Both the position numbers and the translations under genes were made by a program. This document shows positions 1-64,000 of a stretch of 64,000 nucleotides of DNA, one piece after another (position 1 is the first letter of the stretch; the number at the start of each line of letters is the position of its first letter). This DNA is from an uncultured bacterium (GTDB taxonomy: Bacteria > Elusimicrobiota > Elusimicrobia > Elusimicrobiales > Elusimicrobiaceae): assembly GCA_949297775.1 (NCBI GenBank), contig CASFTM010000016.1:1-64000 (forward strand), written 5' to 3'. The notes beneath the pieces were generated by a model. It was not told the DNA's origin, ran no database searches, and saw only the letters and a program-made list of their open reading frames with translations.

Positions 1-93
1 AGCCGTGGTAAGCGTCGTCTTACCGTGGTCCACGTGACCAATCGTTCCGACGTTCACGTGCGGTTTGCTGCGGGAAAATTTTTCCTTTGCCAT
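1..93 (-). CDS. tuf: Elongation factor Tu, N-terminal fragment (runs off the window)
   Basis: Only the first 31 codons are inside the window; the rest lies to the left. They encode the start of EF-Tu up to the P-loop (GHVDHGKTT), the GTPase that delivers aminoacyl-tRNA to the ribosome. The start has a good ribosome binding site (AAGGAG). It follows fusA on the same strand by 70 bases, the normal end of a str operon (rpsL-rpsG-fusA-tuf). Bases 1-99 are identical to 46055-46153 in the second tuf copy, so the two copies are near-identical at this end. Whether this copy is intact cannot be judged here. Confidence 0.95.
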
Positions 94-163
94 TTGTTTT
101 TACTCCTTCTTTCAACTCAATGCAAACCTTGCGCCCGCAAACTGCGGGCGCAAGGGAAAAGTT

Positions 164-2266
164 TTAAGCGGCCACCTTTTCCGCGGTGCGTTTTTCAATA
201 ATTGCTTTCGCAACATTGGAAGGCACTTCGGCATAGTGGCTCGGTTCCATCGTAAACGACGCACGGCCCTGGGAGAGCGAGCGCACGTTCGTGGCGTAAC
301 CGAACATTTCAGCCAACGGCACTTCGGCGCGTACATAGCGCACGTTGCCTCTGACGCCCATTTCGCCGATTTGACCGCGGCGGGAACTCAAGTCGCCAAT
401 AATATCACCCAAGTTGGCTTCCGGAGCCACAACTTCTACTTTCATAATAGGTTCCAGAATAATCGGGCTGGCTTTCTTGGCGCCGTCTTTCAAGGCCATA
501 GAAGCGGCAATTTTAAAGGCCATTTCGGAAGAGTCTACTTCGTGGAAGGAACCGTCAAACACGGCCACTTTAATATCCACCAAGGGGTATCCGGCAATCG
601 CACCGGAATCCAACGCTTCGCGGCAGCCTTTTTCAATAGCAGGGATGTATTCTTTCGGAATGCGGCCCTGCGTAATTTCGTTGACAAATTCAAAGCCTTT
701 GCCTTTTTCCTGCGGTTCCAAGCGCAAGAATACGTGACCATACTGCCCGCGGCCACCGGACTGACGGACGAACTTGGTTTCCTGTTCCACCGTCTTGGTG
801 ATGGTTTCGCGGTACGCCACTTGCGGGGCGCCTACGTTGGCCTGCACGTTGAATTCGCGTTTCATACGGTCCACGATGATGTCCAGGTGAAGTTCACCCA
901 TACCGGAAATAACGGTCTGGCCGGTTTCTTCATCGGTGCGGACGCGGAAGGTCTGGTCTTCTTCGGCCAGGCGCGCCAAAGCGTTGGACATTTTTTCTTC
1001 GTCGGCTTTGGATTTAGGCTCCACAGCAATGGAGATTACCGGTTCCGGGAAGGTAATGCTTTCCAGCACAATCGGGGCATCCGGAGAGCAGATGGTTTGG
1101 CCCACGCGGGAGTTTTTGATAGCCACAGTGGCGGCAATTTCGCCGGCACCGAGTTCTTTTACTTCTTCGCGTTTATCCGCCATCATACGCATCATACGGC
1201 CAATGCGTTCCGTGGCGTTTTTGCCGGGGAACAACACCGTATCGCCGGCTTTCAAGGTGCCGGAATAAATGCGGAAGAAGCTCAGTTTACCCACGAACGG
1301 GTCGGTTTGAACTTTAAAGATAAGTCCGCAGAACGGTTCCGAGTTAGCCGCTTTGCGGGTAACTTCTTCGCCCGTGTTCGGGTTGGTCCCTTTGACCGGC
1401 GGAATATCTACAGGAGAGGGTAGATAGTCGTTTACACAGTCCAACAGCGGCTGCACGCCTTTGTTTTTGTAAGAAGAACCACAAATCACAGGGAAGAATT
1501 GTCCGGTCAGCGTCCCTTTGCGGATGGCTTTTTTAATTTCTTCAACCGTAAATTCCGTTTCGCCGTTTAAGTAGCGTTCCATAATGGTTTCGTCAAAATC
1601 GGCGAGTTTTTCAATCATTTCCGTACGCGCTTTTTTGGCAGCTTCCACTAAATCGGCCGGGATTTCCCCTTCGTTGAAGGTGGCGCCGTTGTGGTCGCCG
1701 TCCCAAACAATGCCTTTCATTTTAACCAGGTCCACCACGCCGACAAACTTGTCTTCGGCGCCGATAGGCAGCTGGATCGGGCAGGCGTTGCCGCCCAATT
1801 TTTCTTTAATGGAATTGGCGGAGCGGATAAAGTCCGCGCCGATGCGGTCCATTTTGTTGATGTACGCAATACGGGGAACATGGTATTTGTCCGCCTGGCG
1901 CCACACGGTTTCGGACTGAGGTTCTACGCCCTGCACGCCGTCAAAGCAGCACACCGCACCGTCCAGCACACGCAAAGAACGTTCCACTTCGGCCGTAAAG
2001 TCCACGTGGCCGGGAGTGTCAATAATGTTAAGCTGGCAGTCCTTCCATACGCAGTAAATGGCGGCGGAAGTGATGGTGATGCCTCTTTCTCTTTCCTGTT
2101 CCATCCAGTCCGTCACGGAAGCGCCGTCGTGCGTTTCGCCGATTTTGTGCACTTTGCCCGTGTAGTACAGGATGCGTTCGGAAGTGGTGGTCTTACCGGC
2201 GTCAATGTGAGCGATAATACCAATGTTTCTGATTTTGTCTAACGGATAGGTTTTGAATTCAGCCAT
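164..2266 (-). CDS. fusA: Elongation factor G
   Basis: Ribosomal translocase GTPase. The 700-residue protein has the normal EF-G length and all GTPase motifs: AHIDAGKTT at residues 19-27, DTPGHVDF near 82 and NKMD near 136. The later domains follow, including a conserved GGRGQYGHV segment of domain IV. It lies 14 bases downstream of rpsG and upstream of tuf, inside one long minus-strand cluster that starts at rplJ. The ribosome binding site is weak (GGGAAG). The family assignment is secure. Confidence 0.98.
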
Positions 2267-2280
2267 ATCTTACTTCCCAA

Positions 2281-2760
2281 TTACCATTTAAAATGAGCGA
2301 ACGCGCGGTTGGCTTCGGCCATTTTATGCACGTCTTCGCGTTTTTTGAAGGCAGTGCCTTCTTTTTTGGCGCCCAGCATAATTTCTTCGGCTAATTTTTC
2401 AGCCATCGGGCGGCCTTTGCGGCTCTGCGCGGCGCCGATCAGCCAGCGCATCGCCAGCGAAGTGCTGCGAAGCGGCTTGACTTCCGTCGGAACCTGGTAG
2501 TTGGCGCCACCCACGCGGCGGGCTTTTACTTCCACCAGCGGGCGGACATTTTCAATGCATTTGGTAAATACGTCCAACGCATTTTCTTTGGTCTTTTCGG
2601 CAATAATGGCCATCGCATCGTCCAAAATGCGTTCGGCGGTGGACGTTTTGCCTGCAAAATTCAATTTATTGATAAACCGGGCCACCAGCACGGAATTGTA
2701 TTTATAATCCGGCGCGGGCTGCGGTCTTCTGTCTCTGGGTCTTAAACCTTTTCTCGGCAT
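2281..2760 (-). CDS. rpsG: 30S ribosomal protein S7
   Basis: Small-subunit protein that nucleates assembly of the 16S 3' domain and contacts the E site. The 159-residue product matches the usual 156-160 residues, with the typical start MPRKG and the central stretch NVRPLVEVKARRVGG followed by YQVP. It sits between rpsL (24 bases upstream) and fusA (14 bases downstream), the universal str order. S7 is the classic translational repressor of this operon in Escherichia coli; no regulatory site is evident here. Confidence 0.97.
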   Translation of the reverse strand: MPRKGLRPRDRRPQPAPDYKYNSVLVARFINKLNFAGKTSTAERILDDAMAIIAEKTKENALDVFTKCIENVRPLVEVKARRVGGANYQVPTEVKPLRSTSLAMRWLIGAAQSRKGRPMAEKLAEEIMLGAKKEGTAFKKREDVHKMAEANRAFAHFKW

Positions 2761-2784
2761 AGTATTTTATTCAACTCCTAAAAT

Positions 2785-3165
2785 TTATTTACCGGCTTTC
2801 GGTCTCTTTACGCCGTAAAGAGAGCGGCCTTGCTTTCTGTTTTCAACGCCGGACGCATCCAACGCGCCGCGGATGATGTGGTAGCGCACACCAGGCAAGT
2901 CTTTCACACGTCCGCCGCGCACCAGCACGATGGAGTGTTCCTGCAAGTTGTGTCCCACGCCGGGGATGTAAGCCGTTACTTCCACTTTGGAAGTCAGCTT
3001 CACACGGGCCACCTTTCTTAAAGCAGAGTTCGGTTTTTTAGGGGTCGTGGTATAAACACGGGTGCACACGCCGCGCCGTTGCGGGCAAGCCTGCAGCGCC
3101 GGGGATTTCGTCCGGTTGGACTCTTTCGCCCGTCCGTATTTTACTAATTGGTTTACTGTTGGCAT
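2785..3165 (-). CDS. rpsL: 30S ribosomal protein S12
   Basis: Decoding-centre protein of the small subunit. The 126-residue product shows the conserved [18 protein letters not shown] block (residues about 34-51, containing the lysine classically altered in streptomycin resistance) and [11 protein letters not shown]. The start lies two bases beyond the rpoC stop codon and its ribosome binding site (AGGAGA) is inside the end of rpoC, so RNA polymerase and str genes are almost certainly cotranscribed. Confidence 0.98.
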
Positions 3166-3167
3166 TA

Positions 3168-6100
3168 TTACTTCTCTCCTGTTTCTTTGCGTTTTTGGTC
3201 AAACTCTTGGGCAATTTGTCTGGCGGAAATACCCGTACCCGCCGGAATCAAATGGCCTACAATTACGTTTTCTTTCAGGCCTTGCAATTCGTCCACCTGG
3301 CCCGTGATGGCGGCGTCCGTAAGGACTTTGGTCGTTTCTTGGAACGACGCCGCGGAAATAAACGATTCGGAAGCGAGGGACGCTTTGCTGATACCCAAAA
3401 GGATGGTTTCGGCGTCGGCTAAGCGTTTGCCTTCGGCCTTCATCTTTGCGTTTTCTCTAAGCCAGCTCGCGCGGCTTAAGATTTCGCCTTTCAGGAAATG
3501 CGTGTCTCCCGCATCCAGAATTTTCACGTTCCCCAACATCTGACGGACAATAACCTCAATATGTCTGTCGTTAATTGTAACGCCCTGCAAGCGGTACACT
3601 TCTTGGATGGCGTTTAACAGGAACTCTTGCGCTTCTTTTTCGCCCTTCACGCGCAGCACGTCGTGGGGGTCGATGGCGCCGTCGGTTAAGGCTTCGCCTA
3701 CGCCAACGTGGTCGCCTTCATATACTACAAGGTGTTTGCCCTGCGGAATGCTATACTGCTTGACCTGGTTGGTCTCTTCGTTCCGCACGACCACCTCAAT
3801 TAAACCTTTGGGCGATGTTTCCAAGCTGACGATCCCTTCAAACTCGGAGATAATCGCCGGGTTGCGGGGCCGTCTGGCTTCGAACAATTCCGCAATTCTG
3901 GGCAGACCGCCGGTGATGTCTTTGGTACCGCCCGCTTCGCGCCCGATTTTGGCAAGCACGTCGCCGGGTTCCACTTCTTCACCGTTTTCCACCATCAAAA
4001 TCGTATCAATAGGCAGCGGCAGGCTTACTTTCTTTTCCTTGCCGTCAATGCTGATACGCGGGTTTTTCTTACCCATGCGGCTCGCGGTAATTTTGCGTTC
4101 AATTACGCCCGTAACTTTGTTGCGCTCTTCCTGCAAGGTGATACCTTCAATAACGTCAGTCAGCTTCACCGTGCCCGGCGCTTCGGCCAGCACAGGGATA
4201 GAGTGCGGGTCCCACTCCGCGAGCAGGGTCCCTTTCTTGACGGTCGCTTTATCCGCGGTGTACACGGAAGCGCCGTACTGAATCTTGTATTCTTTTATTG
4301 TACCATTTCCGGCCTCTACAAAGATAGAGCCGTTTCTGGAAATACAAATTTTATTGTCGTAGCGGTTCGTGATCAGCTTAATATCTTTGAAGGTTACTTT
4401 ACCATCAATTTCCGCTACCGCCTGGCTGCGCGACAACACGCGCGAAGCCGTACCACCGATGTGGAAGGTACGTAACGTCAGCTGCGTACCCGGTTCGCCG
4501 ATGGACTGCGCCGCAATGATACCCACAGAATCGCCGGGGTTGCTCTTGGACGAAGTAGCCAAAGACAAACCATAGCACTTGGCGCACACGCCAAACGGAG
4601 CTTCGCAGGTCAGCACGGAGCGGATGCGTACGGACTCCACGCCGTATTTTTTGACTTGCTTGCTCTGTTCCAGCGTAATGAGGTCGCCTTCCTTGATGAT
4701 GGTTTTTTCTTCTTCGGTGCCGTCGGCTTTTTTCACTTTCACCACGACATCTTCCAAGCTGGTGCGGCCCAAAATACGTTCTTCAATGGGTTCCACCATT
4801 TCTTCGCCGCTCATCAAGGATTTAACCACAATCCCGTTGTGCGTGCCGCAGTCTTCTTCCGTTACTACTACATTGTGGGCCACGTCCACCAGACGGCGGG
4901 TTAAGTAACCGGCGTCGGCGGTTTTCAAGGCCGTATCGGACAAACCTTTACGACCACCGTGCGTGGAAATAAAGTATTCCAACACCGACAGCCCTTCACG
5001 GAAGTTGGCGGTAATAGGCGATTCAATAATTTCGCCCTGTCCGCCGGTCAGTTTCTTTTGCGGTTTAGCCATCAGACCGCGCATACCCGCCAGCTGGCGT
5101 ACCTGCTGGCGCGAACCGCGGGCACCGGAATCCGCCATTAAGTAGACGGAGTTAAAGCGCTGGCCGCTGTGTTCTTTGTTGGTCGGGTCGTATTTGGACT
5201 CTTCAAACTTTTTCATTTCTTTAAAGAGTTCGTTGGCGACGTCATCCGTCACGCGGGTCCAAATATCAATAACTTTGTTGTAGCGTTCGCCTTCGGTAAT
5301 GATACCGGCTTCGGCCTGGACTTGAATTTCTTTCACTTTCTTTTTGGCGTCGTCAATATATTTCTGCTTGATAGACGGAATGGTCATATCCGCAATGGAA
5401 ATAGACAAGCCGGACAGCGTGGCATAGTGATAGCCCATCTTCATAATCTTGTCCAAGAGCTGCACGGCTTCGTAGCGTCCGTACTTTTTGCTCTTGTAAC
5501 ATTCATCCACCAACGCGGCCAGCTCTTTTTTGCCAACCGTTTTGTTGATGTATTCCCAGCCTTTGGGCAACGCTTGGTTGAAAATGATGCGCCCCACGGA
5601 AGTATAATCTTTCCATTTGGAAGCGTCTTTTTCGTCTTTCGGGTCCAAACCGGGTTCGGCAATTACGTTGATGCCGCGCACTTTGATTTTGGCGTGGTAC
5701 GACAGTTTGCCGTATTCCAAGGCCACCAGCGCTTCGTCTTTGCTGCCGAAGATGGAACCTTCGCCGATATCGCCGTCTTTGATTTTGGTCAGGAAGCTTA
5801 CGCCCAACACCATATCGTGGGACGGAGCGGCAATCGGTTTGCCGGACGCCGGGGACAAAATATTGTTGGAGGCCAACATCAGCGTGCGGGCTTCCATCTG
5901 CGCTTCCAGCGAAAGCGGCACGTGCACAGCCATCTGGTCACCGTCGAAGTCAGCGTTGAAGGCGGCGCAGGTCAGCGGGTGAAGCTGAATGGCTTTACCT
6001 TCAATCAGCACCGGTTCAAACGCCTGGATACCCAAGCGGTGCAGCGTCGGAGCGCGGTTTAACAGAACCGGGTGGTTCTTGGTGACTTTTTCCAAAATAT

Positions 6101-7343
6101 CCCAAATTTCCGGGCGGACTCTTTCCAACATCTTTTTGGCGGATTTCAAGGTCACGCCTTCTTTTTTCATCAGTTCGCCGATGATAAACGGTTTAAACAG
6201 TTCCAGCGCCATCAGCTTGGGCAAACCGCACTGGTGCAGTTTCAAGTTCGGGCCGACCACAATAACGGAGCGGCCGGAATAGTCCACGCGTTTACCCAGC
6301 AGGTTTTGGCGGAAGCGCCCGTGCTTACCCTTAATGCTGTCGGACAGGGATTTAAGCGGTCTGCCGCCGGGCCCGATGAAGAACTTGCCGCGGGCGCCGT
6401 TTTCAATCAAGGCGTCCACCGCTTCCTGCAGGAGGCGTTTTTCGTTGTAAATCATCACTTCCGGCGCGCGCAGGGATTCAATGTGTTTCAAGCGGTTGTT
6501 GCGGTTGATGATTCTGCGGTACAAATCGTTGAGGTCGGAGGCCGCAAAGCGTCCGCCGTCGAGCGGAACGAGCGGGCGCAAATCCGGCGGGATGACGGGC
6601 AGTACGCTTAAAATCATCCATTCCGGGCGGTTGCCGCTTTCCTTGAACTCTTCCATCGTTTTAATGCGGCGGATGAGTTTGGTGCGTTCCATTTCGCTTT
6701 GCGTATTCTTTAACTGTTCGTGCAAAGCCGGGATTTCTTTATCAAAATCAATGCCTTCCAACAGCGTTTTGATAGCCGGCGCACCGATGTCCACTTTCAA
6801 GCGGGCACCGTGTTTTTTGCGGGCTTCGCGCACTTGTACGTCGGAAAGGAGCGTTCCTTTTTTAAAGTCCACGCGTCCGGTTACGCTGTCTACGCAGTCT
6901 TCAATCACCACGTAAGCGGCATAGTACACCACGCGTTCCAAATCGCTCGTGCGCATATCCAGCATAATACCAATGCGGGACGGATTTTTGCGCAGGAACC
7001 ACACGTGCGCCACCGGAACAGCTAGTTCAATATGGCCCATCCGTTCGCGGCGGACTTTGCTTTCGGTAATTTCCACGCCGCAGCGGTCGCACTTAATGCC
7101 TTTGAATTTTACCCAGCGGTATTTGCCGCAGGAGCATTCATAATCTTTGGTCGGGCCGAAAATGCGTTCGCAGAATAAGCCGTCGCGCTCCGGTTTAAGG
7201 GTGCGGTAGTTGATGGTTTCCGGTTTTTTTACTTCGCCGTAAGACCACGCCAGAATTTGTTCCGGACTGGCGATGCCCAATTTAATGGCATCAAAATCGA
7301 AGAAGTTCAGTTCGTTCAATTTTTTGACTTTTTTCGTTTGCAT
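3168..7343 (-). CDS. rpoC: DNA-directed RNA polymerase subunit beta'
   Basis: Largest catalytic subunit of RNA polymerase. The 1391-residue product contains the N-terminal zinc-binding cysteines (CSCGKYRW and KCDRCG near residues 70-95), the active-site magnesium motif [10 protein letters not shown] about a third of the way in, and the second zinc site ending FGVCAKCYG. It starts 16 bases after rpoB with a GGGGA ribosome binding site. No large lineage-specific insertion is obvious and the length is close to that of E. coli beta'. Confidence 0.98.
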
Positions 7344-7359
7344 TGTTCAAATCCCCGGC

Positions 7360-10300
7360 TTAGTTAGCGGCTCCGGCTTCTTCGGGAGCCTCGGTTTTGG
7401 CCTCTTCTTTTTCGGCAGAGGCGGAATGCGCGTCGGCGCCTTCCTCAACCTTCTTCAGCAAATCCACGCTCAGGCCCAACGCCTGGAGTTCTTTAATTAA
7501 TACTTTAAAGGACTCCGGCACGCCAGGCTGGGCAGGCGCTTCGCCTTTGACGATAGATTCATACATCTTCGTGCGGCCGACAAAGTCGTCAGACTTCACG
7601 GTCAGGAATTCCTGCAGCGTATACGTTGCGCCGTAGCCTTCCATGGCCCACACTTCCATTTCCCCGAAGCGCTGACCACCAAACTGGGCTTTACCGCCCA
7701 ACGGCTGGCGCGTAATCAAGCTGTAAGGACCCGTGGAACGGGAGTGCACTTTGTCTTCCACCAAGTGGATCAGCTTCATCATATACATATAGCCGATGGT
7801 CACTTTTTCTTCAAAGGGTTCGCCGGTTCTGCCGTCGTAGAGCGTAATACGGCAGTAATCGTCCGGCAGGTATTTGGCGGCGTATTCTTCGCGCTCTTTG
7901 CCGGTAAGGCCTTTGTCGTCCAAAATTTTCTCTTTGGCTTTGCGGATTTGTTCCACCACTTCCGCTTCGCTCGGTCCGTCAAAGACCGGGGTGGCGGCAT
8001 TGTAGTGCAGGTAGTGCGCGGCCCAGCCGAGCATCGTTTCGAGCAGCTGGCCTACGTTCATACGGGAAGGAATGCCCAAGGGGGACAGTACAATGTCCAG
8101 CGGCGTGCCGTCCGGCAGGAAGGGCATATCCTCTTCCGGCAGGATGCGCGCCACCACGCCTTTGTTCCCGTGGCGGCCGGACATTTTGTCGCCCACGTGC
8201 AGTTTGCGTTTGGAAGCAATGTACACTTTGACCGATTTGTTCACCGTTACGGCGAGTTCGTCGCCCTGTTTGGAGAATTCAATTTCGCGTTCGTAGTGTT
8301 CCACGGCTTTCTTTTCCATCAGCTTATACAGCGCGTTGATGCGGGCTTCTTCCTTCTTTAAATCCGCTTCTTTCGTGATGGTTTCTTTGGCATTGGCCAA
8401 AGCGCGTTTGCGCTGTTCTTTCAAGAGTTCCAAAGTGGAGTCTTTTTCGTTTTCCAGCGCGGTCAAGCGGGCTTTTTCTTCGGCTTTGGTCAATTTTTCT
8501 TTGCGCACGAATACGCGGGTGCCCAAAATTTTGCCGCTGGTACCGGGCGGTACGCGCAAGGAAGCGTCCACCACGTCGTCGGCTTTTTTACCAAAGATTA
8601 CTTTGAGCAAGCGTTCTTCCGGGGTCAGCTGTTGTTCGCCTTTCGGGGTTACTTTACCGACCAAAATATCACCGGGTTCCACTACCGTAGCCGGCAGCAC
8701 GATACCGTCGTTGTCCAGGTGGGACAGCGCTTCGGCGCCGATGTTCGGAATATCGCGGGTAATTTCTTCCGCCCCTAATTTCGTGTTGCGGGCGTCCACC
8801 GTAAATTCGTGCAAGTGGATAGAGGTAAACACATCGTCTTTCACCAGGCGGGAAGAGACCAAGATGGCGTCTTCGTAGTTATACCCTTCCCAGCACATAA
8901 AGCCCACGAGCATATTGCGGCCCAAGGCCAAGTAGCCGTTGTCCATAGAAGGGCCGTCGGCAATTACCTGGCGGGCTTTGACGTTATCGCCCGTTTTGAC
9001 AATCGGATGCTGGTTGATGCAGGTATCCTGGTTGGAACGTTTGTATTTCAAAAGTTCATACACATCGCAGGAACCGTCTTTGGTTTCCACAATGATTTTG
9101 GAAGCGTCGGCAAATTGGACGCGTCCGTCGCGGCGAGCTACCACGGAGGTACCCGAGTCGCGCGCGACTTCGTGTTCAATACCGGTACCCACATACGGAG
9201 CTTCCGGCATCAACAGCGGCACACCCTGGCGTTGCATGTTACAACCCATCAAAGCACGGTTCGCATCGTCGTGTTCCAAGAACGGAATCAAAGCGGCGGA
9301 TACGCTGATGACTTGCAGCGGCGAAACGTCCATATAGTCCACCGCTTTGGGCGCCACCAACGGATAGTCGGAGCGGACGCGGCAGGCTACCAAGTCGGTA
9401 TCAATTTTGCCGTCTTTGGTGGTAGGCGTGTTGGCCTGGGCTACGAGTTTATCGTCTTCGGCGTCGGCGGTTAATTCTTCCACCTGGTCCGTTACTTTGC
9501 CGTTAACAACTTTGCGGTACGGCGTTTCAATCAAGCCGTATTTGTTTACCTTGGAATAGCACGCCAAGGAGGTAATCAAACCGATGTTCGGACCTTCCGG
9601 GGTTTCAATCGGGCAAACGCGGCCATAGTGTGTATAGTGTACGTCGCGCACTTCAAAGCCGGCGCGTTTCCGGTTCAAACCGCCAGGACCTAAGGCGGAG
9701 AGTCTGCGTTTGTGCGTCAGTTCGCCCAAGGGGTTAATCTGGTCCATAAACTGCGACAGCTGCGAAGTACCAAAGAACTTGCGGATAATCGCCTGCACGG
9801 GCTGCGCATTGACCAACGCGCGCGGCGTGAGGGAGGTAAGTTCGCGGTTCATGCGGTCCCGCGCCGTCTTCGCCATCTGCGACAGCCCAATGCGGATTTG
9901 GTTTTCCAACAATTCCCCGATTCCGCGCACACGGCGGTTGCCCAAGTGGTCAATATCGTCCACTTTAAAGGTAAACCCGTCGCCGTACATTTTTTGGGCG
10001 TCTTCGCCGGCGTTTAAGGCCAGCAGGTATTTAACCGTAACGATAATATCTTCCGGCGCCAAGGTGCGGCGTTTTTCGGAAGGAGTCGTAAATTTTTTGA
10101 ATTTGAATTTGCTGATTAAATCAAACATGTTCGCAAATTTTTTGTTGATTTTGTAGCGGCCTACAAAGCTCAAATCGTATCTGCGGATGTTGTCAAAAAT
10201 CAGGTTGTTGAGGAAGGTTTCCGCCTGTTCTTTTACGACGAAATCCTGCCCTCTCATCTTTTTGTAAATCTCGGCCTGGGCCTCGGCGGCGGTGCGGATG

Positions 10301-11217
10301 GAATCCTTGCGGTGTTCCAACGTAGCCAAAATACCGGGGTCATCCTGACGCGGTTTACCGGAAATAACTTTAATGGTTTTTACTTTCTTTTCAATTAAGG
10401 TTTTGAAAAGCTTATCGTCAATCGGCAGGGCGGCTTTATCATCCAGGTTCCACAGCACTTCGCCGGTGGCCGGATCGTAAATATCGTCCGCGGCGTAGCG
10501 CCCGATGACGCCTTCAATGTTGGAGGCTTTGACTTCAATGTCTTCGCATTTGTAGAAAGTTTGGATAATCTGTGCGTTGGTTTCCAAACCGCAGGCGCGA
10601 AGGAACGTGGAGGCCAGCACTTTTTTCTTGCGGTCAATGCGGACCCACAGCGCGTTCATCAAGTCAAACGAAAATTCAATCCATGCCCCGCGGTACGGGA
10701 TGATGCGCGCTACATACAGGCGTTTACCAAAAGTGGACTGTTTCTTTTCTTCGTCTTCTTCAAAAATAATACCCGGGGAGCGGTGCATCTGGCTGACGAC
10801 CACGCGTTCGGCGCCGTTGAATACAAAGCAGCCGGCGTCCGTCATCAAAGGCAAATCGCACAGCGTTACATCCTGGTCGGAGGCTTCCTTCATCTTCCCG
10901 TTTTTCTGTTTTACGTACAAGCGCATCAGGGCTTTTAAGGGTGCGGAGTAGGTGCTGTCGCGCACGGCGGCCTCGGCCGGGGTGGCGTAGCGGGGGGAGC
11001 CCAGTTCGTATTTCAAAAATTCAAGTCTCATACTCCCATCGGGAGCTTCAATAGGGAAAACGTCTTCAAAAGCGGCTTGCAGGCCTTTTAGTTCCCGCTT
11101 GGCGGGAGGGACATCCAATTGCAAAAAGTCTACAAAGGACTGTTTTTGCATGTCCAGCAAATCGGGTAAGGGAAGTTTCGTGGAAATTTTGCCGAAATTT
11201 GTTTGTTTTTCAATCAT
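7360..11217 (-). CDS. rpoB: DNA-directed RNA polymerase subunit beta
   Basis: Second catalytic subunit of RNA polymerase, 1285 residues. Recognisable blocks include the rifampicin-region sequence GTSQLSQFMDQINPL, the following HKRRLSALGPGG, and GDKMSGRHGNKGV near the C-terminal third. The protein ends in an acidic, alanine- and glutamate-rich tail of about 30 residues after the conserved end, which looks like unstructured decoration. It is preceded by a 14-bp perfect inverted repeat in the rplL-rpoB spacer (11313-11349). Confidence 0.98.
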   Translation of the reverse strand: MIEKQTNFGKISTKLPLPDLLDMQKQSFVDFLQLDVPPAKRELKGLQAAFEDVFPIEAPDGSMRLEFLKYELGSPRYATPAEAAVRDSTYSAPLKALMRLYVKQKNGKMKEASDQDVTLCDLPLMTDAGCFVFNGAERVVVSQMHRSPGIIFEEDEEKKQSTFGKRLYVARIIPYRGAWIEFSFDLMNALWVRIDRKKKVLASTFLRACGLETNAQIIQTFYKCEDIEVKASNIEGVIGRYAADDIYDPATGEVLWNLDDKAALPIDDKLFKTLIEKKVKTIKVISGKPRQDDPGILATLEHRKDSIRTAAEAQAEIYKKMRGQDFVVKEQAETFLNNLIFDNIRRYDLSFVGRYKINKKFANMFDLISKFKFKKFTTPSEKRRTLAPEDIIVTVKYLLALNAGEDAQKMYGDGFTFKVDDIDHLGNRRVRGIGELLENQIRIGLSQMAKTARDRMNRELTSLTPRALVNAQPVQAIIRKFFGTSQLSQFMDQINPLGELTHKRRLSALGPGGLNRKRAGFEVRDVHYTHYGRVCPIETPEGPNIGLITSLACYSKVNKYGLIETPYRKVVNGKVTDQVEELTADAEDDKLVAQANTPTTKDGKIDTDLVACRVRSDYPLVAPKAVDYMDVSPLQVISVSAALIPFLEHDDANRALMGCNMQRQGVPLLMPEAPYVGTGIEHEVARDSGTSVVARRDGRVQFADASKIIVETKDGSCDVYELLKYKRSNQDTCINQHPIVKTGDNVKARQVIADGPSMDNGYLALGRNMLVGFMCWEGYNYEDAILVSSRLVKDDVFTSIHLHEFTVDARNTKLGAEEITRDIPNIGAEALSHLDNDGIVLPATVVEPGDILVGKVTPKGEQQLTPEERLLKVIFGKKADDVVDASLRVPPGTSGKILGTRVFVRKEKLTKAEEKARLTALENEKDSTLELLKEQRKRALANAKETITKEADLKKEEARINALYKLMEKKAVEHYEREIEFSKQGDELAVTVNKSVKVYIASKRKLHVGDKMSGRHGNKGVVARILPEEDMPFLPDGTPLDIVLSPLGIPSRMNVGQLLETMLGWAAHYLHYNAATPVFDGPSEAEVVEQIRKAKEKILDDKGLTGKEREEYAAKYLPDDYCRITLYDGRTGEPFEEKVTIGYMYMMKLIHLVEDKVHSRSTGPYSLITRQPLGGKAQFGGQRFGEMEVWAMEGYGATYTLQEFLTVKSDDFVGRTKMYESIVKGEAPAQPGVPESFKVLIKELQALGLSVDLLKKVEEGADAHSASAEKEEAKTEAPEEAGAAN

Positions 11218-11312
11218 TTCTGTTCTTCCTGCTGTTTGGAGCGGACGGCGGCTTTGCGTAACGCACTACACACTGCACAACCGGCCCGCCGTTATACCCC
11301 GGTAAGGGTACG

Positions 11313-11349
11313 TAATCCCAACCCCCGCCTAAGCAGGGGGTTGGGATTA
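11313..11349 (-). promoter_or_regulatory. Perfect hairpin in the rplL-rpoB spacer
   Basis: A 14-bp perfect stem (TAATCCCAACCCCC and its complement) with a 9-base loop lies between rplL and rpoB. On the minus strand it is followed by ACGTACCC, not a T-run, so it is not a standard terminator. In E. coli the same spacer carries an attenuator and an RNase III site; a processing or attenuation role here is inferred by analogy. Confidence 0.6.
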
Positions 11350-11366
11350 ATAATTCGTTGGTTGAA

Positions 11367-11750
11367 CTATTTGAGTTCGACGGTGCCGCCGGCTTCGGTG
11401 ATTTTCTTTTTCAGTTCTTCAGCTTCAGCTTTGGCAACGTTTTCTTTCACGGCTTTCGGGGCGCCTTCCACCAGGTCTTTGGCTTCTTTCAAGCCCAAGC
11501 CGGTGATTTCGCGCACCACTTTGATTACGCCGATTTTCTTGGCGGCATCAACAGCGGTCAACACAACGTTGAATTCGTCTTTTTCTTCAGCGGCAGCGGC
11601 AGCCGGAGCAGCAGCGGCAGCAACGGCCACGGCCGGGGCGGCGGCTTTCACGCCGAATTTTTCTTCAATAGCTTTCACGAGTTCGGAGAGTTCCAGAACG
11701 GTGAGTTCAGCAATAGCGTTTACTAATTCTTCTTTGGTCATTTTAGCCAT
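11367..11750 (-). CDS. rplL: 50S ribosomal protein L7/L12
   Basis: Stalk protein that recruits translational GTPases. I start it at 11750, giving 127 residues beginning [10 protein letters not shown], because this ATG has an AAGGA ribosome binding site and matches family length; an upstream in-frame ATG at 11813 would add 21 unrelated residues. It has an N-terminal dimerisation helix, an alanine-rich hinge (residues about 37-50) and the C-terminal domain with [15 protein letters not shown]. It lies 211 bases downstream of rplJ, an unusually wide spacer for this pair. Confidence 0.97.
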
Positions 11751-11961
11751 TTTATTTTTTCCTTGTTTATAGAGTAGCTGCCTTCTGCCTAAACCGTGTT
11801 TAGGCCCGTGCATTTATCCTTTCGGGCTACTACCGCACTTGGCGGGTTTAGATTTTGCTCTGTCCCTTTCGGACGGACGTTACGCCGGAGCTACGCGCCC
11901 GCCCAAAAGAAATTGCTCCGTAAACCGAAGCAGGACCGGACGGTAAACCCGTCCGCCGTTA
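11751..11961 (-). promoter_or_regulatory. Structured rplJ-rplL intercistronic spacer
   Basis: No gene is visible in these 211 bases. On the minus strand they hold several inverted repeats, for example CGGACGG..CCGTCCGG just after the rplJ stop, ACGTCCGTCCGAAAGGGAC, and CCTAAACACGGTTTAGG. L12 is made in several copies per ribosome, so RNA structure or processing here could set the L10/L12 ratio; that role is inference. Confidence 0.35.
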
Positions 11962-12489
11962 TTATTTGCCGTTTTGTTTGTCTTCCACGGCTTTGATAAC
12001 GTAGGCAAAATCCCGTATCGGAGCTTGCAGCACTTGCGCGGACTGCGCCACCGCGTTGTACAACGCGCCAGCCAGCTTGGAGAGGTTTTCTTCCTTGGTA
12101 CCAATGGTAGCCAATTGTTTAACCTGTTCTTCGCTGTACCAAACACCGTCCGAATAGCAAGCACGAAGCTTCAAAGCCGCAAACTTTTTCTGAAAGTCCA
12201 CCAGCGTTTTGGCAACGGCAGCGATATCGCCGCCTACCGCGATAGCCGTCGGCCCTTGAAAGAGCTTTTCGTCAGCGCCTTCAATTTTGGCCTGGCGGAT
12301 GGCGTGGTCTACGATCGCGTTGCGTTCTACGCGGAATTTCGCTCCGGTAGGCGCCAACTGCGCGCGCAGCTCGGCCATATCCACGAACTTCAAGCCTTGG
12401 TAGGCCGTGAAGAACAGGGTGCCGCTAGCGGTAATTTCAGAAGCTAAGTCTTGCGACTTTTGTTTCTTTTGGTCTTTTGTCAGGTTCAT
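11962..12489 (-). CDS. rplJ: 50S ribosomal protein L10
   Basis: Base of the ribosomal stalk, binding 23S rRNA and L12 dimers. The 175-residue product has the L10 pattern: an N-terminal domain with TLFFTAYQGLKFVDMAELR, the middle segment NAIVDHAIRQAK, and a C-terminal helical part ending VIKAVEDKQNGK that binds L12. It is the first gene of the long rplJL-rpoBC-str cluster and has its own promoter at about 12650. In most bacteria rplKA lie directly upstream; here they are 30 kb away. Confidence 0.96.
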   Translation of the reverse strand: MNLTKDQKKQKSQDLASEITASGTLFFTAYQGLKFVDMAELRAQLAPTGAKFRVERNAIVDHAIRQAKIEGADEKLFQGPTAIAVGGDIAAVAKTLVDFQKKFAALKLRACYSDGVWYSEEQVKQLATIGTKEENLSKLAGALYNAVAQSAQVLQAPIRDFAYVIKAVEDKQNGK

Positions 12490-12640
12490 TTTCTTGCCTG
12501 TTTTGAAACGAAAACCGCTGTGTTTTTTTGCTCAAAAATTTTATTTTTTAAGCAGAGAAAACGACAGCCACAAACTCCCTTCCCTTCGTTTTACCGTCGG
12601 AGGAGTTATGGTTCTCGTTAAAAATCGGGTTAAGTACTTC
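12490..12640 (-). promoter_or_regulatory. rplJ 5' leader (candidate L10 autoregulatory leader)
   Basis: About 150 untranslated bases separate the predicted transcription start (near 12640) from rplJ. The region has paired segments (for example CTCCTCCGACGG facing GGGAAGGGAG) and is in the place where many bacteria carry the L10 leader that binds the L10-L12 complex. I did not match the conserved L10-leader core, so the assignment rests mainly on position. Confidence 0.35.
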
Positions 12641-12646
12641 TATTAT

Positions 12647-12675
12647 ATTTTATCAATAAAAGCCGCCTATTGCAA
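12647..12675 (-). promoter_or_regulatory. Promoter of the rplJL-rpoBC-str cluster
   Basis: On the minus strand, TTGCAA (12670-12675) and TAAAAT (12647-12652) are 17 bases apart, and the -10 is preceded by TGA (extended -10 type). Transcription would start near 12640, about 150 bases before rplJ. Overlapping alternatives such as TATAAT one turn downstream also exist. Confidence 0.6.
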
Positions 12676-12753
12676 TCCTTTTTGCAAACGTTTTATCCGC
12701 GGCTCTTAGTATTATTATAGCAAAATCTTTTGGGCAAGCCAAGCTGATTTTGA

Positions 12754-13377
12754 TTATTTTTTAACCAATTTCAGCTTTTTGATTGGCGTCTTTGCCGGGG
12801 CTTTGGCGGGCTTTTTTGCACCCCGCTGAATAGCCGGAACCGGCAGGGACATCATTTCTTTTTCCCACGCAGTTGCGTTTTTTTGGATGGTTTGCACCAT
12901 TTTTTGCCGCACTTGGTCTTCGTTTTCGGCGGTTGGATATTCCCGGTACACAAATTGCAGCGCCACCGGATGCCCTTGGTATGTGGTAAAACGGAAGAAG
13001 TTAAATTCTAAAATCCCCGGCTTCGCTAAAATAAAAGACAAGCCAGCATCGTCGCCTTTCCCCGGGAAAAAGCTGTACTCGGTATCGGGATAGTTCGCTT
13101 TCAAGTTATAAATAACGCTGGAAGCCACTTCCTGCGGCGTATTGCGCAACGCATCGTACGAGCGGACCGTAAACATCGTGGAATAAGACGAAAATTTTTC
13201 ACCGGCCGGCAAGTATTCATTCAGCCATTCCCGCGAATTACCAACGCTGTTTTGCAATATATAAGTCTTGCCGACAAAACGAATGGAAGCGGAACTCTCT
13301 TTTGCAAAACCCGTTCCACCCATTCCCACCAGCAAACCAACCATTATACCGATTATTCTATATGCGTGCCGCCACAT
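12754..13377 (-). CDS. Secreted protein of unknown function with a Lys/Pro/Ala tail
   Basis: I do not recognise this family. The 207-residue protein begins with a basic residue and a hydrophobic stretch (residues about 8-24, ending TGFA) that looks like a signal peptide. The middle part is a mixed alpha/beta domain of about 150 residues without cysteines. The last 20 residues are repetitive (KKPAKAPAK then TPIKKLKLVKK), a strongly basic tail. The start has a clear GGAG ribosome binding site. It is monocistronic, lying between the LysE-type gene and rplJ. Confidence 0.75.
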   Translation of the reverse strand: MWRHAYRIIGIMVGLLVGMGGTGFAKESSASIRFVGKTYILQNSVGNSREWLNEYLPAGEKFSSYSTMFTVRSYDALRNTPQEVASSVIYNLKANYPDTEYSFFPGKGDDAGLSFILAKPGILEFNFFRFTTYQGHPVALQFVYREYPTAENEDQVRQKMVQTIQKNATAWEKEMMSLPVPAIQRGAKKPAKAPAKTPIKKLKLVKK

Positions 13378-13446
13378 AAAAAAGCTCCTTTCTGTCTTAC
13401 TAATTTCTCTTATATTACCATATTTCCTTTATTGTGTAAATAAACA

Positions 13447-14067
13447 CTACGGCCACGCAATCCATGCGCCAATGCTCCAAAAAATAACGGCTGTTATCCA
13501 CCCAAAAGCCCGGCTGTTGGAAAAACGGGCTATATCCCATTTTTTATTCAGCCACCCGCCGGCAAACGAAACACTGCTAAACACGCATAAGGTTACCCCG
13601 GCAAATACCGTGCCCAATAAAAATACGAATACGCCCGGATAATCTGTATTTTCCGGGATAAAACCAGGGAAAAAGGACAAAAAGAAGATAATCACTTTCG
13701 GGTTCAGCAAATTCATAATCACGCCGCGGCGGTAGAACTGAAAAAAAGAAAGCTTCCCCACACCCGGCCCCGCTGCCGTCCGGAGCGCTTTTTCCCCTGA
13801 CGCACGCACGGCAGAAATTCCCAGCCAAACCAAATAGGCAACTCCCCCGTATTGCAAAATTTTCAATAACACCGGAGAAGCCGCCACCAGCGCAGCCACA
13901 CCCAGTGCTACCGCCGCCGTATGAACAAACAACCCGCTCACAAGTCCCAAGCTGACGGAAAAAGCAGCTTTAAACCCGCGGCTGATGCTTTGGGCCAACA
14001 CAAATAAAATATCTGGCCCCGGCAATAAAGCCAACAATAAAGAAGCGAAAATAAATTCTATACTCAT
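13447..14067 (-). CDS. LysE/RhtB-family amino-acid exporter
   Basis: Inner-membrane exporter of the LysE/RhtB family, which moves amino acids or their derivatives outward. The start at 14067 overlaps the stop of the upstream acetyltransferase (ATGA), giving 206 residues beginning MSIEFIFASLLLALLPGPD. The family hallmark LPGPD is at residues 14-18, followed by about six hydrophobic segments. Translational coupling to the GNAT gene suggests a two-gene unit, perhaps modification plus export of the same small molecule; substrate unknown. Confidence 0.85.
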   Translation of the reverse strand: MSIEFIFASLLLALLPGPDILFVLAQSISRGFKAAFSVSLGLVSGLFVHTAAVALGVAALVAASPVLLKILQYGGVAYLVWLGISAVRASGEKALRTAAGPGVGKLSFFQFYRRGVIMNLLNPKVIIFFLSFFPGFIPENTDYPGVFVFLLGTVFAGVTLCVFSSVSFAGGWLNKKWDIARFSNSRAFGWITAVIFWSIGAWIAWP

Positions 14068-14561
14068 TTTTGATAGGCGGGGAAAGAATGACACATAACC
14101 CATTCGTCCCCTTTTTCTGCCACCAGTTTAAATTTCATCCGCAGGTACAGTCGCACAGCCGGATTACGCCGCTGAACGGATAGCGCTAGCCCGTGATAAC
14201 CGTTTTGGTGAAGGTGGTTCAATAAAGCGTGCAGCAAAGCCGTTCCAATGCCTTGTCCGCGGTAAGGAGCCAATACCGCCAAGGCCAACACAGGAATATC
14301 CGGTCCCAGCCAATCATATTCCGGAAAAAGCCGACACCAAGCCGCTCCAATCAATTCGCCCGATTTTTCGGCAACGAAAGCAAAATCGCCGCGGCAAGAA
14401 CCAAAACCTGCTATATACGCCTTCAATTCCGGCAAATCTACTACCGAAAAAGCAGGCGGCTCTATCCCGGGCGGAATAAAAATAGCCGCATAAAGAAATT
14501 GTTTTAACAAGGGAATTTCAGGCACAGCCATAGGACGCACCCGCTCAGAATAGGTTGGCAT
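14064..14561 (-). CDS. GNAT-family N-acetyltransferase
   Basis: Predicted acetyl-CoA-dependent acyltransferase of 165 residues. The acetyl-CoA binding motif A is RGQGIGTALLHALLNHL (residues about 95-111), preceded by a typical beta strand (VLALAVLAPYRG). There is no Shine-Dalgarno sequence. TTGAAA (14593-14598) and TATGAT (14569-14574), 18 bases apart, place the transcription start at or next to the ATG, so the mRNA may be leaderless. The substrate cannot be predicted. Confidence 0.85.
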   Translation of the reverse strand: MPTYSERVRPMAVPEIPLLKQFLYAAIFIPPGIEPPAFSVVDLPELKAYIAGFGSCRGDFAFVAEKSGELIGAAWCRLFPEYDWLGPDIPVLALAVLAPYRGQGIGTALLHALLNHLHQNGYHGLALSVQRRNPAVRLYLRMKFKLVAEKGDEWVMCHSFPAYQK

Positions 14562-14568
14562 ATTCTAT

Positions 14569-14598
14569 ATCATATGCAATTTGCGCCCGGCTTTTCAA
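14569..14598 (-). promoter_or_regulatory. Promoter of the GNAT-LysE pair
   Basis: TTGAAA-18-TATGAT on the minus strand, with the start codon only seven bases after the -10 element. This geometry predicts a leaderless transcript. Confidence 0.55.
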
Positions 14599-14686
14599 GA
14601 AAAAAGCAAAGGCAAACTATTTGTTTCCAAGCCCCGCGGTTGCCTTACATTTCTTTAAGTTCAGGAGTAACATACCAGATAAAAGC

Positions 14687-14717
14687 CAATAAAAAACCCC
14701 GCGGTTAAGCGGGGTTT
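14687..14717 (-). terminator. Terminator of the rRNA operon
   Basis: On the minus strand a GC-rich stem (ACCCCGC / GCGGGGT, loop TTAACC) is followed by six T residues, 20 to 50 bases after the 5S gene. The same hairpin sequence recurs at 42616-42646. Confidence 0.85.
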
Positions 14718-14740
14718 AAATTCAAGTTAAAAGGCTGGGA

Positions 14741-14866
14741 TGAGACCGACAACGATCTACTCTCTCAGCGCCGAATTGGGCGCCAATACCATCGACCCTG
14801 ACGAGCTTAACTGCCGTGTTCGGAATGGGAACGGGTGTGGCCTCGTCGGAATTATTATCAGTCTCA
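14741..14866 (-). rRNA. rrf: 5S ribosomal RNA
   Basis: The conserved CCGAACACGGCAGTTAAGC core and the 3' GAGAGTAG segment are present on the minus strand. The two ends pair over about 12 bases (TGAGACTGATAA with TTGTCGGTCTCA), extending helix I, so the exact mature ends are approximate. It is the last gene of the rRNA operon and is followed by a terminator. Confidence 0.9.
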
Positions 14867-15048
14867 TTCCAGCCTCTTATAAAAGAACAAATTTGAAAAG
14901 GAACTCGTTTTACAACACGTTCCTTTATACGTTAGAATCCTTCTCGCCGCCGATCAACGCGGGTCATCGATACCTTCCAACGTCAGATAACTTAGAAAAG
15001 CGCAAGTGTTTCACTTACTATTCTTTATCTATCTGGATTAAAGAATAT

Positions 15049-18020
<2,972 letters not shown>

Positions 18021-18355
18021 ATATTCTTTAATCCGACAGATTTTCATCTATCTAAATTGGTCATTTCAAATGCTAGATATTGCTATCTATATTTTTTTAG
18101 TATGATAACCATTAACTTTTCAGTTAATTGCGTTCTCATTGCTTAATTGTGTAAGTGTAAGTATATTCATATCACATTTAGAATATACAAACGCTTGGCT
18201 TTTCTAAAATATACTTTCATTCTCTTTGCTGCCCGGTGTTTGTCTTTATGATTTATAACATTCACCTTCTGGAGTCTTACAAGAGAAGATTGAGTATAAG
18301 TTATCTAATTTTCAAAGAACTACAAATTTGACGCAACATTTACACTAGGTTATAT

Positions 18356-18428
18356 TGGAGCTGATCGGGATCGAACCGACGGCCTCCTGCTTGCAAAGCA
18401 GGCGCTCTCCCAACTGAGCTACAGCCCC
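18356..18428 (-). tRNA. tRNA-Ala (TGC)
   Basis: A 73-base cloverleaf in the 16S-23S spacer. The minus strand starts GGGGCTGTAGCTCAG and has the anticodon loop TTTGCAA (anticodon TGC) and the T-arm GGTTCGATCC. No CCA is encoded. Confidence 0.97.
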
Positions 18429-18444
18429 TTTACATAAGTTGCTG

Positions 18445-18518
18445 TGGGCCCGGAAGGAATTGAACCTTCGACCTCACGCTTATCAAGCGTGCGCTCTAAC
18501 CAGCTGAGCTACGAGCCC
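18445..18518 (-). tRNA. tRNA-Ile (GAT)
   Basis: A 74-base cloverleaf directly downstream of 16S in the spacer, starting GGGCTCGTAGCTCAG, with anticodon loop TTGATAA (GAT). The Ile-Ala pair is the common bacterial spacer arrangement. Confidence 0.97.
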
Positions 18519-18652
18519 AAGCTATTCTAAAACCTTTAAAAGAGCCTAAGCTCTATAACCATCTATGTGCGAGTGGCCGACCTGAAACGGATAGCACTTG
18601 TGTGCACCAGCTTAAAGCTACCGACCTATTCTATTATCCGAAGAAAATAGAA

Positions 18653-20165
<1,513 letters not shown>

Positions 20166-20457
20166 AATTAATTACCTTTAAATCGCAAGCGGTTTAAAGG
20201 CGATCAATCGCTAACAGCGAGCTGTTGACTTTTGACTCTACTCTTTTGAATTAACTTTGGTGTCATACTATAGTATATGACTTACTTTAATGAGCTCTGA
20301 ACCGTCAAATCTAAAGATTTGTCCTTTTCAGATCGCCCATTCGCACATTGCTGTCAAATTTTCAGAGAACGAAATTTCCTCGTTGCTGTTTTCCTGATTG
20401 GAAAAAGCAATCGGAAATTTATTTTAACTTCTTTCCAGCGGTCAACGCTGTAAAGAT

Positions 20458-20487
20458 ATTATAACAAAATTTATTTCACTTTGTCAA
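20458..20487 (-). promoter_or_regulatory. rRNA operon promoter, most proximal
   Basis: TTGACA (20482-20487) and TATAAT (20458-20463), 18 bases apart, with an upstream TG giving TGTTATAAT. This is the best consensus match in the region, about 290 bases before 16S. Confidence 0.75.
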
Positions 20488-20540
20488 GCTTTTTTGAAAC
20501 TTTCTAGTTTCTGTTGCCTGACCTTTCTTACTACTCTTTT

Positions 20541-20569
20541 ATTAAAGCATATTTTTTAAAGTTTGTCAA
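20541..20569 (-). promoter_or_regulatory. rRNA operon promoter
   Basis: TTGACA (20564-20569) and TTTAAT (20541-20546), 17 bases apart, with an extended -10 TGC. Confidence 0.55.
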
Positions 20570-20882
20570 GCGTTTTTTTAACATTCAAACTAGCGCCTGC
20601 TTTACGGCTCTTATATTGTACTGCAAGTAAACCTTTTTGTACTTTTTGATTATTCAAAAAAGTCATGGCCGCTTGGGACCGGAGGGACAAGGTTTACACT
20701 AAGCGTTTTTATAAAGATTTTATAAAACTAACTTGATTAGCTCGGCTCAGTCCATCGGCTGCCTTTTCTAATATAAGGTGATGTTTCGCTGCCAAAAAGT
20801 TTTCTGTTTATAAAATGGTTTATAAAAACAAGTAAGAAGTTTTGTTATTACGTTTACAAAGATCAATTCCGACTACTCATAT

Positions 20883-20911
20883 AGTCTACCAAAAAAAGAC
20901 AGAAATGTCAA
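20883..20911 (-). promoter_or_regulatory. rRNA operon promoter
   Basis: TTGACA (20906-20911) and TAGACT (20883-20888), 17 bases apart, with an extended -10 TGG. Confidence 0.55.
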
Positions 20912-20997
20912 GACCCATTTTTCTAATTTTCAAAAATTTGAAAAAGGGCTCTTGAAAACTTCCGCGGAAACAAACCTTTTTGTTTCCTTATAAGTCT

Positions 20998-21026
20998 AGT
21001 ATAGATAATTTTGTGCTGTTTGTCAA
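20998..21026 (-). promoter_or_regulatory. rRNA operon promoter
   Basis: TTGACA (21021-21026) and TATACT (20998-21003), exactly 17 bases apart. Confidence 0.65.
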
Positions 21027-21120
21027 CTCTTTTTTCTCCGTCGGAGAAATTGAATTTTGTTCAGCGTTTGCAATTTTTTTGCGCGCTTTTTCCAGCAAAT
21101 TATCTCGTCTAGACAGTTAT

Positions 21121-21149
21121 AGTTTATCAAAAAGAATAGGTAACGTCAA
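21121..21149 (-). promoter_or_regulatory. rRNA operon promoter, most distal candidate
   Basis: TTGACG (21144-21149) and TAAACT (21121-21126), 17 bases apart, with TGA before the -10. Confidence 0.4.
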
Positions 21150-21230
21150 CTTTTTTCATCTCATTATAAATATAACCAAATTTATCCGTTTTGAAACCAC
21201 AATGTTTTTTAAAAAGGCCGGTATACTACC

Positions 21231-21246
21231 GTACGCGCGCGCGTAC
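21231..21246. repeat. 16-bp alternating purine-pyrimidine palindrome
   Basis: GTACGCGCGCGCGTAC is a perfect palindrome in otherwise AT-rich DNA, embedded between TATACTACC and TATAATATT. It could bind a dimeric protein or form left-handed DNA; function unknown. Confidence 0.6.
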
Positions 21247-21383
21247 TATAATATTACCCTCATATTATTCCTTAACACGCTTAACAGCCCAGGAGTAGAA
21301 AATAATTTGTACTCCGGGGCGTCTTAATACACTAAATTTCCTAAGGAAAAACGCCTTTTCTTTGCTTCTGCTTTCCCCAATAA

Positions 21384-21421
21384 AAAAGAAGGATGCGCCG
21401 AAGCGCAACCCTTCTTCATTT
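21384..21421 (-). terminator. Terminator-like hairpin upstream of the rRNA promoters
   Basis: On the minus strand AAGAAGG..GCGC-TTCG-GCGC..CCTTCTT is followed by TTTTTTATT. It would stop transcripts entering from the right, insulating the rRNA promoters from the small transcript that ends at 21473. Confidence 0.7.
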
Positions 21422-21472
21422 TTTGTTGTACCCGTTTTGTTTTTCACTCCGGGCAAGCCGGTATGAAATCTT

Positions 21473-21626
21473 TAATAAAAAACCCCCGCTTTTTTATCTA
21501 AGCGGGGGTTTAAAATAAAACTAAATCTAATTATGCCAAACACCCGCACCCAACAAAATTACCCTTTAGACCGTTAAACGATTTAAAGGAATAATAATTG
21601 TTGCAATGAATGGTATTTAGCTGCAT
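21473..21626 (-). ncRNA. Independent small transcript (small RNA or 31-residue leaderless peptide)
   Basis: A near-consensus promoter, TTGACA (21656-21661), 17 bases, CATAAT (21633-21638), points left, and 110 bases further on a strong terminator (CCCCCGCTTA..AAGCGGGGG then T6, 21473-21512) closes the unit. Inside is a palindrome-like hairpin (CCTTTA..CGTT..AACG..TAAAGG). The predicted start falls on an ATG at 21626 that opens a 31-codon frame ending TAA just before the terminator; the peptide ends NFVGCGCLA. No known RNA family was recognised. Random DNA could give such a short frame, so RNA versus peptide is undecided. Confidence 0.55.
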
Positions 21627-21698
21627 ATAAGTATTATGCTTTTTTTGTAAAACAGTGTCAAATATTTTTTCGCAAAGAAATTTGCTATTCTTATTAAT

Positions 21699-22703
21699 AT
21701 GGATTTGCAAACACTTTTAAAGAACACTTCCCGCAGCCTGTATCTGAGTGTACAGGCGCTGCCTCAAGCAATGCGCCCTGCCTTTGGCACCGCCTATTTG
21801 CTTTGCCGTTATGCCGACACCATCGCCGACACGCCCGTTCTACCTGCTTCGCGCCGGTTGTATTGGGTGGAATGCTTTCCGCATTTATTACAAGAACAAC
21901 AACCGGATATGGTCGCCCAGCTGACACACGAAATAGACGCACCCACTGAAAACCCCTATGAAACGGAACTCATCAAGCACCTGCCGGATTGTCTGGCCGC
22001 GCTCAATGCCCTTGATGACACCCTCCGGAGAATGATTATGGACGTAGTATATGCGGTATGTGAAGGGATGAAGACAGACTTGCAATTTTTCCCCTCGGCC
22101 CCCAGTCCAGAGCTACGCGCTTTTGATACCCCGGCCGAGCTGGAACGTTATTGCCGGCTGATGGGTGGAGAGCCGGGCCTGTTTTGGAGCCGGCTGATTT
22201 ACCATACTGCCCGGATAGAAATGCCGGAAAAAGATTTCTATGCATTAGGGCAGCATATTGGCGACGCGCTGCAAATCGTCAACATTCTGCGGGATTTGCC
22301 CAAAGATTTACGCATTGGACGGTGTTATTTCCCGCGGCTGGACTTGGAAGCCTTCGGGCTTACCGCGCACGATTTATTGCTTCCGGAAAATGCCCCCCGT
22401 TTTGAACCCGTTAAGCGCAAATGGATTGCCTGGGGGCTTAAAAATTTAAAAAGCGGAAAGGCTTACTTTCAGCAACTGCCTAAAATCCAGCCTGGACAAC
22501 GGGCCGCCGTGGCCTGGCCTATTTTATGGACGGCAGACACGTTTTGGAAAGTCTACCAAACACCCTCCTTGCTGGATCCTGCCAAACGGGTAAAAATCTC
22601 CCGCGGCGCGATCTACCGTACGATGCTGCTTACCCCGTTCGTGTTAGCCAGCAACCGCGTGTTCGGGGCGTGGCTGGAACGCAAACTCCGCCGCTTTCAT
22701 TAA
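21699..22703 (+). CDS. Squalene/phytoene synthase family protein
   Basis: Head-to-head prenyl transferase family (condensation of two farnesyl or geranylgeranyl diphosphates). The 334-residue protein has the first aspartate motif DTIAD at residues 40-44 (within RYADTIADT) and the second NILRDLPKDLRIGRCYFP near residue 195, which bind the diphosphates through magnesium. No other carotenoid or hopanoid genes are nearby, so the product (squalene, phytoene, hydroxysqualene) cannot be chosen. There is no ribosome binding site; TGCTATTCT lies eight bases before the ATG, so the mRNA may be leaderless. Confidence 0.88.
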   Translation: MDLQTLLKNTSRSLYLSVQALPQAMRPAFGTAYLLCRYADTIADTPVLPASRRLYWVECFPHLLQEQQPDMVAQLTHEIDAPTENPYETELIKHLPDCLAALNALDDTLRRMIMDVVYAVCEGMKTDLQFFPSAPSPELRAFDTPAELERYCRLMGGEPGLFWSRLIYHTARIEMPEKDFYALGQHIGDALQIVNILRDLPKDLRIGRCYFPRLDLEAFGLTAHDLLLPENAPRFEPVKRKWIAWGLKNLKSGKAYFQQLPKIQPGQRAAVAWPILWTADTFWKVYQTPSLLDPAKRVKISRGAIYRTMLLTPFVLASNRVFGAWLERKLRRFH

Positions 22704-22739
22704 TTCTATTCCGTCTTTTCTCCAAAAAAGCTATACTAT

Positions 22740-22764
22740 GGGATGTGTATTTTTTACACATCCC
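22740..22764 (+). terminator. Hairpin between the synthase and symporter genes
   Basis: A 10-bp perfect stem (GGGATGTGTA / TACACATCCC) with a five-T loop is followed by GTTTTGTTCG. It may be a weak terminator of the synthase gene or a leader element of the symporter; TATACT lies just before it. Confidence 0.45.
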
Positions 22765-22808
22765 GTTTTGTTCGTGTACCCGCAATATCCATAACTTAAG
22801 GAGTTGTA

Positions 22809-24209
22809 ATGACTGAAATCTTGACACAGGCCATAACCCTGGCTAACGACCGTTTTTTGGGTTATGTACTGATGGCCGCGCTGTTGTTTGCGGGGCTGTA
22901 TTTTACAATTGCGACGCGCTTCGTCCAATTCGTCCGCCCCAAAGAAATGTGGCGGCTTATGCTGGAAAAATCCGACTCTCCTAAAGAGAAAGGGCATATT
23001 TCCTCGTTCCAAGCATTTGCCATCAGCACTGCTTCCCGCGTGGGAACGGGCAATATCGCAGGCGTAGCGCTGGCTATTACGCTGGGCGGCCCGGGTGCCG
23101 TGTTTTGGATGTGGCTGATTGCCGTTGTCGGCTCGGCTTCCGCCTTTGCCGAAAGCACGCTGGCGCAGGTGTATAAAGTAAAAGCCGGCAAGCATTTCCG
23201 CGGCGGACCGGCCTATTATATGCAAACCGCGTTGGGCAACCGCAAATTAGGGTTGGCTTTCTCCGTGATTATTACCCTCACGTTTGCGTTTGTGTTTAAC
23301 TCGGTGCAGTCCAACACGATTGCCCAGTCGCTGCAGACGTCGTTTCAAATTGACAGTTCTTTAACGGGTATTATTTTGGCGGCGCTGACGGCGGTAATTA
23401 TTTTCGGTGGATTAAAACGCATTGCGGCCTTTTCGGCGGTTATCGTGCCGATTTTTGCACTGGGCTATATTGGCATTACCGTTATTGTAGTTCTCTTGAA
23501 CTTGGAAAAACTGCCGGGAGTGCTAAGCCTGATTGTATCCGATGCATTCAGCCTGCGTAATATCGCCGGGGGCACTTTGGGGGCCACCATTATGACGGGC
23601 GCCCGCCGCGGGCTCTTTTCTAACGAAGCCGGTATGGGCAGCGCCCCGAACGCCGCTGCCACTGCCAACATTTCCCACCCCGTCAAACAGGGTTATGTGC
23701 AGGCCTTCAGCGTATTTATTGACACCTTGGTTATCTGCAGCTGCACCGCATTTATTGTGATGATGGGCAACTACCAGGCATTTCCCGGGCTGGAAGGGAT
23801 TGCGTTGACGCAAAAAACACTTACGCAAACCTTGGGCTCGTTTGGAAATTATTTTATTTCCGCCAGTGTATTATTGTTTGCGTTTACCTCCATTATTGGC
23901 AATTATTATTACGGCCAAGCTAACGTGGAATTTGTTACCCGCAAGCGCTGGGTAATGGCGTTTTTCCGCACGGGGGTGAGCGTAATGGTGTTGCTGGGAG
24001 CCGTATTGCAGCTGAAGCTGGTATGGAACCTGGCTGACTTGTTTATGACCATCATGGCGCTTATGAACATCTATGCCATTTTGCGCCTGCGCCGGCAAGT
24101 GGTGGACGTATTAAACGACTACCGCAGGCAAAAAGCCGCCGGGAAAGACCCTCTGTTTAATCCGGCTAATGTACCCAGCGTACAGCACGCCGACGCGTGG
24201 ATAAAATAA
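22809..24209 (+). CDS. Sodium:alanine/glycine symporter (AGCS family)
   Basis: Inner-membrane carrier of the alanine or glycine:cation symporter family. The 466-residue protein has about ten hydrophobic segments and family motifs such as GTGNIAGVALAITLGGPGA (residues about 79-97) and the block RRGLFSNEAGMGSAPNAAA (about 264-282). An AAGGAG ribosome binding site precedes the ATG at good spacing. It is monocistronic and closed by a strong terminator. Amino acids are probably a nutrient source for this organism. Confidence 0.95.
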   Translation: MTEILTQAITLANDRFLGYVLMAALLFAGLYFTIATRFVQFVRPKEMWRLMLEKSDSPKEKGHISSFQAFAISTASRVGTGNIAGVALAITLGGPGAVFWMWLIAVVGSASAFAESTLAQVYKVKAGKHFRGGPAYYMQTALGNRKLGLAFSVIITLTFAFVFNSVQSNTIAQSLQTSFQIDSSLTGIILAALTAVIIFGGLKRIAAFSAVIVPIFALGYIGITVIVVLLNLEKLPGVLSLIVSDAFSLRNIAGGTLGATIMTGARRGLFSNEAGMGSAPNAAATANISHPVKQGYVQAFSVFIDTLVICSCTAFIVMMGNYQAFPGLEGIALTQKTLTQTLGSFGNYFISASVLLFAFTSIIGNYYYGQANVEFVTRKRWVMAFFRTGVSVMVLLGAVLQLKLVWNLADLFMTIMALMNIYAILRLRRQVVDVLNDYRRQKAAGKDPLFNPANVPSVQHADAWIK

Positions 24210-24216
24210 TCCGCAT

Positions 24217-24249
24217 AAAAACCGGGGCTGAAACAAGCCCCGGTTTTTA
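24217..24249 (+). terminator. Terminator after the symporter gene
   Basis: A 12-bp stem AAAACCGGGGCT / AGCCCCGGTTTT ending in a T-run, just after the stop codon. Confidence 0.9.
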
Positions 24250-24318
24250 TTGTTTTAAAAAGGGCCCAGCCTGCCAAATAGGCCTTGAAAAAGCGCTAAA
24301 CCCGCTTATAGTAATAGT

Positions 24319-24490
24319 ACTAAGTACTTGGGATCAGCCCGATTGTCCTTGGTTGCAGTTGTGAAAGCACGGCGTGTTTTCCTATTGCGTGAAGACCCGG
24401 ATACGGAGCCTCCCTAGGAAAGAGGAACATAGGTCATGATAATGACACAAATGAGCTAAACCCCCGAAATAATACGCGGGGGTTTATTTT
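24319..24490 (+). ncRNA. Candidate structured small RNA, about 170 bases, unclassified
   Basis: After the symporter terminator a new promoter appears: TTGAAA (24285-24290), 16 bases, TATAGT (24307-24312). About 140 bases later a rho-independent terminator (AAACCCCCG / CGGGGGTTT, 24458-24485, then TTATTTT) ends the unit. The interval has no reading frame or ribosome binding site but contains pairings such as CTTGGGA with TCCCTAG and TCCTA with TAGGA. Size and isolated position would fit a 6S-type RNA, but I did not find that family's core, nor SRP, tmRNA or RNase P motifs. Confidence 0.6.
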
Positions 24491-24550
24491 GTGGCAAATT
24501 TAGTAGAACGGGCCTTCCCAAAACCCGTCGCTTCAGCGGCAAAGAAGAGT

Positions 24551-24937
24551 CTACTTGTTTTCCCGTTCTTTCTTTTTCATCTCTTTCCACAGGGCGAGGG
24601 CTTCTTCCGGCGTAGCGGCGCGGGCGTGATCGCCAAATACATGCGGGTGGCGGCGGTGGAGTTTGTCGTACAAACCTTGGATAACATCGTCAATGGTAAA
24701 TTGCCCTTCTTCGGCGGCGATTTGGCTGTGCATCAGCACCTGCAAAAGAACATCGCCCAGCTCTTCTTTCATATTTTCAGTATCTTTGTTTTCAATAGCG
24801 TCTATCAGTTCCTGTGTTTCGTTTTGCAGGCATTTAATTAATGTTTCGTGGGTTTGCTTTTTATCCCACGGGCAGCCGTTGGGCCCGCGCAAGACGGCAA
24901 AGGTCTGCACTAAATCGTTAAAATTGTTTTTTGACAT
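24551..24937 (-). CDS. mazG: MazG-type nucleotide pyrophosphohydrolase
   Basis: House-cleaning NTP pyrophosphatase that removes non-canonical nucleoside triphosphates. The 128-residue protein is a single MazG domain: GCPWDKKQTHETL near residue 17 and the metal-binding EExxxD pattern (ETQELIDAIE and EELGDVLLQV). E. coli MazG has two such domains over 263 residues, so this is the half-length form. The ribosome binding site is GGGGAG. It is divergent from the next gene, with the two promoters overlapping. Confidence 0.93.
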   Translation of the reverse strand: MSKNNFNDLVQTFAVLRGPNGCPWDKKQTHETLIKCLQNETQELIDAIENKDTENMKEELGDVLLQVLMHSQIAAEEGQFTIDDVIQGLYDKLHRRHPHVFGDHARAATPEEALALWKEMKKKERENK

Positions 24938-24973
24938 TGTTCACTCCCCGGAAAAATGGTATACAATTATTAT

Positions 24974-26296
24974 ATGAAAAATAATATCTTCCGCCTGGTT
25001 CTACCCGCCGTATTTTTATTGTTCCCCGCGCTTTCTGGCGCGCAGGTAATGGTCGTCCGTATAGACGGAAACAAAGTATATTTGGATACCACTTCCTCCA
25101 AACAAAAAATCACCAAAGGACAACATTTTAAAATTATTTTGTCTTCGGAAAAACTCATCAATCCCAAAACCGGTAAAAACCTGGGGAATATATACACCTA
25201 TTCCCCGGAAGGGCAAATCACCGAAGTACAAGCTAAATACGCCATCGGCGAACTGGCCGAAACAGCCTCCCTTGCCATTGGGCAGGAAGCGGTATTTGAA
25301 GAAGCCGCCACCCCTGCGGCGGCACCCGCCGCCCCGGCGGGGCAAGACGCAGCCGTGTCCCCCCGGCGGAAAATTGTCTATGCACCGCTAAACCAGGAAA
25401 TCATCAGCTTAAGCCAAGCGGACGTAACCGCCCCGGGCGCGCAAAACATTATTACTTTGTCAGATAAAGGCGTGGTGACGGTGTGGAGCCGCGGCGAAAA
25501 AGAAACACTGCAGCAAGAACTCTCCTATTCCTTGGGCCGTTCCAAACAGCCCCTCACGCTCTCGGCCGCATCCGTCAAAGAAGGTCTTGCTCAAATTTTT
25601 GTTTCCGCCTATGAACCATCCCGCAAAACAATATCCACCTGGATACTGGAAAATAAAAACGGATCATTGGTCCAAACGGAAAAACTGCCTTATTTTATGA
25701 AAGAAATCGGCTGCGGAAGCGACAAAAAACTGTTTGCCCAAACGCCGTTTGTCACGTCAGGCCGCCCCGGCAGCGCACGCGAAGTATCATATCAAGACGG
25801 CAAATTCTCCATCGGCAAACCAGTCCTTTCCACTCAGCACAACTGGCTGACGGGTGTCAATTTTTATGATATAGAGGAACCAAAATCAAATAATTTACTC
25901 TATACTTCCGCCAACGGGCCAATCCGCCTGGTAACCGCAAAAGGAAAACGGGCCGAAAGCAAGGATTTGTTCGCCAAGGCTCCAAATCGTGTAAAATATA
26001 AGCAGGACATTGTGGAATTTTATCCGTCTCTGCAGGTATTTGGCCCAGCAGGCAATGCCACCGTAGCCGCGGTGGAAAACCGCTCCAAGTACGGTATTTT
26101 ATCGTCGGCTTTTGGGCAATACCACACAAGCAATATCCATTTTATGACGTTTGAAAAAGGGCGCTTGGCCGTCACAGACACGACAGAGCTGGACGGATAT
26201 GTGTATGATACCGCCTGCTCGGATGACGCCATATTGGCAGCCGAAGTACTGCCGGACGGGAGCAGTTCTGTAGTGGAAATTTTCAAATCGTTTTAG
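24974..26296 (+). CDS. Secreted protein of unknown function
   Basis: I do not recognise this family. I start it at 24974, giving 440 residues; the first 23 (MKNNIFRLVLPAVF..ALSGA) form a signal peptide with a likely cut before Q. A first domain of about 80 residues (possibly an SH3-like fold) is followed by a linker rich in alanine and proline (residues about 103-125), then a roughly 300-residue region of alternating strands that could be a propeller-like repeat fold. No ribosome binding site is present; TATACAAT ends eight bases or less before the ATG. It is followed nine bases later by thyX. Confidence 0.75.
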   Translation: MKNNIFRLVLPAVFLLFPALSGAQVMVVRIDGNKVYLDTTSSKQKITKGQHFKIILSSEKLINPKTGKNLGNIYTYSPEGQITEVQAKYAIGELAETASLAIGQEAVFEEAATPAAAPAAPAGQDAAVSPRRKIVYAPLNQEIISLSQADVTAPGAQNIITLSDKGVVTVWSRGEKETLQQELSYSLGRSKQPLTLSAASVKEGLAQIFVSAYEPSRKTISTWILENKNGSLVQTEKLPYFMKEIGCGSDKKLFAQTPFVTSGRPGSAREVSYQDGKFSIGKPVLSTQHNWLTGVNFYDIEEPKSNNLLYTSANGPIRLVTAKGKRAESKDLFAKAPNRVKYKQDIVEFYPSLQVFGPAGNATVAAVENRSKYGILSSAFGQYHTSNIHFMTFEKGRLAVTDTTELDGYVYDTACSDDAILAAEVLPDGSSSVVEIFKSF

Positions 26297-26305
26297 GAGA
26301 ACACC

Positions 26306-26998
26306 GTGCAACAGTCTAATGAAAAAATCAATGTGTTGGACAAAGGTTTCGTGCGCCTGGTAGATTTTATGGGCGGCGACGACCGCGCCGTACAAGCGGC
26401 CCGCGTATCTTTTGGTGCAGTATCCAAAGGGCCGGAACAAGATAAACGCCTGATTAAATATTTGATGGAACATGCGCACCATACCCCTTTTGAACATTGC
26501 TATTTTCAGTTTCATATCTGCTGCCCGATTTATGTGGCGCGCCAGTGGATGCGCCACCGCTGGGGTTCGTATAACGAAATCAGTGCGCGTTATACCGAAG
26601 TAAAAGACGAATTTTATATCCCTTCCAAGTTCCGCGGGCAGGACACCAAAAACAAACAAGGTTCCGTGGCCGACAGCCAGCTGGATAACGAGGCCCTGCG
26701 CAAAATTTACGAAGACAGCGTAGAAGCTTCTTATGCGGCTTATCATAAATTGTTGGAAGCCGGCGTGGCGCGCGAAATGGCGCGCGGCGTGTTGCCGGTT
26801 TGCCAATATACCCAATTTTACTGGAGCGTAAACGCCAGAAGTTTGTTCAACTTTTTGTGCCTGCGCATGGATAAGCACGCACAGCTGGAAATCCGTGTGT
26901 ATGCGGACGAAATTGCCAAAATCGTGCAAGAAAAAATGCCGTGGGCGTGGGAAGCCTTTGAAGCGCTGAACAAACAGCTGCCGTTGGGCTCGGAATAA
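26306..26998 (+). CDS. thyX: Flavin-dependent thymidylate synthase ThyX
   Basis: Makes dTMP from dUMP using methylene-tetrahydrofolate and FAD/NADPH. The 230-residue protein carries the ThyX signature RHRWGSYNEISARY (RHRX7S) near residue 89. The start is GTG, chosen because of the AGGAGA ribosome binding site six bases upstream. It lies directly behind the secreted-protein gene and 25 bases ahead of glgC, on the same strand. No thyA is seen in the window. Confidence 0.97.
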   Translation: MQQSNEKINVLDKGFVRLVDFMGGDDRAVQAARVSFGAVSKGPEQDKRLIKYLMEHAHHTPFEHCYFQFHICCPIYVARQWMRHRWGSYNEISARYTEVKDEFYIPSKFRGQDTKNKQGSVADSQLDNEALRKIYEDSVEASYAAYHKLLEAGVAREMARGVLPVCQYTQFYWSVNARSLFNFLCLRMDKHAQLEIRVYADEIAKIVQEKMPWAWEAFEALNKQLPLGSE

Positions 26999-27023
26999 AA
27001 GTCTTATCATTAAGGGGAAACAT

Positions 27024-28232
27024 ATGAGAATACTCGGCATGATTATGGCCGGGGGCAAAGGAGAACGGCTCTATCCGCTGACAAAAGACCGCTCCAAACC
27101 CTCCGTGCCGTTCGGCGGGAAATACAGAATTGTGGACTTTGTGCTCTCCAACTTCGTCAACTCCGGGATTTTTTCTTCCTATGTGTTGGTGCAGTACCTG
27201 TCGCAAAGTTTGATTGAATACCTGCGCACCACCTGGCGTTCGGAAGGTATTATTTCGGACCATTTTTTAACCTGCGTGCCACCGCAAATGCGCCTGGGCG
27301 AAATTTGGTACCGCGGCACGGCAGACTCCGTCCGCCAAAACATCAACCTCGTGAAAGATTTTGCGCCGGACTTAGTGGCTATTTTTGGGGCGGACCACAT
27401 CTACCGTATGGATGTGCGGCAGATGATTGACTACCACCTGAAAAACAAGGCAGACGTGACCGTAGCCGCCAACACCGTGCCGCTGGCGGAAGCATCGGCC
27501 TTCGGCGTTTTGGGAACCGACGAAACCGGGCGCATCATTCAATTTGACGAAAAACCCGCCCAGCCCAAATGCATACCGGGCAACCACAAAGCGGCGTTTG
27601 CCTCTATGGGCAACTATATTTTTAATACCGATGTATTGCTGCAGGTGCTCCAAAAACGCTTCTGCGATGTGCCCGCGCTGGATTTCGGCAAACATATTTT
27701 GCCTAAAATTCTAACCGACCACCGCACATTCGCCTACAACTTTCAAAGCCAAACGCTCCCGGGGGCAAAACCGCACGAAGAACAGGGTTACTGGCGAGAC
27801 GTAGGAACGATTGAATCCTTCTGGCAAACGAATATGGACCTGTTGGGGCCCAAACCGAAGCTGGATTTAAATAATCCCAAATGGCCCATCAGCACTACCC
27901 TCAACCGTGTTCCGCCCACGAAATATTTAGGGGGCACGGTCACTAATTCCATCATTGGGGACGGGTGCATTATCCACCCAAAAGCCAAAATTAAAAACTG
28001 CGTCATCAGCGACAGCGTCATCGTTGGCGAAGGCGCGGAATTGGAAGGCTGCGTAATTATGGATAACTGCGAAATTAAAGCCGGCGCCAAACTGAAAAAA
28101 GTGATTATGGACCGCTTTAACACCGTAGCCGCCAAGCAAACTATTGGGCATAATGTGGAAGCGGATTCGCAGAAATACTACATAGACCCTTCCGGCATTA
28201 TCGTTATCCCGCGCGGCAAGAGCAAATTCTAA
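27024..28232 (+). CDS. glgC: Glucose-1-phosphate adenylyltransferase
   Basis: Makes ADP-glucose, the activated donor for glycogen synthesis. The 402-residue protein has the N-terminal nucleotidyltransferase motif GGKGERLYPLTKDRSKP (residues about 10-26), the catalytic region FGADHIYRMD, and a C-terminal left-handed beta-helix of hexapeptide repeats (from about residue 300). AGGGGA serves as ribosome binding site. No other glycogen genes are adjacent; the gene is closed by a terminator. Confidence 0.96.
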   Translation: MRILGMIMAGGKGERLYPLTKDRSKPSVPFGGKYRIVDFVLSNFVNSGIFSSYVLVQYLSQSLIEYLRTTWRSEGIISDHFLTCVPPQMRLGEIWYRGTADSVRQNINLVKDFAPDLVAIFGADHIYRMDVRQMIDYHLKNKADVTVAANTVPLAEASAFGVLGTDETGRIIQFDEKPAQPKCIPGNHKAAFASMGNYIFNTDVLLQVLQKRFCDVPALDFGKHILPKILTDHRTFAYNFQSQTLPGAKPHEEQGYWRDVGTIESFWQTNMDLLGPKPKLDLNNPKWPISTTLNRVPPTKYLGGTVTNSIIGDGCIIHPKAKIKNCVISDSVIVGEGAELEGCVIMDNCEIKAGAKLKKVIMDRFNTVAAKQTIGHNVEADSQKYYIDPSGIIVIPRGKSKF

Positions 28233-28234
28233 TC

Positions 28235-28264
28235 AAAAGCGCGGCAGCATATGCCGCGCTTTTT
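28235..28264 (+). terminator. Terminator after glgC
   Basis: Stem AAAGCGCGGCA / TGCCGCGCTTT followed by TT, ending just before phoH. Confidence 0.75.
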
Positions 28265-28269
28265 AGTAT

Positions 28270-29214
28270 ATGATCAAAACCTTAAAACTTAAAAACCAAG
28301 AAGAAATTTTAATCGCCCTGGGTATACAGGACCGGAAACTGCGCGCCCTGGAAAAGAATTTTAAAGTTACCGTTTTCGTCAAATATGACGAAGACGGCGG
28401 CGGCGCGTTATTATCCGTAAAAGGCACCAATTCGCGGGTGGACAAAGCCCTTGCCAAACTGCAAAAGGACCTGGCCCTAAACGCCGAGAAACGCCCGCTG
28501 GATTTGGTCAAAGACACCGTCCCTTTTGCCAACAACATTATTTTCCGCCCGGAACACGCCCGCCCGGTGGAAGCCCGCAGCGAAAACCAAAAAAAATATA
28601 TAGAAGCCGTTTTCTCCCACGATTTGGTCATTTCTTCCGGTCCGGCGGGAACGGGCAAAACTTTCCTGGCTTGCGCGTGCGCGCTGCGCGCGCTGGAACT
28701 AGGGCTGACGGAACGCATTGTCGTCACGCGCCCAATTGTGGAAGCCGGCGAAAAGCTGGGGTTTCTGCCCGGAGATATTGAAGAAAAAGTGGACCCATAC
28801 CTGCGCCCCATTTACGATGCTTTCTACTCTATGTTGGGGATGGAACGTTTCAATTCGCTTAAATACAACAACATTTTGGAAATTGTCCCGCTGGCGTATA
28901 TGCGCGGGCGCACGCTGGAAAAAGCGTTTATTATTTTGGACGAAGCACAAAACACCCTGCCCGCGCAAATGAAAATGTTTTTAACGCGTATGGGTATTGG
29001 CTCTAAAATGATTGTAAACGGCGATTTGTCGCAAATTGACTTGCCAGATAAAAAAGCCAGCGGGCTTTTGCAGGCGGCTGAAGTTTTAGGCAAGTTAAAA
29101 AACGTATCGTTTATTCAATTTACCGGGGAAGACGTGGTGCGCCACCCGCTGGTAAAAGACATCGTGGCCGCCTACGACAAATGGGAAAAGAAACACGCGG
29201 GGAAAACCAAATGA
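28270..29214 (+). CDS. phoH: PhoH-family ATPase
   Basis: RNA-metabolism-linked P-loop ATPase of 314 residues. Walker A is GPAGTGKTFLA near residue 124 and Walker B is FIILDEAQNT near residue 221. As in many bacteria its stop overlaps the start of ybeY (ATGA), supporting a shared role in rRNA or 30S maturation. No ribosome binding site is obvious before the ATG, which follows the glgC terminator by only a few bases, so the start or transcription mode is uncertain. Confidence 0.92.
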   Translation: MIKTLKLKNQEEILIALGIQDRKLRALEKNFKVTVFVKYDEDGGGALLSVKGTNSRVDKALAKLQKDLALNAEKRPLDLVKDTVPFANNIIFRPEHARPVEARSENQKKYIEAVFSHDLVISSGPAGTGKTFLACACALRALELGLTERIVVTRPIVEAGEKLGFLPGDIEEKVDPYLRPIYDAFYSMLGMERFNSLKYNNILEIVPLAYMRGRTLEKAFIILDEAQNTLPAQMKMFLTRMGIGSKMIVNGDLSQIDLPDKKASGLLQAAEVLGKLKNVSFIQFTGEDVVRHPLVKDIVAAYDKWEKKHAGKTK

Positions 29215-29660
29215 TAGCGCATATTTTTTACCAAACGGACATTCCCAACTATTTGCGCCGCACGGGTTTATTTAAAGCGGCGCTGAAAAAAGGACTGAAA
29301 CAATTTGCCCGCCAAGACATAGAAGTCAATGTCATTTTCGTGGACGAAAAAGAAATCCGCCGCGTCAACGTGGAGTTTTTAGACCACCATTATGTTACGG
29401 ATGTGATTTCGTTTAACAACGAAAAGCCGCCCTTTGACACCGGCGAACCGTGGGCCTTTGGCGATATTTTCGTGTGTTACCCGGTGGCGCGCAAAAATGC
29501 AAAAACGTTTGGTCATACCTTTTTGCAGGAAATGCTGATGTACGTCACGCACGGGGCGCTGCATTTATCAGGAATGGACGACCACGACCCCAAAGACCGG
29601 GCAGAAATGGACCGCCAGGCCGAAAAGATTATTTCCGACGTGTTGGCAGGCAAGCGCTGA
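29211..29660 (+). CDS. ybeY: Endoribonuclease / rRNA maturation factor YbeY
   Basis: Metal-dependent factor for 16S 3'-end maturation and ribosome quality control. I start it at 29211 (ATGA overlap with phoH), giving 149 residues; an upstream frame start at 29181 would lie inside phoH. The zinc motif is HGALHLSGMDDH near residue 115, with one residue more than the E. coli HGTLHLQGYDH spacing before the third histidine, a variant I believe occurs in other phyla too. Confidence 0.93.
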   Translation: MIAHIFYQTDIPNYLRRTGLFKAALKKGLKQFARQDIEVNVIFVDEKEIRRVNVEFLDHHYVTDVISFNNEKPPFDTGEPWAFGDIFVCYPVARKNAKTFGHTFLQEMLMYVTHGALHLSGMDDHDPKDRAEMDRQAEKIISDVLAGKR

Positions 29661-29713
29661 TTGCTGTTGTGCGCGGGGAACGCGCCTGCGCACCGGCGGA
29701 TTTTTTAAAACAC

Positions 29714-29743
29714 AAAGGGAACAGCTCTCCGCCGTTCCCTTTT
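29714..29743. terminator. Bidirectional terminator between ybeY and the phosphatase gene
   Basis: Stem AAAGGGAAC / GTTCCCTTT between two convergent genes; A- and T-rich on both sides, though the T-runs are short. Confidence 0.6.
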
Positions 29744-29773
29744 GATATACGAATTTGATATACAAAACCCGTT

Positions 29774-30568
29774 TTAAGCAGCAGCCGGGGGCACGTCTAC
29801 AATGTGTACCGCTCCCGCCTCGTCTATAGTCAGATATTGCAACCTGCGGTGCATGCCCACGTCCACCGGGATAATATTCGTTGCCGCGTCCACAATAATC
29901 CGCTCCACCTGGGTATGCCCCACCACTTGCACCAGCGGGCTTTTGGGATAAGAAGTGATTAAATCTTCCAAATCTTCCCAAAAAATACCGCCGAAGCGGT
30001 CGGCCCCTTTGCGGCTGATGCTGATATTAAAAATAGGGTGCTTAAAAAATTCGTGCTTAATAGACTCGCGGAAAATCAGGTTAATTAATGCGGCAATATT
30101 GCCGGCACTCGGGTCGTCTAACTGCATTTGGAAAATCCTGTATAATTTGCGCGTTACGCCGGCATGGGTAAACAAAATACCTTTGTATGCATACGCCGCG
30201 CGCAGTTCGCCGGTTAACACTTGGCGGGTCAGTTTTTCCTGCATTAATTTGGCCTCTTCCAAACTGAACCCGGAAATAACAAAATTAGCCAGCAGCGGTT
30301 CCAACTCGTGGTTGCCCACCAAGCGCACCACTTCGCCCTGGGAGCGGGCGGCTTGTTTTTGGATTTTGTCCAACAGGTTGTCCACCTGGCGCGACGCCGG
30401 CCCTCGGTCTAAAATGTCCCCCATTTGAACCAACCGGTTGTGCCCGCCGCACCAATTTAGTTTTTCATCTATCACGCCGGCGTGGCGCAGGAGTTTGACA
30501 AATGGCTCAAACTGCCCGTGCACGTCCCCTACCACAATCACCTGCTTGGGTTGTTTTGGAGTTTCCAT
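29774..30568 (-). CDS. Calcineurin-like metallophosphoesterase (PPP-type)
   Basis: Predicted serine/threonine-type protein phosphatase or nucleotide phosphatase. The PPP signature motifs are in order: GDVHG near residue 14, GDILDRGP near 54 and GNHELEPL near 87, followed by further metal-ligand histidines (FTHAGV, VVGHTQ). I choose the start METPKQPK at 30568 (264 residues) with GGAAGG upstream; an earlier ATG at 30610 would add 14 hydrophobic residues. It is divergent from the oxidase operon. Substrate unknown. Confidence 0.85.
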   Translation of the reverse strand: METPKQPKQVIVVGDVHGQFEPFVKLLRHAGVIDEKLNWCGGHNRLVQMGDILDRGPASRQVDNLLDKIQKQAARSQGEVVRLVGNHELEPLLANFVISGFSLEEAKLMQEKLTRQVLTGELRAAYAYKGILFTHAGVTRKLYRIFQMQLDDPSAGNIAALINLIFRESIKHEFFKHPIFNISISRKGADRFGGIFWEDLEDLITSYPKSPLVQVVGHTQVERIIVDAATNIIPVDVGMHRRLQYLTIDEAGAVHIVDVPPAAA

Positions 30569-30641
30569 TGGAATACAGCCTTCCACAAATAATATAATAA
30601 TAGTATACAAAAAACAGATTAAACCACGCTTTTAGATACTT

Positions 30642-32633
30642 ATGCACATACCGCCCGCCGCTTTGCGCCAATTACAGCATACCGTGGGGAAGGACAACAT
30701 CCTGACCGACGATATTTCCCTTTCCCTATATGCCTACGATTGTTCCCTTTCGCGCACGCGGCCGGACGCGTTGATTAATCTGCCTTCGGAGGAATCCATC
30801 TCCCCCGTGCTGCGTATTTTGCACCAATACGCTATTCCGTTTGTCCCGCGGGCCGCGGCTACCAACCACGCCGGCAGCTGCAGCGCGTTAAACGGCGGCG
30901 TGATTTTAAACACCGCCGGACTCAACCGCATTTTGCAAATCAACACACGGGAAGGCTATGCGCTGGTGCAGACGGGCGTCATTACCGGGGATTTGCAGGA
31001 CAAGCTGGCGCCGTTGGGGTTTTTCTACGCACCGGACCCCGCCAGCGAACGCGTCTGCACCTTGGGCGGCAACCTGGCCCAAAATGCAAGCGGCGCGCGC
31101 TGTATGAAATACGGCGGCACGATAGACCATATACTGGAAGCGGATTTTGTGCTTCCGGACGGGACGGAAATGCACTTTTCCCGCCGGGACATCGGGCCGG
31201 ATTGGATTGGCCTGTTAGCCGGGAGCGAAGGGACGTTGGGCCTCATAAAACGGATGAAAGTAAAAATCCTGCCGGCAGCCAAACACATCAAAACTTTTTT
31301 GGTAACGTTTCCGTCTTTAGCGGACAGTGTGCAAACCGTTAGTGATCTAGCCGCCCAGGGTATTATCCCCCGCTGCGTGGAAGCGATGGACCAAGTAACC
31401 ACCCGCGCAGTGGAAGCATTCGCTCACGCCGGATATCCAACCAATGCCCAGGCCTTGTTGATTTTAGAATTGGACGGCACGCCCGCGCAAATTGAACGCG
31501 AAGAAAAGCAATTGGAAGGAATTTGCCTTCACAACCACGCCCAGCAGTTCATCCCCGCCAAGACGGAAGCCGAACGGCAAAAACTGTGGTTCGGCCGCCG
31601 CGCGGCTTATGCGGCGATGGCGCGCCTGGCGCCCAATGTAATGGTGGGGGACGGCACCGTCCCGCGCAGCGAGCTCCCGCGCGCCCTGGAAAAAGTACGC
31701 CGTATTTTGGATGAAAACCATATTTACGCCAGTTTGCTTTTTCACGCGGGGGACGGCAATTTTCATCCGCAAATTGTTTTTGACGAACGCCATAAACCCG
31801 AAACAGTACGCGTTACCCGTGCGATAAAAGAAATTTTACAGGCGTGCGTGGATTGCGGCGGCACCATTTCCGGCGAGCACGGCATCGGCGTAGAAAAACG
31901 CGCCGTAATGGCCTATCAATACGACACGCCTACATTGGATTTGTTTACCCATATCAAACACGCCGCCGACCCGCTTGGGATTGCCAACCCGCTTAAGTTA
32001 ATTCCGCTGGATTATGCTTCCCGCACTCGTGAACCTGCGGCTTTGCCCCCGGCTCTGCAACAGCTGTCGGACCAACTTAAAACCTGCCGGCAAGCGCATA
32101 CGCCGCTTATTCCCGCAGGGGCTAATACCCGCCTGCACGCCAATACCCGCACCCTCAGCACGCATACGCTTTGCCGCATCGTGGATATTGATAAAACCAA
32201 CTATACCGCCACCGCCGAAGCGGGCGTGTTGCTAAAGGACTTGACGACAGCTTTGCGGGGAAAAAATGTTTTTTGTGCACTACCCGACGGACCGGGCACG
32301 TTGGGCGGCGCTTTTGCTTCGGGCTGTGTGCCGGATTTTTACCCGGATGTGTTGGGAATAGAAGCTCTGTTGCCGGACGGGTCTTATATCCGCTATGGCG
32401 GCAAATTAATGAAAAACGCCGCCGGCTATCATTTAACCCGTTTATTCGCCGGGTCTCAAGGAACCTTGGGAATTATTACCCGTTTAACCTTTAAAATTTT
32501 TGCTACGCCGGTGGCCCGTGCGGAAGCCCGTCGGTTCCAACCGGCGGTGTCCAATCCGCTGTGGGAGGCTCTTAAAAAACAGTTGGACCCGGACGGTCTA
32601 TTTCCTGCTTTAGAAGGAGGCATGGATGCCTGA
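30642..32633 (+). CDS. FAD-linked oxidase, GlcD-GlcE fusion (glycolate/lactate dehydrogenase-like)
   Basis: Residues 1 to about 460 match GlcD: an FAD_binding_4 domain with GGNLAQNASGARCMKYG near 144, the FAD-oxidase C-terminal motif FHAGDGNFHP near 366 and GGTISGEHGIG near 405. Residues about 470-663 are a second FAD_binding_4 domain resembling GlcE, with GGKLMKNAAGYHLTRLFAG and SQGTLGIITR. In E. coli these are separate proteins of the glycolate oxidase complex. It overlaps the next gene (GlcF-like) by eight bases. No ribosome binding site is seen before the ATG. Substrate (glycolate, lactate or other 2-hydroxy acid) is not determined. Confidence 0.88.
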   Translation: MHIPPAALRQLQHTVGKDNILTDDISLSLYAYDCSLSRTRPDALINLPSEESISPVLRILHQYAIPFVPRAAATNHAGSCSALNGGVILNTAGLNRILQINTREGYALVQTGVITGDLQDKLAPLGFFYAPDPASERVCTLGGNLAQNASGARCMKYGGTIDHILEADFVLPDGTEMHFSRRDIGPDWIGLLAGSEGTLGLIKRMKVKILPAAKHIKTFLVTFPSLADSVQTVSDLAAQGIIPRCVEAMDQVTTRAVEAFAHAGYPTNAQALLILELDGTPAQIEREEKQLEGICLHNHAQQFIPAKTEAERQKLWFGRRAAYAAMARLAPNVMVGDGTVPRSELPRALEKVRRILDENHIYASLLFHAGDGNFHPQIVFDERHKPETVRVTRAIKEILQACVDCGGTISGEHGIGVEKRAVMAYQYDTPTLDLFTHIKHAADPLGIANPLKLIPLDYASRTREPAALPPALQQLSDQLKTCRQAHTPLIPAGANTRLHANTRTLSTHTLCRIVDIDKTNYTATAEAGVLLKDLTTALRGKNVFCALPDGPGTLGGAFASGCVPDFYPDVLGIEALLPDGSYIRYGGKLMKNAAGYHLTRLFAGSQGTLGIITRLTFKIFATPVARAEARRFQPAVSNPLWEALKKQLDPDGLFPALEGGMDA

Positions 32634-33942
32634 TTTTTTCGCCCCTAAACTGGACCCGCTCCACCCGCAACGCCACCTGGACGCGTTGGATACGCCGTTT
32701 GGCAAACGGTCGGTATACGACTCGGTTTCCTACTGCACCCGCTGCGGCAGCTGCCAACAGGCCTGCCCCACCTATTTGCTTACCGCACAGGAAACATTCT
32801 CCCCGCGCGGGCGCAACCAGCTGGTGCGCCTGGCGGCGGAGGGCAAACTGAATTTAAAGAAAAACCGCCAGCTGGCGGAAAAAACCCTTAACACCTGTTT
32901 GCTGTGCGGGCGCTGCACCCAGGCGTGCGCCGGCAAAATCCCCACCGCCGAGCATATGCTGGAACTGCGCCGCACCCTGCAATCGCGCGCCCTGCCGCGG
33001 CTGCTGTTTGGCTTGCTTTCCCTGCACGGCAGCCACCCCCGTTTGTTTAGTGCCTGGGTAAAAACCGGGCTTTGGCTGCGCCGGCTGGGCGTCGTAACGC
33101 TGATGCGCCGGTGCGGGCTGACGCGACTTGCAGGCCTTCAATGGGTCAACCACGCCGATGATATCCTGCCGGACGCACCGGACCGCCCGCAACGAACTGC
33201 CTGGAAGCAAAAGGATGTGCTGCTGCAACAAGAACCAACCCTTATTTACTTGCCCTCGTTGGAGGCTGATTTTTTTATGCCGTCTGTGGCGCTTTCCACG
33301 TTAACGCTGGTTGAACAGAAAAAACACCGCGTGCAAATATGGCACAATACAGCCAGCGGCCTATTTGAGTACGTCTACGGGGATATCCGCCAAAGCCGCC
33401 GCCTGTTGCGCCGGCTCATCAACCGCCGGGCGCAAACGGCAGGAGGCTCCTTGCCGCTGTTGACAGACAGTATAGATGTCTATTTGTTTTTGCGCCGTTC
33501 TCCTCAATTGTTTACAGACTGGCCCCGCTGGCGGGCCAAAGCGGAAGAATTGGCAAAATCCGTCTTATTTGTTACCGATGTTTGGCCTCGCGCCCGCCTG
33601 ACGCAGCCAGACAAGGAAACCCGCGTGCGTCTGGACGCTTCGGCTCTGTTTACCCGCGAAGGCGCGCCCTTTGACAAAGCCCATAAAATTTTACAAACAC
33701 AATTTAAGAAAAATTTTGTAGAGTGTTTGTATAAGGACGCGGATACACCCGCGTTTGGTTACAGTTTCGTACGGCAGAACTTGCATCACAAAATTTGTAT
33801 GTCCGCCGTACAAGGCATCGCCCGAACACAGACAGGGACTGTGTTTACTTTGTCAGGGCTGTCTGCTTTGGAGTTAAATTTTTACCTCAAGCGGTTTTAT
33901 CCGCTTGCCCAAGCAGACCACTTAACACGCTTAAACGGGTGA
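32626..33942 (+). CDS. GlcF-like iron-sulfur protein lacking the CCG domains' cysteines
   Basis: Electron-transfer partner of the fused oxidase. Two 4Fe-4S motifs are intact: CTRCGSCQQACP (Cys37-Cys47) and CLLCGRCTQAC (Cys91-Cys101). In GlcF-type proteins two CCG repeats follow; here the corresponding positions read NTASGLFEYVYGD and later FVECLYKDADTP, so the CCG cysteines are missing while the surrounding pattern (MPS, GD, hydrophobic strands) is still recognisable. GGAGG serves as ribosome binding site within the end of the upstream gene. The 438-residue length is normal for the family. Confidence 0.82.
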   Translation: MPDFFAPKLDPLHPQRHLDALDTPFGKRSVYDSVSYCTRCGSCQQACPTYLLTAQETFSPRGRNQLVRLAAEGKLNLKKNRQLAEKTLNTCLLCGRCTQACAGKIPTAEHMLELRRTLQSRALPRLLFGLLSLHGSHPRLFSAWVKTGLWLRRLGVVTLMRRCGLTRLAGLQWVNHADDILPDAPDRPQRTAWKQKDVLLQQEPTLIYLPSLEADFFMPSVALSTLTLVEQKKHRVQIWHNTASGLFEYVYGDIRQSRRLLRRLINRRAQTAGGSLPLLTDSIDVYLFLRRSPQLFTDWPRWRAKAEELAKSVLFVTDVWPRARLTQPDKETRVRLDASALFTREGAPFDKAHKILQTQFKKNFVECLYKDADTPAFGYSFVRQNLHHKICMSAVQGIARTQTGTVFTLSGLSALELNFYLKRFYPLAQADHLTRLNG

Positions 33943-33946
33943 ACGT

Positions 33947-35140
33947 ATGCAACCTTTCAGGCCTGAAAGCAGCAAACTCTCAGCCGAAGAAAAGCTGAAT
34001 TTGCTGGTGGAATTTGGGGCGCGCATTTCCTGCGAATTGCGCTTGGATAAACTGTTGGATATTATTGCCCAGCAAATTACCAAAATGCTGGATGTGGGGC
34101 GTTGCACCATTTACCTGAAAGACGTGGAGCGCAACGAGCTGTGGTCCAAAATCGCCCAAGGCCGCGGCTTGGAACATACCGAAATCCGTGTGCCGCTTAA
34201 CGGCAACGGAGTCATCTCTCTGGTAGCCCGCACCGGTGAAGCCATCAATCTCCCTAACGCTTACGAAGACCCGCGTTTTTCTATGGATGTGGATATGGTG
34301 ACGGATTTTCGCACCCATTCCATGTTGGCTATCCCTCTGAAAAATAATTCCGGCAAAGTGCTGGGTGTTTTTCAAGTTGCCAATAAATCCGACGGAACCG
34401 CTTTTGATAAAAAAGACGAAGGCATTTTGCTCTTATTAGCCACCTTTGCCGCCAGCTCCATTGAAATTGCCAAATTGTACCAAGATGTCCACGTCGCCCA
34501 GCTGGAAACCATTTACCGCTTGGCCGTTACCGCCGAGTACCGCGACCAACAGGATACCCGCGCCCATTTAAAAAACATCAGCATTATTTCCTACCTGCTG
34601 GCGCTGGCGCTGGGAATGAGCAAAAAAGACGCGGACCTCATCAAAAACGCCAGCCCGCTGCACGACATTGGCAAAGTGGCGCTGGCAGACAATATTTTAT
34701 TAAAGCCCGGCAAATTAACGCCGGAAGAATTTGAAATTATGAAATCGCACACCATCTACGGCGGACGGATTTTGGAAGGCGCCCATTCCAAAGTGCTCAA
34801 AATCGCCTACAAGATGGCCTGCTACCACCACGAAAAATGGAACGGCTCTGGCTATCCCAAAGGGTTAAAAGAGGAAGAAATCCCGATAGAAGCGCGCATC
34901 ATTACCGTAGCCGACGTATTTGACGCCCTGTGCGTGTTCCGCGTGTACAAAAAAGCCTGGCCCACGGACGACGCCTACGCATATATTTTGGGAGAGTCCG
35001 GCAAATCGTTTGACCCGCATGTGGTGGCCGCGTTCAAAAAAATATATCCGTCAGTACGCAAATTGTATGCACACATTCCCGTCAACCAACCGCAAGCGCA
35101 AACAAGCGATGTGCCGGTGGACGAAAAGAAAAACTCCTGA
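33947..35140 (+). CDS. GAF-HD-GYP protein, putative c-di-GMP phosphodiesterase
   Basis: Predicted cytoplasmic signalling enzyme of 397 residues. An N-terminal GAF sensor domain (about 25-185) is followed by an HD-GYP domain (about 195-370) with LHDIGK near 226, KSHTIYGG and HHEKWNGSGYPKG. The HD and GYP residues needed for metal binding and c-di-GMP hydrolysis are present. It starts five bases after the GlcF-like stop, so it is probably cotranscribed with the oxidase. No GGDEF protein is in the window. Confidence 0.9.
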   Translation: MQPFRPESSKLSAEEKLNLLVEFGARISCELRLDKLLDIIAQQITKMLDVGRCTIYLKDVERNELWSKIAQGRGLEHTEIRVPLNGNGVISLVARTGEAINLPNAYEDPRFSMDVDMVTDFRTHSMLAIPLKNNSGKVLGVFQVANKSDGTAFDKKDEGILLLLATFAASSIEIAKLYQDVHVAQLETIYRLAVTAEYRDQQDTRAHLKNISIISYLLALALGMSKKDADLIKNASPLHDIGKVALADNILLKPGKLTPEEFEIMKSHTIYGGRILEGAHSKVLKIAYKMACYHHEKWNGSGYPKGLKEEEIPIEARIITVADVFDALCVFRVYKKAWPTDDAYAYILGESGKSFDPHVVAAFKKIYPSVRKLYAHIPVNQPQAQTSDVPVDEKKNS

Positions 35141-35142
35141 TT

Positions 35143-35168
35143 TTCCCCGCTTTCGGCGGGGTTTTTTC
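35143..35168 (+). terminator. Terminator of the oxidase/HD-GYP operon
   Basis: Stem CCCCGC / GCGGGG with a short TTTCG-type loop followed by TTTTTT. Confidence 0.88.
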
Positions 35169-35274
35169 TGCCAGCGTTTTGCTTGCACAGTGGCGCACGC
35201 CCGGCCCAAAATACTACAATATAGTGTCCTTTTGGCTTTCAACCTTAAGTACAATTTTTATAGGGAGTTTGTTG

Positions 35275-36354
35275 ATGGAAAAAGAGACAATCCTAATCGG
35301 CCTGTCGGGTGGGGTGGATTCCGCCGCCGCGGCCGTATTGCTTAAAGAACAGGGGTACCGCGTCATTGGCGCCACAATGATGATATGGGACCCGTCCTTG
35401 CCCGTGCCAGCAGGAGTTTACCAAAAAAACGCCTGCCTCTCGCCGGAAAAAGAAGACGTTTCCGAAATCCGCGCATTGGCGGAAAAATTGGACATTGAAT
35501 ACCTGACCGTGGACTGCCGCCAGTCCTACCGCCAAACCGTACTGGACAACTTCCGGCAGGAATACGCCTGCGGACGTACGCCCAACCCGTGCGTCCTGTG
35601 CAACAGCTTAATTAAATTTGGCGTACTGCCGGCGGCGGCGCGGCAGCAAGGCATCCGTTTTGATAAATTTGCCACCGGGCACTACGCCCGTGTGGAAAAA
35701 GACCCGCAAACCGGCCAATACCTGCTGAAAAAAGCCAAAGATTTATCACGCGACCAAAGCTATTTTTTGCACCGCTTAACACGGGCGCAGCTTTCGCGCG
35801 TGCTGTTCCCGCTGGGGGAAATGACCAAGCCCGAAATCCGCGAAGTAGCCCGCCGCGCCGGCCTGGCCGTAGCCGACAAAGAAGACAGCCAGGATTTTTA
35901 CTGCGGGGATTACAACGATTTACTCAACTTCCCCAATAAACCCGGCGATATCGTTACGCAGGACGGCACGCCCGTGGCCCGCCACAACGGCATTTGGGGA
36001 TACACGATTGGCAAGCGCAAAGGGCTCGGCATCAGCGGATTTAAAACGCCGATGTACGTGGTACGCATTGACGCGCAAAAAAACCAAGTGGTTATCGGTC
36101 CGAAAGAAGCGCTCTATTCCAAAACATTGCAAGCGGACCACGTCAGCTGGATAGCGGGCGAACCGCCGGCGGAAAGATTTGCGTGCGAAATTAAAATCCG
36201 CAATTTGCACGTGCCGGCCAAAGCACAGGTAACGGTGGAGAAAGACGGTTCTTTGTCGGTGGTATTTGAAGAACCGCAATTATCGGTAACCGCCGGACAA
36301 TCCACCGTTTTGTACGACGGGGATATGGTGCTGGGCGGCGGAATGATTAAGTAG
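35275..36354 (+). CDS. mnmA: tRNA-specific 2-thiouridylase MnmA
   Basis: Installs the 2-thio group on wobble uridine 34 of Lys, Glu and Gln tRNAs. I start it at 35275 (359 residues, MEKETILIGL), supported by an AGGGAG ribosome binding site and the family start; the open frame continues upstream without similarity. The PP-loop SGGVDSAAA is at residues about 10-18, and the two catalytic cysteines are in PNPCVLCN and DFYCGDY. It is monocistronic and convergent with dnaJ. Confidence 0.95.
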   Translation: MEKETILIGLSGGVDSAAAAVLLKEQGYRVIGATMMIWDPSLPVPAGVYQKNACLSPEKEDVSEIRALAEKLDIEYLTVDCRQSYRQTVLDNFRQEYACGRTPNPCVLCNSLIKFGVLPAAARQQGIRFDKFATGHYARVEKDPQTGQYLLKKAKDLSRDQSYFLHRLTRAQLSRVLFPLGEMTKPEIREVARRAGLAVADKEDSQDFYCGDYNDLLNFPNKPGDIVTQDGTPVARHNGIWGYTIGKRKGLGISGFKTPMYVVRIDAQKNQVVIGPKEALYSKTLQADHVSWIAGEPPAERFACEIKIRNLHVPAKAQVTVEKDGSLSVVFEEPQLSVTAGQSTVLYDGDMVLGGGMIK

Positions 36355-36368
36355 GTCTTGATATACGA

Positions 36369-36406
36369 CAAAAAAGGAGCGGAGAGTTTTCTCCGCTCCT
36401 TTTTTA
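36369..36406. terminator. Bidirectional terminator between mnmA and dnaJ
   Basis: Stem AAAAGGAGCGGAGA / TCTCCGCTCCTTTT with A-run and T-run on either side, serving both convergent genes. Confidence 0.9.
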
Positions 36407-36420
36407 TCGGCTGTGCCGTA

Positions 36421-37521
36421 TTACGAAAACAGCTCTTTAAAAAAGCTCTTCTTCCCGCCGGTTTCTTTCGCCAATTCTTCCAGCAGTTCTTTTTGGCGCA
36501 GAGTCGGCTTTTTGGGCACTTCAATTTTTATGTTGACGAGTAAATCGCCAAAGCCTTTTTTGCCCAGCTTCGGCATGCCGTTGCCTTGCAGTTTAAGCAC
36601 CGAGCCGAATTGCGTGCCTTTCGGAATATCCAGCTCCACTTCTTTTCCTTCAATCGTCGGCACTTTGATACTGCCGCCAAGTACGGCCTGCGGGTAAGTA
36701 ATTTGCGCGTCAATCGCCAAATCGTCGCCCTGGCGTTTGAAAATTTTATGTTCTTTGACGTGCACTTCTACATACAAATCGCCAAAGCCGCCGCCGTTGG
36801 TGCCGATATCGCCGCCGTTGGAAACGCGCAGCGTCACGCCTGTGCGCACGCCGGAAGGCACTTTAACGGTCAGTTTTTCTTTTACGCGCTTGGTTCCGCT
36901 GCCGCGGCATTCCGGGCAGGGTTTTTCCACCACGGTTCCTTTGCCGCCACAGTCCGGGCAGACCTGGCGCATACTAAAAAATCCCTGTGAATACGTAACC
37001 GTACCCGTCCCATTGCAGGAACGGCACGTTTTGCGGGCACTGCCGGGCGCGGCGCCGGAGCCGTCGCACGCGGAACAATTATCCATACGGGTATAATCTA
37101 CCGGGATTTCCTTGCCCATAAACGCTTCTTCCAGCGTCAGCGTTACGTCCAGCTTTAAGTCTTCCCCTCTTTGGGGCCGCGGGCTTTGGCGGCGCGCACC
37201 GCCGAAACCGCCTCCAAAAATATCGCCAAACACGGAGCCGAAAATATCGTTGATATCCCCAAATCCGCCGGCGTTAAACCCGCCAAAACCGCCCGCGCCG
37301 GACACGCCTTCGTGCCCATATTGGTCGTACATCCGTTTTTTTTGCGGGTCGGACAACACGGAAAACGCTTCGTTTACTTTTTTAAATTGTTCTTCGGCTT
37401 CTTTATTGCCGGGGTTGCGGTCCGGGTGGTACTTCATAGCCTGGCGGCGGAAAGCGGATTTGATTTCCACTTCGGTAGCCGTACGCTCTACGCCAAGCAC
37501 TTGGTAATAATCTTCTTTCAT
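36421..37521 (-). CDS. dnaJ: Chaperone DnaJ
   Basis: Hsp40 co-chaperone of DnaK. From [10 protein letters not shown] the product has 366 residues: J domain with HPD (YHPDRNPG near 33), a glycine/phenylalanine-rich linker ([12 protein letters not shown]), four zinc-finger repeats ([32 protein letters not shown]) and the C-terminal substrate-binding domains. The start could also be at 37533 (MPTK); the AGGA upstream fits neither spacing perfectly. No dnaK or grpE is adjacent. Confidence 0.95.
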
Positions 37522-37642
37522 TTTAGTAGGCATAATCCTGGAAAAATAAAACAAATATCGTTATTTATATTTTATTAAATTTACACTCTCCCTGCACGTT
37601 TGCTTCTTTTGGCCCGCGGCACCGCGCACGGCGGGGCAAATT

Positions 37643-37652
37643 ATGTTATAAT
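37643..37652 (+). promoter_or_regulatory. Extended -10 promoter of rplU-rpmA
   Basis: TGTTATAAT (TATAAT at 37647-37652) without a good -35. It would give a leader of about 85 bases that includes a GC-rich hairpin (CGCCCGGC..GCCAGGGCG, 37687-37711). Confidence 0.5.
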
Positions 37653-37659
37653 ATATATA

Positions 37660-37733
37660 CAAATTAAGGGAGAGTAAACCTCTTCCGCCCGGCCCGAAAG
37701 AGCCAGGGCGTGGGGTGTTTTCTCTTTATTTGG
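37660..37733 (+). promoter_or_regulatory. Structured rplU leader (possible L21 leader)
   Basis: The interval between the first promoter and a second one holds the hairpin CGCCCGGC / GCCAGGGCG and GGGAGAG facing TTCTCTT. Ribosomal L21 leaders are known in other bacteria; I cannot confirm a family match. Confidence 0.3.
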
Positions 37734-37739
37734 TATAAT
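37731..37739 (+). promoter_or_regulatory. Second extended -10 promoter, abutting rplU
   Basis: TGGTATAAT ends six bases before the rplU ATG, and no Shine-Dalgarno sequence is present. Transcription from here would make a leaderless rplU mRNA. Confidence 0.45.
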
Positions 37740-37745
37740 AAACTT

Positions 37746-38057
37746 ATGTACGCAATTATTGAAACTGGTGGAAAACAGTACTGGGTAAAACCCGGTCAAG
37801 ATCTGCAGGTTGAAAAGCTGGACGCGAAAGCGGGCGAGAGCGTAGAACTCAAAGTGCTCTGGGCCGCCAACGAAGAAGGTACCTCAGCAGATACCAAAGC
37901 CGGTAACACGGCCAAGGTCACCGCTCAAGTGGTTAAACATTTGAGAGGTCCGAAAATCCTCGTATTCAAAAAAAGACCGAAAAAAGGTTACGAAAGAACC
38001 ATCGGTCACAGACAGGATTTAACGCAAATCAAAATCACGGATATCCAGTTAGCATAA
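37746..38057 (+). CDS. rplU: 50S ribosomal protein L21
   Basis: Large-subunit protein of 103 residues starting MYAIIETGGKQYWV, the universal L21 N-terminus; it ends with GHRQDLTQIKITDI. The start at 37746 is fixed by this similarity. Two promoter-like elements precede it. It is followed 16 bases later by rpmA, the normal L21-L27 pair, and then obg after a terminator. Confidence 0.96.
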   Translation: MYAIIETGGKQYWVKPGQDLQVEKLDAKAGESVELKVLWAANEEGTSADTKAGNTAKVTAQVVKHLRGPKILVFKKRPKKGYERTIGHRQDLTQIKITDIQLA

Positions 38058-38073
38058 ATTGGGAGACTAAACT

Positions 38074-38451
38074 ATGGCACATACAAAAGCACAAGGTTCT
38101 TCCTCCAACGGAAGAGACAGCCACGGCCAGCGTTTAGGTATTAAACGCTACGGCTCCCAGTTTGTAAACGCTGGGGAAATCATCGTCCGCCAACGCGGTA
38201 CCAAATTCTTGCCTGGTACCAACGTTTCCAGAAGCAGCGATGACAGCCTTTTTGCCCGGGTCGCCGGCATTGTTACCTTTGAATGGGTAAGACGCGGCAA
38301 AAAGCAGATTTCCGTGTACCCGAAAGTTGCGGAAACCAAAGAAGCGAAAGCGCCCGCTAAAAAAGCGGCTGCTAAAGCCAAACCGGCAGCTAAAAAACCG
38401 GCTGCCAAAAAGGCTCCCGCCAAAGCCAAAAAGGCCGAAGCGGACAAATAA
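38074..38451 (+). CDS. rpmA: 50S ribosomal protein L27 with a basic C-terminal extension
   Basis: L27 sits at the peptidyl-transferase centre. Residues 1 to about 83 are L27 ([16 protein letters not shown], then QRLGIKRYG and RQRGTKF). The remaining 40 or so are almost only Lys, Ala and Pro ([18 protein letters not shown] and more), a histone-H1-like tail absent from typical 85-residue L27. The N-terminal motif has Thr-Lys-Ala-Gln where most bacteria have Lys-Lys-Gly-Gly. The ribosome binding site is GGGAG. Confidence 0.95.
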
Positions 38452-38463
38452 GCTTCACAGTTT

Positions 38464-38498
38464 AAAAAGCGGCAGGAACATTCCTGCCGCTTTTTTTG
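38464..38498 (+). terminator. Terminator after rpmA
   Basis: A 15-bp perfect stem (AAAAAGCGGCAGGAA and complement) followed by TTTG. Confidence 0.92.
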
Positions 38499-38541
38499 TG
38501 TCCGGCGGAGTACAATTTCCCGCCGCGTTTGCTACAATGTT

Positions 38542-38700
38542 ATGAAGAAGAACGAATTACACACCGCGCTGGATGAATGGAGCTACACTTGCTCCAATAC
38601 CCCGGCGCGCGCCAAATTAAAACGAGCCCGGGCCAAAGCCAAACGAACGCTTTCCAAAAAACTGTTGGCGCGGGAATTGGCGCAGCAGGAACCTTTTTAA
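38542..38700 (+). CDS. Possible small basic protein of 52 residues
   Basis: This frame lies alone between the rpmA terminator and obg. It begins MKKNELHTALDEW and continues into a Lys/Arg/Ala-rich helix (ARAKLKRARAKAKRTLSK) ending QQEPF. Codon use resembles neighbouring genes. An extended -10 (TGCTACAAT, TACAAT at 38533-38538) precedes it, but only three bases separate it from the ATG, and there is no Shine-Dalgarno sequence. It may instead be part of the obg leader. Confidence 0.45.
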   Translation: MKKNELHTALDEWSYTCSNTPARAKLKRARAKAKRTLSKKLLARELAQQEPF

Positions 38701-38745
38701 TTTTACCGCCGCCGCACGGACGGTTTGCGGCGCAAAGAGGAATTT

Positions 38746-40125
38746 ATGCAATCCGGAAGTTTTTTAGACCGTGTAAAAATTTATGTTACCGCCGGCAAAG
38801 GCGGCGACGGCTGTTTGTCTTTCCGCCGCGAAAAATTTATTGAATTTGGCGGCCCCAACGGGGGCTGCGGCGGCAAAGGCGGCGATGTGATCCTGCGCGC
38901 CGAACACAATTTAACCACCCTGTTGGAACTAGCCTACAACCCGCATATTGAAGCCCAAAACGGCGAAAAGGGCGGCACTTATAACAAAACGGGCCGCGCG
39001 GGGGAGGATAAAATCATCCTTGTTCCCTGCGGCACGCTGGTTAAAAAAGACGGGCAAATCATCGCCGATTTAACCCAGCCCGGGCAGGAATTTACCGTGG
39101 CCAAAGGGGGTATGGGCGGACGCGGGAACCAATCTTTTAAAACCCGCAACAACACTGCTCCGCACATTGCCGAAAACGGTCAGCCGGGCGAAGAAGTTAC
39201 GCTGGTATTGGAGCTGAAAGTACTGGCGGACTTGGGGCTGGTGGGTTTCCCTAACGCAGGGAAAAGCACCTTTTTAAGCCGCATTTCCGCGGCGCGCCCG
39301 CGCATTGCGGACTATCCGTTCACCACGCTGAACCCCAACTTGGGGATTACGCTGCACAAAAACGTCAGCTTTGCCACCGCAGACATCCCGGGCATTATTG
39401 AAGGCGCCAGCGAAGGAAAAGGACTGGGCTTTCAGTTTTTAAAACACATTGAACGCACCCGCGTGCTTTTACACTTGGTGGACCCGGAAGGTTTTGACGG
39501 AATGAGCGCGGAAAAGTCCGTGAAAGTGATTGAGAACGAACTCAAAACGTTTGACAAAAAACTGTTTGAAAAGCCGCGGATTATCGTAGTCAACAAAATG
39601 GATTTGCCTTCCGCCCAAAAAGCATACGAAACGCTGAAAAAGAAATTTAAAAAACATAAAGTAATGCTAATGTCCGCCGCCACGGGCGAAGGAGTCAACC
39701 AGGTGCTGGACGAAGTGGTCAAAATTCTTTCTGTTACCCCGGTGGATTTAACCCCGGTTACCGAAAAAACAGCCGCGGTGCACAAAGTGGAGCCGATTTT
39801 CTCCATCTCCCGCGATGAAAATGACGTCATCCATATTACGGGCAAAAAAGTGGTGGAATTTATCGCTATGACGAACTTTAACCAGCCCGAAGCCGTCAAC
39901 CGGCTGCGCGGTATTTTTAAGAAAATCGGCCTGGAAAAAGCCCTTTTGAAGTTTGGCGTACAGGACGGCGATACGCTTATCGTAGGCGGGCGCGAATTTG
40001 AGTGGAACGGGGATTTTGACGAAGAAGCCCCCACCTCCCCCGAACATGCCGGCTACAAACGCCGCGAAACCAAACAGGAACGTTTGGAAAAACGCCGCGC
40101 CAGGCGCCAGGCCAAACTCAAATAG
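38746..40125 (+). CDS. obg: GTPase Obg/CgtA
   Basis: Ribosome-associated GTPase for 50S maturation and stress responses. From MQSGSFLDRV (AGAGGA ribosome binding site) it has 459 residues. The glycine-rich Obg fold (GGPNGGCGGKGGDV near 40) comes first, then the G domain: GFPNAGKSTF, DIPGIIEGAS and NKMD. An OCT-type C-terminal domain follows (VEPIFSISRDEND to REFEW), and the protein ends in a basic tail. The position behind rplU-rpmA is the common bacterial order. Confidence 0.96.
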   Translation: MQSGSFLDRVKIYVTAGKGGDGCLSFRREKFIEFGGPNGGCGGKGGDVILRAEHNLTTLLELAYNPHIEAQNGEKGGTYNKTGRAGEDKIILVPCGTLVKKDGQIIADLTQPGQEFTVAKGGMGGRGNQSFKTRNNTAPHIAENGQPGEEVTLVLELKVLADLGLVGFPNAGKSTFLSRISAARPRIADYPFTTLNPNLGITLHKNVSFATADIPGIIEGASEGKGLGFQFLKHIERTRVLLHLVDPEGFDGMSAEKSVKVIENELKTFDKKLFEKPRIIVVNKMDLPSAQKAYETLKKKFKKHKVMLMSAATGEGVNQVLDEVVKILSVTPVDLTPVTEKTAAVHKVEPIFSISRDENDVIHITGKKVVEFIAMTNFNQPEAVNRLRGIFKKIGLEKALLKFGVQDGDTLIVGGREFEWNGDFDEEAPTSPEHAGYKRRETKQERLEKRRARRQAKLK

Positions 40126-40137
40126 ATCCTTACCACA

Positions 40138-40166
40138 AACCCCCGGTTTCCCGGGGGTTTTATTAT
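40138..40166. terminator. Terminator after obg
   Basis: Stem AACCCCCGG / CCGGGGGTT followed by TTATTATG on the plus strand; it may also serve the convergent protease gene. Confidence 0.8.
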
Positions 40167-40209
40167 GTGTAAAGCCACATTTTAAAATACGCCCTGCCAG
40201 GCCGGATAC

Positions 40210-41223
40210 TCACCGGACGGTATGGTGCCGGTTGGCCCAGTTGACCGCCTCCACCACCGCGGCGCTGCTTTTGTGCGTTTTGTTTACAAACGAGGGGAAC
40301 GCCTCCTTCCAGTCTAATTTATAGTAATCGCTCCCCATTACCTCTTCCATAAAAGAAGCAATTTCCCGGTTAAATACCGGGAACATAAAGTATTCTTCCG
40401 TTTTTTTATTTTGTTTGTTGGTCCAGCGAACGGAAGTCAGATTGGCGGAAATAATACCAATCAACTCTCCGGTGTTAGTCATCACTCCAGAACCGCTCAT
40501 CCCTTTGCGTACGCCGAAATTGCCGGTATACGCGAACCCCAACTCTTTTACATAATACACCGGGTATGGGTTGGCCTTTAGTTCGCGTTTCCCGCCAAAA
40601 ATAGAAATAACGGACAAATTCCGGTCAATTACATAGTTGCCTTCATCAAACAGCACTAGCGGCGGAAAATCCGGGCTGATAATGCGGTTATATTGCCGCT
40701 TGGCATCGGTATTTTGATTTAAAAATGCCTGGAAAGCCTTTTTGGAAATTCCCAAGTTATAGCTGCGCTTGCCGGACGGACGGCGGTAATATGTTTGGGG
40801 CGCGCGGTCCAAATCCAGGCGGATGAGGGCAAAATCATTTTGTACCATTTTAGCCGGGGAGAATTCCGGATGGACAAAAACCGCCGGCTTTTGCGAGGTA
40901 TGAGTAACACTCGCCAAGGCCGAAACGGGCTGTTCCAATAAATCCATTTGTACGGTGCACCCGTTCTGGCAGACTTGCTGCACGCAATGGGCCGCCGTGG
41001 CAAACCAGCGCCGCCCGATGCGCGTGGCCTGGCATTTGCCGGCTACCCCGGTTTTTTTGCCGGCGGGCGTAATATAATATTCAAAAGTGTGGTAAAAATC
41101 TTCTTTGCGGGTGTGCTTGTCCTCGTCGGTAACGGAAATCACACTTACCTGGCCCCAACAGCTGGAGGCAATCGTTCCCAAGCACACGAGAAACACAAGC
41201 TTTTTAAGATTAAAATGCGTCAT
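40210..41223 (-). CDS. Secreted trypsin-like serine protease
   Basis: Start at 41223 (MTHFNLKKLV, GGAG ribosome binding site), 337 residues. A hydrophobic signal sequence (residues 8-24) includes a Cys at 22 in a weak lipobox (ASSC), so it is either exported or lipid-anchored. Chymotrypsin-fold motifs are present: TAAHC (His79), ND-FALIRLD (Asp130) and GMSGSGV in place of the usual GDSGGP. Extra cysteine pairs surround the His loop. It overlaps the preceding gene by 14 bases. Similar to V8/glutamyl-endopeptidase-type proteases; specificity unknown. Confidence 0.83.
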   Translation of the reverse strand: MTHFNLKKLVFLVCLGTIASSCWGQVSVISVTDEDKHTRKEDFYHTFEYYITPAGKKTGVAGKCQATRIGRRWFATAAHCVQQVCQNGCTVQMDLLEQPVSALASVTHTSQKPAVFVHPEFSPAKMVQNDFALIRLDLDRAPQTYYRRPSGKRSYNLGISKKAFQAFLNQNTDAKRQYNRIISPDFPPLVLFDEGNYVIDRNLSVISIFGGKRELKANPYPVYYVKELGFAYTGNFGVRKGMSGSGVMTNTGELIGIISANLTSVRWTNKQNKKTEEYFMFPVFNREIASFMEEVMGSDYYKLDWKEAFPSFVNKTHKSSAAVVEAVNWANRHHTVR

Positions 41224-42367
41224 TTTTAGTCTCCGGGAAAACCAAACACGCATCAAACCCGCTCAATACATTAAAAGGGCTGTTGCGCGGCCAAGACAAC
41301 ACCACCGGATTACCGCCGTTTATAGGAGCACGTGCAAACGGTTCATTCTGCATTACCGCGCCAAACGGCAAATCTTTGCCTAAATCTTTGGACATCAGCT
41401 GCATCACAAATACTTGCGGCGAGGCTTTTACCAATGCAAAAGGCGCCCGGTAATGCACATGCATATTGCCAGCATAGACGAAAAACACCGCTTCCGGATA
41501 CTTTTGGCGGACCTGGGCAATAATCTTGCGCCAATGGTCGTTGCGCTTCTTCATTCCATACACCGACTCCACCTGCCGAAAAGCAGGCGAAATTAATTTT
41601 TGGTGGCTCCGGAAATACCGCTCATCTTCCAACCCGATAACATCAATCCCGCGTTTAATAAATTTTTCCAAAAACCGGAAATCCGGGCTTACCCGCCTAA
41701 ACCGCAAAGCCAACAAGGAAACGGGTTCCCCTGTCTTTTCCGAAAAGGGTAAGGTGCGGTCAAACACAAATTCCGTCAGCACCACAATTTTCCGCTCCGG
41801 ATACATCTGTTGGTATTGTAAAACAATTCTTTCAAATGCGTGGCGCAACGCGTAAAAGCCGTGTTCTTCTCCTACCGCGATAAACTTTGCTTCCTGCGGA
41901 ATTAAAGCGGCATAATTAACCGAAGTGTTTTGGTAAGACACTTGCAACGCTTGCAGTATATCCCTTTTACGCCGAAGCATCACCGCCATATCCCGTTTGG
42001 CCACATTGCGCCATTCCTCGGCCAGGCGGTCATTTTGCCTCCTAAAGCGGATTTCCTCCTCCGTTTCGGGAGGAATAGCCACAGAACTGAAAACCGCCAT
42101 ATTTTGGGACGGCACCCGGAAATCGGGCGCTACCGTCAAGGCTCGGGCCGGGTTCCAAGCAACGGCAGCCGCCGCCGCGCCGGCCCCCTGTACTTGTATC
42201 AGCTGACGTTTGAGCGACTGTTCCACCACTTGGCGGGAAACTTGTGTTTTGGTTGCTGGACTTCCTACTGTTTGGCGCAGCCATTTCATCCAACCGCCGC
42301 CACCCGACCCGGCATAGGCAGAGGCAGTACTCACAAGCAAAAACAAAATAAATACAAAACGGCGCAT
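41210..42367 (-). CDS. Secreted ChaN/EreA-like protein of unknown substrate
   Basis: The 385-residue protein begins with a signal peptide (MRRFVFILFLLVSTASAYAG). After a low-complexity alanine-rich stretch and a coiled-coil-like segment (about 95-145) comes a domain with FIAVGEEHGFYALRHAFERI near 162, LTEFVF, GIDVIGLED and FVYAGNMHVHYRAP. The GE-H pattern and the late GN-H resemble the ChaN/erythromycin-esterase/TIKI superfamily, whose members bind metals or haem or act as hydrolases. It is translationally coupled to the downstream serine protease. Function unknown. Confidence 0.7.
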   Translation of the reverse strand: MRRFVFILFLLVSTASAYAGSGGGGWMKWLRQTVGSPATKTQVSRQVVEQSLKRQLIQVQGAGAAAAAVAWNPARALTVAPDFRVPSQNMAVFSSVAIPPETEEEIRFRRQNDRLAEEWRNVAKRDMAVMLRRKRDILQALQVSYQNTSVNYAALIPQEAKFIAVGEEHGFYALRHAFERIVLQYQQMYPERKIVVLTEFVFDRTLPFSEKTGEPVSLLALRFRRVSPDFRFLEKFIKRGIDVIGLEDERYFRSHQKLISPAFRQVESVYGMKKRNDHWRKIIAQVRQKYPEAVFFVYAGNMHVHYRAPFALVKASPQVFVMQLMSKDLGKDLPFGAVMQNEPFARAPINGGNPVVLSWPRNSPFNVLSGFDACLVFPETKNDAF

Positions 42368-42384
42368 ACGTAAACTCTCTTTTT

Positions 42385-42413
42385 ATTGTAACAAGAAGCA
42401 CTTGCCTCTGCAA
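42385..42413 (-). promoter_or_regulatory. Promoter of the ChaN-like/protease pair
   Basis: On the minus strand TTGCAG, 17 bases, TACAAT, with TGT before the -10. The start would be about 15 bases before the ATG. Confidence 0.6.
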
Positions 42414-42414
42414 G

Positions 42415-42615
42415 CCCGCCAGGTGCCGCCTTCTTTCACTGAAAGAGATTTTATCCCTGTAAAAGCCTGTGGAAGGATCCCTATCGGCTCACGGGGCGGT
42501 TGGCTGGGAGCATTACAGTTTATATGGTGGAGTGTTGCCCGGCAACTGGGAGCGTGCCGGCCTTTCTTTGAGCGTGTATTGGAGACATCTGTCCCTCTTG
42601 CGCCCATTTATATGA
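42415..42615 (+). ncRNA. Intergenic region with strong hairpins, possible structured RNA
   Basis: About 200 bases without a convincing gene. On the plus strand CTGTAA pairs with TTACAG, enclosing AGCC/GGCT and then CCTGTG/CACGGG, a long nested hairpin; GTTGCCCGGCAAC and CTTTCACTGAAAG form two more. The interval ends in a terminator (42616-42646) that works in both directions. No promoter is evident on the plus strand. Translations of both strands look artificial. A processed or unrecognised RNA is possible. Confidence 0.3.
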
Positions 42616-42646
42616 TAAAAAACCCCGCGGTTAAGCGGGGTTTTTA
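42616..42646. terminator. Terminator of the secE-nusG-rplKA operon
   Basis: Stem ACCCCGC / GCGGGGT with T-runs on both sides; on the minus strand it ends the operon just after rplA. Nearly the same as the rRNA operon terminator at 14687-14717. Confidence 0.88.
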
Positions 42647-42661
42647 TGCAAAAGAGAACAA

Positions 42662-43336
42662 CTATTTATGGGTAACGAACACGCCAGGGCCCATGGTGGA
42701 GCTTAACGAAATGCTCTGCACATAGACGCCTTTGGAAGTGCTCGGTTTTACGCGAAGGATAGTGTCCATAACGGCTTTTGCGTTTTCCGCCAATTTGGCT
42801 ACGTCAAAGGACGCTTTGCCAATAATGGCGTGCACGATACCATACGCATCGGCTTTGAATTCAATGCGACCGGCTTTTAAGGCTTTGATGGTGTTAGCCA
42901 AGTCAAAGGTAACGGTACCGCTTTTCGGGTTCGGCATTAAACCGCGGGGACCCAAAATTTTGGCGGCTTTGGCCAAGTCTTTCATCGTATCCGGAGTAGC
43001 AACGAGGACATCAAAGTCAATTTTACCTTTCAAGACTTCTTCCACAATGTCTTCGCAGCCGACTCTGTCGGCTCCGGCAGCCTGCGCTTCCTGCGCGTGT
43101 TCGCCTTTGGCAATCACGGCAATGCGTTTGGTCTTACCCGTACCGTGCGGCAAGGCAACGGTGGTGCGGACCTGCTGGTCAGCTTTTTTGGTATCAATGC
43201 CCAGTTTCACGTGGATTTCAACGGTTTCGTCGAATTTGGCTTTGGCGTTGTCTTTTACGATTTGGGCGCCTTCGGCCATCGTGTAAACTTTGGACTTATC
43301 GTACGCTTTTTGAGCGGCTTGCATTCTTTTTCCCAT
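42662..43336 (-). CDS. rplA: 50S ribosomal protein L1
   Basis: L1 stalk protein, 224 residues, with the conserved GPRGLMPNPKSGTV near residue 133. The ribosome binding site is AAGGAG. It follows rplK and is the last gene of this operon; in most bacteria rplJ would come next, but here a terminator follows. Confidence 0.97.
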   Translation of the reverse strand: MGKRMQAAQKAYDKSKVYTMAEGAQIVKDNAKAKFDETVEIHVKLGIDTKKADQQVRTTVALPHGTGKTKRIAVIAKGEHAQEAQAAGADRVGCEDIVEEVLKGKIDFDVLVATPDTMKDLAKAAKILGPRGLMPNPKSGTVTFDLANTIKALKAGRIEFKADAYGIVHAIIGKASFDVAKLAENAKAVMDTILRVKPSTSKGVYVQSISLSSTMGPGVFVTHK

Positions 43337-43388
43337 CTAAATACTCCTTAGGTGCTAGCGGGCGTTTTCGCCCTCCCTCAGTTTAAAT

Positions 43389-43823
43389 TTATTTTACTAC
43401 GTCCACACCCATGCTGCGGCAGGTACCTTTTACCATTTCGGCAGCCTGTTTGATGTCTTTCGTGTTCAAATCGGGCAGTTTTTGGGCCGCGATTTTTTCG
43501 CACTGGGCTTGGGTAATCTTGCCGACTTTATCTTTGTGCGGGGCGCCGGAACCTTTCGCCAGGCCCAACTCTTTGATAATCAGCACAGCCATAGGCGGCA
43601 TCTTGGTGATAAAGGTGAAAGAGCGGTCTTCATATACAGTGATGATGACCGGAATCTTTACGCCTTTTTCCATTTTGGCCGTCTTGGCGTTGAATTGTTT
43701 GCAGAATTCCATAATGTTTACACCATGCTGGCCCAAAGCCGGGCCCACAGGCGGGGCCGGGTTGGCAGCGCCAGCGGGAATCTGCAGCTTGATGTAACCT
43801 TTAATTTTCTTCTCTTTTGCCAT
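43389..43823 (-). CDS. rplK: 50S ribosomal protein L11
   Basis: GTPase-centre protein needed for stringent RelA activation. The 144-residue product has [19 protein letters not shown] (residues about 16-34) and the C-terminal RNA-binding domain with [14 protein letters not shown] serves as ribosome binding site. It lies between nusG and rplA. Confidence 0.97.
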
Positions 43824-43867
43824 TTTATTGTTACTCCATATTTTTTACTGCTTTACTGCGGTAAAAT

Positions 43868-44401
43868 CTAGTTTTTTTCTACTTGCAGGAAGTCCACTTC
43901 CACCGGGGTGGCACGATCAAAAACCGTTACCATCACTTTGAGTTTATTGCGCTGTTCGTTTACTTCTTCCACCACGCCAATAAAGTGTTTGAACGGCCCT
44001 TCCGTAATGCGGACGCTTTCGCCGCGTTCAAATTCCACCACATGTTTGGGTTTGCCGGAGGTATTATCCGTCAGTTCCACAATACCGGCAATTTCCTCTT
44101 CCGGCAGCGGCACCGGGTTGGGATCGCCCAAAAATCCGGTTACGCCCGTAATGCTCTTGATGAACCAATACGCTTCGCTGGTCATATTCATCTGTACCAG
44201 CACATAGCCAGGGAAAAATTTCCGTTTGCGCAAAATTTTCTTATTTTGTTTAACTTCTACGACTTCTTCGGTGGGAACTAATACTTGAAAAACGCGGTCA
44301 CCGAAACCTTGGATTTCGATGTTGAGCAGAATTTTTTCTCTTACTTTATCCTCGTGCCCCGTTTGGGTATGCACGACATACCAAGCTTTCTCTTCAGACA
44401 T
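43868..44401 (-). CDS. nusG: Transcription termination/antitermination factor NusG
   Basis: RNA polymerase elongation factor linking transcription with translation and Rho. The 177-residue protein has the NGN domain ([16 protein letters not shown], then [10 protein letters not shown]) and a KOW domain ([20 protein letters not shown]). Its ATG overlaps the secE stop (TAATG). No insertion domain is present. Confidence 0.97.
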
Positions 44402-44589
44402 TAGCGACCCCCGACCACAAGCCCGAGCACTTTGGTTAAACCAAAATCAATGACGCTGACATAAGCCGACACCAACGCCACTACAATCGCCACCAGGATG
44501 GTGGACTGAACCACTTCCTGTTTGGAAAGCCAGGTGGATTTTCTCAGCTCGCCCACAGACTGCTTAAGAAAATTGATTGCTTTATTCAT
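44401..44589 (-). CDS. secE: Preprotein translocase subunit SecE
   Basis: Short form of SecE, 62 residues: an amphipathic segment (FLKQSVGELRKSTWLSKQE) followed by one transmembrane helix (residues about 29-55). Directly behind tRNA-Trp and overlapping nusG, the classic arrangement. Confidence 0.95.
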   Translation of the reverse strand: MNKAINFLKQSVGELRKSTWLSKQEVVQSTILVAIVVALVSAYVSVIDFGLTKVLGLVVGGR

Positions 44590-44620
44590 AGAATATCCGT
44601 TTTCCTTGGTATAAAACCTG

Positions 44621-44694
44621 GCAGGAGCGGAAGGACTCGAACCTTCAGTCCCGGTTTTGGAGACCGGTGGTTTACCAGTTAACCGACGCTCCCA
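44621..44694 (-). tRNA. tRNA-Trp (CCA)
   Basis: The minus strand has acceptor and T-arm GGTTCGAGTCC and the anticodon loop CTCCAAA (CCA). It lies between rpmG and secE, as in many bacteria. Confidence 0.95.
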
Positions 44695-44702
44695 CTAAAA
44701 TC

Positions 44703-44861
44703 TTAGGCTTTGCCTTCTTTGTGTTTGGTGCTCTTGCTGCATTTCTTGCAGAACTTGTTGAGCTCCAATTTGTATTCTTTCTTCTTGCCGCGCACTTGAT
44801 AGTAGTTTTTATTTTTGCATTCCGTGCAAATCAGCGCGATCGTTAATCTTTCACTTGCCAT
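44703..44861 (-). CDS. rpmG: 50S ribosomal protein L33
   Basis: Start at 44861 (MASERLTIAL) gives 52 residues with AAGGA upstream. Two CxxC pairs (CTEC and CKKC) mark the zinc-binding form of L33. A GC-rich hairpin (GCGGGGGCA / TGCCCCCGC) lies between it and tuf. Confidence 0.95.
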   Translation of the reverse strand: MASERLTIALICTECKNKNYYQVRGKKKEYKLELNKFCKKCSKSTKHKEGKA

Positions 44862-44969
44862 CTTCAGTATCCTTAAATGCAGAGGGAATCCCCTCAAAGT
44901 TTTGCCGTTCGCTGTTATCTGCGGGGGCACCGGTCCGATGCCCCCGCCACAGTGAACTAAACAATTTTA

Positions 44970-46147
44970 CTACTCAATAATTTTGGTTACAACGCCGGCG
45001 CCTACCGTATGACCGCCTTCGCGGATTGCAAAGCGCAAGCCTTCTTCCATAGCCACCGGAGTAATCAACTTCACTTCAATTTCAGCGTTGTCACCGGGCA
45101 TAATCATATCCATTCACCCGTCACGTCCGTCGTTCTCAAGTAGAACTGAGGTTTGTAACCAGGAGTCAACGGAGTATGGCGTCCGCCTTCTTCTTTCTTC
45201 AAAATGTACACCTGGCCCATAAAGTGTTTGTGCGGATTTACAGACTTCGGAGCCGCCAACACCTGCCCTCTTTCTACTTGCTTCTTGTCAATACCGCGCA
45301 ACAAGATACCTACGTTGTCTCCCGCAATACCTTCATCCAACAGCTTGCGGAACATTTCAATACCCGTCGCTACCGTATTCATCGTGTCTCTAAATCCAAT
45401 GATTTCCAACGCATCGCCCACGTGCACCTTGCCGCGTTCAATTCTCCCGGTCGCTACCGTTCCCCGACCCGTAATAGAGAATACGTCTTCCACCGCCATC
45501 AAGAACGGTTTGTCCGTATCGCGTTTCGGTTCCGGAATCCACGTGTCCAACGCTTCCATCAATTTGTGAATGCACGGTTCTCCCAATTCGCTCTGGTCCC
45601 CTTCAATCGCTTTCAAAGCAGACCCGCGTACAATCGGCGTGTTGTCCCGGTCAAATTCGTATTTGCCCAGCAAATCACGGATTTCTTCTTCCACCAAATC
45701 CAACAAATCTTTGTCGTCTACCAAGTCCACTTTGTTCAGGAACACTACCAGTTTCGGTACGTTCACCTGCTTGGCCAACAACACGTGTTCGCGCGTCTGC
45801 GGCATCGGACCGTCTACCGCCGATACCACCAATATCGCTCCGTCCATCTGCGCCGCACCCGTGATCATGTTCTTAATATAGTCAGCGTGTCCGGGGCAGT
45901 CAATGTGCGCATAGTGGCGGTTGTCCGTTTCGTATTCTACGTGAGATACCGCTACCGTTACAATCTTAGACGCGTCGCGTACTACACCGCCTTTCGCAAT
46001 GTCGCTGTACGCCATCGCTTTCGCTTTGCCTTCTTTAGACAATACCTTCGTAATAGCCGTGGTAAGCGTCGTCTTACCGTGGTCCACGTGACCAATCGTT
46101 CCGACGTTCACGTGCGGTTTGCTGCGGGAAAATTTTTCCTTTGCCAT
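44970..46147 (-). pseudogene. tuf: Elongation factor Tu, second copy, frameshifted
   Basis: The start at 46147 opens a good EF-Tu frame (P-loop [21 protein letters not shown]) that reaches TTDVTGE near residue 344 and then stops after W-I at 45104, short of the usual 395-400. The missing domain-3 end (MDMIMPGDN to VVTKIIE) continues in another frame to 44970. By comparison with the family about 19 bases are lost near 45111-45117. The start region also carries a 16-bp tandem duplication (46148-46163). Both defects could be real decay or assembly error in a repeated gene. Confidence 0.85.
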
Positions 46148-46163
46148 TTGTTTCCTTTGCCAT
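46132..46163. repeat. 16-bp tandem duplication over the tuf start codon
   Basis: The unit TTTCCTTTGCCATTTG occurs twice in a row. On the minus strand it creates a second ATG at 46163 next to the real ribosome binding site (AGGAGA) but out of frame; translation from it would end after 29 codons. The in-frame ATG (46147) is left with only a chance AAGGAA upstream. Confidence 0.9.
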
Positions 46164-46219
46164 TTGTTTAGTTCTCCTGTTTTTAGTCTGTACGTCTATT
46201 GTTTAGTTATGTCAAAACA

Positions 46220-46292
46220 AGCTGGGAGTGGGAATCGAACCCACGACCTTCTCCTTACCATGGAGATGCTCTACCTACTGAGCTACCCCAGC
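46220..46292 (-). tRNA. tRNA-Thr (GGT), copy 1
   Basis: A cloverleaf with anticodon loop ATGGTAA (GGT) and T-arm GGTTCGATTCC, 60 bases before tuf. It belongs to a 78-bp exact repeat shared with the second copy. Confidence 0.96.
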
Positions 46293-46335
46293 ATTTACTG
46301 CCGGCCCCCTGGGGGCGATACTTTTTAAATTGCCA

Positions 46336-46408
46336 AGCTGGGAGTGGGAATCGAACCCACGACCTTCTCCTTACCATGGAGATGCTCTACCTACTGAGCT
46401 ACCCCAGC
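46336..46408 (-). tRNA. tRNA-Thr (GGT), copy 2
   Basis: Sequence identical to the copy at 46220-46292; 78 bases (46334-46411 and 46218-46295) are an exact direct repeat 116 bases apart, suggesting recent duplication. Confidence 0.96.
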
Positions 46409-46430
46409 ATTCTGTCAAAAAACATTACCA

Positions 46431-46501
46431 AGCGGGCGATGGGAATCGAACCCACGTATCAAGCTTGGAAGGCTAGTGTTCTACCATTGAACTACGCCCG
46501 C
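46431..46501 (-). tRNA. tRNA-Gly (TCC)
   Basis: Cloverleaf starting GCGGGCGTAGTTCAATGG with anticodon loop CTTCCAA (TCC). First RNA of the tRNA-tuf operon. The Gly-Thr-tuf order recalls the E. coli thrU-tyrU-glyT-thrT-tufB operon. Confidence 0.96.
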
Positions 46502-46518
46502 ATCAGGCAATATAATTT

Positions 46519-46527
46519 ATTATATCA
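46519..46527 (-). promoter_or_regulatory. Promoter of the tRNA-Gly/Thr/tuf operon
   Basis: Extended -10 TGATATAAT on the minus strand, about 18 bases before tRNA-Gly; no clear -35. Confidence 0.6.
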
Positions 46528-46690
46528 AAAAACGGGTAAAGGCGAAAGCTTTTTGCCTGTGCCGGCGCCTGCGGAGCCGTTAAAAACGGCCCCCGTTTTG
46601 GGAGCCTTTTATTTATTATAGCAAAAAACCAATATAAACGGACAATTATTTCATCAACAGATATTAAAATAATTCTTTTTGGATGGGCGT

Positions 46691-46721
46691 AAAAAATCCG
46701 ACCCCCGGGAGCGGGGGCCGG
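46691..46721 (-). terminator. Second terminator behind the small RNA
   Basis: On the minus strand stem TCCGGCCCCCG / CGGGGGTCGGA followed by TTTTTT. Confidence 0.85.
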
Positions 46722-46727
46722 AAAAGC

Positions 46728-46795
46728 AAAAAAGATGGGAGGCCTAGTCCCCTACAAGAGGCGTACCCTAAACCGGGTGATGGTGGCACTCCCAT
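46728..46795 (-). ncRNA. 68-base structured small RNA with its own promoter and terminator
   Basis: TTGATT (46824-46829), 16 bases, TATACT (46802-46807) predicts a start at the A of ATGGGAG (46795). This heptamer pairs exactly with CTCCCAT at 46735-46741, which is followed by CTTTTTT. The enclosed bases can form two further hairpins (ACCC/GGGT and CCTC/GGGG or GCC/GGC), giving a compact three-way junction whose closing helix is also the terminator. There is no open reading frame. I could not match it to a known family. Confidence 0.6.
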
Positions 46796-46876
46796 ATTGC
46801 TAGTATAGAATGCTTGGCAGAAAAATCAAGGCCTATTTTTAAAATTTTTTCTTTCTTCCTAAAAATATATTTTTTT

Positions 46877-46884
46877 GCTATAAT
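46877..46884 (+). promoter_or_regulatory. Promoter of tRNA-Cys
   Basis: Extended -10 TGCTATAAT (TATAAT at 46879-46884), with no evident -35, about 30 bases before the tRNA. Confidence 0.6.
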
Positions 46885-46912
46885 AATTAGGTCTTAATAA
46901 TTTGCTGTATAC

Positions 46913-46984
46913 GGTGCGGTGGCCAAGTGGTAAGGCGTCAGTCTGCAAAACTGATATTCGTGGGTTCGATTCCCGCCCGCACCT
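46913..46984 (+). tRNA. tRNA-Cys (GCA)
   Basis: Cloverleaf with anticodon loop CTGCAAA (GCA), acceptor GGTGCGG / CCGCACC and discriminator T, as expected for tRNA-Cys. Its own promoter and terminator flank it. Confidence 0.96.
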
Positions 46985-47002
46985 TTTCTTTTCCCTGGTT
47001 GA

Positions 47003-47026
47003 CCGCGCAAAAGCGCGGTTTTTTTA
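47003..47026 (+). terminator. Terminator of tRNA-Cys
   Basis: CCGCGC-AAAA-GCGCGG followed by seven T. Confidence 0.92.
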
Positions 47027-47080
47027 TGTCTTTGCGCAAGGGGAAACGCCTCGTGCAGCGGTTTTTGCCCTCCTGTTAAT

Positions 47081-47113
47081 AAAAACGCCGGAGCTGAAAA
47101 GCTCCGGCGTTAT
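47081..47113 (-). terminator. Terminator of the efflux operon
   Basis: On the minus strand AACGCCGGAGCT / AGCTCCGGCGTT followed by TTTATT, just after the RND gene. Confidence 0.9.
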
Positions 47114-47130
47114 CTGTTTTCCTGTAAGGA

Positions 47131-50100
47131 TTAATCTTCTTCCGGCACTTCGGGCAGGATGGTATCCTTGCTCTTATCTTCCGGATAAGGAATCCCTTTC
47201 AATTTATAGTTCAGCCAATCGCCCAGTTCGTCCATTAAAATATACGTAACCGGAGTCATCAGCAGGGTTACCAGCAGCGACAGGGCTTGTCCCCCCACGA
47301 TAACAATCGCCAAGCTGCGGCGCTGTTCGGCACCGGTGGCATTAGAGAAAATCATCGGGGCCACACCCATAATCAGCGTCAGCGTGGTCATTAAGATGGG
47401 GCGTAAGCGCACGCGGTTAGCCTGCAAAATGGCATCCGTACGCCCATAGCCGCGGGCGCGCAGCTGGTTGGTATAGTCCGTCTGCAAAATAGCGTTCTTG
47501 CTGACGACCCCTACCAACATAAAGATACCCAGCAAGCTGTACAAGTTCAAGGATTGCCCCGTTAAGAACAAGGACAGCACGGCAAACGGCAGCGTCAGCG
47601 GCAGCGATACGATAATAGCCACCGGGTGGGTATAGCTTTCAAACTGGGCGGCCAAAATCATATATTTGAACAGGAACGCCAAAATGAACGCTACGATAAA
47701 CGACATAAACATTTTGTTCATTTCTTCGCTCATTCCGGTTACGCCGCCGGTATATTCCACGCCGGCATCCAGCTGGTCAAATACTTTTTCCATAATGCCC
47801 AAGGCCGTACGCGTATCCAATCCGTTCAAGTTGGCCTGTACGGTTACTTGGCGCTGACGGTTGTGGCGGTCAATCTGGCTGGGGCCGGTGCCTTCTTCAA
47901 TCGTGGCCACGCTGTCCAAACGCAGGATTTTGTCCTCTCCGTCAATGCTTCCCGGCACCATTAAAGCCGAGATGGCTTCTTTTGTGTCGCGGTACTCTTC
48001 CGCCACGCGCACGCGCACATCGTAGAGTTCATCGCCCTCTTTAAACTTGGTGATGTCGTCTTCCCCGCCGACCATCGTGCGCAGCGCGGAAGCAATGGAC
48101 GAAATTTTTACGCCCATATTCTGCGCTTTTTCGCGGTTGATAATGACACGGTATTCCGGTTTGGACAAGTCCAACGACAAATCCAAGTCAATAAACCGCG
48201 GGTCTTTCGCCAGCTGTTCAATCATCGCATTGCCATATTCGCTCAGCTTGTTGATATCCGGCCCGGAAATAACAAACTGCAAATCATACGACCCGGCGGA
48301 AGGCGTATCACTGACCACATAAGAGTTGGTTTGCAGCCCGGTGTATTTTTTCATCAGATCGCGCACGGCAGTTAAATATTCCTGCGTGGTAATTCCTTCG
48401 CGCTGGTCGCGGTCCTTAAACTCAATACGGATATACCCCTTATTAGACGGGTTGGAAGATTCAAAACTGTTGGAACCTACCCCCGCCGCCACCAAGGTGT
48501 CTTTTACATACGGCAAACGGCGGATGTCTTTTTCCAGTTGTTTTAAAATATCCAATGTATCGGTATAGCTGGTGCCTACCGGGGCTTCTACGGACACCTG
48601 CACTTTGCCGCTGTCATCGGTCGGGATAAATTCCCCCCCTACACGCGCCAACATCGGCACCAACAGCGCCAAGCACAGGAAAGCCAGCCCCACCATCGTT
48701 TTGCGGTGATGGATAGCCCAGTCCAACAGCGGGATGTACCAATCCACCAGTTTTTGGTTAATGTGGTCCACCGCCAAATCCAACTTGGTTTTCTTTTCGC
48801 CTTGTTTTAACAGTTTCGCGCACAGCATAGGTGTCAGCGTCAAAGCCACTACGCCGGACAGCGCGATAGCAAACACCACCGTCATCCCGTAACTATTTAC
48901 GATACGGCCCACAATACCGCTCATATACGCCAGCGGCAGAAAGATAACCAAAATGGACAAGGTCGTCGCCACTACTGTAGAGGTAATTTCGCGCGAACCG
49001 TCCACCGCCGCCACTTTGGGGCTTTTGCCGTATTTTTCCATATGGCGGAAGATGTTTTCCAGCATTACGATAGCGTCGTCAATTACGATACCGACGGCTA
49101 CCGTCAAGCCCAGCAGCGTCATTGTATCAATGGTAAACCCGCACATCTTCATAAAGATGAACGAACCAATGATAGAAATAGGCATAGCCAAGAAAGCGAT
49201 AAAAGTGGAACGCAAGGAGCCCATAAAGAGCAGCACCATTACGCCTGCCAGCAAACCGCCCAATACCAAGTGTTCCAGCACGCTGTTTACAGAAGCTTTA
49301 ATGTTGCCGGACTGGTCCATCATCAGCGAAATAGAAATATCCCGCGGCAAGGTGGGTTTAATTTTTTCCAACTTGTCTTTTACACCCTGCACCACCGCCA
49401 GCGTGTTGGTACCGGACTGTTTAGTCACTTCCAGCGTTACGGAACGGCGGTTGTTTAAGTAAGTAGATTCGCGTTCATATTCGCCGGAGTCCTCCGCATA
49501 ACCGATATCGGAAATTTTAATAGACGTACCGTTTCGGTTGGCGATGAACACATCGTTAAACGCAGCCACCGTAGGAATACGGCCCAAAATGCGCAGCGTA
49601 TATTCCTGGTGCAGCTGTTCCACGCGCCCGCCGGGGATTTCTACGTTTTGGTCCGCCAGCGCGCTGGAAACATCGCCAATCGGCAAGTTCAACGAAAACA
49701 ATTTAAGCGGATTAACTGTGATATGAATTTCACGCTCGCGGCCGCCCACAATCGTTACGGCGCCTACGCCGCGGATGTTTTCAATATTTTCCTTTACTTT
49801 CTTTTTGGCGATTTCCGTCAATTCCACAATATCGCGGTCACCGGAAACAATAACGTTTAATACGGCGATGGAGTCCATATCCAACTTCTGCACCACTGGG
49901 GCTTCCGTCCCGTCGGGCAAGTCGTTTTTGATTAACTCCACTTTGTCGCGTACTTCCTGCGCGGCGACATCGCCGTCTTTATCCATCATAAATTTAATGC
50001 TGACCAAGGACGCGCCTTCCATACTTTGGGATTTAATTTCATCAATCCCTTCCACCTGGTTGACGGATTCTTCAATCACCTTGGTAATAGACGTTTCCAC

Positions 50101-50337
50101 TTCTTCCGGGCTGGCCCCCGCCAATGTGGTTTGGACCAGCACATAAGGAACGTCCACGTTGGGGAACATACCAACCCCCATAGAAGAGTAAGACATCAGC
50201 CCCAGTACCACCACCGCCAAACAAAGCATAATGGTGGCTACCGGACGGCGAATAAACACAGCGGTAAAACCGCCGTGCTTCATCTTCTCCTTTTCCAGTT
50301 CGCGGGACTGGGATAAATTGTTGTTATTTTCAGCCAT
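47131..50337 (-). CDS. RND-family multidrug efflux transporter (AcrB/MexB type)
   Basis: Inner-membrane proton-driven pump of 1068 residues. Typical features are the first transmembrane helix after FIRRPVATIMLC, the periplasmic porter domains, and the central block with VAVGIVIDDAIVMLENI, where the paired aspartates lie in transmembrane helix 4. The C-terminal repeat of the fold (LMTTLTLIMGVAPMIF) follows. It is the last gene of the tetR-tolC-mfp-rnd operon, starting two bases after the adaptor stop. Substrates are unknown; drug or bile export is plausible in a gut bacterium. Confidence 0.96.
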   Translation of the reverse strand: MAENNNNLSQSRELEKEKMKHGGFTAVFIRRPVATIMLCLAVVVLGLMSYSSMGVGMFPNVDVPYVLVQTTLAGASPEEVETSITKVIEESVNQVEGIDEIKSQSMEGASLVSIKFMMDKDGDVAAQEVRDKVELIKNDLPDGTEAPVVQKLDMDSIAVLNVIVSGDRDIVELTEIAKKKVKENIENIRGVGAVTIVGGREREIHITVNPLKLFSLNLPIGDVSSALADQNVEIPGGRVEQLHQEYTLRILGRIPTVAAFNDVFIANRNGTSIKISDIGYAEDSGEYERESTYLNNRRSVTLEVTKQSGTNTLAVVQGVKDKLEKIKPTLPRDISISLMMDQSGNIKASVNSVLEHLVLGGLLAGVMVLLFMGSLRSTFIAFLAMPISIIGSFIFMKMCGFTIDTMTLLGLTVAVGIVIDDAIVMLENIFRHMEKYGKSPKVAAVDGSREITSTVVATTLSILVIFLPLAYMSGIVGRIVNSYGMTVVFAIALSGVVALTLTPMLCAKLLKQGEKKTKLDLAVDHINQKLVDWYIPLLDWAIHHRKTMVGLAFLCLALLVPMLARVGGEFIPTDDSGKVQVSVEAPVGTSYTDTLDILKQLEKDIRRLPYVKDTLVAAGVGSNSFESSNPSNKGYIRIEFKDRDQREGITTQEYLTAVRDLMKKYTGLQTNSYVVSDTPSAGSYDLQFVISGPDINKLSEYGNAMIEQLAKDPRFIDLDLSLDLSKPEYRVIINREKAQNMGVKISSIASALRTMVGGEDDITKFKEGDELYDVRVRVAEEYRDTKEAISALMVPGSIDGEDKILRLDSVATIEEGTGPSQIDRHNRQRQVTVQANLNGLDTRTALGIMEKVFDQLDAGVEYTGGVTGMSEEMNKMFMSFIVAFILAFLFKYMILAAQFESYTHPVAIIVSLPLTLPFAVLSLFLTGQSLNLYSLLGIFMLVGVVSKNAILQTDYTNQLRARGYGRTDAILQANRVRLRPILMTTLTLIMGVAPMIFSNATGAEQRRSLAIVIVGGQALSLLVTLLMTPVTYILMDELGDWLNYKLKGIPYPEDKSKDTILPEVPEED

Positions 50338-50339
50338 AC

Positions 50340-51248
50340 TTATTTTTCCAATACAATTTTGCTTCCGTCTTTAAGCCCATATACAAAGGAGAGAATTTGC
50401 TCCCCGGGCACCAAACCGTCGGTCACTTCCAAATAATTGCTGTTTACAAAGCCGGTAGTAACCTTTTGGCGAATAGCTGTTTTGCCATCAGCAGATGGAA
50501 TAAACACATAGGTTTCGCCGGTTTCTTCATCCGTATACACGCTTTGCTTGGAAATGGAAACAGCACCTTTCTTTTCCGCCAAGGTGATATCCACTTTGGC
50601 AAACATACCCGATTTCAAAAGGCCTTTCGGGTTGTCGGCGTAAAATTCCACCGCTACAGCGCGGCTGGTGGAATCCACCACCGGGCTGATGATGCTCAGC
50701 TTGGCTTCAAATTCCTGGCCCGGCAGCGCATCTACGCGCAAGGTAGCCGGCTGGCCTTTGTAAATTTCGCCAATATAGCGCTCCGGAATATCCACGGCAA
50801 TACGCACTTTTTCCTGGTTGACCACCAGGGCAATCGGGGTGGAAATCGTCACATTGGCGCCCGGGTCCAAATACACCCGGCCGATTAAGCCGGTAATCGT
50901 AGAAGGCACCACCACCGGTTCATACACGGCGCCCACTTCATCGCGTTCAATCAAAGATACCGTTTGGTTCTTTTTAACGGAATCTCCTTCTCGCAACAAA
51001 TTGCGCAGCAGCTTTCCTTCCACGCGCGGGAACAAAGTGGCCTCCTCCAACGCTTTAATGCTGCCGGACATTAAAAGTTCGTGTTTTAAATCACGTTTTT
51101 GCACGGTTTCCTGTTTGACCAAAAACACGTCCCGCGCCACATTATCCAGCGGGCCGGAAGCCTTCGGCCAAAAAATAGCTACCAGCGCTATAACAAACGC
51201 CAGCGCCACTCCCCCCCAAATCATTCTGTTTCTAGTTCTTTTTTTCAT
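50340..51248 (-). CDS. Periplasmic adaptor (membrane fusion protein) of the RND pump
   Basis: Start at 51248 (MKKRTRNRMIWGG, GGAGG ribosome binding site), 302 residues. One N-terminal transmembrane anchor (residues about 9-26), then a split lipoyl domain (GSIKALEEATLFPRVEG and VYLDPGANVTI) with a very short hairpin, a beta-barrel domain and a membrane-proximal domain. It overlaps the end of the tolC-like gene. No lipobox is seen. Confidence 0.93.
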   Translation of the reverse strand: MKKRTRNRMIWGGVALAFVIALVAIFWPKASGPLDNVARDVFLVKQETVQKRDLKHELLMSGSIKALEEATLFPRVEGKLLRNLLREGDSVKKNQTVSLIERDEVGAVYEPVVVPSTITGLIGRVYLDPGANVTISTPIALVVNQEKVRIAVDIPERYIGEIYKGQPATLRVDALPGQEFEAKLSIISPVVDSTSRAVAVEFYADNPKGLLKSGMFAKVDITLAEKKGAVSISKQSVYTDEETGETYVFIPSADGKTAIRQKVTTGFVNSNYLEVTDGLVPGEQILSFVYGLKDGSKIVLEK

Positions 51249-52611
51249 ACAGCTCAACCTCCGCCCCTACGGCAAATTTCAAATCGGACAAGGCAATCGC
51301 CCCATCATACACAGCCTGCACAAACTGCAAGTCGGAATCGTTTACGTTGGAAATAGCGTCGTTTACTTCCAGCTGGCTTGTCAGCCCGGCGCGGTAACGT
51401 TTCATTTGCGCTTTTAAGTTTTCGCGTGCTTGATCCACCACGCCTTTGGTTGCTTCAATGCGCGAGCGGGCTTCTTCCAAATTCAGCCACGCTTCTTTTA
51501 CTTGGATACGCACATTTTTCATCTTGTTCTGATACGCCGCAACCGCCTGTTCGTAGGCAAGCTCTTTTTGCGCCACTTGCGAGCTAACTTTTCCCCCTTC
51601 AAACAACGGGATGCTCAAACTGACGCCCGCCGAGGAGGACCAATAATAATCCTGCTTATGCTGCGGGAAGCCATTGTCCGTTACCCCGTTATAAGTGTAA
51701 TCGGCATTCAGCGCCAAAATCGGCATATGCCCGGCCTTGGCGATGTTAATGTTGTAGTGGGCCGCATCTACGGAGAGTTTGGAAAGCTTCAGTTCCGGGC
51801 GGCGCTCCATAGCCAGCTGGTACAATTCATCCAAAGAAGGAGTAGCCGGCAATTTTAAATCTTTTTCCGTCCAGGTCAGATAAATATTGTCTTCCGGGTC
51901 GCGGTTTAAAATCTGCCGCAAATACAGGTTGCCCAATTCAAAGTTTTTCTTGGCCTGCAATACCAACGGTTCAATATTTTCCACTTTTACCTTTTGGGTC
52001 AGCACGTCCAAATTGCTGGCCAACCCCTGTTTATATTTAGCGCGGGCTTCGTCCAAATGCTGTTTGGCAATATCCAAATATTCTTCCTGCACCCGGATAA
52101 GAGCCGCCGCGTAAATAATGTCGTAGCAGAATTTTACCACCTGCTGGGTAACCAAATCCTGCACATGGCGCAGGTTATAAAACCCCGTTTCCGCACCCAC
52201 TTTGGCGGCACGTGCCGTATTGCGGATTTGCCCCCCGGACCACAACACATACGACCCATTCAACCCAGCCGTATACGTATTGTTTTGACCAATTTCAATC
52301 CGGTTGGAACCCATAATAATTTGCCCTTTTTTCAACGCACGGCTGTAAGAGCCGTCCACCGAAATAGACGGATAGAAATACGAATTGGCCTCCGCCAATT
52401 GTTCTTCGTAAATTTCCTTTGTCTTTTGGGCGTCAATGATTTGGTAGCTGTCCGAAAGCGCCATCCGGATGGCATCGGCGATGGTGATTTTCTCCCCCTC
52501 TACCTCTTCACGCACCGCAAACAAGCTATTTGCGGCATTTTTATCTGGGGCAGCCCCCAAGCATACGGGCGCATAAACGGCTGTCAGCGCGAGTATTATC
52601 CATTTTTTCAT
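51232..52611 (-). CDS. Outer-membrane efflux protein (TolC family)
   Basis: Outer-membrane channel of 459 residues with an 18-20-residue signal peptide (MKKWIILALTAVYAPVCLG). Two OEP repeats of long coiled-coil helices follow, with SNLDVLTQKVKVE and SQLEVNDAISNVNDSDLQF at matching places. It completes a tripartite pump with the adaptor and RND genes behind it. Ten bases or fewer separate it from tetR upstream. Confidence 0.94.
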   Translation of the reverse strand: MKKWIILALTAVYAPVCLGAAPDKNAANSLFAVREEVEGEKITIADAIRMALSDSYQIIDAQKTKEIYEEQLAEANSYFYPSISVDGSYSRALKKGQIIMGSNRIEIGQNNTYTAGLNGSYVLWSGGQIRNTARAAKVGAETGFYNLRHVQDLVTQQVVKFCYDIIYAAALIRVQEEYLDIAKQHLDEARAKYKQGLASNLDVLTQKVKVENIEPLVLQAKKNFELGNLYLRQILNRDPEDNIYLTWTEKDLKLPATPSLDELYQLAMERRPELKLSKLSVDAAHYNINIAKAGHMPILALNADYTYNGVTDNGFPQHKQDYYWSSSAGVSLSIPLFEGGKVSSQVAQKELAYEQAVAAYQNKMKNVRIQVKEAWLNLEEARSRIEATKGVVDQARENLKAQMKRYRAGLTSQLEVNDAISNVNDSDLQFVQAVYDGAIALSDLKFAVGAEVELYEKKN

Positions 52612-52614
52612 ACT

Positions 52615-53274
52615 TTATTTTTGTTCCTTATAATATGCTTTTATTCCTAATAAAACGATTTTTACCAGCCGGGAAATAATCTCGTCATTATATAAAACAC
52701 CCTTCATATGTTTAGGGCATACATGTTGGTCCAAGTAAGCGCAAAACATAATCTCAGTTGCTAAGCCGGAAACCAACCGCACGATATCATGAATAGACCC
52801 GGATGGGATCTTCCCATTTTTTTCTTCTTGCTGCAAAACATGTTCCAACATACCATGTATATACCGGTTCTCACTGCGGCGGGAGGCATTTTGGGGATCC
52901 ATATCCAATGTATAGGAAATCATCTGAATGACGAATTTGGAATGAATAGGATCTTTCATAAAAAAATCTAAATGGGATTTGAGCCCCTCATACAAAATGC
53001 CTTCAGGTCCTTTTGCGCTGTTTTGTACATTTTGCAACTGTTTGCAGAATTGTTTTTCGTGATCTGCAATAATACTGTCACACAAATCTTCTTTGTTCTT
53101 AAAATAATAATACAGGACGGGTTTCGTTACATGCACTTTTTCAGCAATTTCGCGCATGGAAACTTTATCCAGTCCTTTTGCCGCCATCAATTCAAACGCT
53201 GCTTTTTTAATAGCTTCGCGCATACGGGCTTCCCGCTGGGATTTATCGGGTTTTTCCCCATCAAATTTTTTCAT
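52615..53274 (-). CDS. TetR-family repressor of the efflux operon
   Basis: 219 residues: N-terminal helix-turn-helix (VSMREIAEKVHVTKP then VLYYYFKNKEDL, residues about 38-64) and a helical ligand-binding domain. It is the first gene of the operon, so it likely represses itself and the pump through the palindrome at 53287-53302, right upstream. Inducer unknown. Confidence 0.92.
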   Translation of the reverse strand: MKKFDGEKPDKSQREARMREAIKKAAFELMAAKGLDKVSMREIAEKVHVTKPVLYYYFKNKEDLCDSIIADHEKQFCKQLQNVQNSAKGPEGILYEGLKSHLDFFMKDPIHSKFVIQMISYTLDMDPQNASRRSENRYIHGMLEHVLQQEEKNGKIPSGSIHDIVRLVSGLATEIMFCAYLDQHVCPKHMKGVLYNDEIISRLVKIVLLGIKAYYKEQK

Positions 53275-53286
53275 AAATATCCTCTT

Positions 53287-53302
53287 TACCTACCGGTAGG
53301 TA
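53287..53302. promoter_or_regulatory. Perfect 16-bp palindromic operator
   Basis: TACCTACCGGTAGGTA lies 12 bases before the tetR start and just downstream of an extended -10 (TGGTAAAAT, TAAAAT at 53304-53309), so bound repressor would cover the transcription start. Confidence 0.75.
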
Positions 53303-53357
53303 TATTTTACCACATATTTTTGGCATTTGTACACACCCTAAATAACGCCCTGCCCGT

Positions 53358-53387
53358 AAAAAACCCCGCCTTGGCGGGGTTTTAAAA
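53358..53387 (-). terminator. Terminator of the sppA operon
   Basis: On the minus strand AAACCCCGCC-AAGG-CGGGGTTTTTT. It lies after the membrane-protein gene and upstream of tetR's operator. Confidence 0.9.
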
Positions 53388-53390
53388 CGC

Positions 53391-53954
53391 TTAAAACAAT
53401 AAAACCAAACTCCATATACCAAACGCAGCAAGCAATGAGACCGCAACTGCCGGAGGCAGCAAACACAACAGCCATATTCCCACCGTTTTGGCAGCGGACA
53501 GCGGATACAGCCGCATTAGGCCGCGGGATAAATATCCCAACTTAAGCCCGGCCACCAGCAGCATTCCCAATGGGGCCAATAAATTTAGATGCGCCGCCGG
53601 CCACACTGCCGAAAACAAAGCAAAAGCCGGCAGCAAGCCGTTAATTAAGCCCGCCGTTCCCAGCAGGCAAAAGATTTCCGCCGGTGAGGATTTGACCCGA
53701 ATGAAATCCAGAAACAGCCCGCACACAGCCGCCAGCATAAAGCCTGCCGCTACTTCCGCCGCAAACACCACGAACAGTTTTACGGCAAAAGCCGCTACGG
53801 AAAGGCCATCCCCTATATTAAAGAAAAGCACCCACCCCAACGCCGCAATTAAATAACCGGCGCAGGCCGAAAAAAATGATTTTTCCGCCACAAACGCCGC
53901 AAGCGCCGGGGCCGGGTTTTCCATATAAGCAAAATACGCTTTAAGCAGTTTCAT
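53391..53954 (-). CDS. Multi-pass membrane protein, Yip1-like
   Basis: 187 residues with about five hydrophobic helices. The overall layout (short N-terminus, polytopic core) resembles YIP1-domain proteins, but I saw no diagnostic motif. It lies nine bases behind sppA and is probably cotranscribed. Confidence 0.7.
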   Translation of the reverse strand: MKLLKAYFAYMENPAPALAAFVAEKSFFSACAGYLIAALGWVLFFNIGDGLSVAAFAVKLFVVFAAEVAAGFMLAAVCGLFLDFIRVKSSPAEIFCLLGTAGLINGLLPAFALFSAVWPAAHLNLLAPLGMLLVAGLKLGYLSRGLMRLYPLSAAKTVGIWLLCLLPPAVAVSLLAAFGIWSLVLLF

Positions 53955-53963
53955 AAAAACTCC

Positions 53964-55094
53964 TTAATGCACCCACAAATACGCTACGCTGGGTGTAGCC
54001 AAAGATTGCAATTGTTTAGCCAGCGGCTGGCTGTCCATAGACGCCCCAAACGAAAAAATCAATTCCCGCAGGCTGTCCGGCCGCTGGGTAATGATTTCGG
54101 GATCTTTCAGCCCGGCCAGTTCGCCCGCGAGCTGCAGGGCTTCTTCTTCGCCGCCCAGTTTATCAATAAAACCTAAATTAAAAGCCCGCTGCCCGGTAAA
54201 AATACGCCCGTCGGTGTATTCGGTCATATCCGCCGGTTTCACGTTGGGACGGCCCGCTTTTACAGCCGCCAAAAACTGTCCATAGGTGTCGTCCACCATA
54301 TCCTGCAAAATGGCTTTTTCGGCATCGGTCATTGGGCGGTAAGCGGAACCCATATCTTTATATTTGCCGGAAGTAATAGGGGTTACTTTTACGCCGATTT
54401 TTTCAAACAAGCCTTCCACATTGCCCGTCTGCATAATTACGCCGACCGACCCGGTAATAGTACCCGGTTCCGCCACGATTTTATCTGCCGCCATGGCTAC
54501 ATAAAAACCGCCGCTGGCCGCCACATCGCGGAACAAAGCCACCACTTTTTTGTTTTTCTTAGCGCGGAGGATTTCGCTGTAAATATTTTGCACGGAAGCG
54601 ACTGTTCCGCCGGGAGAGTTGATATCCAGCACAATGGCTTTGACGTTTTTATCTTCCCCGGCTTCGCGGATTTTTTTGGCAATTACCGCAGCGCCGGACG
54701 GACGGGCAAAAGGAGAATTGTTATTATCTTGCGCAATTACCCCGCGGATTTTAATCCACGCCACGCCTTCTTTCTTGCCCGAACGAGAAGAAAAAGCCGA
54801 AGCCAACGCCGCCTCTTCTTTGCTTTTTTTGTCCGGTTTGCACGAAGGCACCGGTCTGATCGTCAAATATATGCCGCATAGCGCCGACAAACTAAACGTC
54901 AGCAATAGCAAAAAAGCACCCACACTGCTGGCAGACGGTTTTTTAAAAGAAATTTTCTCTTTCGGCTTTTCTTCTGTTTTCAGTTGCGCAAGTGAAGCTG
55001 TTTTTTCGTTTTCTTTCAATTTCTTTTCCCATTCTTCCTTGGGCAGCGAAGTATCCGTGGTAGACGGAATATTTTCTTGTTCATTTTCAGGCAT
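53964..55094 (-). CDS. sppA: Signal peptide peptidase SppA (short form)
   Basis: Membrane-bound serine protease that degrades cleaved signal peptides. I choose ATG 55094 (376 residues) with AAGG nine bases upstream; a GTG at 55103 is possible. The first 60 residues are charged and cytoplasmic, then one transmembrane helix (about 60-84). The protease domain has DINSPGGTV, the nucleophile serine in AASGGFYVAMAAD and the lysine region TSGKYKDMGS. The single-domain length (versus 618 residues in E. coli) is the Bacillus/archaeal type. Confidence 0.93.
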   Translation of the reverse strand: MPENEQENIPSTTDTSLPKEEWEKKLKENEKTASLAQLKTEEKPKEKISFKKPSASSVGAFLLLLTFSLSALCGIYLTIRPVPSCKPDKKSKEEAALASAFSSRSGKKEGVAWIKIRGVIAQDNNNSPFARPSGAAVIAKKIREAGEDKNVKAIVLDINSPGGTVASVQNIYSEILRAKKNKKVVALFRDVAASGGFYVAMAADKIVAEPGTITGSVGVIMQTGNVEGLFEKIGVKVTPITSGKYKDMGSAYRPMTDAEKAILQDMVDDTYGQFLAAVKAGRPNVKPADMTEYTDGRIFTGQRAFNLGFIDKLGGEEEALQLAGELAGLKDPEIITQRPDSLRELIFSFGASMDSQPLAKQLQSLATPSVAYLWVH

Positions 55095-55143
55095 AGGTTC
55101 CACCCTTAAATTAAAATTGTTACTTAATTATACAAATTAAATT

Positions 55144-55238
55144 GGTAAAATATGGGCTGTTGCCGGTGATATTTACCACCCGCCTGAGGCTCCATCCCCA
55201 AGCGCACCTGCCGGCAAGTATTTTCAAGGGGAGGCATT
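55144..55238 (+). promoter_or_regulatory. Promoter and structured leader of dapA
   Basis: An extended -10 TGGTAAAAT (near 55144-55152) starts a leader of about 80 bases. It contains a 7-bp closing stem TTGCCGG / CCGGCAA, an inner GGT..ACC and GCC-TGA-GGC hairpin, and then the AAGGGGAGG ribosome binding site. It is too short for a lysine riboswitch and lacks that motif. Confidence 0.4.
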
Positions 55239-56126
55239 ATGTTTCAAGGAGTATTTACCGCTTTGGCTACGCCTATGTGTCCATCGGGCACGGTGGATTA
55301 TGTAGCTTTGGAAAATTTATTACAGGCTCAAATTGCCGCCGGCGTAAACGGGTTGGTGCTCTTGGGCACCACCGCGGAGGCCGCCACTCTTTCTTCGGAA
55401 GAAAAGCAGGAAATATTAAAATTTTGTACGGAAAAAATCCGCAGCCGGGTAAAAGTCATCATCGGCACCGGAACCAATTCCACCGCCGCCACGCTGGGAA
55501 ACACCCGCGCTGCGCAAGCGTTTGGCCCGGACGGAGTGCTGGTGGTCACCCCCTACTATAATAAGCCCAATCCAGAAGGGCTTATTGAACATTACCGCCA
55601 AGTAGCGGCTTTAGGAACGCCGGTGGTAATGTACCATATCCCGGGGCGCACGGGCCTAAAAGTACCGGCGGCCGTATTAGACCGTTTGGTTAAAGAAGTC
55701 CCACAGTTGGCGGGAATTAAAGAATCCGACTACGATATGGCGCACGTAACGGACACCGCCGTTAAATACGCAGACCGCCTAAGCTATTTGTGCGGCAACG
55801 ATGATTTGTTCCCGCAATATTTGGCCTTAAATGCCTCGGGTATCATTAGTGCGGCCGCCAACGTGCTGGCGCCGGCTTTTGTGCAAATTTATAAACTGTT
55901 TGCCCAAGGAAAAACAAAACAATCGTTTGATTTATTCGCCAAGGCTTATCCGCTGATCAAAGCTTGCTACTTGGAAACCAATCCCACCTGTGTAAAATAC
56001 ATGCTGTCTAAAATCGGATTCGGCGGAGAAACGGTGCGTTTGCCGTTGGGAGGGATTTCCGCAGAAAACAAACAAAAAATTGACGCCTTATTGGAAACGG
56101 CAGATAAAACTTTATTCATTCATTAA
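55239..56126 (+). CDS. dapA: 4-hydroxy-tetrahydrodipicolinate synthase
   Basis: Condenses pyruvate with aspartate semialdehyde, the first committed step to diaminopimelate and lysine. The 295-residue protein has GTTAEAATLSSEEK near residue 44, the Tyr region YHIPGRTG and the Schiff-base lysine in LAGIKESD near 164. It is the first gene of dapA-asd-dapB-murC, with a strong ribosome binding site. Confidence 0.96.
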   Translation: MFQGVFTALATPMCPSGTVDYVALENLLQAQIAAGVNGLVLLGTTAEAATLSSEEKQEILKFCTEKIRSRVKVIIGTGTNSTAATLGNTRAAQAFGPDGVLVVTPYYNKPNPEGLIEHYRQVAALGTPVVMYHIPGRTGLKVPAAVLDRLVKEVPQLAGIKESDYDMAHVTDTAVKYADRLSYLCGNDDLFPQYLALNASGIISAAANVLAPAFVQIYKLFAQGKTKQSFDLFAKAYPLIKACYLETNPTCVKYMLSKIGFGGETVRLPLGGISAENKQKIDALLETADKTLFIH

Positions 56127-56135
56127 GGAGTATAT

Positions 56136-57014
56136 ATGAAAACCGTAGGTATTATTGGTATAAACGGAATGGTCGGGCAGAATATGCTGTCCGAACTGAA
56201 AAAAATCAGCACGCCTTTTGAAGTTAAAACTTTTGGACGCAACGACGAAATTACTCCCTTAGATATAGCCGTATTGTGCACGGATAATCCCGTCAGCGCG
56301 GAACTGGCGCCCAAAATCAAAGACCGGGTAAAATTTACGGTGGATATGTCTTCCGAGTTCCGCATGACGCCCGGCGTACCGCTGGTGATTCCGGAAATTA
56401 ACGCCCACGCTATCACGCCCGATACGCACCTGATTGCCAGCCCCAACTGCACCACTACCGGGCTGGTAATGAGCCTTGCGCCGTTGGCGCCTTATTATCA
56501 TTTTACGGAAGCGTTTTTCTGCTCTTACCAAGCCATCAGCGGCGGCGGTAAAAAACTGCTGGACGACTTTCACACCCCCGGCTCTTACTACGAAAACAAC
56601 TGCGTGCCGCTTATCGGCTCCATTCAGCCCAACGGGCACACCAGCGAAGAATTAAAAGGGCTGTACGAAACGCGCAAAATTATGGAATTGCCGGATATAA
56701 AAGTGTACTGCCACACGGTGCGCGTAGCGGTGGAAAACTCCCATTCCCTGGGGGTTACGCTTAAAGCCAAAGAAAATTTTGATTTGGAACAAGTCAAAAA
56801 ATTGTGGAACACTTTCCCAAATCTAGTATACAGCGAAAAAGTCGTCACTCCCAAAGAAGCCAGCGGCCTGGAAACCACTTTTATCTGCCGCCTGCGACGC
56901 GACGTGGAAGAACCAAATATTATTCACTATTTCGTTACGTTTGACAACCTGCTCAAAGGCGCCTCGATGAACGGCAGGCAGATTGTGGAACTGCTGTTGG
57001 AGAAATTTGTATGA
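56136..57014 (+). CDS. asd: Aspartate-semialdehyde dehydrogenase
   Basis: Makes aspartate semialdehyde, the substrate of DapA. At 292 residues it is shorter than the usual 330-370. The NADP-binding GINGMVGQNM is at the N-terminus, the catalytic cysteine in ASPNCTTTGL near 107 and YQAISGGGKK near 129; the later HTVRVAVENSHS block matches the family. N-acetyl-gamma-glutamyl-phosphate reductase is the related alternative, but the dap context favours Asd. Nine bases after dapA; overlaps dapB by four. Confidence 0.87.
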   Translation: MKTVGIIGINGMVGQNMLSELKKISTPFEVKTFGRNDEITPLDIAVLCTDNPVSAELAPKIKDRVKFTVDMSSEFRMTPGVPLVIPEINAHAITPDTHLIASPNCTTTGLVMSLAPLAPYYHFTEAFFCSYQAISGGGKKLLDDFHTPGSYYENNCVPLIGSIQPNGHTSEELKGLYETRKIMELPDIKVYCHTVRVAVENSHSLGVTLKAKENFDLEQVKKLWNTFPNLVYSEKVVTPKEASGLETTFICRLRRDVEEPNIIHYFVTFDNLLKGASMNGRQIVELLLEKFV

Positions 57015-57685
57015 AAAAAGTATTTATCAACGGGGCGGAAGGCAAAATGGGCAAAGCCATTGCCCGCATTATAGAAAGCAACCCGGATTTGGGATTGGAA
57101 GTAGCCATCAAACGCGACGGCGCGCAGCCTGTAATGGGCGACTTTGATGTGGTGATTGATTTTTCCACCCCGCAAGGGGCCCAGGAAGCTTTTGCCATTG
57201 CCCGCAAACACCGCCGCCCGTTTTTAACCGGCACCACCAATTTGCCGGAAACATTCCTGTTCCAAATGCAGGAAGAAGAAAAAATCCCCGTTTTTTACGC
57301 GCCCAACGTCAGCCTAAGCGTATACTTTTTTACCGAACTGGTCCGGCAAGCGGCACAAATGTATACGGGGTACGATGCTAAATTGCACGAAATTCACCAC
57401 ACACACAAAAAAGACGCCCCCAGCGGCACCGCCAAAAAACTGGCGGACGTGATGGATTTGTCCTACAGCAACGTAACCTACGAACGTACCGGCGAAGTGG
57501 TGGGAATACACACGGCGTCCTTTGTATCCGCCTTTGATGAAATTACGCTTACGCACGAGGCCAAAAACCGCGATTTGTTTGCGGATTCTGCCATCCACAT
57601 AGCTCTATGGCTGATGAAACGCGAAAGCGGTTTTTACACTATGTCGGACTATGCAAAATTTAAATTGAAGGAAAAGAAAAAATGA
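57011..57685 (+). CDS. dapB: 4-hydroxy-tetrahydrodipicolinate reductase
   Basis: NAD(P)H-dependent second step of the DAP pathway after DapA. The 224-residue protein starts KKVFINGAEGKMGKAI and has TGTTNL near 77 and the catalytic HEIHHTHKKDAPSGTAKK near 130. It is shorter than E. coli DapB (273). Its start overlaps asd and its end overlaps murC by four bases (ATGA), so the four genes are translationally coupled. Confidence 0.94.
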   Translation: MKKVFINGAEGKMGKAIARIIESNPDLGLEVAIKRDGAQPVMGDFDVVIDFSTPQGAQEAFAIARKHRRPFLTGTTNLPETFLFQMQEEEKIPVFYAPNVSLSVYFFTELVRQAAQMYTGYDAKLHEIHHTHKKDAPSGTAKKLADVMDLSYSNVTYERTGEVVGIHTASFVSAFDEITLTHEAKNRDLFADSAIHIALWLMKRESGFYTMSDYAKFKLKEKKK

Positions 57686-59097
57686 AAATTCACTTTGTAG
57701 GTATTGGAGGCGTGGGAATGAGCGCGCTGGCGCAGCTGCACGCCATGAGCGGAGACCAAGTAACCGGATCCGACCGCTTAATCAGCAAGGGCTACACCAA
57801 TATGGCCCTATGGGAATATCTTAAAAAATTGGGCGTCCAATTGTTTCCCCAAGACGGAAGCGGTTTAACCAAAGAAACGGAATTGGTTATTTTGTCTTCC
57901 GCCATTGAAGAAGACAACCCGGAGCTAGTAAAAGCCAAAGCGTTGGGCATCCCCACTATGCACCGCTCGGAATTGCTAGCCAAGCACGTAGCGGCGCACC
58001 GCACCATTGCCGTTTCGGGCACGAGCGGCAAAAGCACCACGACGGCTATGGTGTATGATATTTTAGCCTTTGCCGGGCTCAGTCCGTCCGTCATTACGGG
58101 AGCGGCTATTTTGTCCTTGCAAAAAGAACAGGGCGTGTTTGGCAACGTGTACAAAGGGGAATCGGATATTTTGGTCATTGAAGCGGACGAAAGCGACGGT
58201 TCCATCGTTAAATACCGCCCACATTTGGGGCTTTGCCTAAACCTGCAAAAAGACCATAAAGAAATCAGCATCTTACAGGGCTATTTTAAAGAATTTATCT
58301 CCCACTGCAAAACCGCCATCATTAACGCAGAGGAAGAAAACCTCCGCCACATTGCGCCGGAAGCCCAAACCTTCGGCCTTTCCCTGGGGGACATTCATCC
58401 CACGGAAATCAAAGTGGACGGGTTTGGTTCGGACTTTATCATCCAGGGCCAACCGTTCCGTCTGCACGTGCCGGGGCTGCATAACGTTTGCAACGCGGTG
58501 GCGGCGGTTTCGGCGGCCTTGCATATGGGCGTAGATTTGGAAACCTGCGCCAAAGCCTTAAACAAATTCCAAGGCATTGCCCGCCGTTTTGCCAGTATTG
58601 GAAGTTACGACAAGATTGAAGTGATTGACGATTTTGCCCACAACCCGCACAAATTGGGCGCCACCATTGCCGCAGCCCATTTGCGCGGCAAACGGGTGCT
58701 TGCGTTTTACCAGCCGCACGCGTTTACGTCCATTAAGCTGTTGGCGCCGGAATTTGTGGACAGCTTTGCCAAACACATCGGGCCGCAGGACCACCTGTGG
58801 CTGACGGAAGTATACTACCCGGGCGGAACCATTCCGCAAGGAGTGTCCTGCCGCACCGTATACGAAGGGCTCAAGGCCCGCGGCGTAAACGTCAGTTACG
58901 ATGACTGCCGCGAACGCATCCTGGCGGAAATGGCCGGAGCCGCCCAGCCGGGGGATATCCTTTTGGTGCTGGGCGCGCGCGACCCCACCCTGACGGACTT
59001 TGCCCGCAAATTGCTGGCTTCTCTCAAGCAGCGCCAAGTAGTTTCCGGCTGCAAAAATTGTATGTTAGGCAACTGCTGCCTGCATTACAGCAAATAG
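57682..59097 (+). CDS. murC: UDP-N-acetylmuramate-L-alanine ligase with a cysteine-rich tail
   Basis: Adds L-alanine to UDP-MurNAc. The 471-residue protein has the N-terminal GIGGVGMSALA, the ATP loop GTSGKSTTTAM near 114, and the C-terminal ligase domain (DDFAHNPHK, VLGARDP). The last 16 residues, GCKNCMLGNCCLHYSK, contain four cysteines and a histidine, unlike typical MurC, and may bind a metal. It ends the dapA-asd-dapB-murC operon. Confidence 0.95.
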   Translation: MKIHFVGIGGVGMSALAQLHAMSGDQVTGSDRLISKGYTNMALWEYLKKLGVQLFPQDGSGLTKETELVILSSAIEEDNPELVKAKALGIPTMHRSELLAKHVAAHRTIAVSGTSGKSTTTAMVYDILAFAGLSPSVITGAAILSLQKEQGVFGNVYKGESDILVIEADESDGSIVKYRPHLGLCLNLQKDHKEISILQGYFKEFISHCKTAIINAEEENLRHIAPEAQTFGLSLGDIHPTEIKVDGFGSDFIIQGQPFRLHVPGLHNVCNAVAAVSAALHMGVDLETCAKALNKFQGIARRFASIGSYDKIEVIDDFAHNPHKLGATIAAAHLRGKRVLAFYQPHAFTSIKLLAPEFVDSFAKHIGPQDHLWLTEVYYPGGTIPQGVSCRTVYEGLKARGVNVSYDDCRERILAEMAGAAQPGDILLVLGARDPTLTDFARKLLASLKQRQVVSGCKNCMLGNCCLHYSK

Positions 59098-59101
59098 TTT
59101 T

Positions 59102-59132
59102 AAAAAAGCCCCGCCAAAAGCGGGGCTTTTTA
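59102..59132. terminator. Bidirectional terminator between murC and murD
   Basis: AAAAAGCCCCGC / GCGGGGCTTTTT between two convergent genes. Confidence 0.92.
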
Positions 59133-59142
59133 TTGTGTTAGT

Positions 59143-60537
59143 TTATTTATCGCCGTCCATACGTTCTTTAAAAATACGAGCATTCACAAGCTGTTTAAAT
59201 ACTTTACCGCGGTGCTCAAAATCTTTAAACTGGTCAAAGCTGGAACACGCCGGCGACAATAAGACCACATCGCCGCGGACGGCACCGTCCATAGCGGTCT
59301 TAACGGCCTGTTCCAAGGTTACACAGCGCATTAACTCCACAGAATTATGCAGCTCCGCTTCAATTTTATTCATAGCTTCGCCGATGGTCAGCACGCGTTT
59401 GCAATAATCCTTTAAATACGGAATCAGCCCTTCATAGGATGCGCCTTTGTCGCGCCCGCCTAAAATCAACCATAGGTTGCGGCTTTTTTCAAAACTTTTC
59501 AGCGCGGTAATCGTGGAATCCAAATTAGTCGCCTTGGAGTCATTGACATACGTTACTCCGCGGTGATAAGCAAACTGTTCAATGCGGTGTTCCATTGCTT
59601 CAAAGCGGTCAAATACCCGCTGTATGGTCTCCGCCGGAACCGCTGCCGCAAGCGCCATCAACGCCGCAGCCATCGCGTTTTCTATGTTATGAATTCCTTT
59701 CAAATGCGGCGGGCGGATTTGGTGCCCTTCGCTAAAAATAAGTTCATCTCCGTCAAAAAAGACATCCGTCCTCAGCAAATGTTTGGGATGGGTGGAAAAA
59801 GCCAGCACTTTGCCTTTGGCTTTTTCAACCAACTGGGCACACACGGCATCGGCCCCGTTAACCACCAGCACATCTCCTGCACGCTGGTTTTTAAATACTT
59901 TGGCCTTTGCTTTAATGTACCCCTTCATCCCGCCGTGATGATCCAAATGGTCCGGCGTGATATTTAAAATACAGGCAAACTGCGGGCGGAAATAGGTGCT
60001 GTCCTCCAGCTGGTAGCTGGACACTTCAATCACTAAATCATCCCCTTTTTTTACCAGCGGAGCACACAATGAGGCGGGGCTTCCTATATTTCCGCAGATG
60101 TGCACTTGCCGTCCTTTATTTTCGCGGGAGGCATCTTCTTTTAAAATCTCCCCCAGCAGCGCGGTGGTTGTAGTTTTTCCGTTCGTTCCTGTAACGGCAA
60201 ACACGCGGATATTTTTGGGCATAAAAGCCAATGCCATTTCCAGTTCGCTAAAGACGGGTATTCCGCGCTCTTTAGCCTCCAACAGAACGGGGTTTTGCGG
60301 AAAAATCCCCGGGCTTTTAATCCAAAACCCACATTCAAAAATACGGTCCGTATGTCCGCCGGTCTCTACCGTCACGCTGGCAGGCAACACGAACGAACCG
60401 ATATTGTCCATCGGAGCTTCTTCGCTGATAAGCACTTCAAATCCGTGGGCAGCCAACAGGGAAGCCGCCGCGCGGCCGCTTTTGCCAAAACCCAGCACGC
60501 AGGCTTTGCGGCCTTTTAATTTTTGGGAGTTAAACAT
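59143..60537 (-). CDS. murD: UDP-N-acetylmuramoylalanine-D-glutamate ligase
   Basis: Adds D-glutamate to UDP-MurNAc-L-Ala. The 464-residue protein has GFGKSGRAAAS at the N-terminus, the ATP motif TGTNGKTTTTALL near 116, YVNDSKATNLDS near 320 and LSPACSSFDQF near 430. Its start overlaps the end of murE by 22 bases, so the two are coupled. Confidence 0.96.
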   Translation of the reverse strand: MFNSQKLKGRKACVLGFGKSGRAAASLLAAHGFEVLISEEAPMDNIGSFVLPASVTVETGGHTDRIFECGFWIKSPGIFPQNPVLLEAKERGIPVFSELEMALAFMPKNIRVFAVTGTNGKTTTTALLGEILKEDASRENKGRQVHICGNIGSPASLCAPLVKKGDDLVIEVSSYQLEDSTYFRPQFACILNITPDHLDHHGGMKGYIKAKAKVFKNQRAGDVLVVNGADAVCAQLVEKAKGKVLAFSTHPKHLLRTDVFFDGDELIFSEGHQIRPPHLKGIHNIENAMAAALMALAAAVPAETIQRVFDRFEAMEHRIEQFAYHRGVTYVNDSKATNLDSTITALKSFEKSRNLWLILGGRDKGASYEGLIPYLKDYCKRVLTIGEAMNKIEAELHNSVELMRCVTLEQAVKTAMDGAVRGDVVLLSPACSSFDQFKDFEHRGKVFKQLVNARIFKERMDGDK

Positions 60538-61991
60538 AAATTTCGTCCTTTGCGCAAAAATGCGCGAATGGTTTCCTGATCCGAAAAAGGCCTTTTTTCC
60601 GTTCCGACAATTTGCCAGTTTTCGTGGCCTTTCCCGGTCACAAGCACAATATCATCCTTCTGCGCCGCGCGGAGCGCGCAGCAAATGGCCTCGGCACGGT
60701 CCGGCACGATTTCATAGTTGGAATAGCCTTTCATTCCTTGCAAAATATCGTTAAAAATTTGCTGCGGGTCTTCATTGCGCGGGTTGTCGTTGGTTAAAAA
60801 AACGCGGTCGGCACAAGAACAGGCCGTCTTCCCCATTAGGGGTCGTTTCGTGCGGTCCCGCTGTCCGCCGCAGCCAAATACCACAAAAATCCGTCCTTTT
60901 TTAAACGGAGCGACGGCTTCAAACGCGCGCTGGAGAGACTCATCCGTATACGCAAAATCCACAAATACAAAAAAATCCTGTCCTTCTTCTATCCGCTCCA
61001 TACGGCCCGGCACGCCGGGCAAACGAGCCAGCCCCAGCGCAATTTGGTCCATTTCCACGCCAACAGTCCGCGCAGCCGCCACCGCCCCCAAGGCATTGTA
61101 TACATTATGCCGCCCTAGCAGACGGATACGCATCGGCACGCCGTTTATTTCAAAAGAAGTTCCTTCCAGCGTTTCCCGAATGTTCCCCGCCTTCAAATCG
61201 GCGGGCGCCTCAATGCCAAAAGTCAAGGTCCGTACTTTGCCTCCGGCAAGTTCAAGCAGTCTGCGGCCGTACGGGTCGTCCGCGTTAATCACAGCGGTAC
61301 GATTCGGCTTGGGATTTTGCGGGTCAATGAGGTTTTCAAACAGCTTTTGCTTGGCTTTAAAATAATTTTCAAAGGTATGGTGGAAATCCAAGTGGTCGCG
61401 CTGTAAATTTGTAAAAACGGCGGTATCGTACCAAATATGCCGTACACGTTGCAGCTCCAATGCGTGGGAAGAAACTTCCATTACCACGCTGTCGCACGCT
61501 TCCCGGCGCATTTGGGCCAGCAAATCAAACAGTACCAGCGCGGCGGGCGTCGTATTGGGTGCCTCGCTGACCACGCGGCCCGCAATGCGGTAATTTATCG
61601 TACCCAGTGCGCCTACGGTGTGCCCCGCGGCGGCTAACACGGACTCCAGTAAATACGCAATAGATGTTTTTCCTTTTGTGCCGGTAATCCCTATCATCTG
61701 CATATAATCGGACGGGCGTCCGTAAAATTCGTATGCGGCATCCGCCATATCGCGGTCAATATCCAAAGAGTGGTAATACAGCACCGGGCAGGGCTGCGCC
61801 GCCGGCTCGGAAGAAACCACCATCGCCGCACCGCGGGCTACGGCTTCGGGAATGAAGCGGTTTCCGTCCGCATTGGCGCCTTTAAGAGCAAAAAACACAA
61901 AGCCGGGGCGTACTTCCTGCGAGCGAAACGTCAGTCCGCTTACCTGCAGTCCGTTTTGAAAAGCTGTTTCTAGTACGATACTGGAGAACAT
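60516..61991 (-). CDS. murE: UDP-MurNAc-tripeptide synthetase MurE, DAP-type
   Basis: Adds the third residue to the peptidoglycan stem peptide. The 491-residue protein has GITGTKGKTSIAYL near 110 and the specificity motif DNPRNEDP near 410; DNPR is known to bind meso-diaminopimelate. The dap genes beside it agree. No ribosome binding site is present; TGATACCAT ends six bases before the ATG, a leaderless geometry. Divergent from the TIGR02757 gene. Confidence 0.95.
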   Translation of the reverse strand: MFSSIVLETAFQNGLQVSGLTFRSQEVRPGFVFFALKGANADGNRFIPEAVARGAAMVVSSEPAAQPCPVLYYHSLDIDRDMADAAYEFYGRPSDYMQMIGITGTKGKTSIAYLLESVLAAAGHTVGALGTINYRIAGRVVSEAPNTTPAALVLFDLLAQMRREACDSVVMEVSSHALELQRVRHIWYDTAVFTNLQRDHLDFHHTFENYFKAKQKLFENLIDPQNPKPNRTAVINADDPYGRRLLELAGGKVRTLTFGIEAPADLKAGNIRETLEGTSFEINGVPMRIRLLGRHNVYNALGAVAAARTVGVEMDQIALGLARLPGVPGRMERIEEGQDFFVFVDFAYTDESLQRAFEAVAPFKKGRIFVVFGCGGQRDRTKRPLMGKTACSCADRVFLTNDNPRNEDPQQIFNDILQGMKGYSNYEIVPDRAEAICCALRAAQKDDIVLVTGKGHENWQIVGTEKRPFSDQETIRAFLRKGRNLCLTPKN

Positions 61992-62025
61992 AGAAATATG
62001 GTATCAAATTGGTAGAATGTAGGAA

Positions 62026-62793
62026 ATGAAAAAAACAGCCCGCTATTTTGAAGCTATTTACGCCCAATACAATAAGCGCGCTCTTTGCGCGCCGGACCCG
62101 CTGCAATTTCTTTACGACTATTCTTCCCCGCAGGACCGGGAAATTACCGCGCTGGCAGGCGCGTGTTTTGCATACGGCTCTGTAAAGCAAATTCTAAAGA
62201 CGCTGGACGCTGTTTTTACTCCGTTAAAAAATAATCCGCGCGGTTTTGTGCTTGCCGCCACCTCCGCGCGGCTACACCGGATTTATGCCGGTTTTAAATA
62301 TCGCTTTACGACGGAAGAAGAACTTTGCGCTTTTTGGCTGTCCGTAAAACGGATTATCCAAAAATATGGTTCGCTGGAAGAGTGTTTCCTGGTATACGAC
62401 AACCCACGGGAGGAAACCGTCCTGCCGGCTTTGCGCGCTTTTGCGCGGGAATTGCGTTGCGGCGGAAAAATTAAAACCCTGGTGCCGGATCCGGATAAAT
62501 CCAGCGCGCTCAAACGGATGAATTTGTTTTTGCGTTGGATGGTGCGCCAAGATGAAGTAGACCCCGGAGGATGGACGCGGGTTTCTCCCGCGCGTTTAAT
62601 CGTACCGGTGGACGTGCATATGCACCGCATTGCCCTGCACCTTGGGCTGACCAAGCGGCAGTGCGCCGATATGACTACCGCTTTGGAAATTACGCGCGCC
62701 TTTAAAAAATTTTCTCTGCACGATCCGGTAAAATACGATTTTTCCCTCACGCGCTTTGGTATACGCGACGATATGGATTATTCCCAATTATGA
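62026..62793 (+). CDS. TIGR02757 (DUF2400) family protein
   Basis: Conserved bacterial protein of unknown function, 255 residues. Recognisable elements are DPLQFLYDYSSPQDREI near residue 24, ACFAYGSVKQI, the central LFLRWMVRQDEVDPGGW and the end VPVDVHMHRIALHLGLTKR. The late part resembles helix-hairpin-helix DNA glycosylase-type folds. TGGTAGAAT lies seven bases before the ATG. Overlaps the following hydrolase by four bases. Confidence 0.85.
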   Translation: MKKTARYFEAIYAQYNKRALCAPDPLQFLYDYSSPQDREITALAGACFAYGSVKQILKTLDAVFTPLKNNPRGFVLAATSARLHRIYAGFKYRFTTEEELCAFWLSVKRIIQKYGSLEECFLVYDNPREETVLPALRAFARELRCGGKIKTLVPDPDKSSALKRMNLFLRWMVRQDEVDPGGWTRVSPARLIVPVDVHMHRIALHLGLTKRQCADMTTALEITRAFKKFSLHDPVKYDFSLTRFGIRDDMDYSQL

Positions 62794-63563
62794 CTTCCCT
62801 TCGCTCTTATGGAAAACCTCCTTATTTGCTGGCGCTGTTACACGGCGGTCCCGGCGCCCGGGGCAGTTTAGCGGGGGCCGCCCGCGAGCTGGGCAAACAC
62901 CGGGGCGTATGGGAACCTTTGCAAACGCGCCGTGACATACCGGAACTGGTGGAAGAACTCTGCGAACAACTTGCCCCGGCAGACCAACCGCTTACGCTGG
63001 CAGGCCATTCCTGGGGCGCGTGGCTGGGCATTTTATATGCGGCCCTTTTCCCACAGCGGGTAAAGCACCTGGTGTTAATTTCCTGTCCGCCGCTGACGGA
63101 CGCTTTTGTGCCGCAAATTCTCCAACGCCGGTTGGCGCTTTTAACGCCTCAAGAAGCCGCAAACTGCCGCCAAGCCTTGTCGGTCTTGGAACAACACGCG
63201 CCGGGCGACAAAGCCCAAGCGTTAAAAACCGTGCACACTTTAACGCAAAAAACGGATTTTATCGCTCCGTGCGCTTACGATGACCGTCTGTTGGAGTTGG
63301 ATGAAAAACAATATGCCGCCGTCTGGCCGCAGGCCGTCCGGCTGCGAAGCAGCGGCAAACTGCTGGAAGCCGCCAAAAAGGTGGTTTTCCCCGTCAGCGT
63401 ACTGCACGGAGCGCAGGATCCGCACCCGGTGCAAGGGGTGCTGGAGCCGCTTCGGTCGTGCGGCATAACGCCGCAAAGCTTGGTATGGGAAAAATGCGGG
63501 CACTCCCCCTTTGCGGAAACATACGCGCGGGAAGAATTTTACCGTTTCTTACGTAATGCGTAA
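62790..63563 (+). CDS. Alpha/beta hydrolase
   Basis: 257 residues with HGGPGARG near 18 (oxyanion region), the nucleophile elbow AGHSWGAWLG near residue 72, and the catalytic histidine in KCGHSPFAE near 240; the acid is probably the Asp in GAQDPHPV. The start overlaps the TIGR02757 stop (ATGA). Similar to proline iminopeptidase-like hydrolases, but substrate unknown. Confidence 0.85.
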   Translation: MTSLRSYGKPPYLLALLHGGPGARGSLAGAARELGKHRGVWEPLQTRRDIPELVEELCEQLAPADQPLTLAGHSWGAWLGILYAALFPQRVKHLVLISCPPLTDAFVPQILQRRLALLTPQEAANCRQALSVLEQHAPGDKAQALKTVHTLTQKTDFIAPCAYDDRLLELDEKQYAAVWPQAVRLRSSGKLLEAAKKVVFPVSVLHGAQDPHPVQGVLEPLRSCGITPQSLVWEKCGHSPFAETYAREEFYRFLRNA

Positions 63564-63590
63564 AAACCGCGGGGAAGATTTTCCCGCCGT

Positions 63591-64000
63591 TTACGGCTTA
63601 TTGGAAGCTAATAATTTTTCTACATCCGCTGCCATCAACGCCAAGTGCTGTTTGATTTGGGGCTGCTTGGTTTCCAATAGAGGAAGCAACGTGCCGCGCA
63701 CCCAGTTGCGGGTAAAGGCATCGTCAAAATTGGTTTGATCGGTAATATGTGTCAGGCCGTTATTTTTTAAGTAGGCTTCCGTTTCCGCACGCGTGATGCA
63801 CAAAAGAGGGCGGACAATTTCCACCCCGCTTGCCAGCGGACGGCGTACGGGAATGCCCGCAAGCCCCTTAGCCTTCGTGCCGCGCAGCAAATTAAGCAGT
63901 ACGGTTTCGGCTTGGTCGTCTAGCTGGTGGCCCAGCGCCACTTTGTTAGCTCCCCATTGGCGGGCCAGTTTGATATAGGCTTCGTATCGGGCTTTGCGGG
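63591..64000 (-). CDS. tilS: tRNA(Ile)-lysidine synthase, C-terminal part (runs off the window)
   Basis: The frame is open to the window edge, reading RKARYEAYIKLARQWG and then VALGHQLDDQAETVLLNLLR, the conserved TilS catalytic-domain block (HHxDDQAET; the second His is Gln here). TilS makes lysidine on the CAU tRNA-Ile. The visible part ends 117 residues after that block; no large C-terminal domain is present, so this is a short TilS. The N-terminal PP-loop lies outside. Confidence 0.92.
   Translation of the reverse strand, partial: RKARYEAYIKLARQWGANKVALGHQLDDQAETVLLNLLRGTKAKGLAGIPVRRPLASGVEIVRPLLCITRAETEAYLKNNGLTHITDQTNFDDAFTRNWVRGTLLPLLETKQPQIKQHLALMAADVEKLLASNKP

What the first reader, a model, noticed from the sequence alone, without database searches (positions are those of the whole stretch)
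46728..46829. Compact 68-base small RNA with promoter and self-terminating helix
Promoter TTGATT-16-TATACT puts the first base exactly at the 5' side of a perfect 7-bp helix whose 3' side is followed by T6. Inside are two more hairpins. The whole looks like a purposely minimal three-way-junction RNA beside a tRNA-tuf operon, with no matching family known to me.
Basis: partly seen in the sequence, partly recalled or inferred. Interest (0 to 1): 0.6.

Follow-up and report, generated by a model that had tools for sequence, protein, structure and literature searches.

The report
New small RNA in gut Elusimicrobiaceae
A tiny (about 68-base) three-armed RNA with its own promoter is encoded next to a tRNA gene in nearly every species of one genus of gut bacteria, has kept its folded shape through many compensating mutations, matches no catalogued RNA family, and most likely works as a free-standing folded RNA whose partner is still unknown.

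Summary
On the minus strand, window 46795-46728 encodes a 68-nt RNA (7-bp closing helix, two inner hairpins, then C and T6) behind a TTGATT-16-TATACT promoter. Nothing in Rfam 15 matches. In the 57 copies 14 of 17 base pairs show two-sided compensatory change (0 of 500 shuffles), wobble pairs favour this strand, and the promoter is kept in all 56 copies inspected. Conservation is sharp (90% inside, 33% just downstream). The downstream neighbour differs in 13 genomes, in five of which the unit is re-oriented, so it is a stand-alone gene, not a leader of tuf. It was not found in sister genera. Expression and function are not shown. I favour a trans-acting structured RNA that binds a protein, because the shape is kept while loop sequences drift and no Hfq was found. 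A rare extended promoter (AGGYCTTGA-N-TATANT) is shared with two further orphan RNA candidates.

The parts
46728..46795 (-). The small RNA (68 nt): AUGGGAGUGCCACCAUCACCCGGUUUAGGGUACGCCUCUUGUAGGGGACUAGGCCUCCCAUCUUUUUU
   Evidence: homologues in 57 of 66 genus members; covariation
46785..46795 (-). P1 5' arm (AUGGGAG-U-GCC, one bulged base)
   Evidence: two-sided changes in 6 of 9 modelled P1 pairs
46735..46744 (-). P1 3' arm (GGC-CUCCCAU)
46765..46778 (-). P2 hairpin (ACCC-GGUUUA-GGGU)
   Evidence: all 4 modelled pairs show two-sided changes
46749..46761 (-). P3 hairpin (CCUCU-UGU-AGGGG)
   Evidence: all 4 modelled pairs show two-sided changes
46728..46733 (-). T6 tract after the closing helix (intrinsic-terminator-like)
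   Evidence: T run of at least 5 in 40 of 56 relatives
46802..46807 (-). -10 element TATACT
   Evidence: a TATA-type -10 at the same place in 56 of 56 copies
46824..46829 (-). -35 element TTGATT
   Evidence: CTTGA with a 16-17 bp spacer in 56 of 56 copies
46826..46834 (-). Extended -35 element AGGCCTTGA, shared with two other orphan RNA candidates
   Evidence: 18 matches of AGGYCTTGA-N17-19-TATANT in 11 genomes against 0 for the reversed pattern; downstream sequences
46697..46722 (-). Second, stronger terminator hairpin followed by T6
   Evidence: comparable hairpins in part of the relatives
46913..46984 (+). tRNA-Cys(GCA), divergent neighbour, the steadiest syntenic partner
46431..46501 (-). 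tRNA-Gly(TCC), usual downstream neighbour, first gene of the tRNA-Gly/Thr/Thr/tuf cluster

Best explanation
It is a free-standing small RNA gene, new to the catalogues searched, kept in essentially the whole genus of Elusimicrobiaceae in which the window lies. Sequence-supported steps: a conserved promoter with an extended -35 (AGGCCTTGA) sets the start at about 46795; the transcript folds into a three-way junction (P1 closing helix, P2, P3); P1 plus the T tract, backed by a second hairpin, ends it. Inferred steps: the RNA is made in quantity, acts in trans, and its working part is the folded junction, most likely as a binding platform or decoy for a protein, rather than an exposed antisense seed.
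For: Two-sided compensatory changes in 14 of 17 pairs, 66 cells against a shuffled mean of 12.6, 0 of 500 shuffles reach it; slid structures collapse. 54 of 56 copies fold better than dinucleotide shuffles by z < -1, mean z -2.3. RNA identity 0.90 and 0.81 in two clades against 0.33 and 0.36 just downstream. Promoter present in 56 of 56 at fixed spacing. Different downstream neighbours or orientation in 13 genomes, so not a leader. 54 G-U cells, which would be A-C mismatches on the other strand, against 36 A-C cells. Lengths vary by non-multiples of three and no frame is open throughout, so not a coding gene. Loop and junction sequences drift between clades while the shape is kept. No Hfq found in the genome.
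Against: No transcript data and no partner identified. The UUUU-rich P2 loop is well conserved within clades and could be a seed. The Hfq negative rests on one model and one 97%-complete draft. One genome (G016) has tRNA-Cys without the RNA beside it.
Confidence: 0.5

Rival explanations
1. A trans-acting antisense regulator: the P2 loop (UUUU-rich), the P3 loop or the A-rich J1/2 strand pairs with target mRNAs near their start codons, helped by a chaperone other than Hfq or by none.
For: Size, own promoter and intrinsic terminator are typical of antisense sRNAs; UUUU in the P2 loop is shared by most copies of two clades.
Against: Loop and junction sequences differ between clades, and several species have unrelated P2 loops; Hfq not found. 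No target search was done.
Confidence: 0.27
2. A divergent form of a known housekeeping RNA (SRP RNA, 6S RNA or similar) that Rfam models miss.
For: Rfam small SRP RNA is not found in this genome, and the promoter type is shared with other stable-RNA candidates.
Against: SRP RNA is equally unfound in sister genera that lack this RNA, so this RNA does not explain the gap; it is a 60-68 nt three-way junction without an SRP helix-8-like motif by eye; no Rfam model scores it beyond a 13-bit chance hit even at E = 10.
Confidence: 0.08
3. A cis-acting attenuator or riboswitch whose closing helix is the terminator of a downstream gene.
For: A three-way junction with P1 as terminator looks like the architecture of some riboswitches; it lies upstream of tRNA-Gly in 39 of 56 loci.
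Against: In eight genomes a different protein gene follows and in five the unit faces tRNA-Cys; a second terminator commonly follows.
Confidence: 0.05
4. Only an ordinary terminator or neutral spacer with no functional RNA.
For: GC-rich hairpin plus T run.
Against: Inner hairpins covary, the promoter is conserved at fixed spacing, and flanks diverge.
Confidence: 0.02

Closest known systems
Independently transcribed bacterial intergenic small RNAs, as a kind (e.g. Spot 42, 6C; from memory)
   Same: Own sigma-70-type promoter, intrinsic terminator, 60-110 nt, intergenic, conserved in a lineage.
   Different: No covariance-model match; the terminator stem is also the closing helix of a three-way junction that encloses the whole RNA; no Hfq found.
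Purine riboswitch aptamer (three-way junction with P1 closing helix; from memory)
   Same: P1/P2/P3 three-way junction, P1 able to take part in termination.
   Different: No Rfam hit; small loops without the kissing-loop sequences; no conserved downstream gene.
Bacterial small SRP RNA (RF00169)
   Same: Short, independently transcribed structured RNA; the canonical one is missing from the genome by model search.
   Different: SRP RNA is a rod with a GGAA-capped helix 8 (from memory); here a three-way junction; distribution does not match.

Membership tests
Any Rfam 15 family | Score at or above the family's gathering threshold | tested here: not met
   no hit on the RNA at gathering threshold; the only one at E up to 10 is RAGATH-25 with 13.1 bits (threshold 49)
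tRNA / tRNA-like | Recognised by ARAGORN or Rfam tRNA | tested here: not met
   neighbours are found, the RNA is not
Structured RNA under selection | Compensatory base-pair changes beyond shuffled and slid controls | tested here: met
   14 of 17 pairs, 0 of 500 shuffles
Free-standing small RNA gene | Own conserved promoter | tested here: met
   -35/-10 with 16-17 bp spacer in 56 of 56 copies
Free-standing small RNA gene | Intrinsic terminator | tested here: met
   T run of at least 5 in 40 of 56; second terminator hairpin in several of the others
Free-standing small RNA gene | Detected transcript | not testable with these tools
   No expression data available
Hfq-dependent antisense sRNA | Hfq in the genome | tested here: not met
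   no PF17209 match in the 97%-complete genome (5 of 14 controls ring)
Hfq-dependent antisense sRNA | Conserved unpaired seed across the family | tested here: inconclusive
   P2 loop U-rich in most copies but replaced in several species
Riboswitch / attenuator | Conserved downstream gene in cis | tested here: not met
   downstream neighbour varies, unit re-oriented in five genomes
Small SRP RNA (RF00169) | Covariance-model match | tested here: not met
Protein-binding (ribonucleoprotein) RNA | Bound protein partner | not testable with these tools
   Inference only

The most novel reading that the evidence does not exclude
A genus-specific stable RNA built as a minimal protein-binding three-way junction, expressed from a dedicated promoter class (AGGYCTTGA extended -35) together with two other orphan RNAs (about 175 and 480 nt), forming a lineage-specific non-coding RNA regulon in a bacterium without detectable Hfq.
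Probability: 0.25. Interest if true: 0.75.

Novelty: new member of a known kind. Interest (0 to 1): 0.5.

Why it matters
I found no description of this RNA in Rfam 15 or in the papers searched. It gives this gut phylum a small, genus-wide RNA family with clean covariation and a clear boundary between a genus that has it and sister genera that lack it, so its origin and partner can be tested. The shared promoter element is a handle for finding further RNAs of the same kind; two candidates came up here.

Tried and rejected
Coding gene: rejected (indels not in threes, no frame open throughout). Opposite strand as the functional one: it folds too, but the promoter, T tract and wobble pairs favour minus. 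tuf or tRNA leader: rejected by synteny. SRP RNA substitute: rejected by distribution. Phage or plasmid element: a pattern for the window's clade has no match in viral contigs, and the DNA has none in plasmids. Presence beyond the genus: the weak hits inspected are mostly plain terminator-type hairpins and none has the promoter. Loop-loop pairing between P2 and P3: possible in some species but not in the window's clade; dropped, by eye only. Complementarity to tRNA-Cys: a 6-nt match limited to one clade; dropped, by eye only. The first DNA search found only about ten relatives; the covariance model was needed to see the rest. Paper searches gave nothing on small RNAs of this group.

Full report
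What is there. On the minus strand the window reads AGGCC-TTGATT-16 nt-TATACT-AGCAAT-AUGGGAGUGCCACCAUCACCCGGUUUAGGGUACGCCUCUUGUAGGGGACUAGGCCUCCCAUCUUUUUU (the AGGCC overlaps the -35 only by adjacency, the shared element being AGGCCTTGA). The 68-nt stretch folds as a three-way junction: P1 AUGGGAG-u-GCC with GGC-CUCCCAU, P2 ACCC/GGGU, P3 CCUCU/AGGGG. As a single sequence this is only mildly better than shuffles, so the case depends on relatives.

Relatives. blastn found close copies in the same genus. A covariance model from ten of them found 56 of 66 genus members, 35 of 36 good-quality ones. A second model found one more, G003, and nothing convincing in the other 275 genomes of the phylum searched, nor in 24 sister-genus genomes with looser filters. 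The weak out-of-genus hits I inspected are mostly short GC-rich or terminator-like hairpins, and none carries the promoter. Of the nine genus members without a hit, five give no match to tRNA-Cys, two (G005, G085) match only through a tRNA-Ser, one (G019) has tRNA-Cys at a contig edge, and one (G016) has tRNA-Cys with a different neighbour. The own genome holds one copy.

Structure is under selection. Aligned to the model, 92.9% of cells pair; 14 of 17 pairs have two-sided changes (66 cells; shuffles average 12.6; none of 500 reaches it); sliding the partners by 1-3 columns destroys the signal. This alignment is fitted to the structure and so leans towards it, but most copies folded alone, without alignment, give the same junction, and all 56 have a negative z-score, mean -2.3. 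G-U cells outnumber A-C cells 54 to 36, which favours this strand. Identity falls from 0.90 inside the RNA to 0.33 just downstream in the window's clade, and from 0.81 to 0.36 in a second clade.

Promoter and ends. All 56 copies examined have CTTGA, a 16-17 bp spacer and a TATA-type -10 shortly before the helix. A T run of at least 5 follows P1 in 40 of 56; several of the rest have a second terminator hairpin downstream. So P1 is kept even where it is a poor terminator, which suggests that it matters to the RNA itself.

Context. In 39 of 56 loci the order is tRNA-Cys (divergent), RNA, tRNA-Gly; in five the unit faces tRNA-Cys instead, and in eight a different ORF follows. In most sister-genus loci tRNA-Cys, Gly and Thr lie on one strand with no such RNA in between. 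The RNA is therefore an autonomous unit that appeared in, or was kept only by, this genus. The window belongs to Elusimicrobiota: the nearest named tuf records are Elusimicrobiales/Elusimicrobiaceae MAGs, and one of these named contigs (CALUTQ010000001.1) carries the RNA. From memory, the sister-genus genome G102, one contig of 1,643,562 bp, has the size of Elusimicrobium minutum, and the window's genus is probably Candidatus Avelusimicrobium (lineage); neither name was tested.

A promoter class. The element AGGYCTTGA-N17-19-TATANT occurs 18 times in 11 genomes against none for the reversed pattern. Besides this RNA it precedes a conserved RNA candidate of about 175 nt (window 24314-24490) and a non-coding stretch of about 480 nt (L213), both without a convincing Rfam match; a few other matches lie before protein genes. 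I read it as a strong promoter form used by several stable RNAs of the genus; what reads the AGGYC part is unknown.

How it works. Shown by sequence: a conserved gene for a folded RNA. Inferred: transcription, abundance, trans action. The helices are constrained while the loops drift (P2 loops range from UUUU types to unrelated sequences; P3 loops include UUGUA, GUAAA, GUUAA), and Hfq was not found. I therefore favour recognition of the shape, most simply by a protein, over a seed-pairing regulator, at roughly 2:1. A cis role and a known housekeeping RNA are disfavoured by context, by distribution and by the lack of model matches.

Verdict. Real, uncatalogued, genus-wide small RNA family; mechanism open.

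Noticed in passing
window 24280-24490 (+): A second unannotated RNA candidate with the same AGGCCTTGA..TATAGT promoter: a hairpin domain of about 85 nt, then GAGGAAC and a short Met-rich reading frame (MIMTQMS here; similar in relatives), then a strong terminator. Conserved in six genus members; no Rfam match.
   Followed up: partly
L213 1540-2025 (G000:C18, about 3507-3992): A third stretch behind the same promoter type: about 480 nt without a convincing ORF; conserved in G020 (L230); no convincing Rfam match and no tRNA or tmRNA.
   Followed up: partly
whole genomes of 21 Elusimicrobiota: The Rfam small SRP RNA model passes its cut-off in none of 21 genomes (11 of this genus, 7 of sister genera, 3 of another family of the order), although 9 of 14 control genomes pass it: SRP RNA is either very divergent or absent here.
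   Followed up: no
genome of the window: No Hfq found with Pfam PF17209.
   Followed up: no
window 45104-46147 (-), break near 45108: The tuf reading frame stops at 347 aa, with the rest of EF-Tu in another frame; L097 and L099 are continuous there. Probably an assembly error in this draft.
   Followed up: partly
window 46220-46292 and 46336-46408 (-): Two tandem tRNA-Thr(GGT) genes before tuf; some relatives show only one, as do the sister-genus loci read.
   Followed up: no
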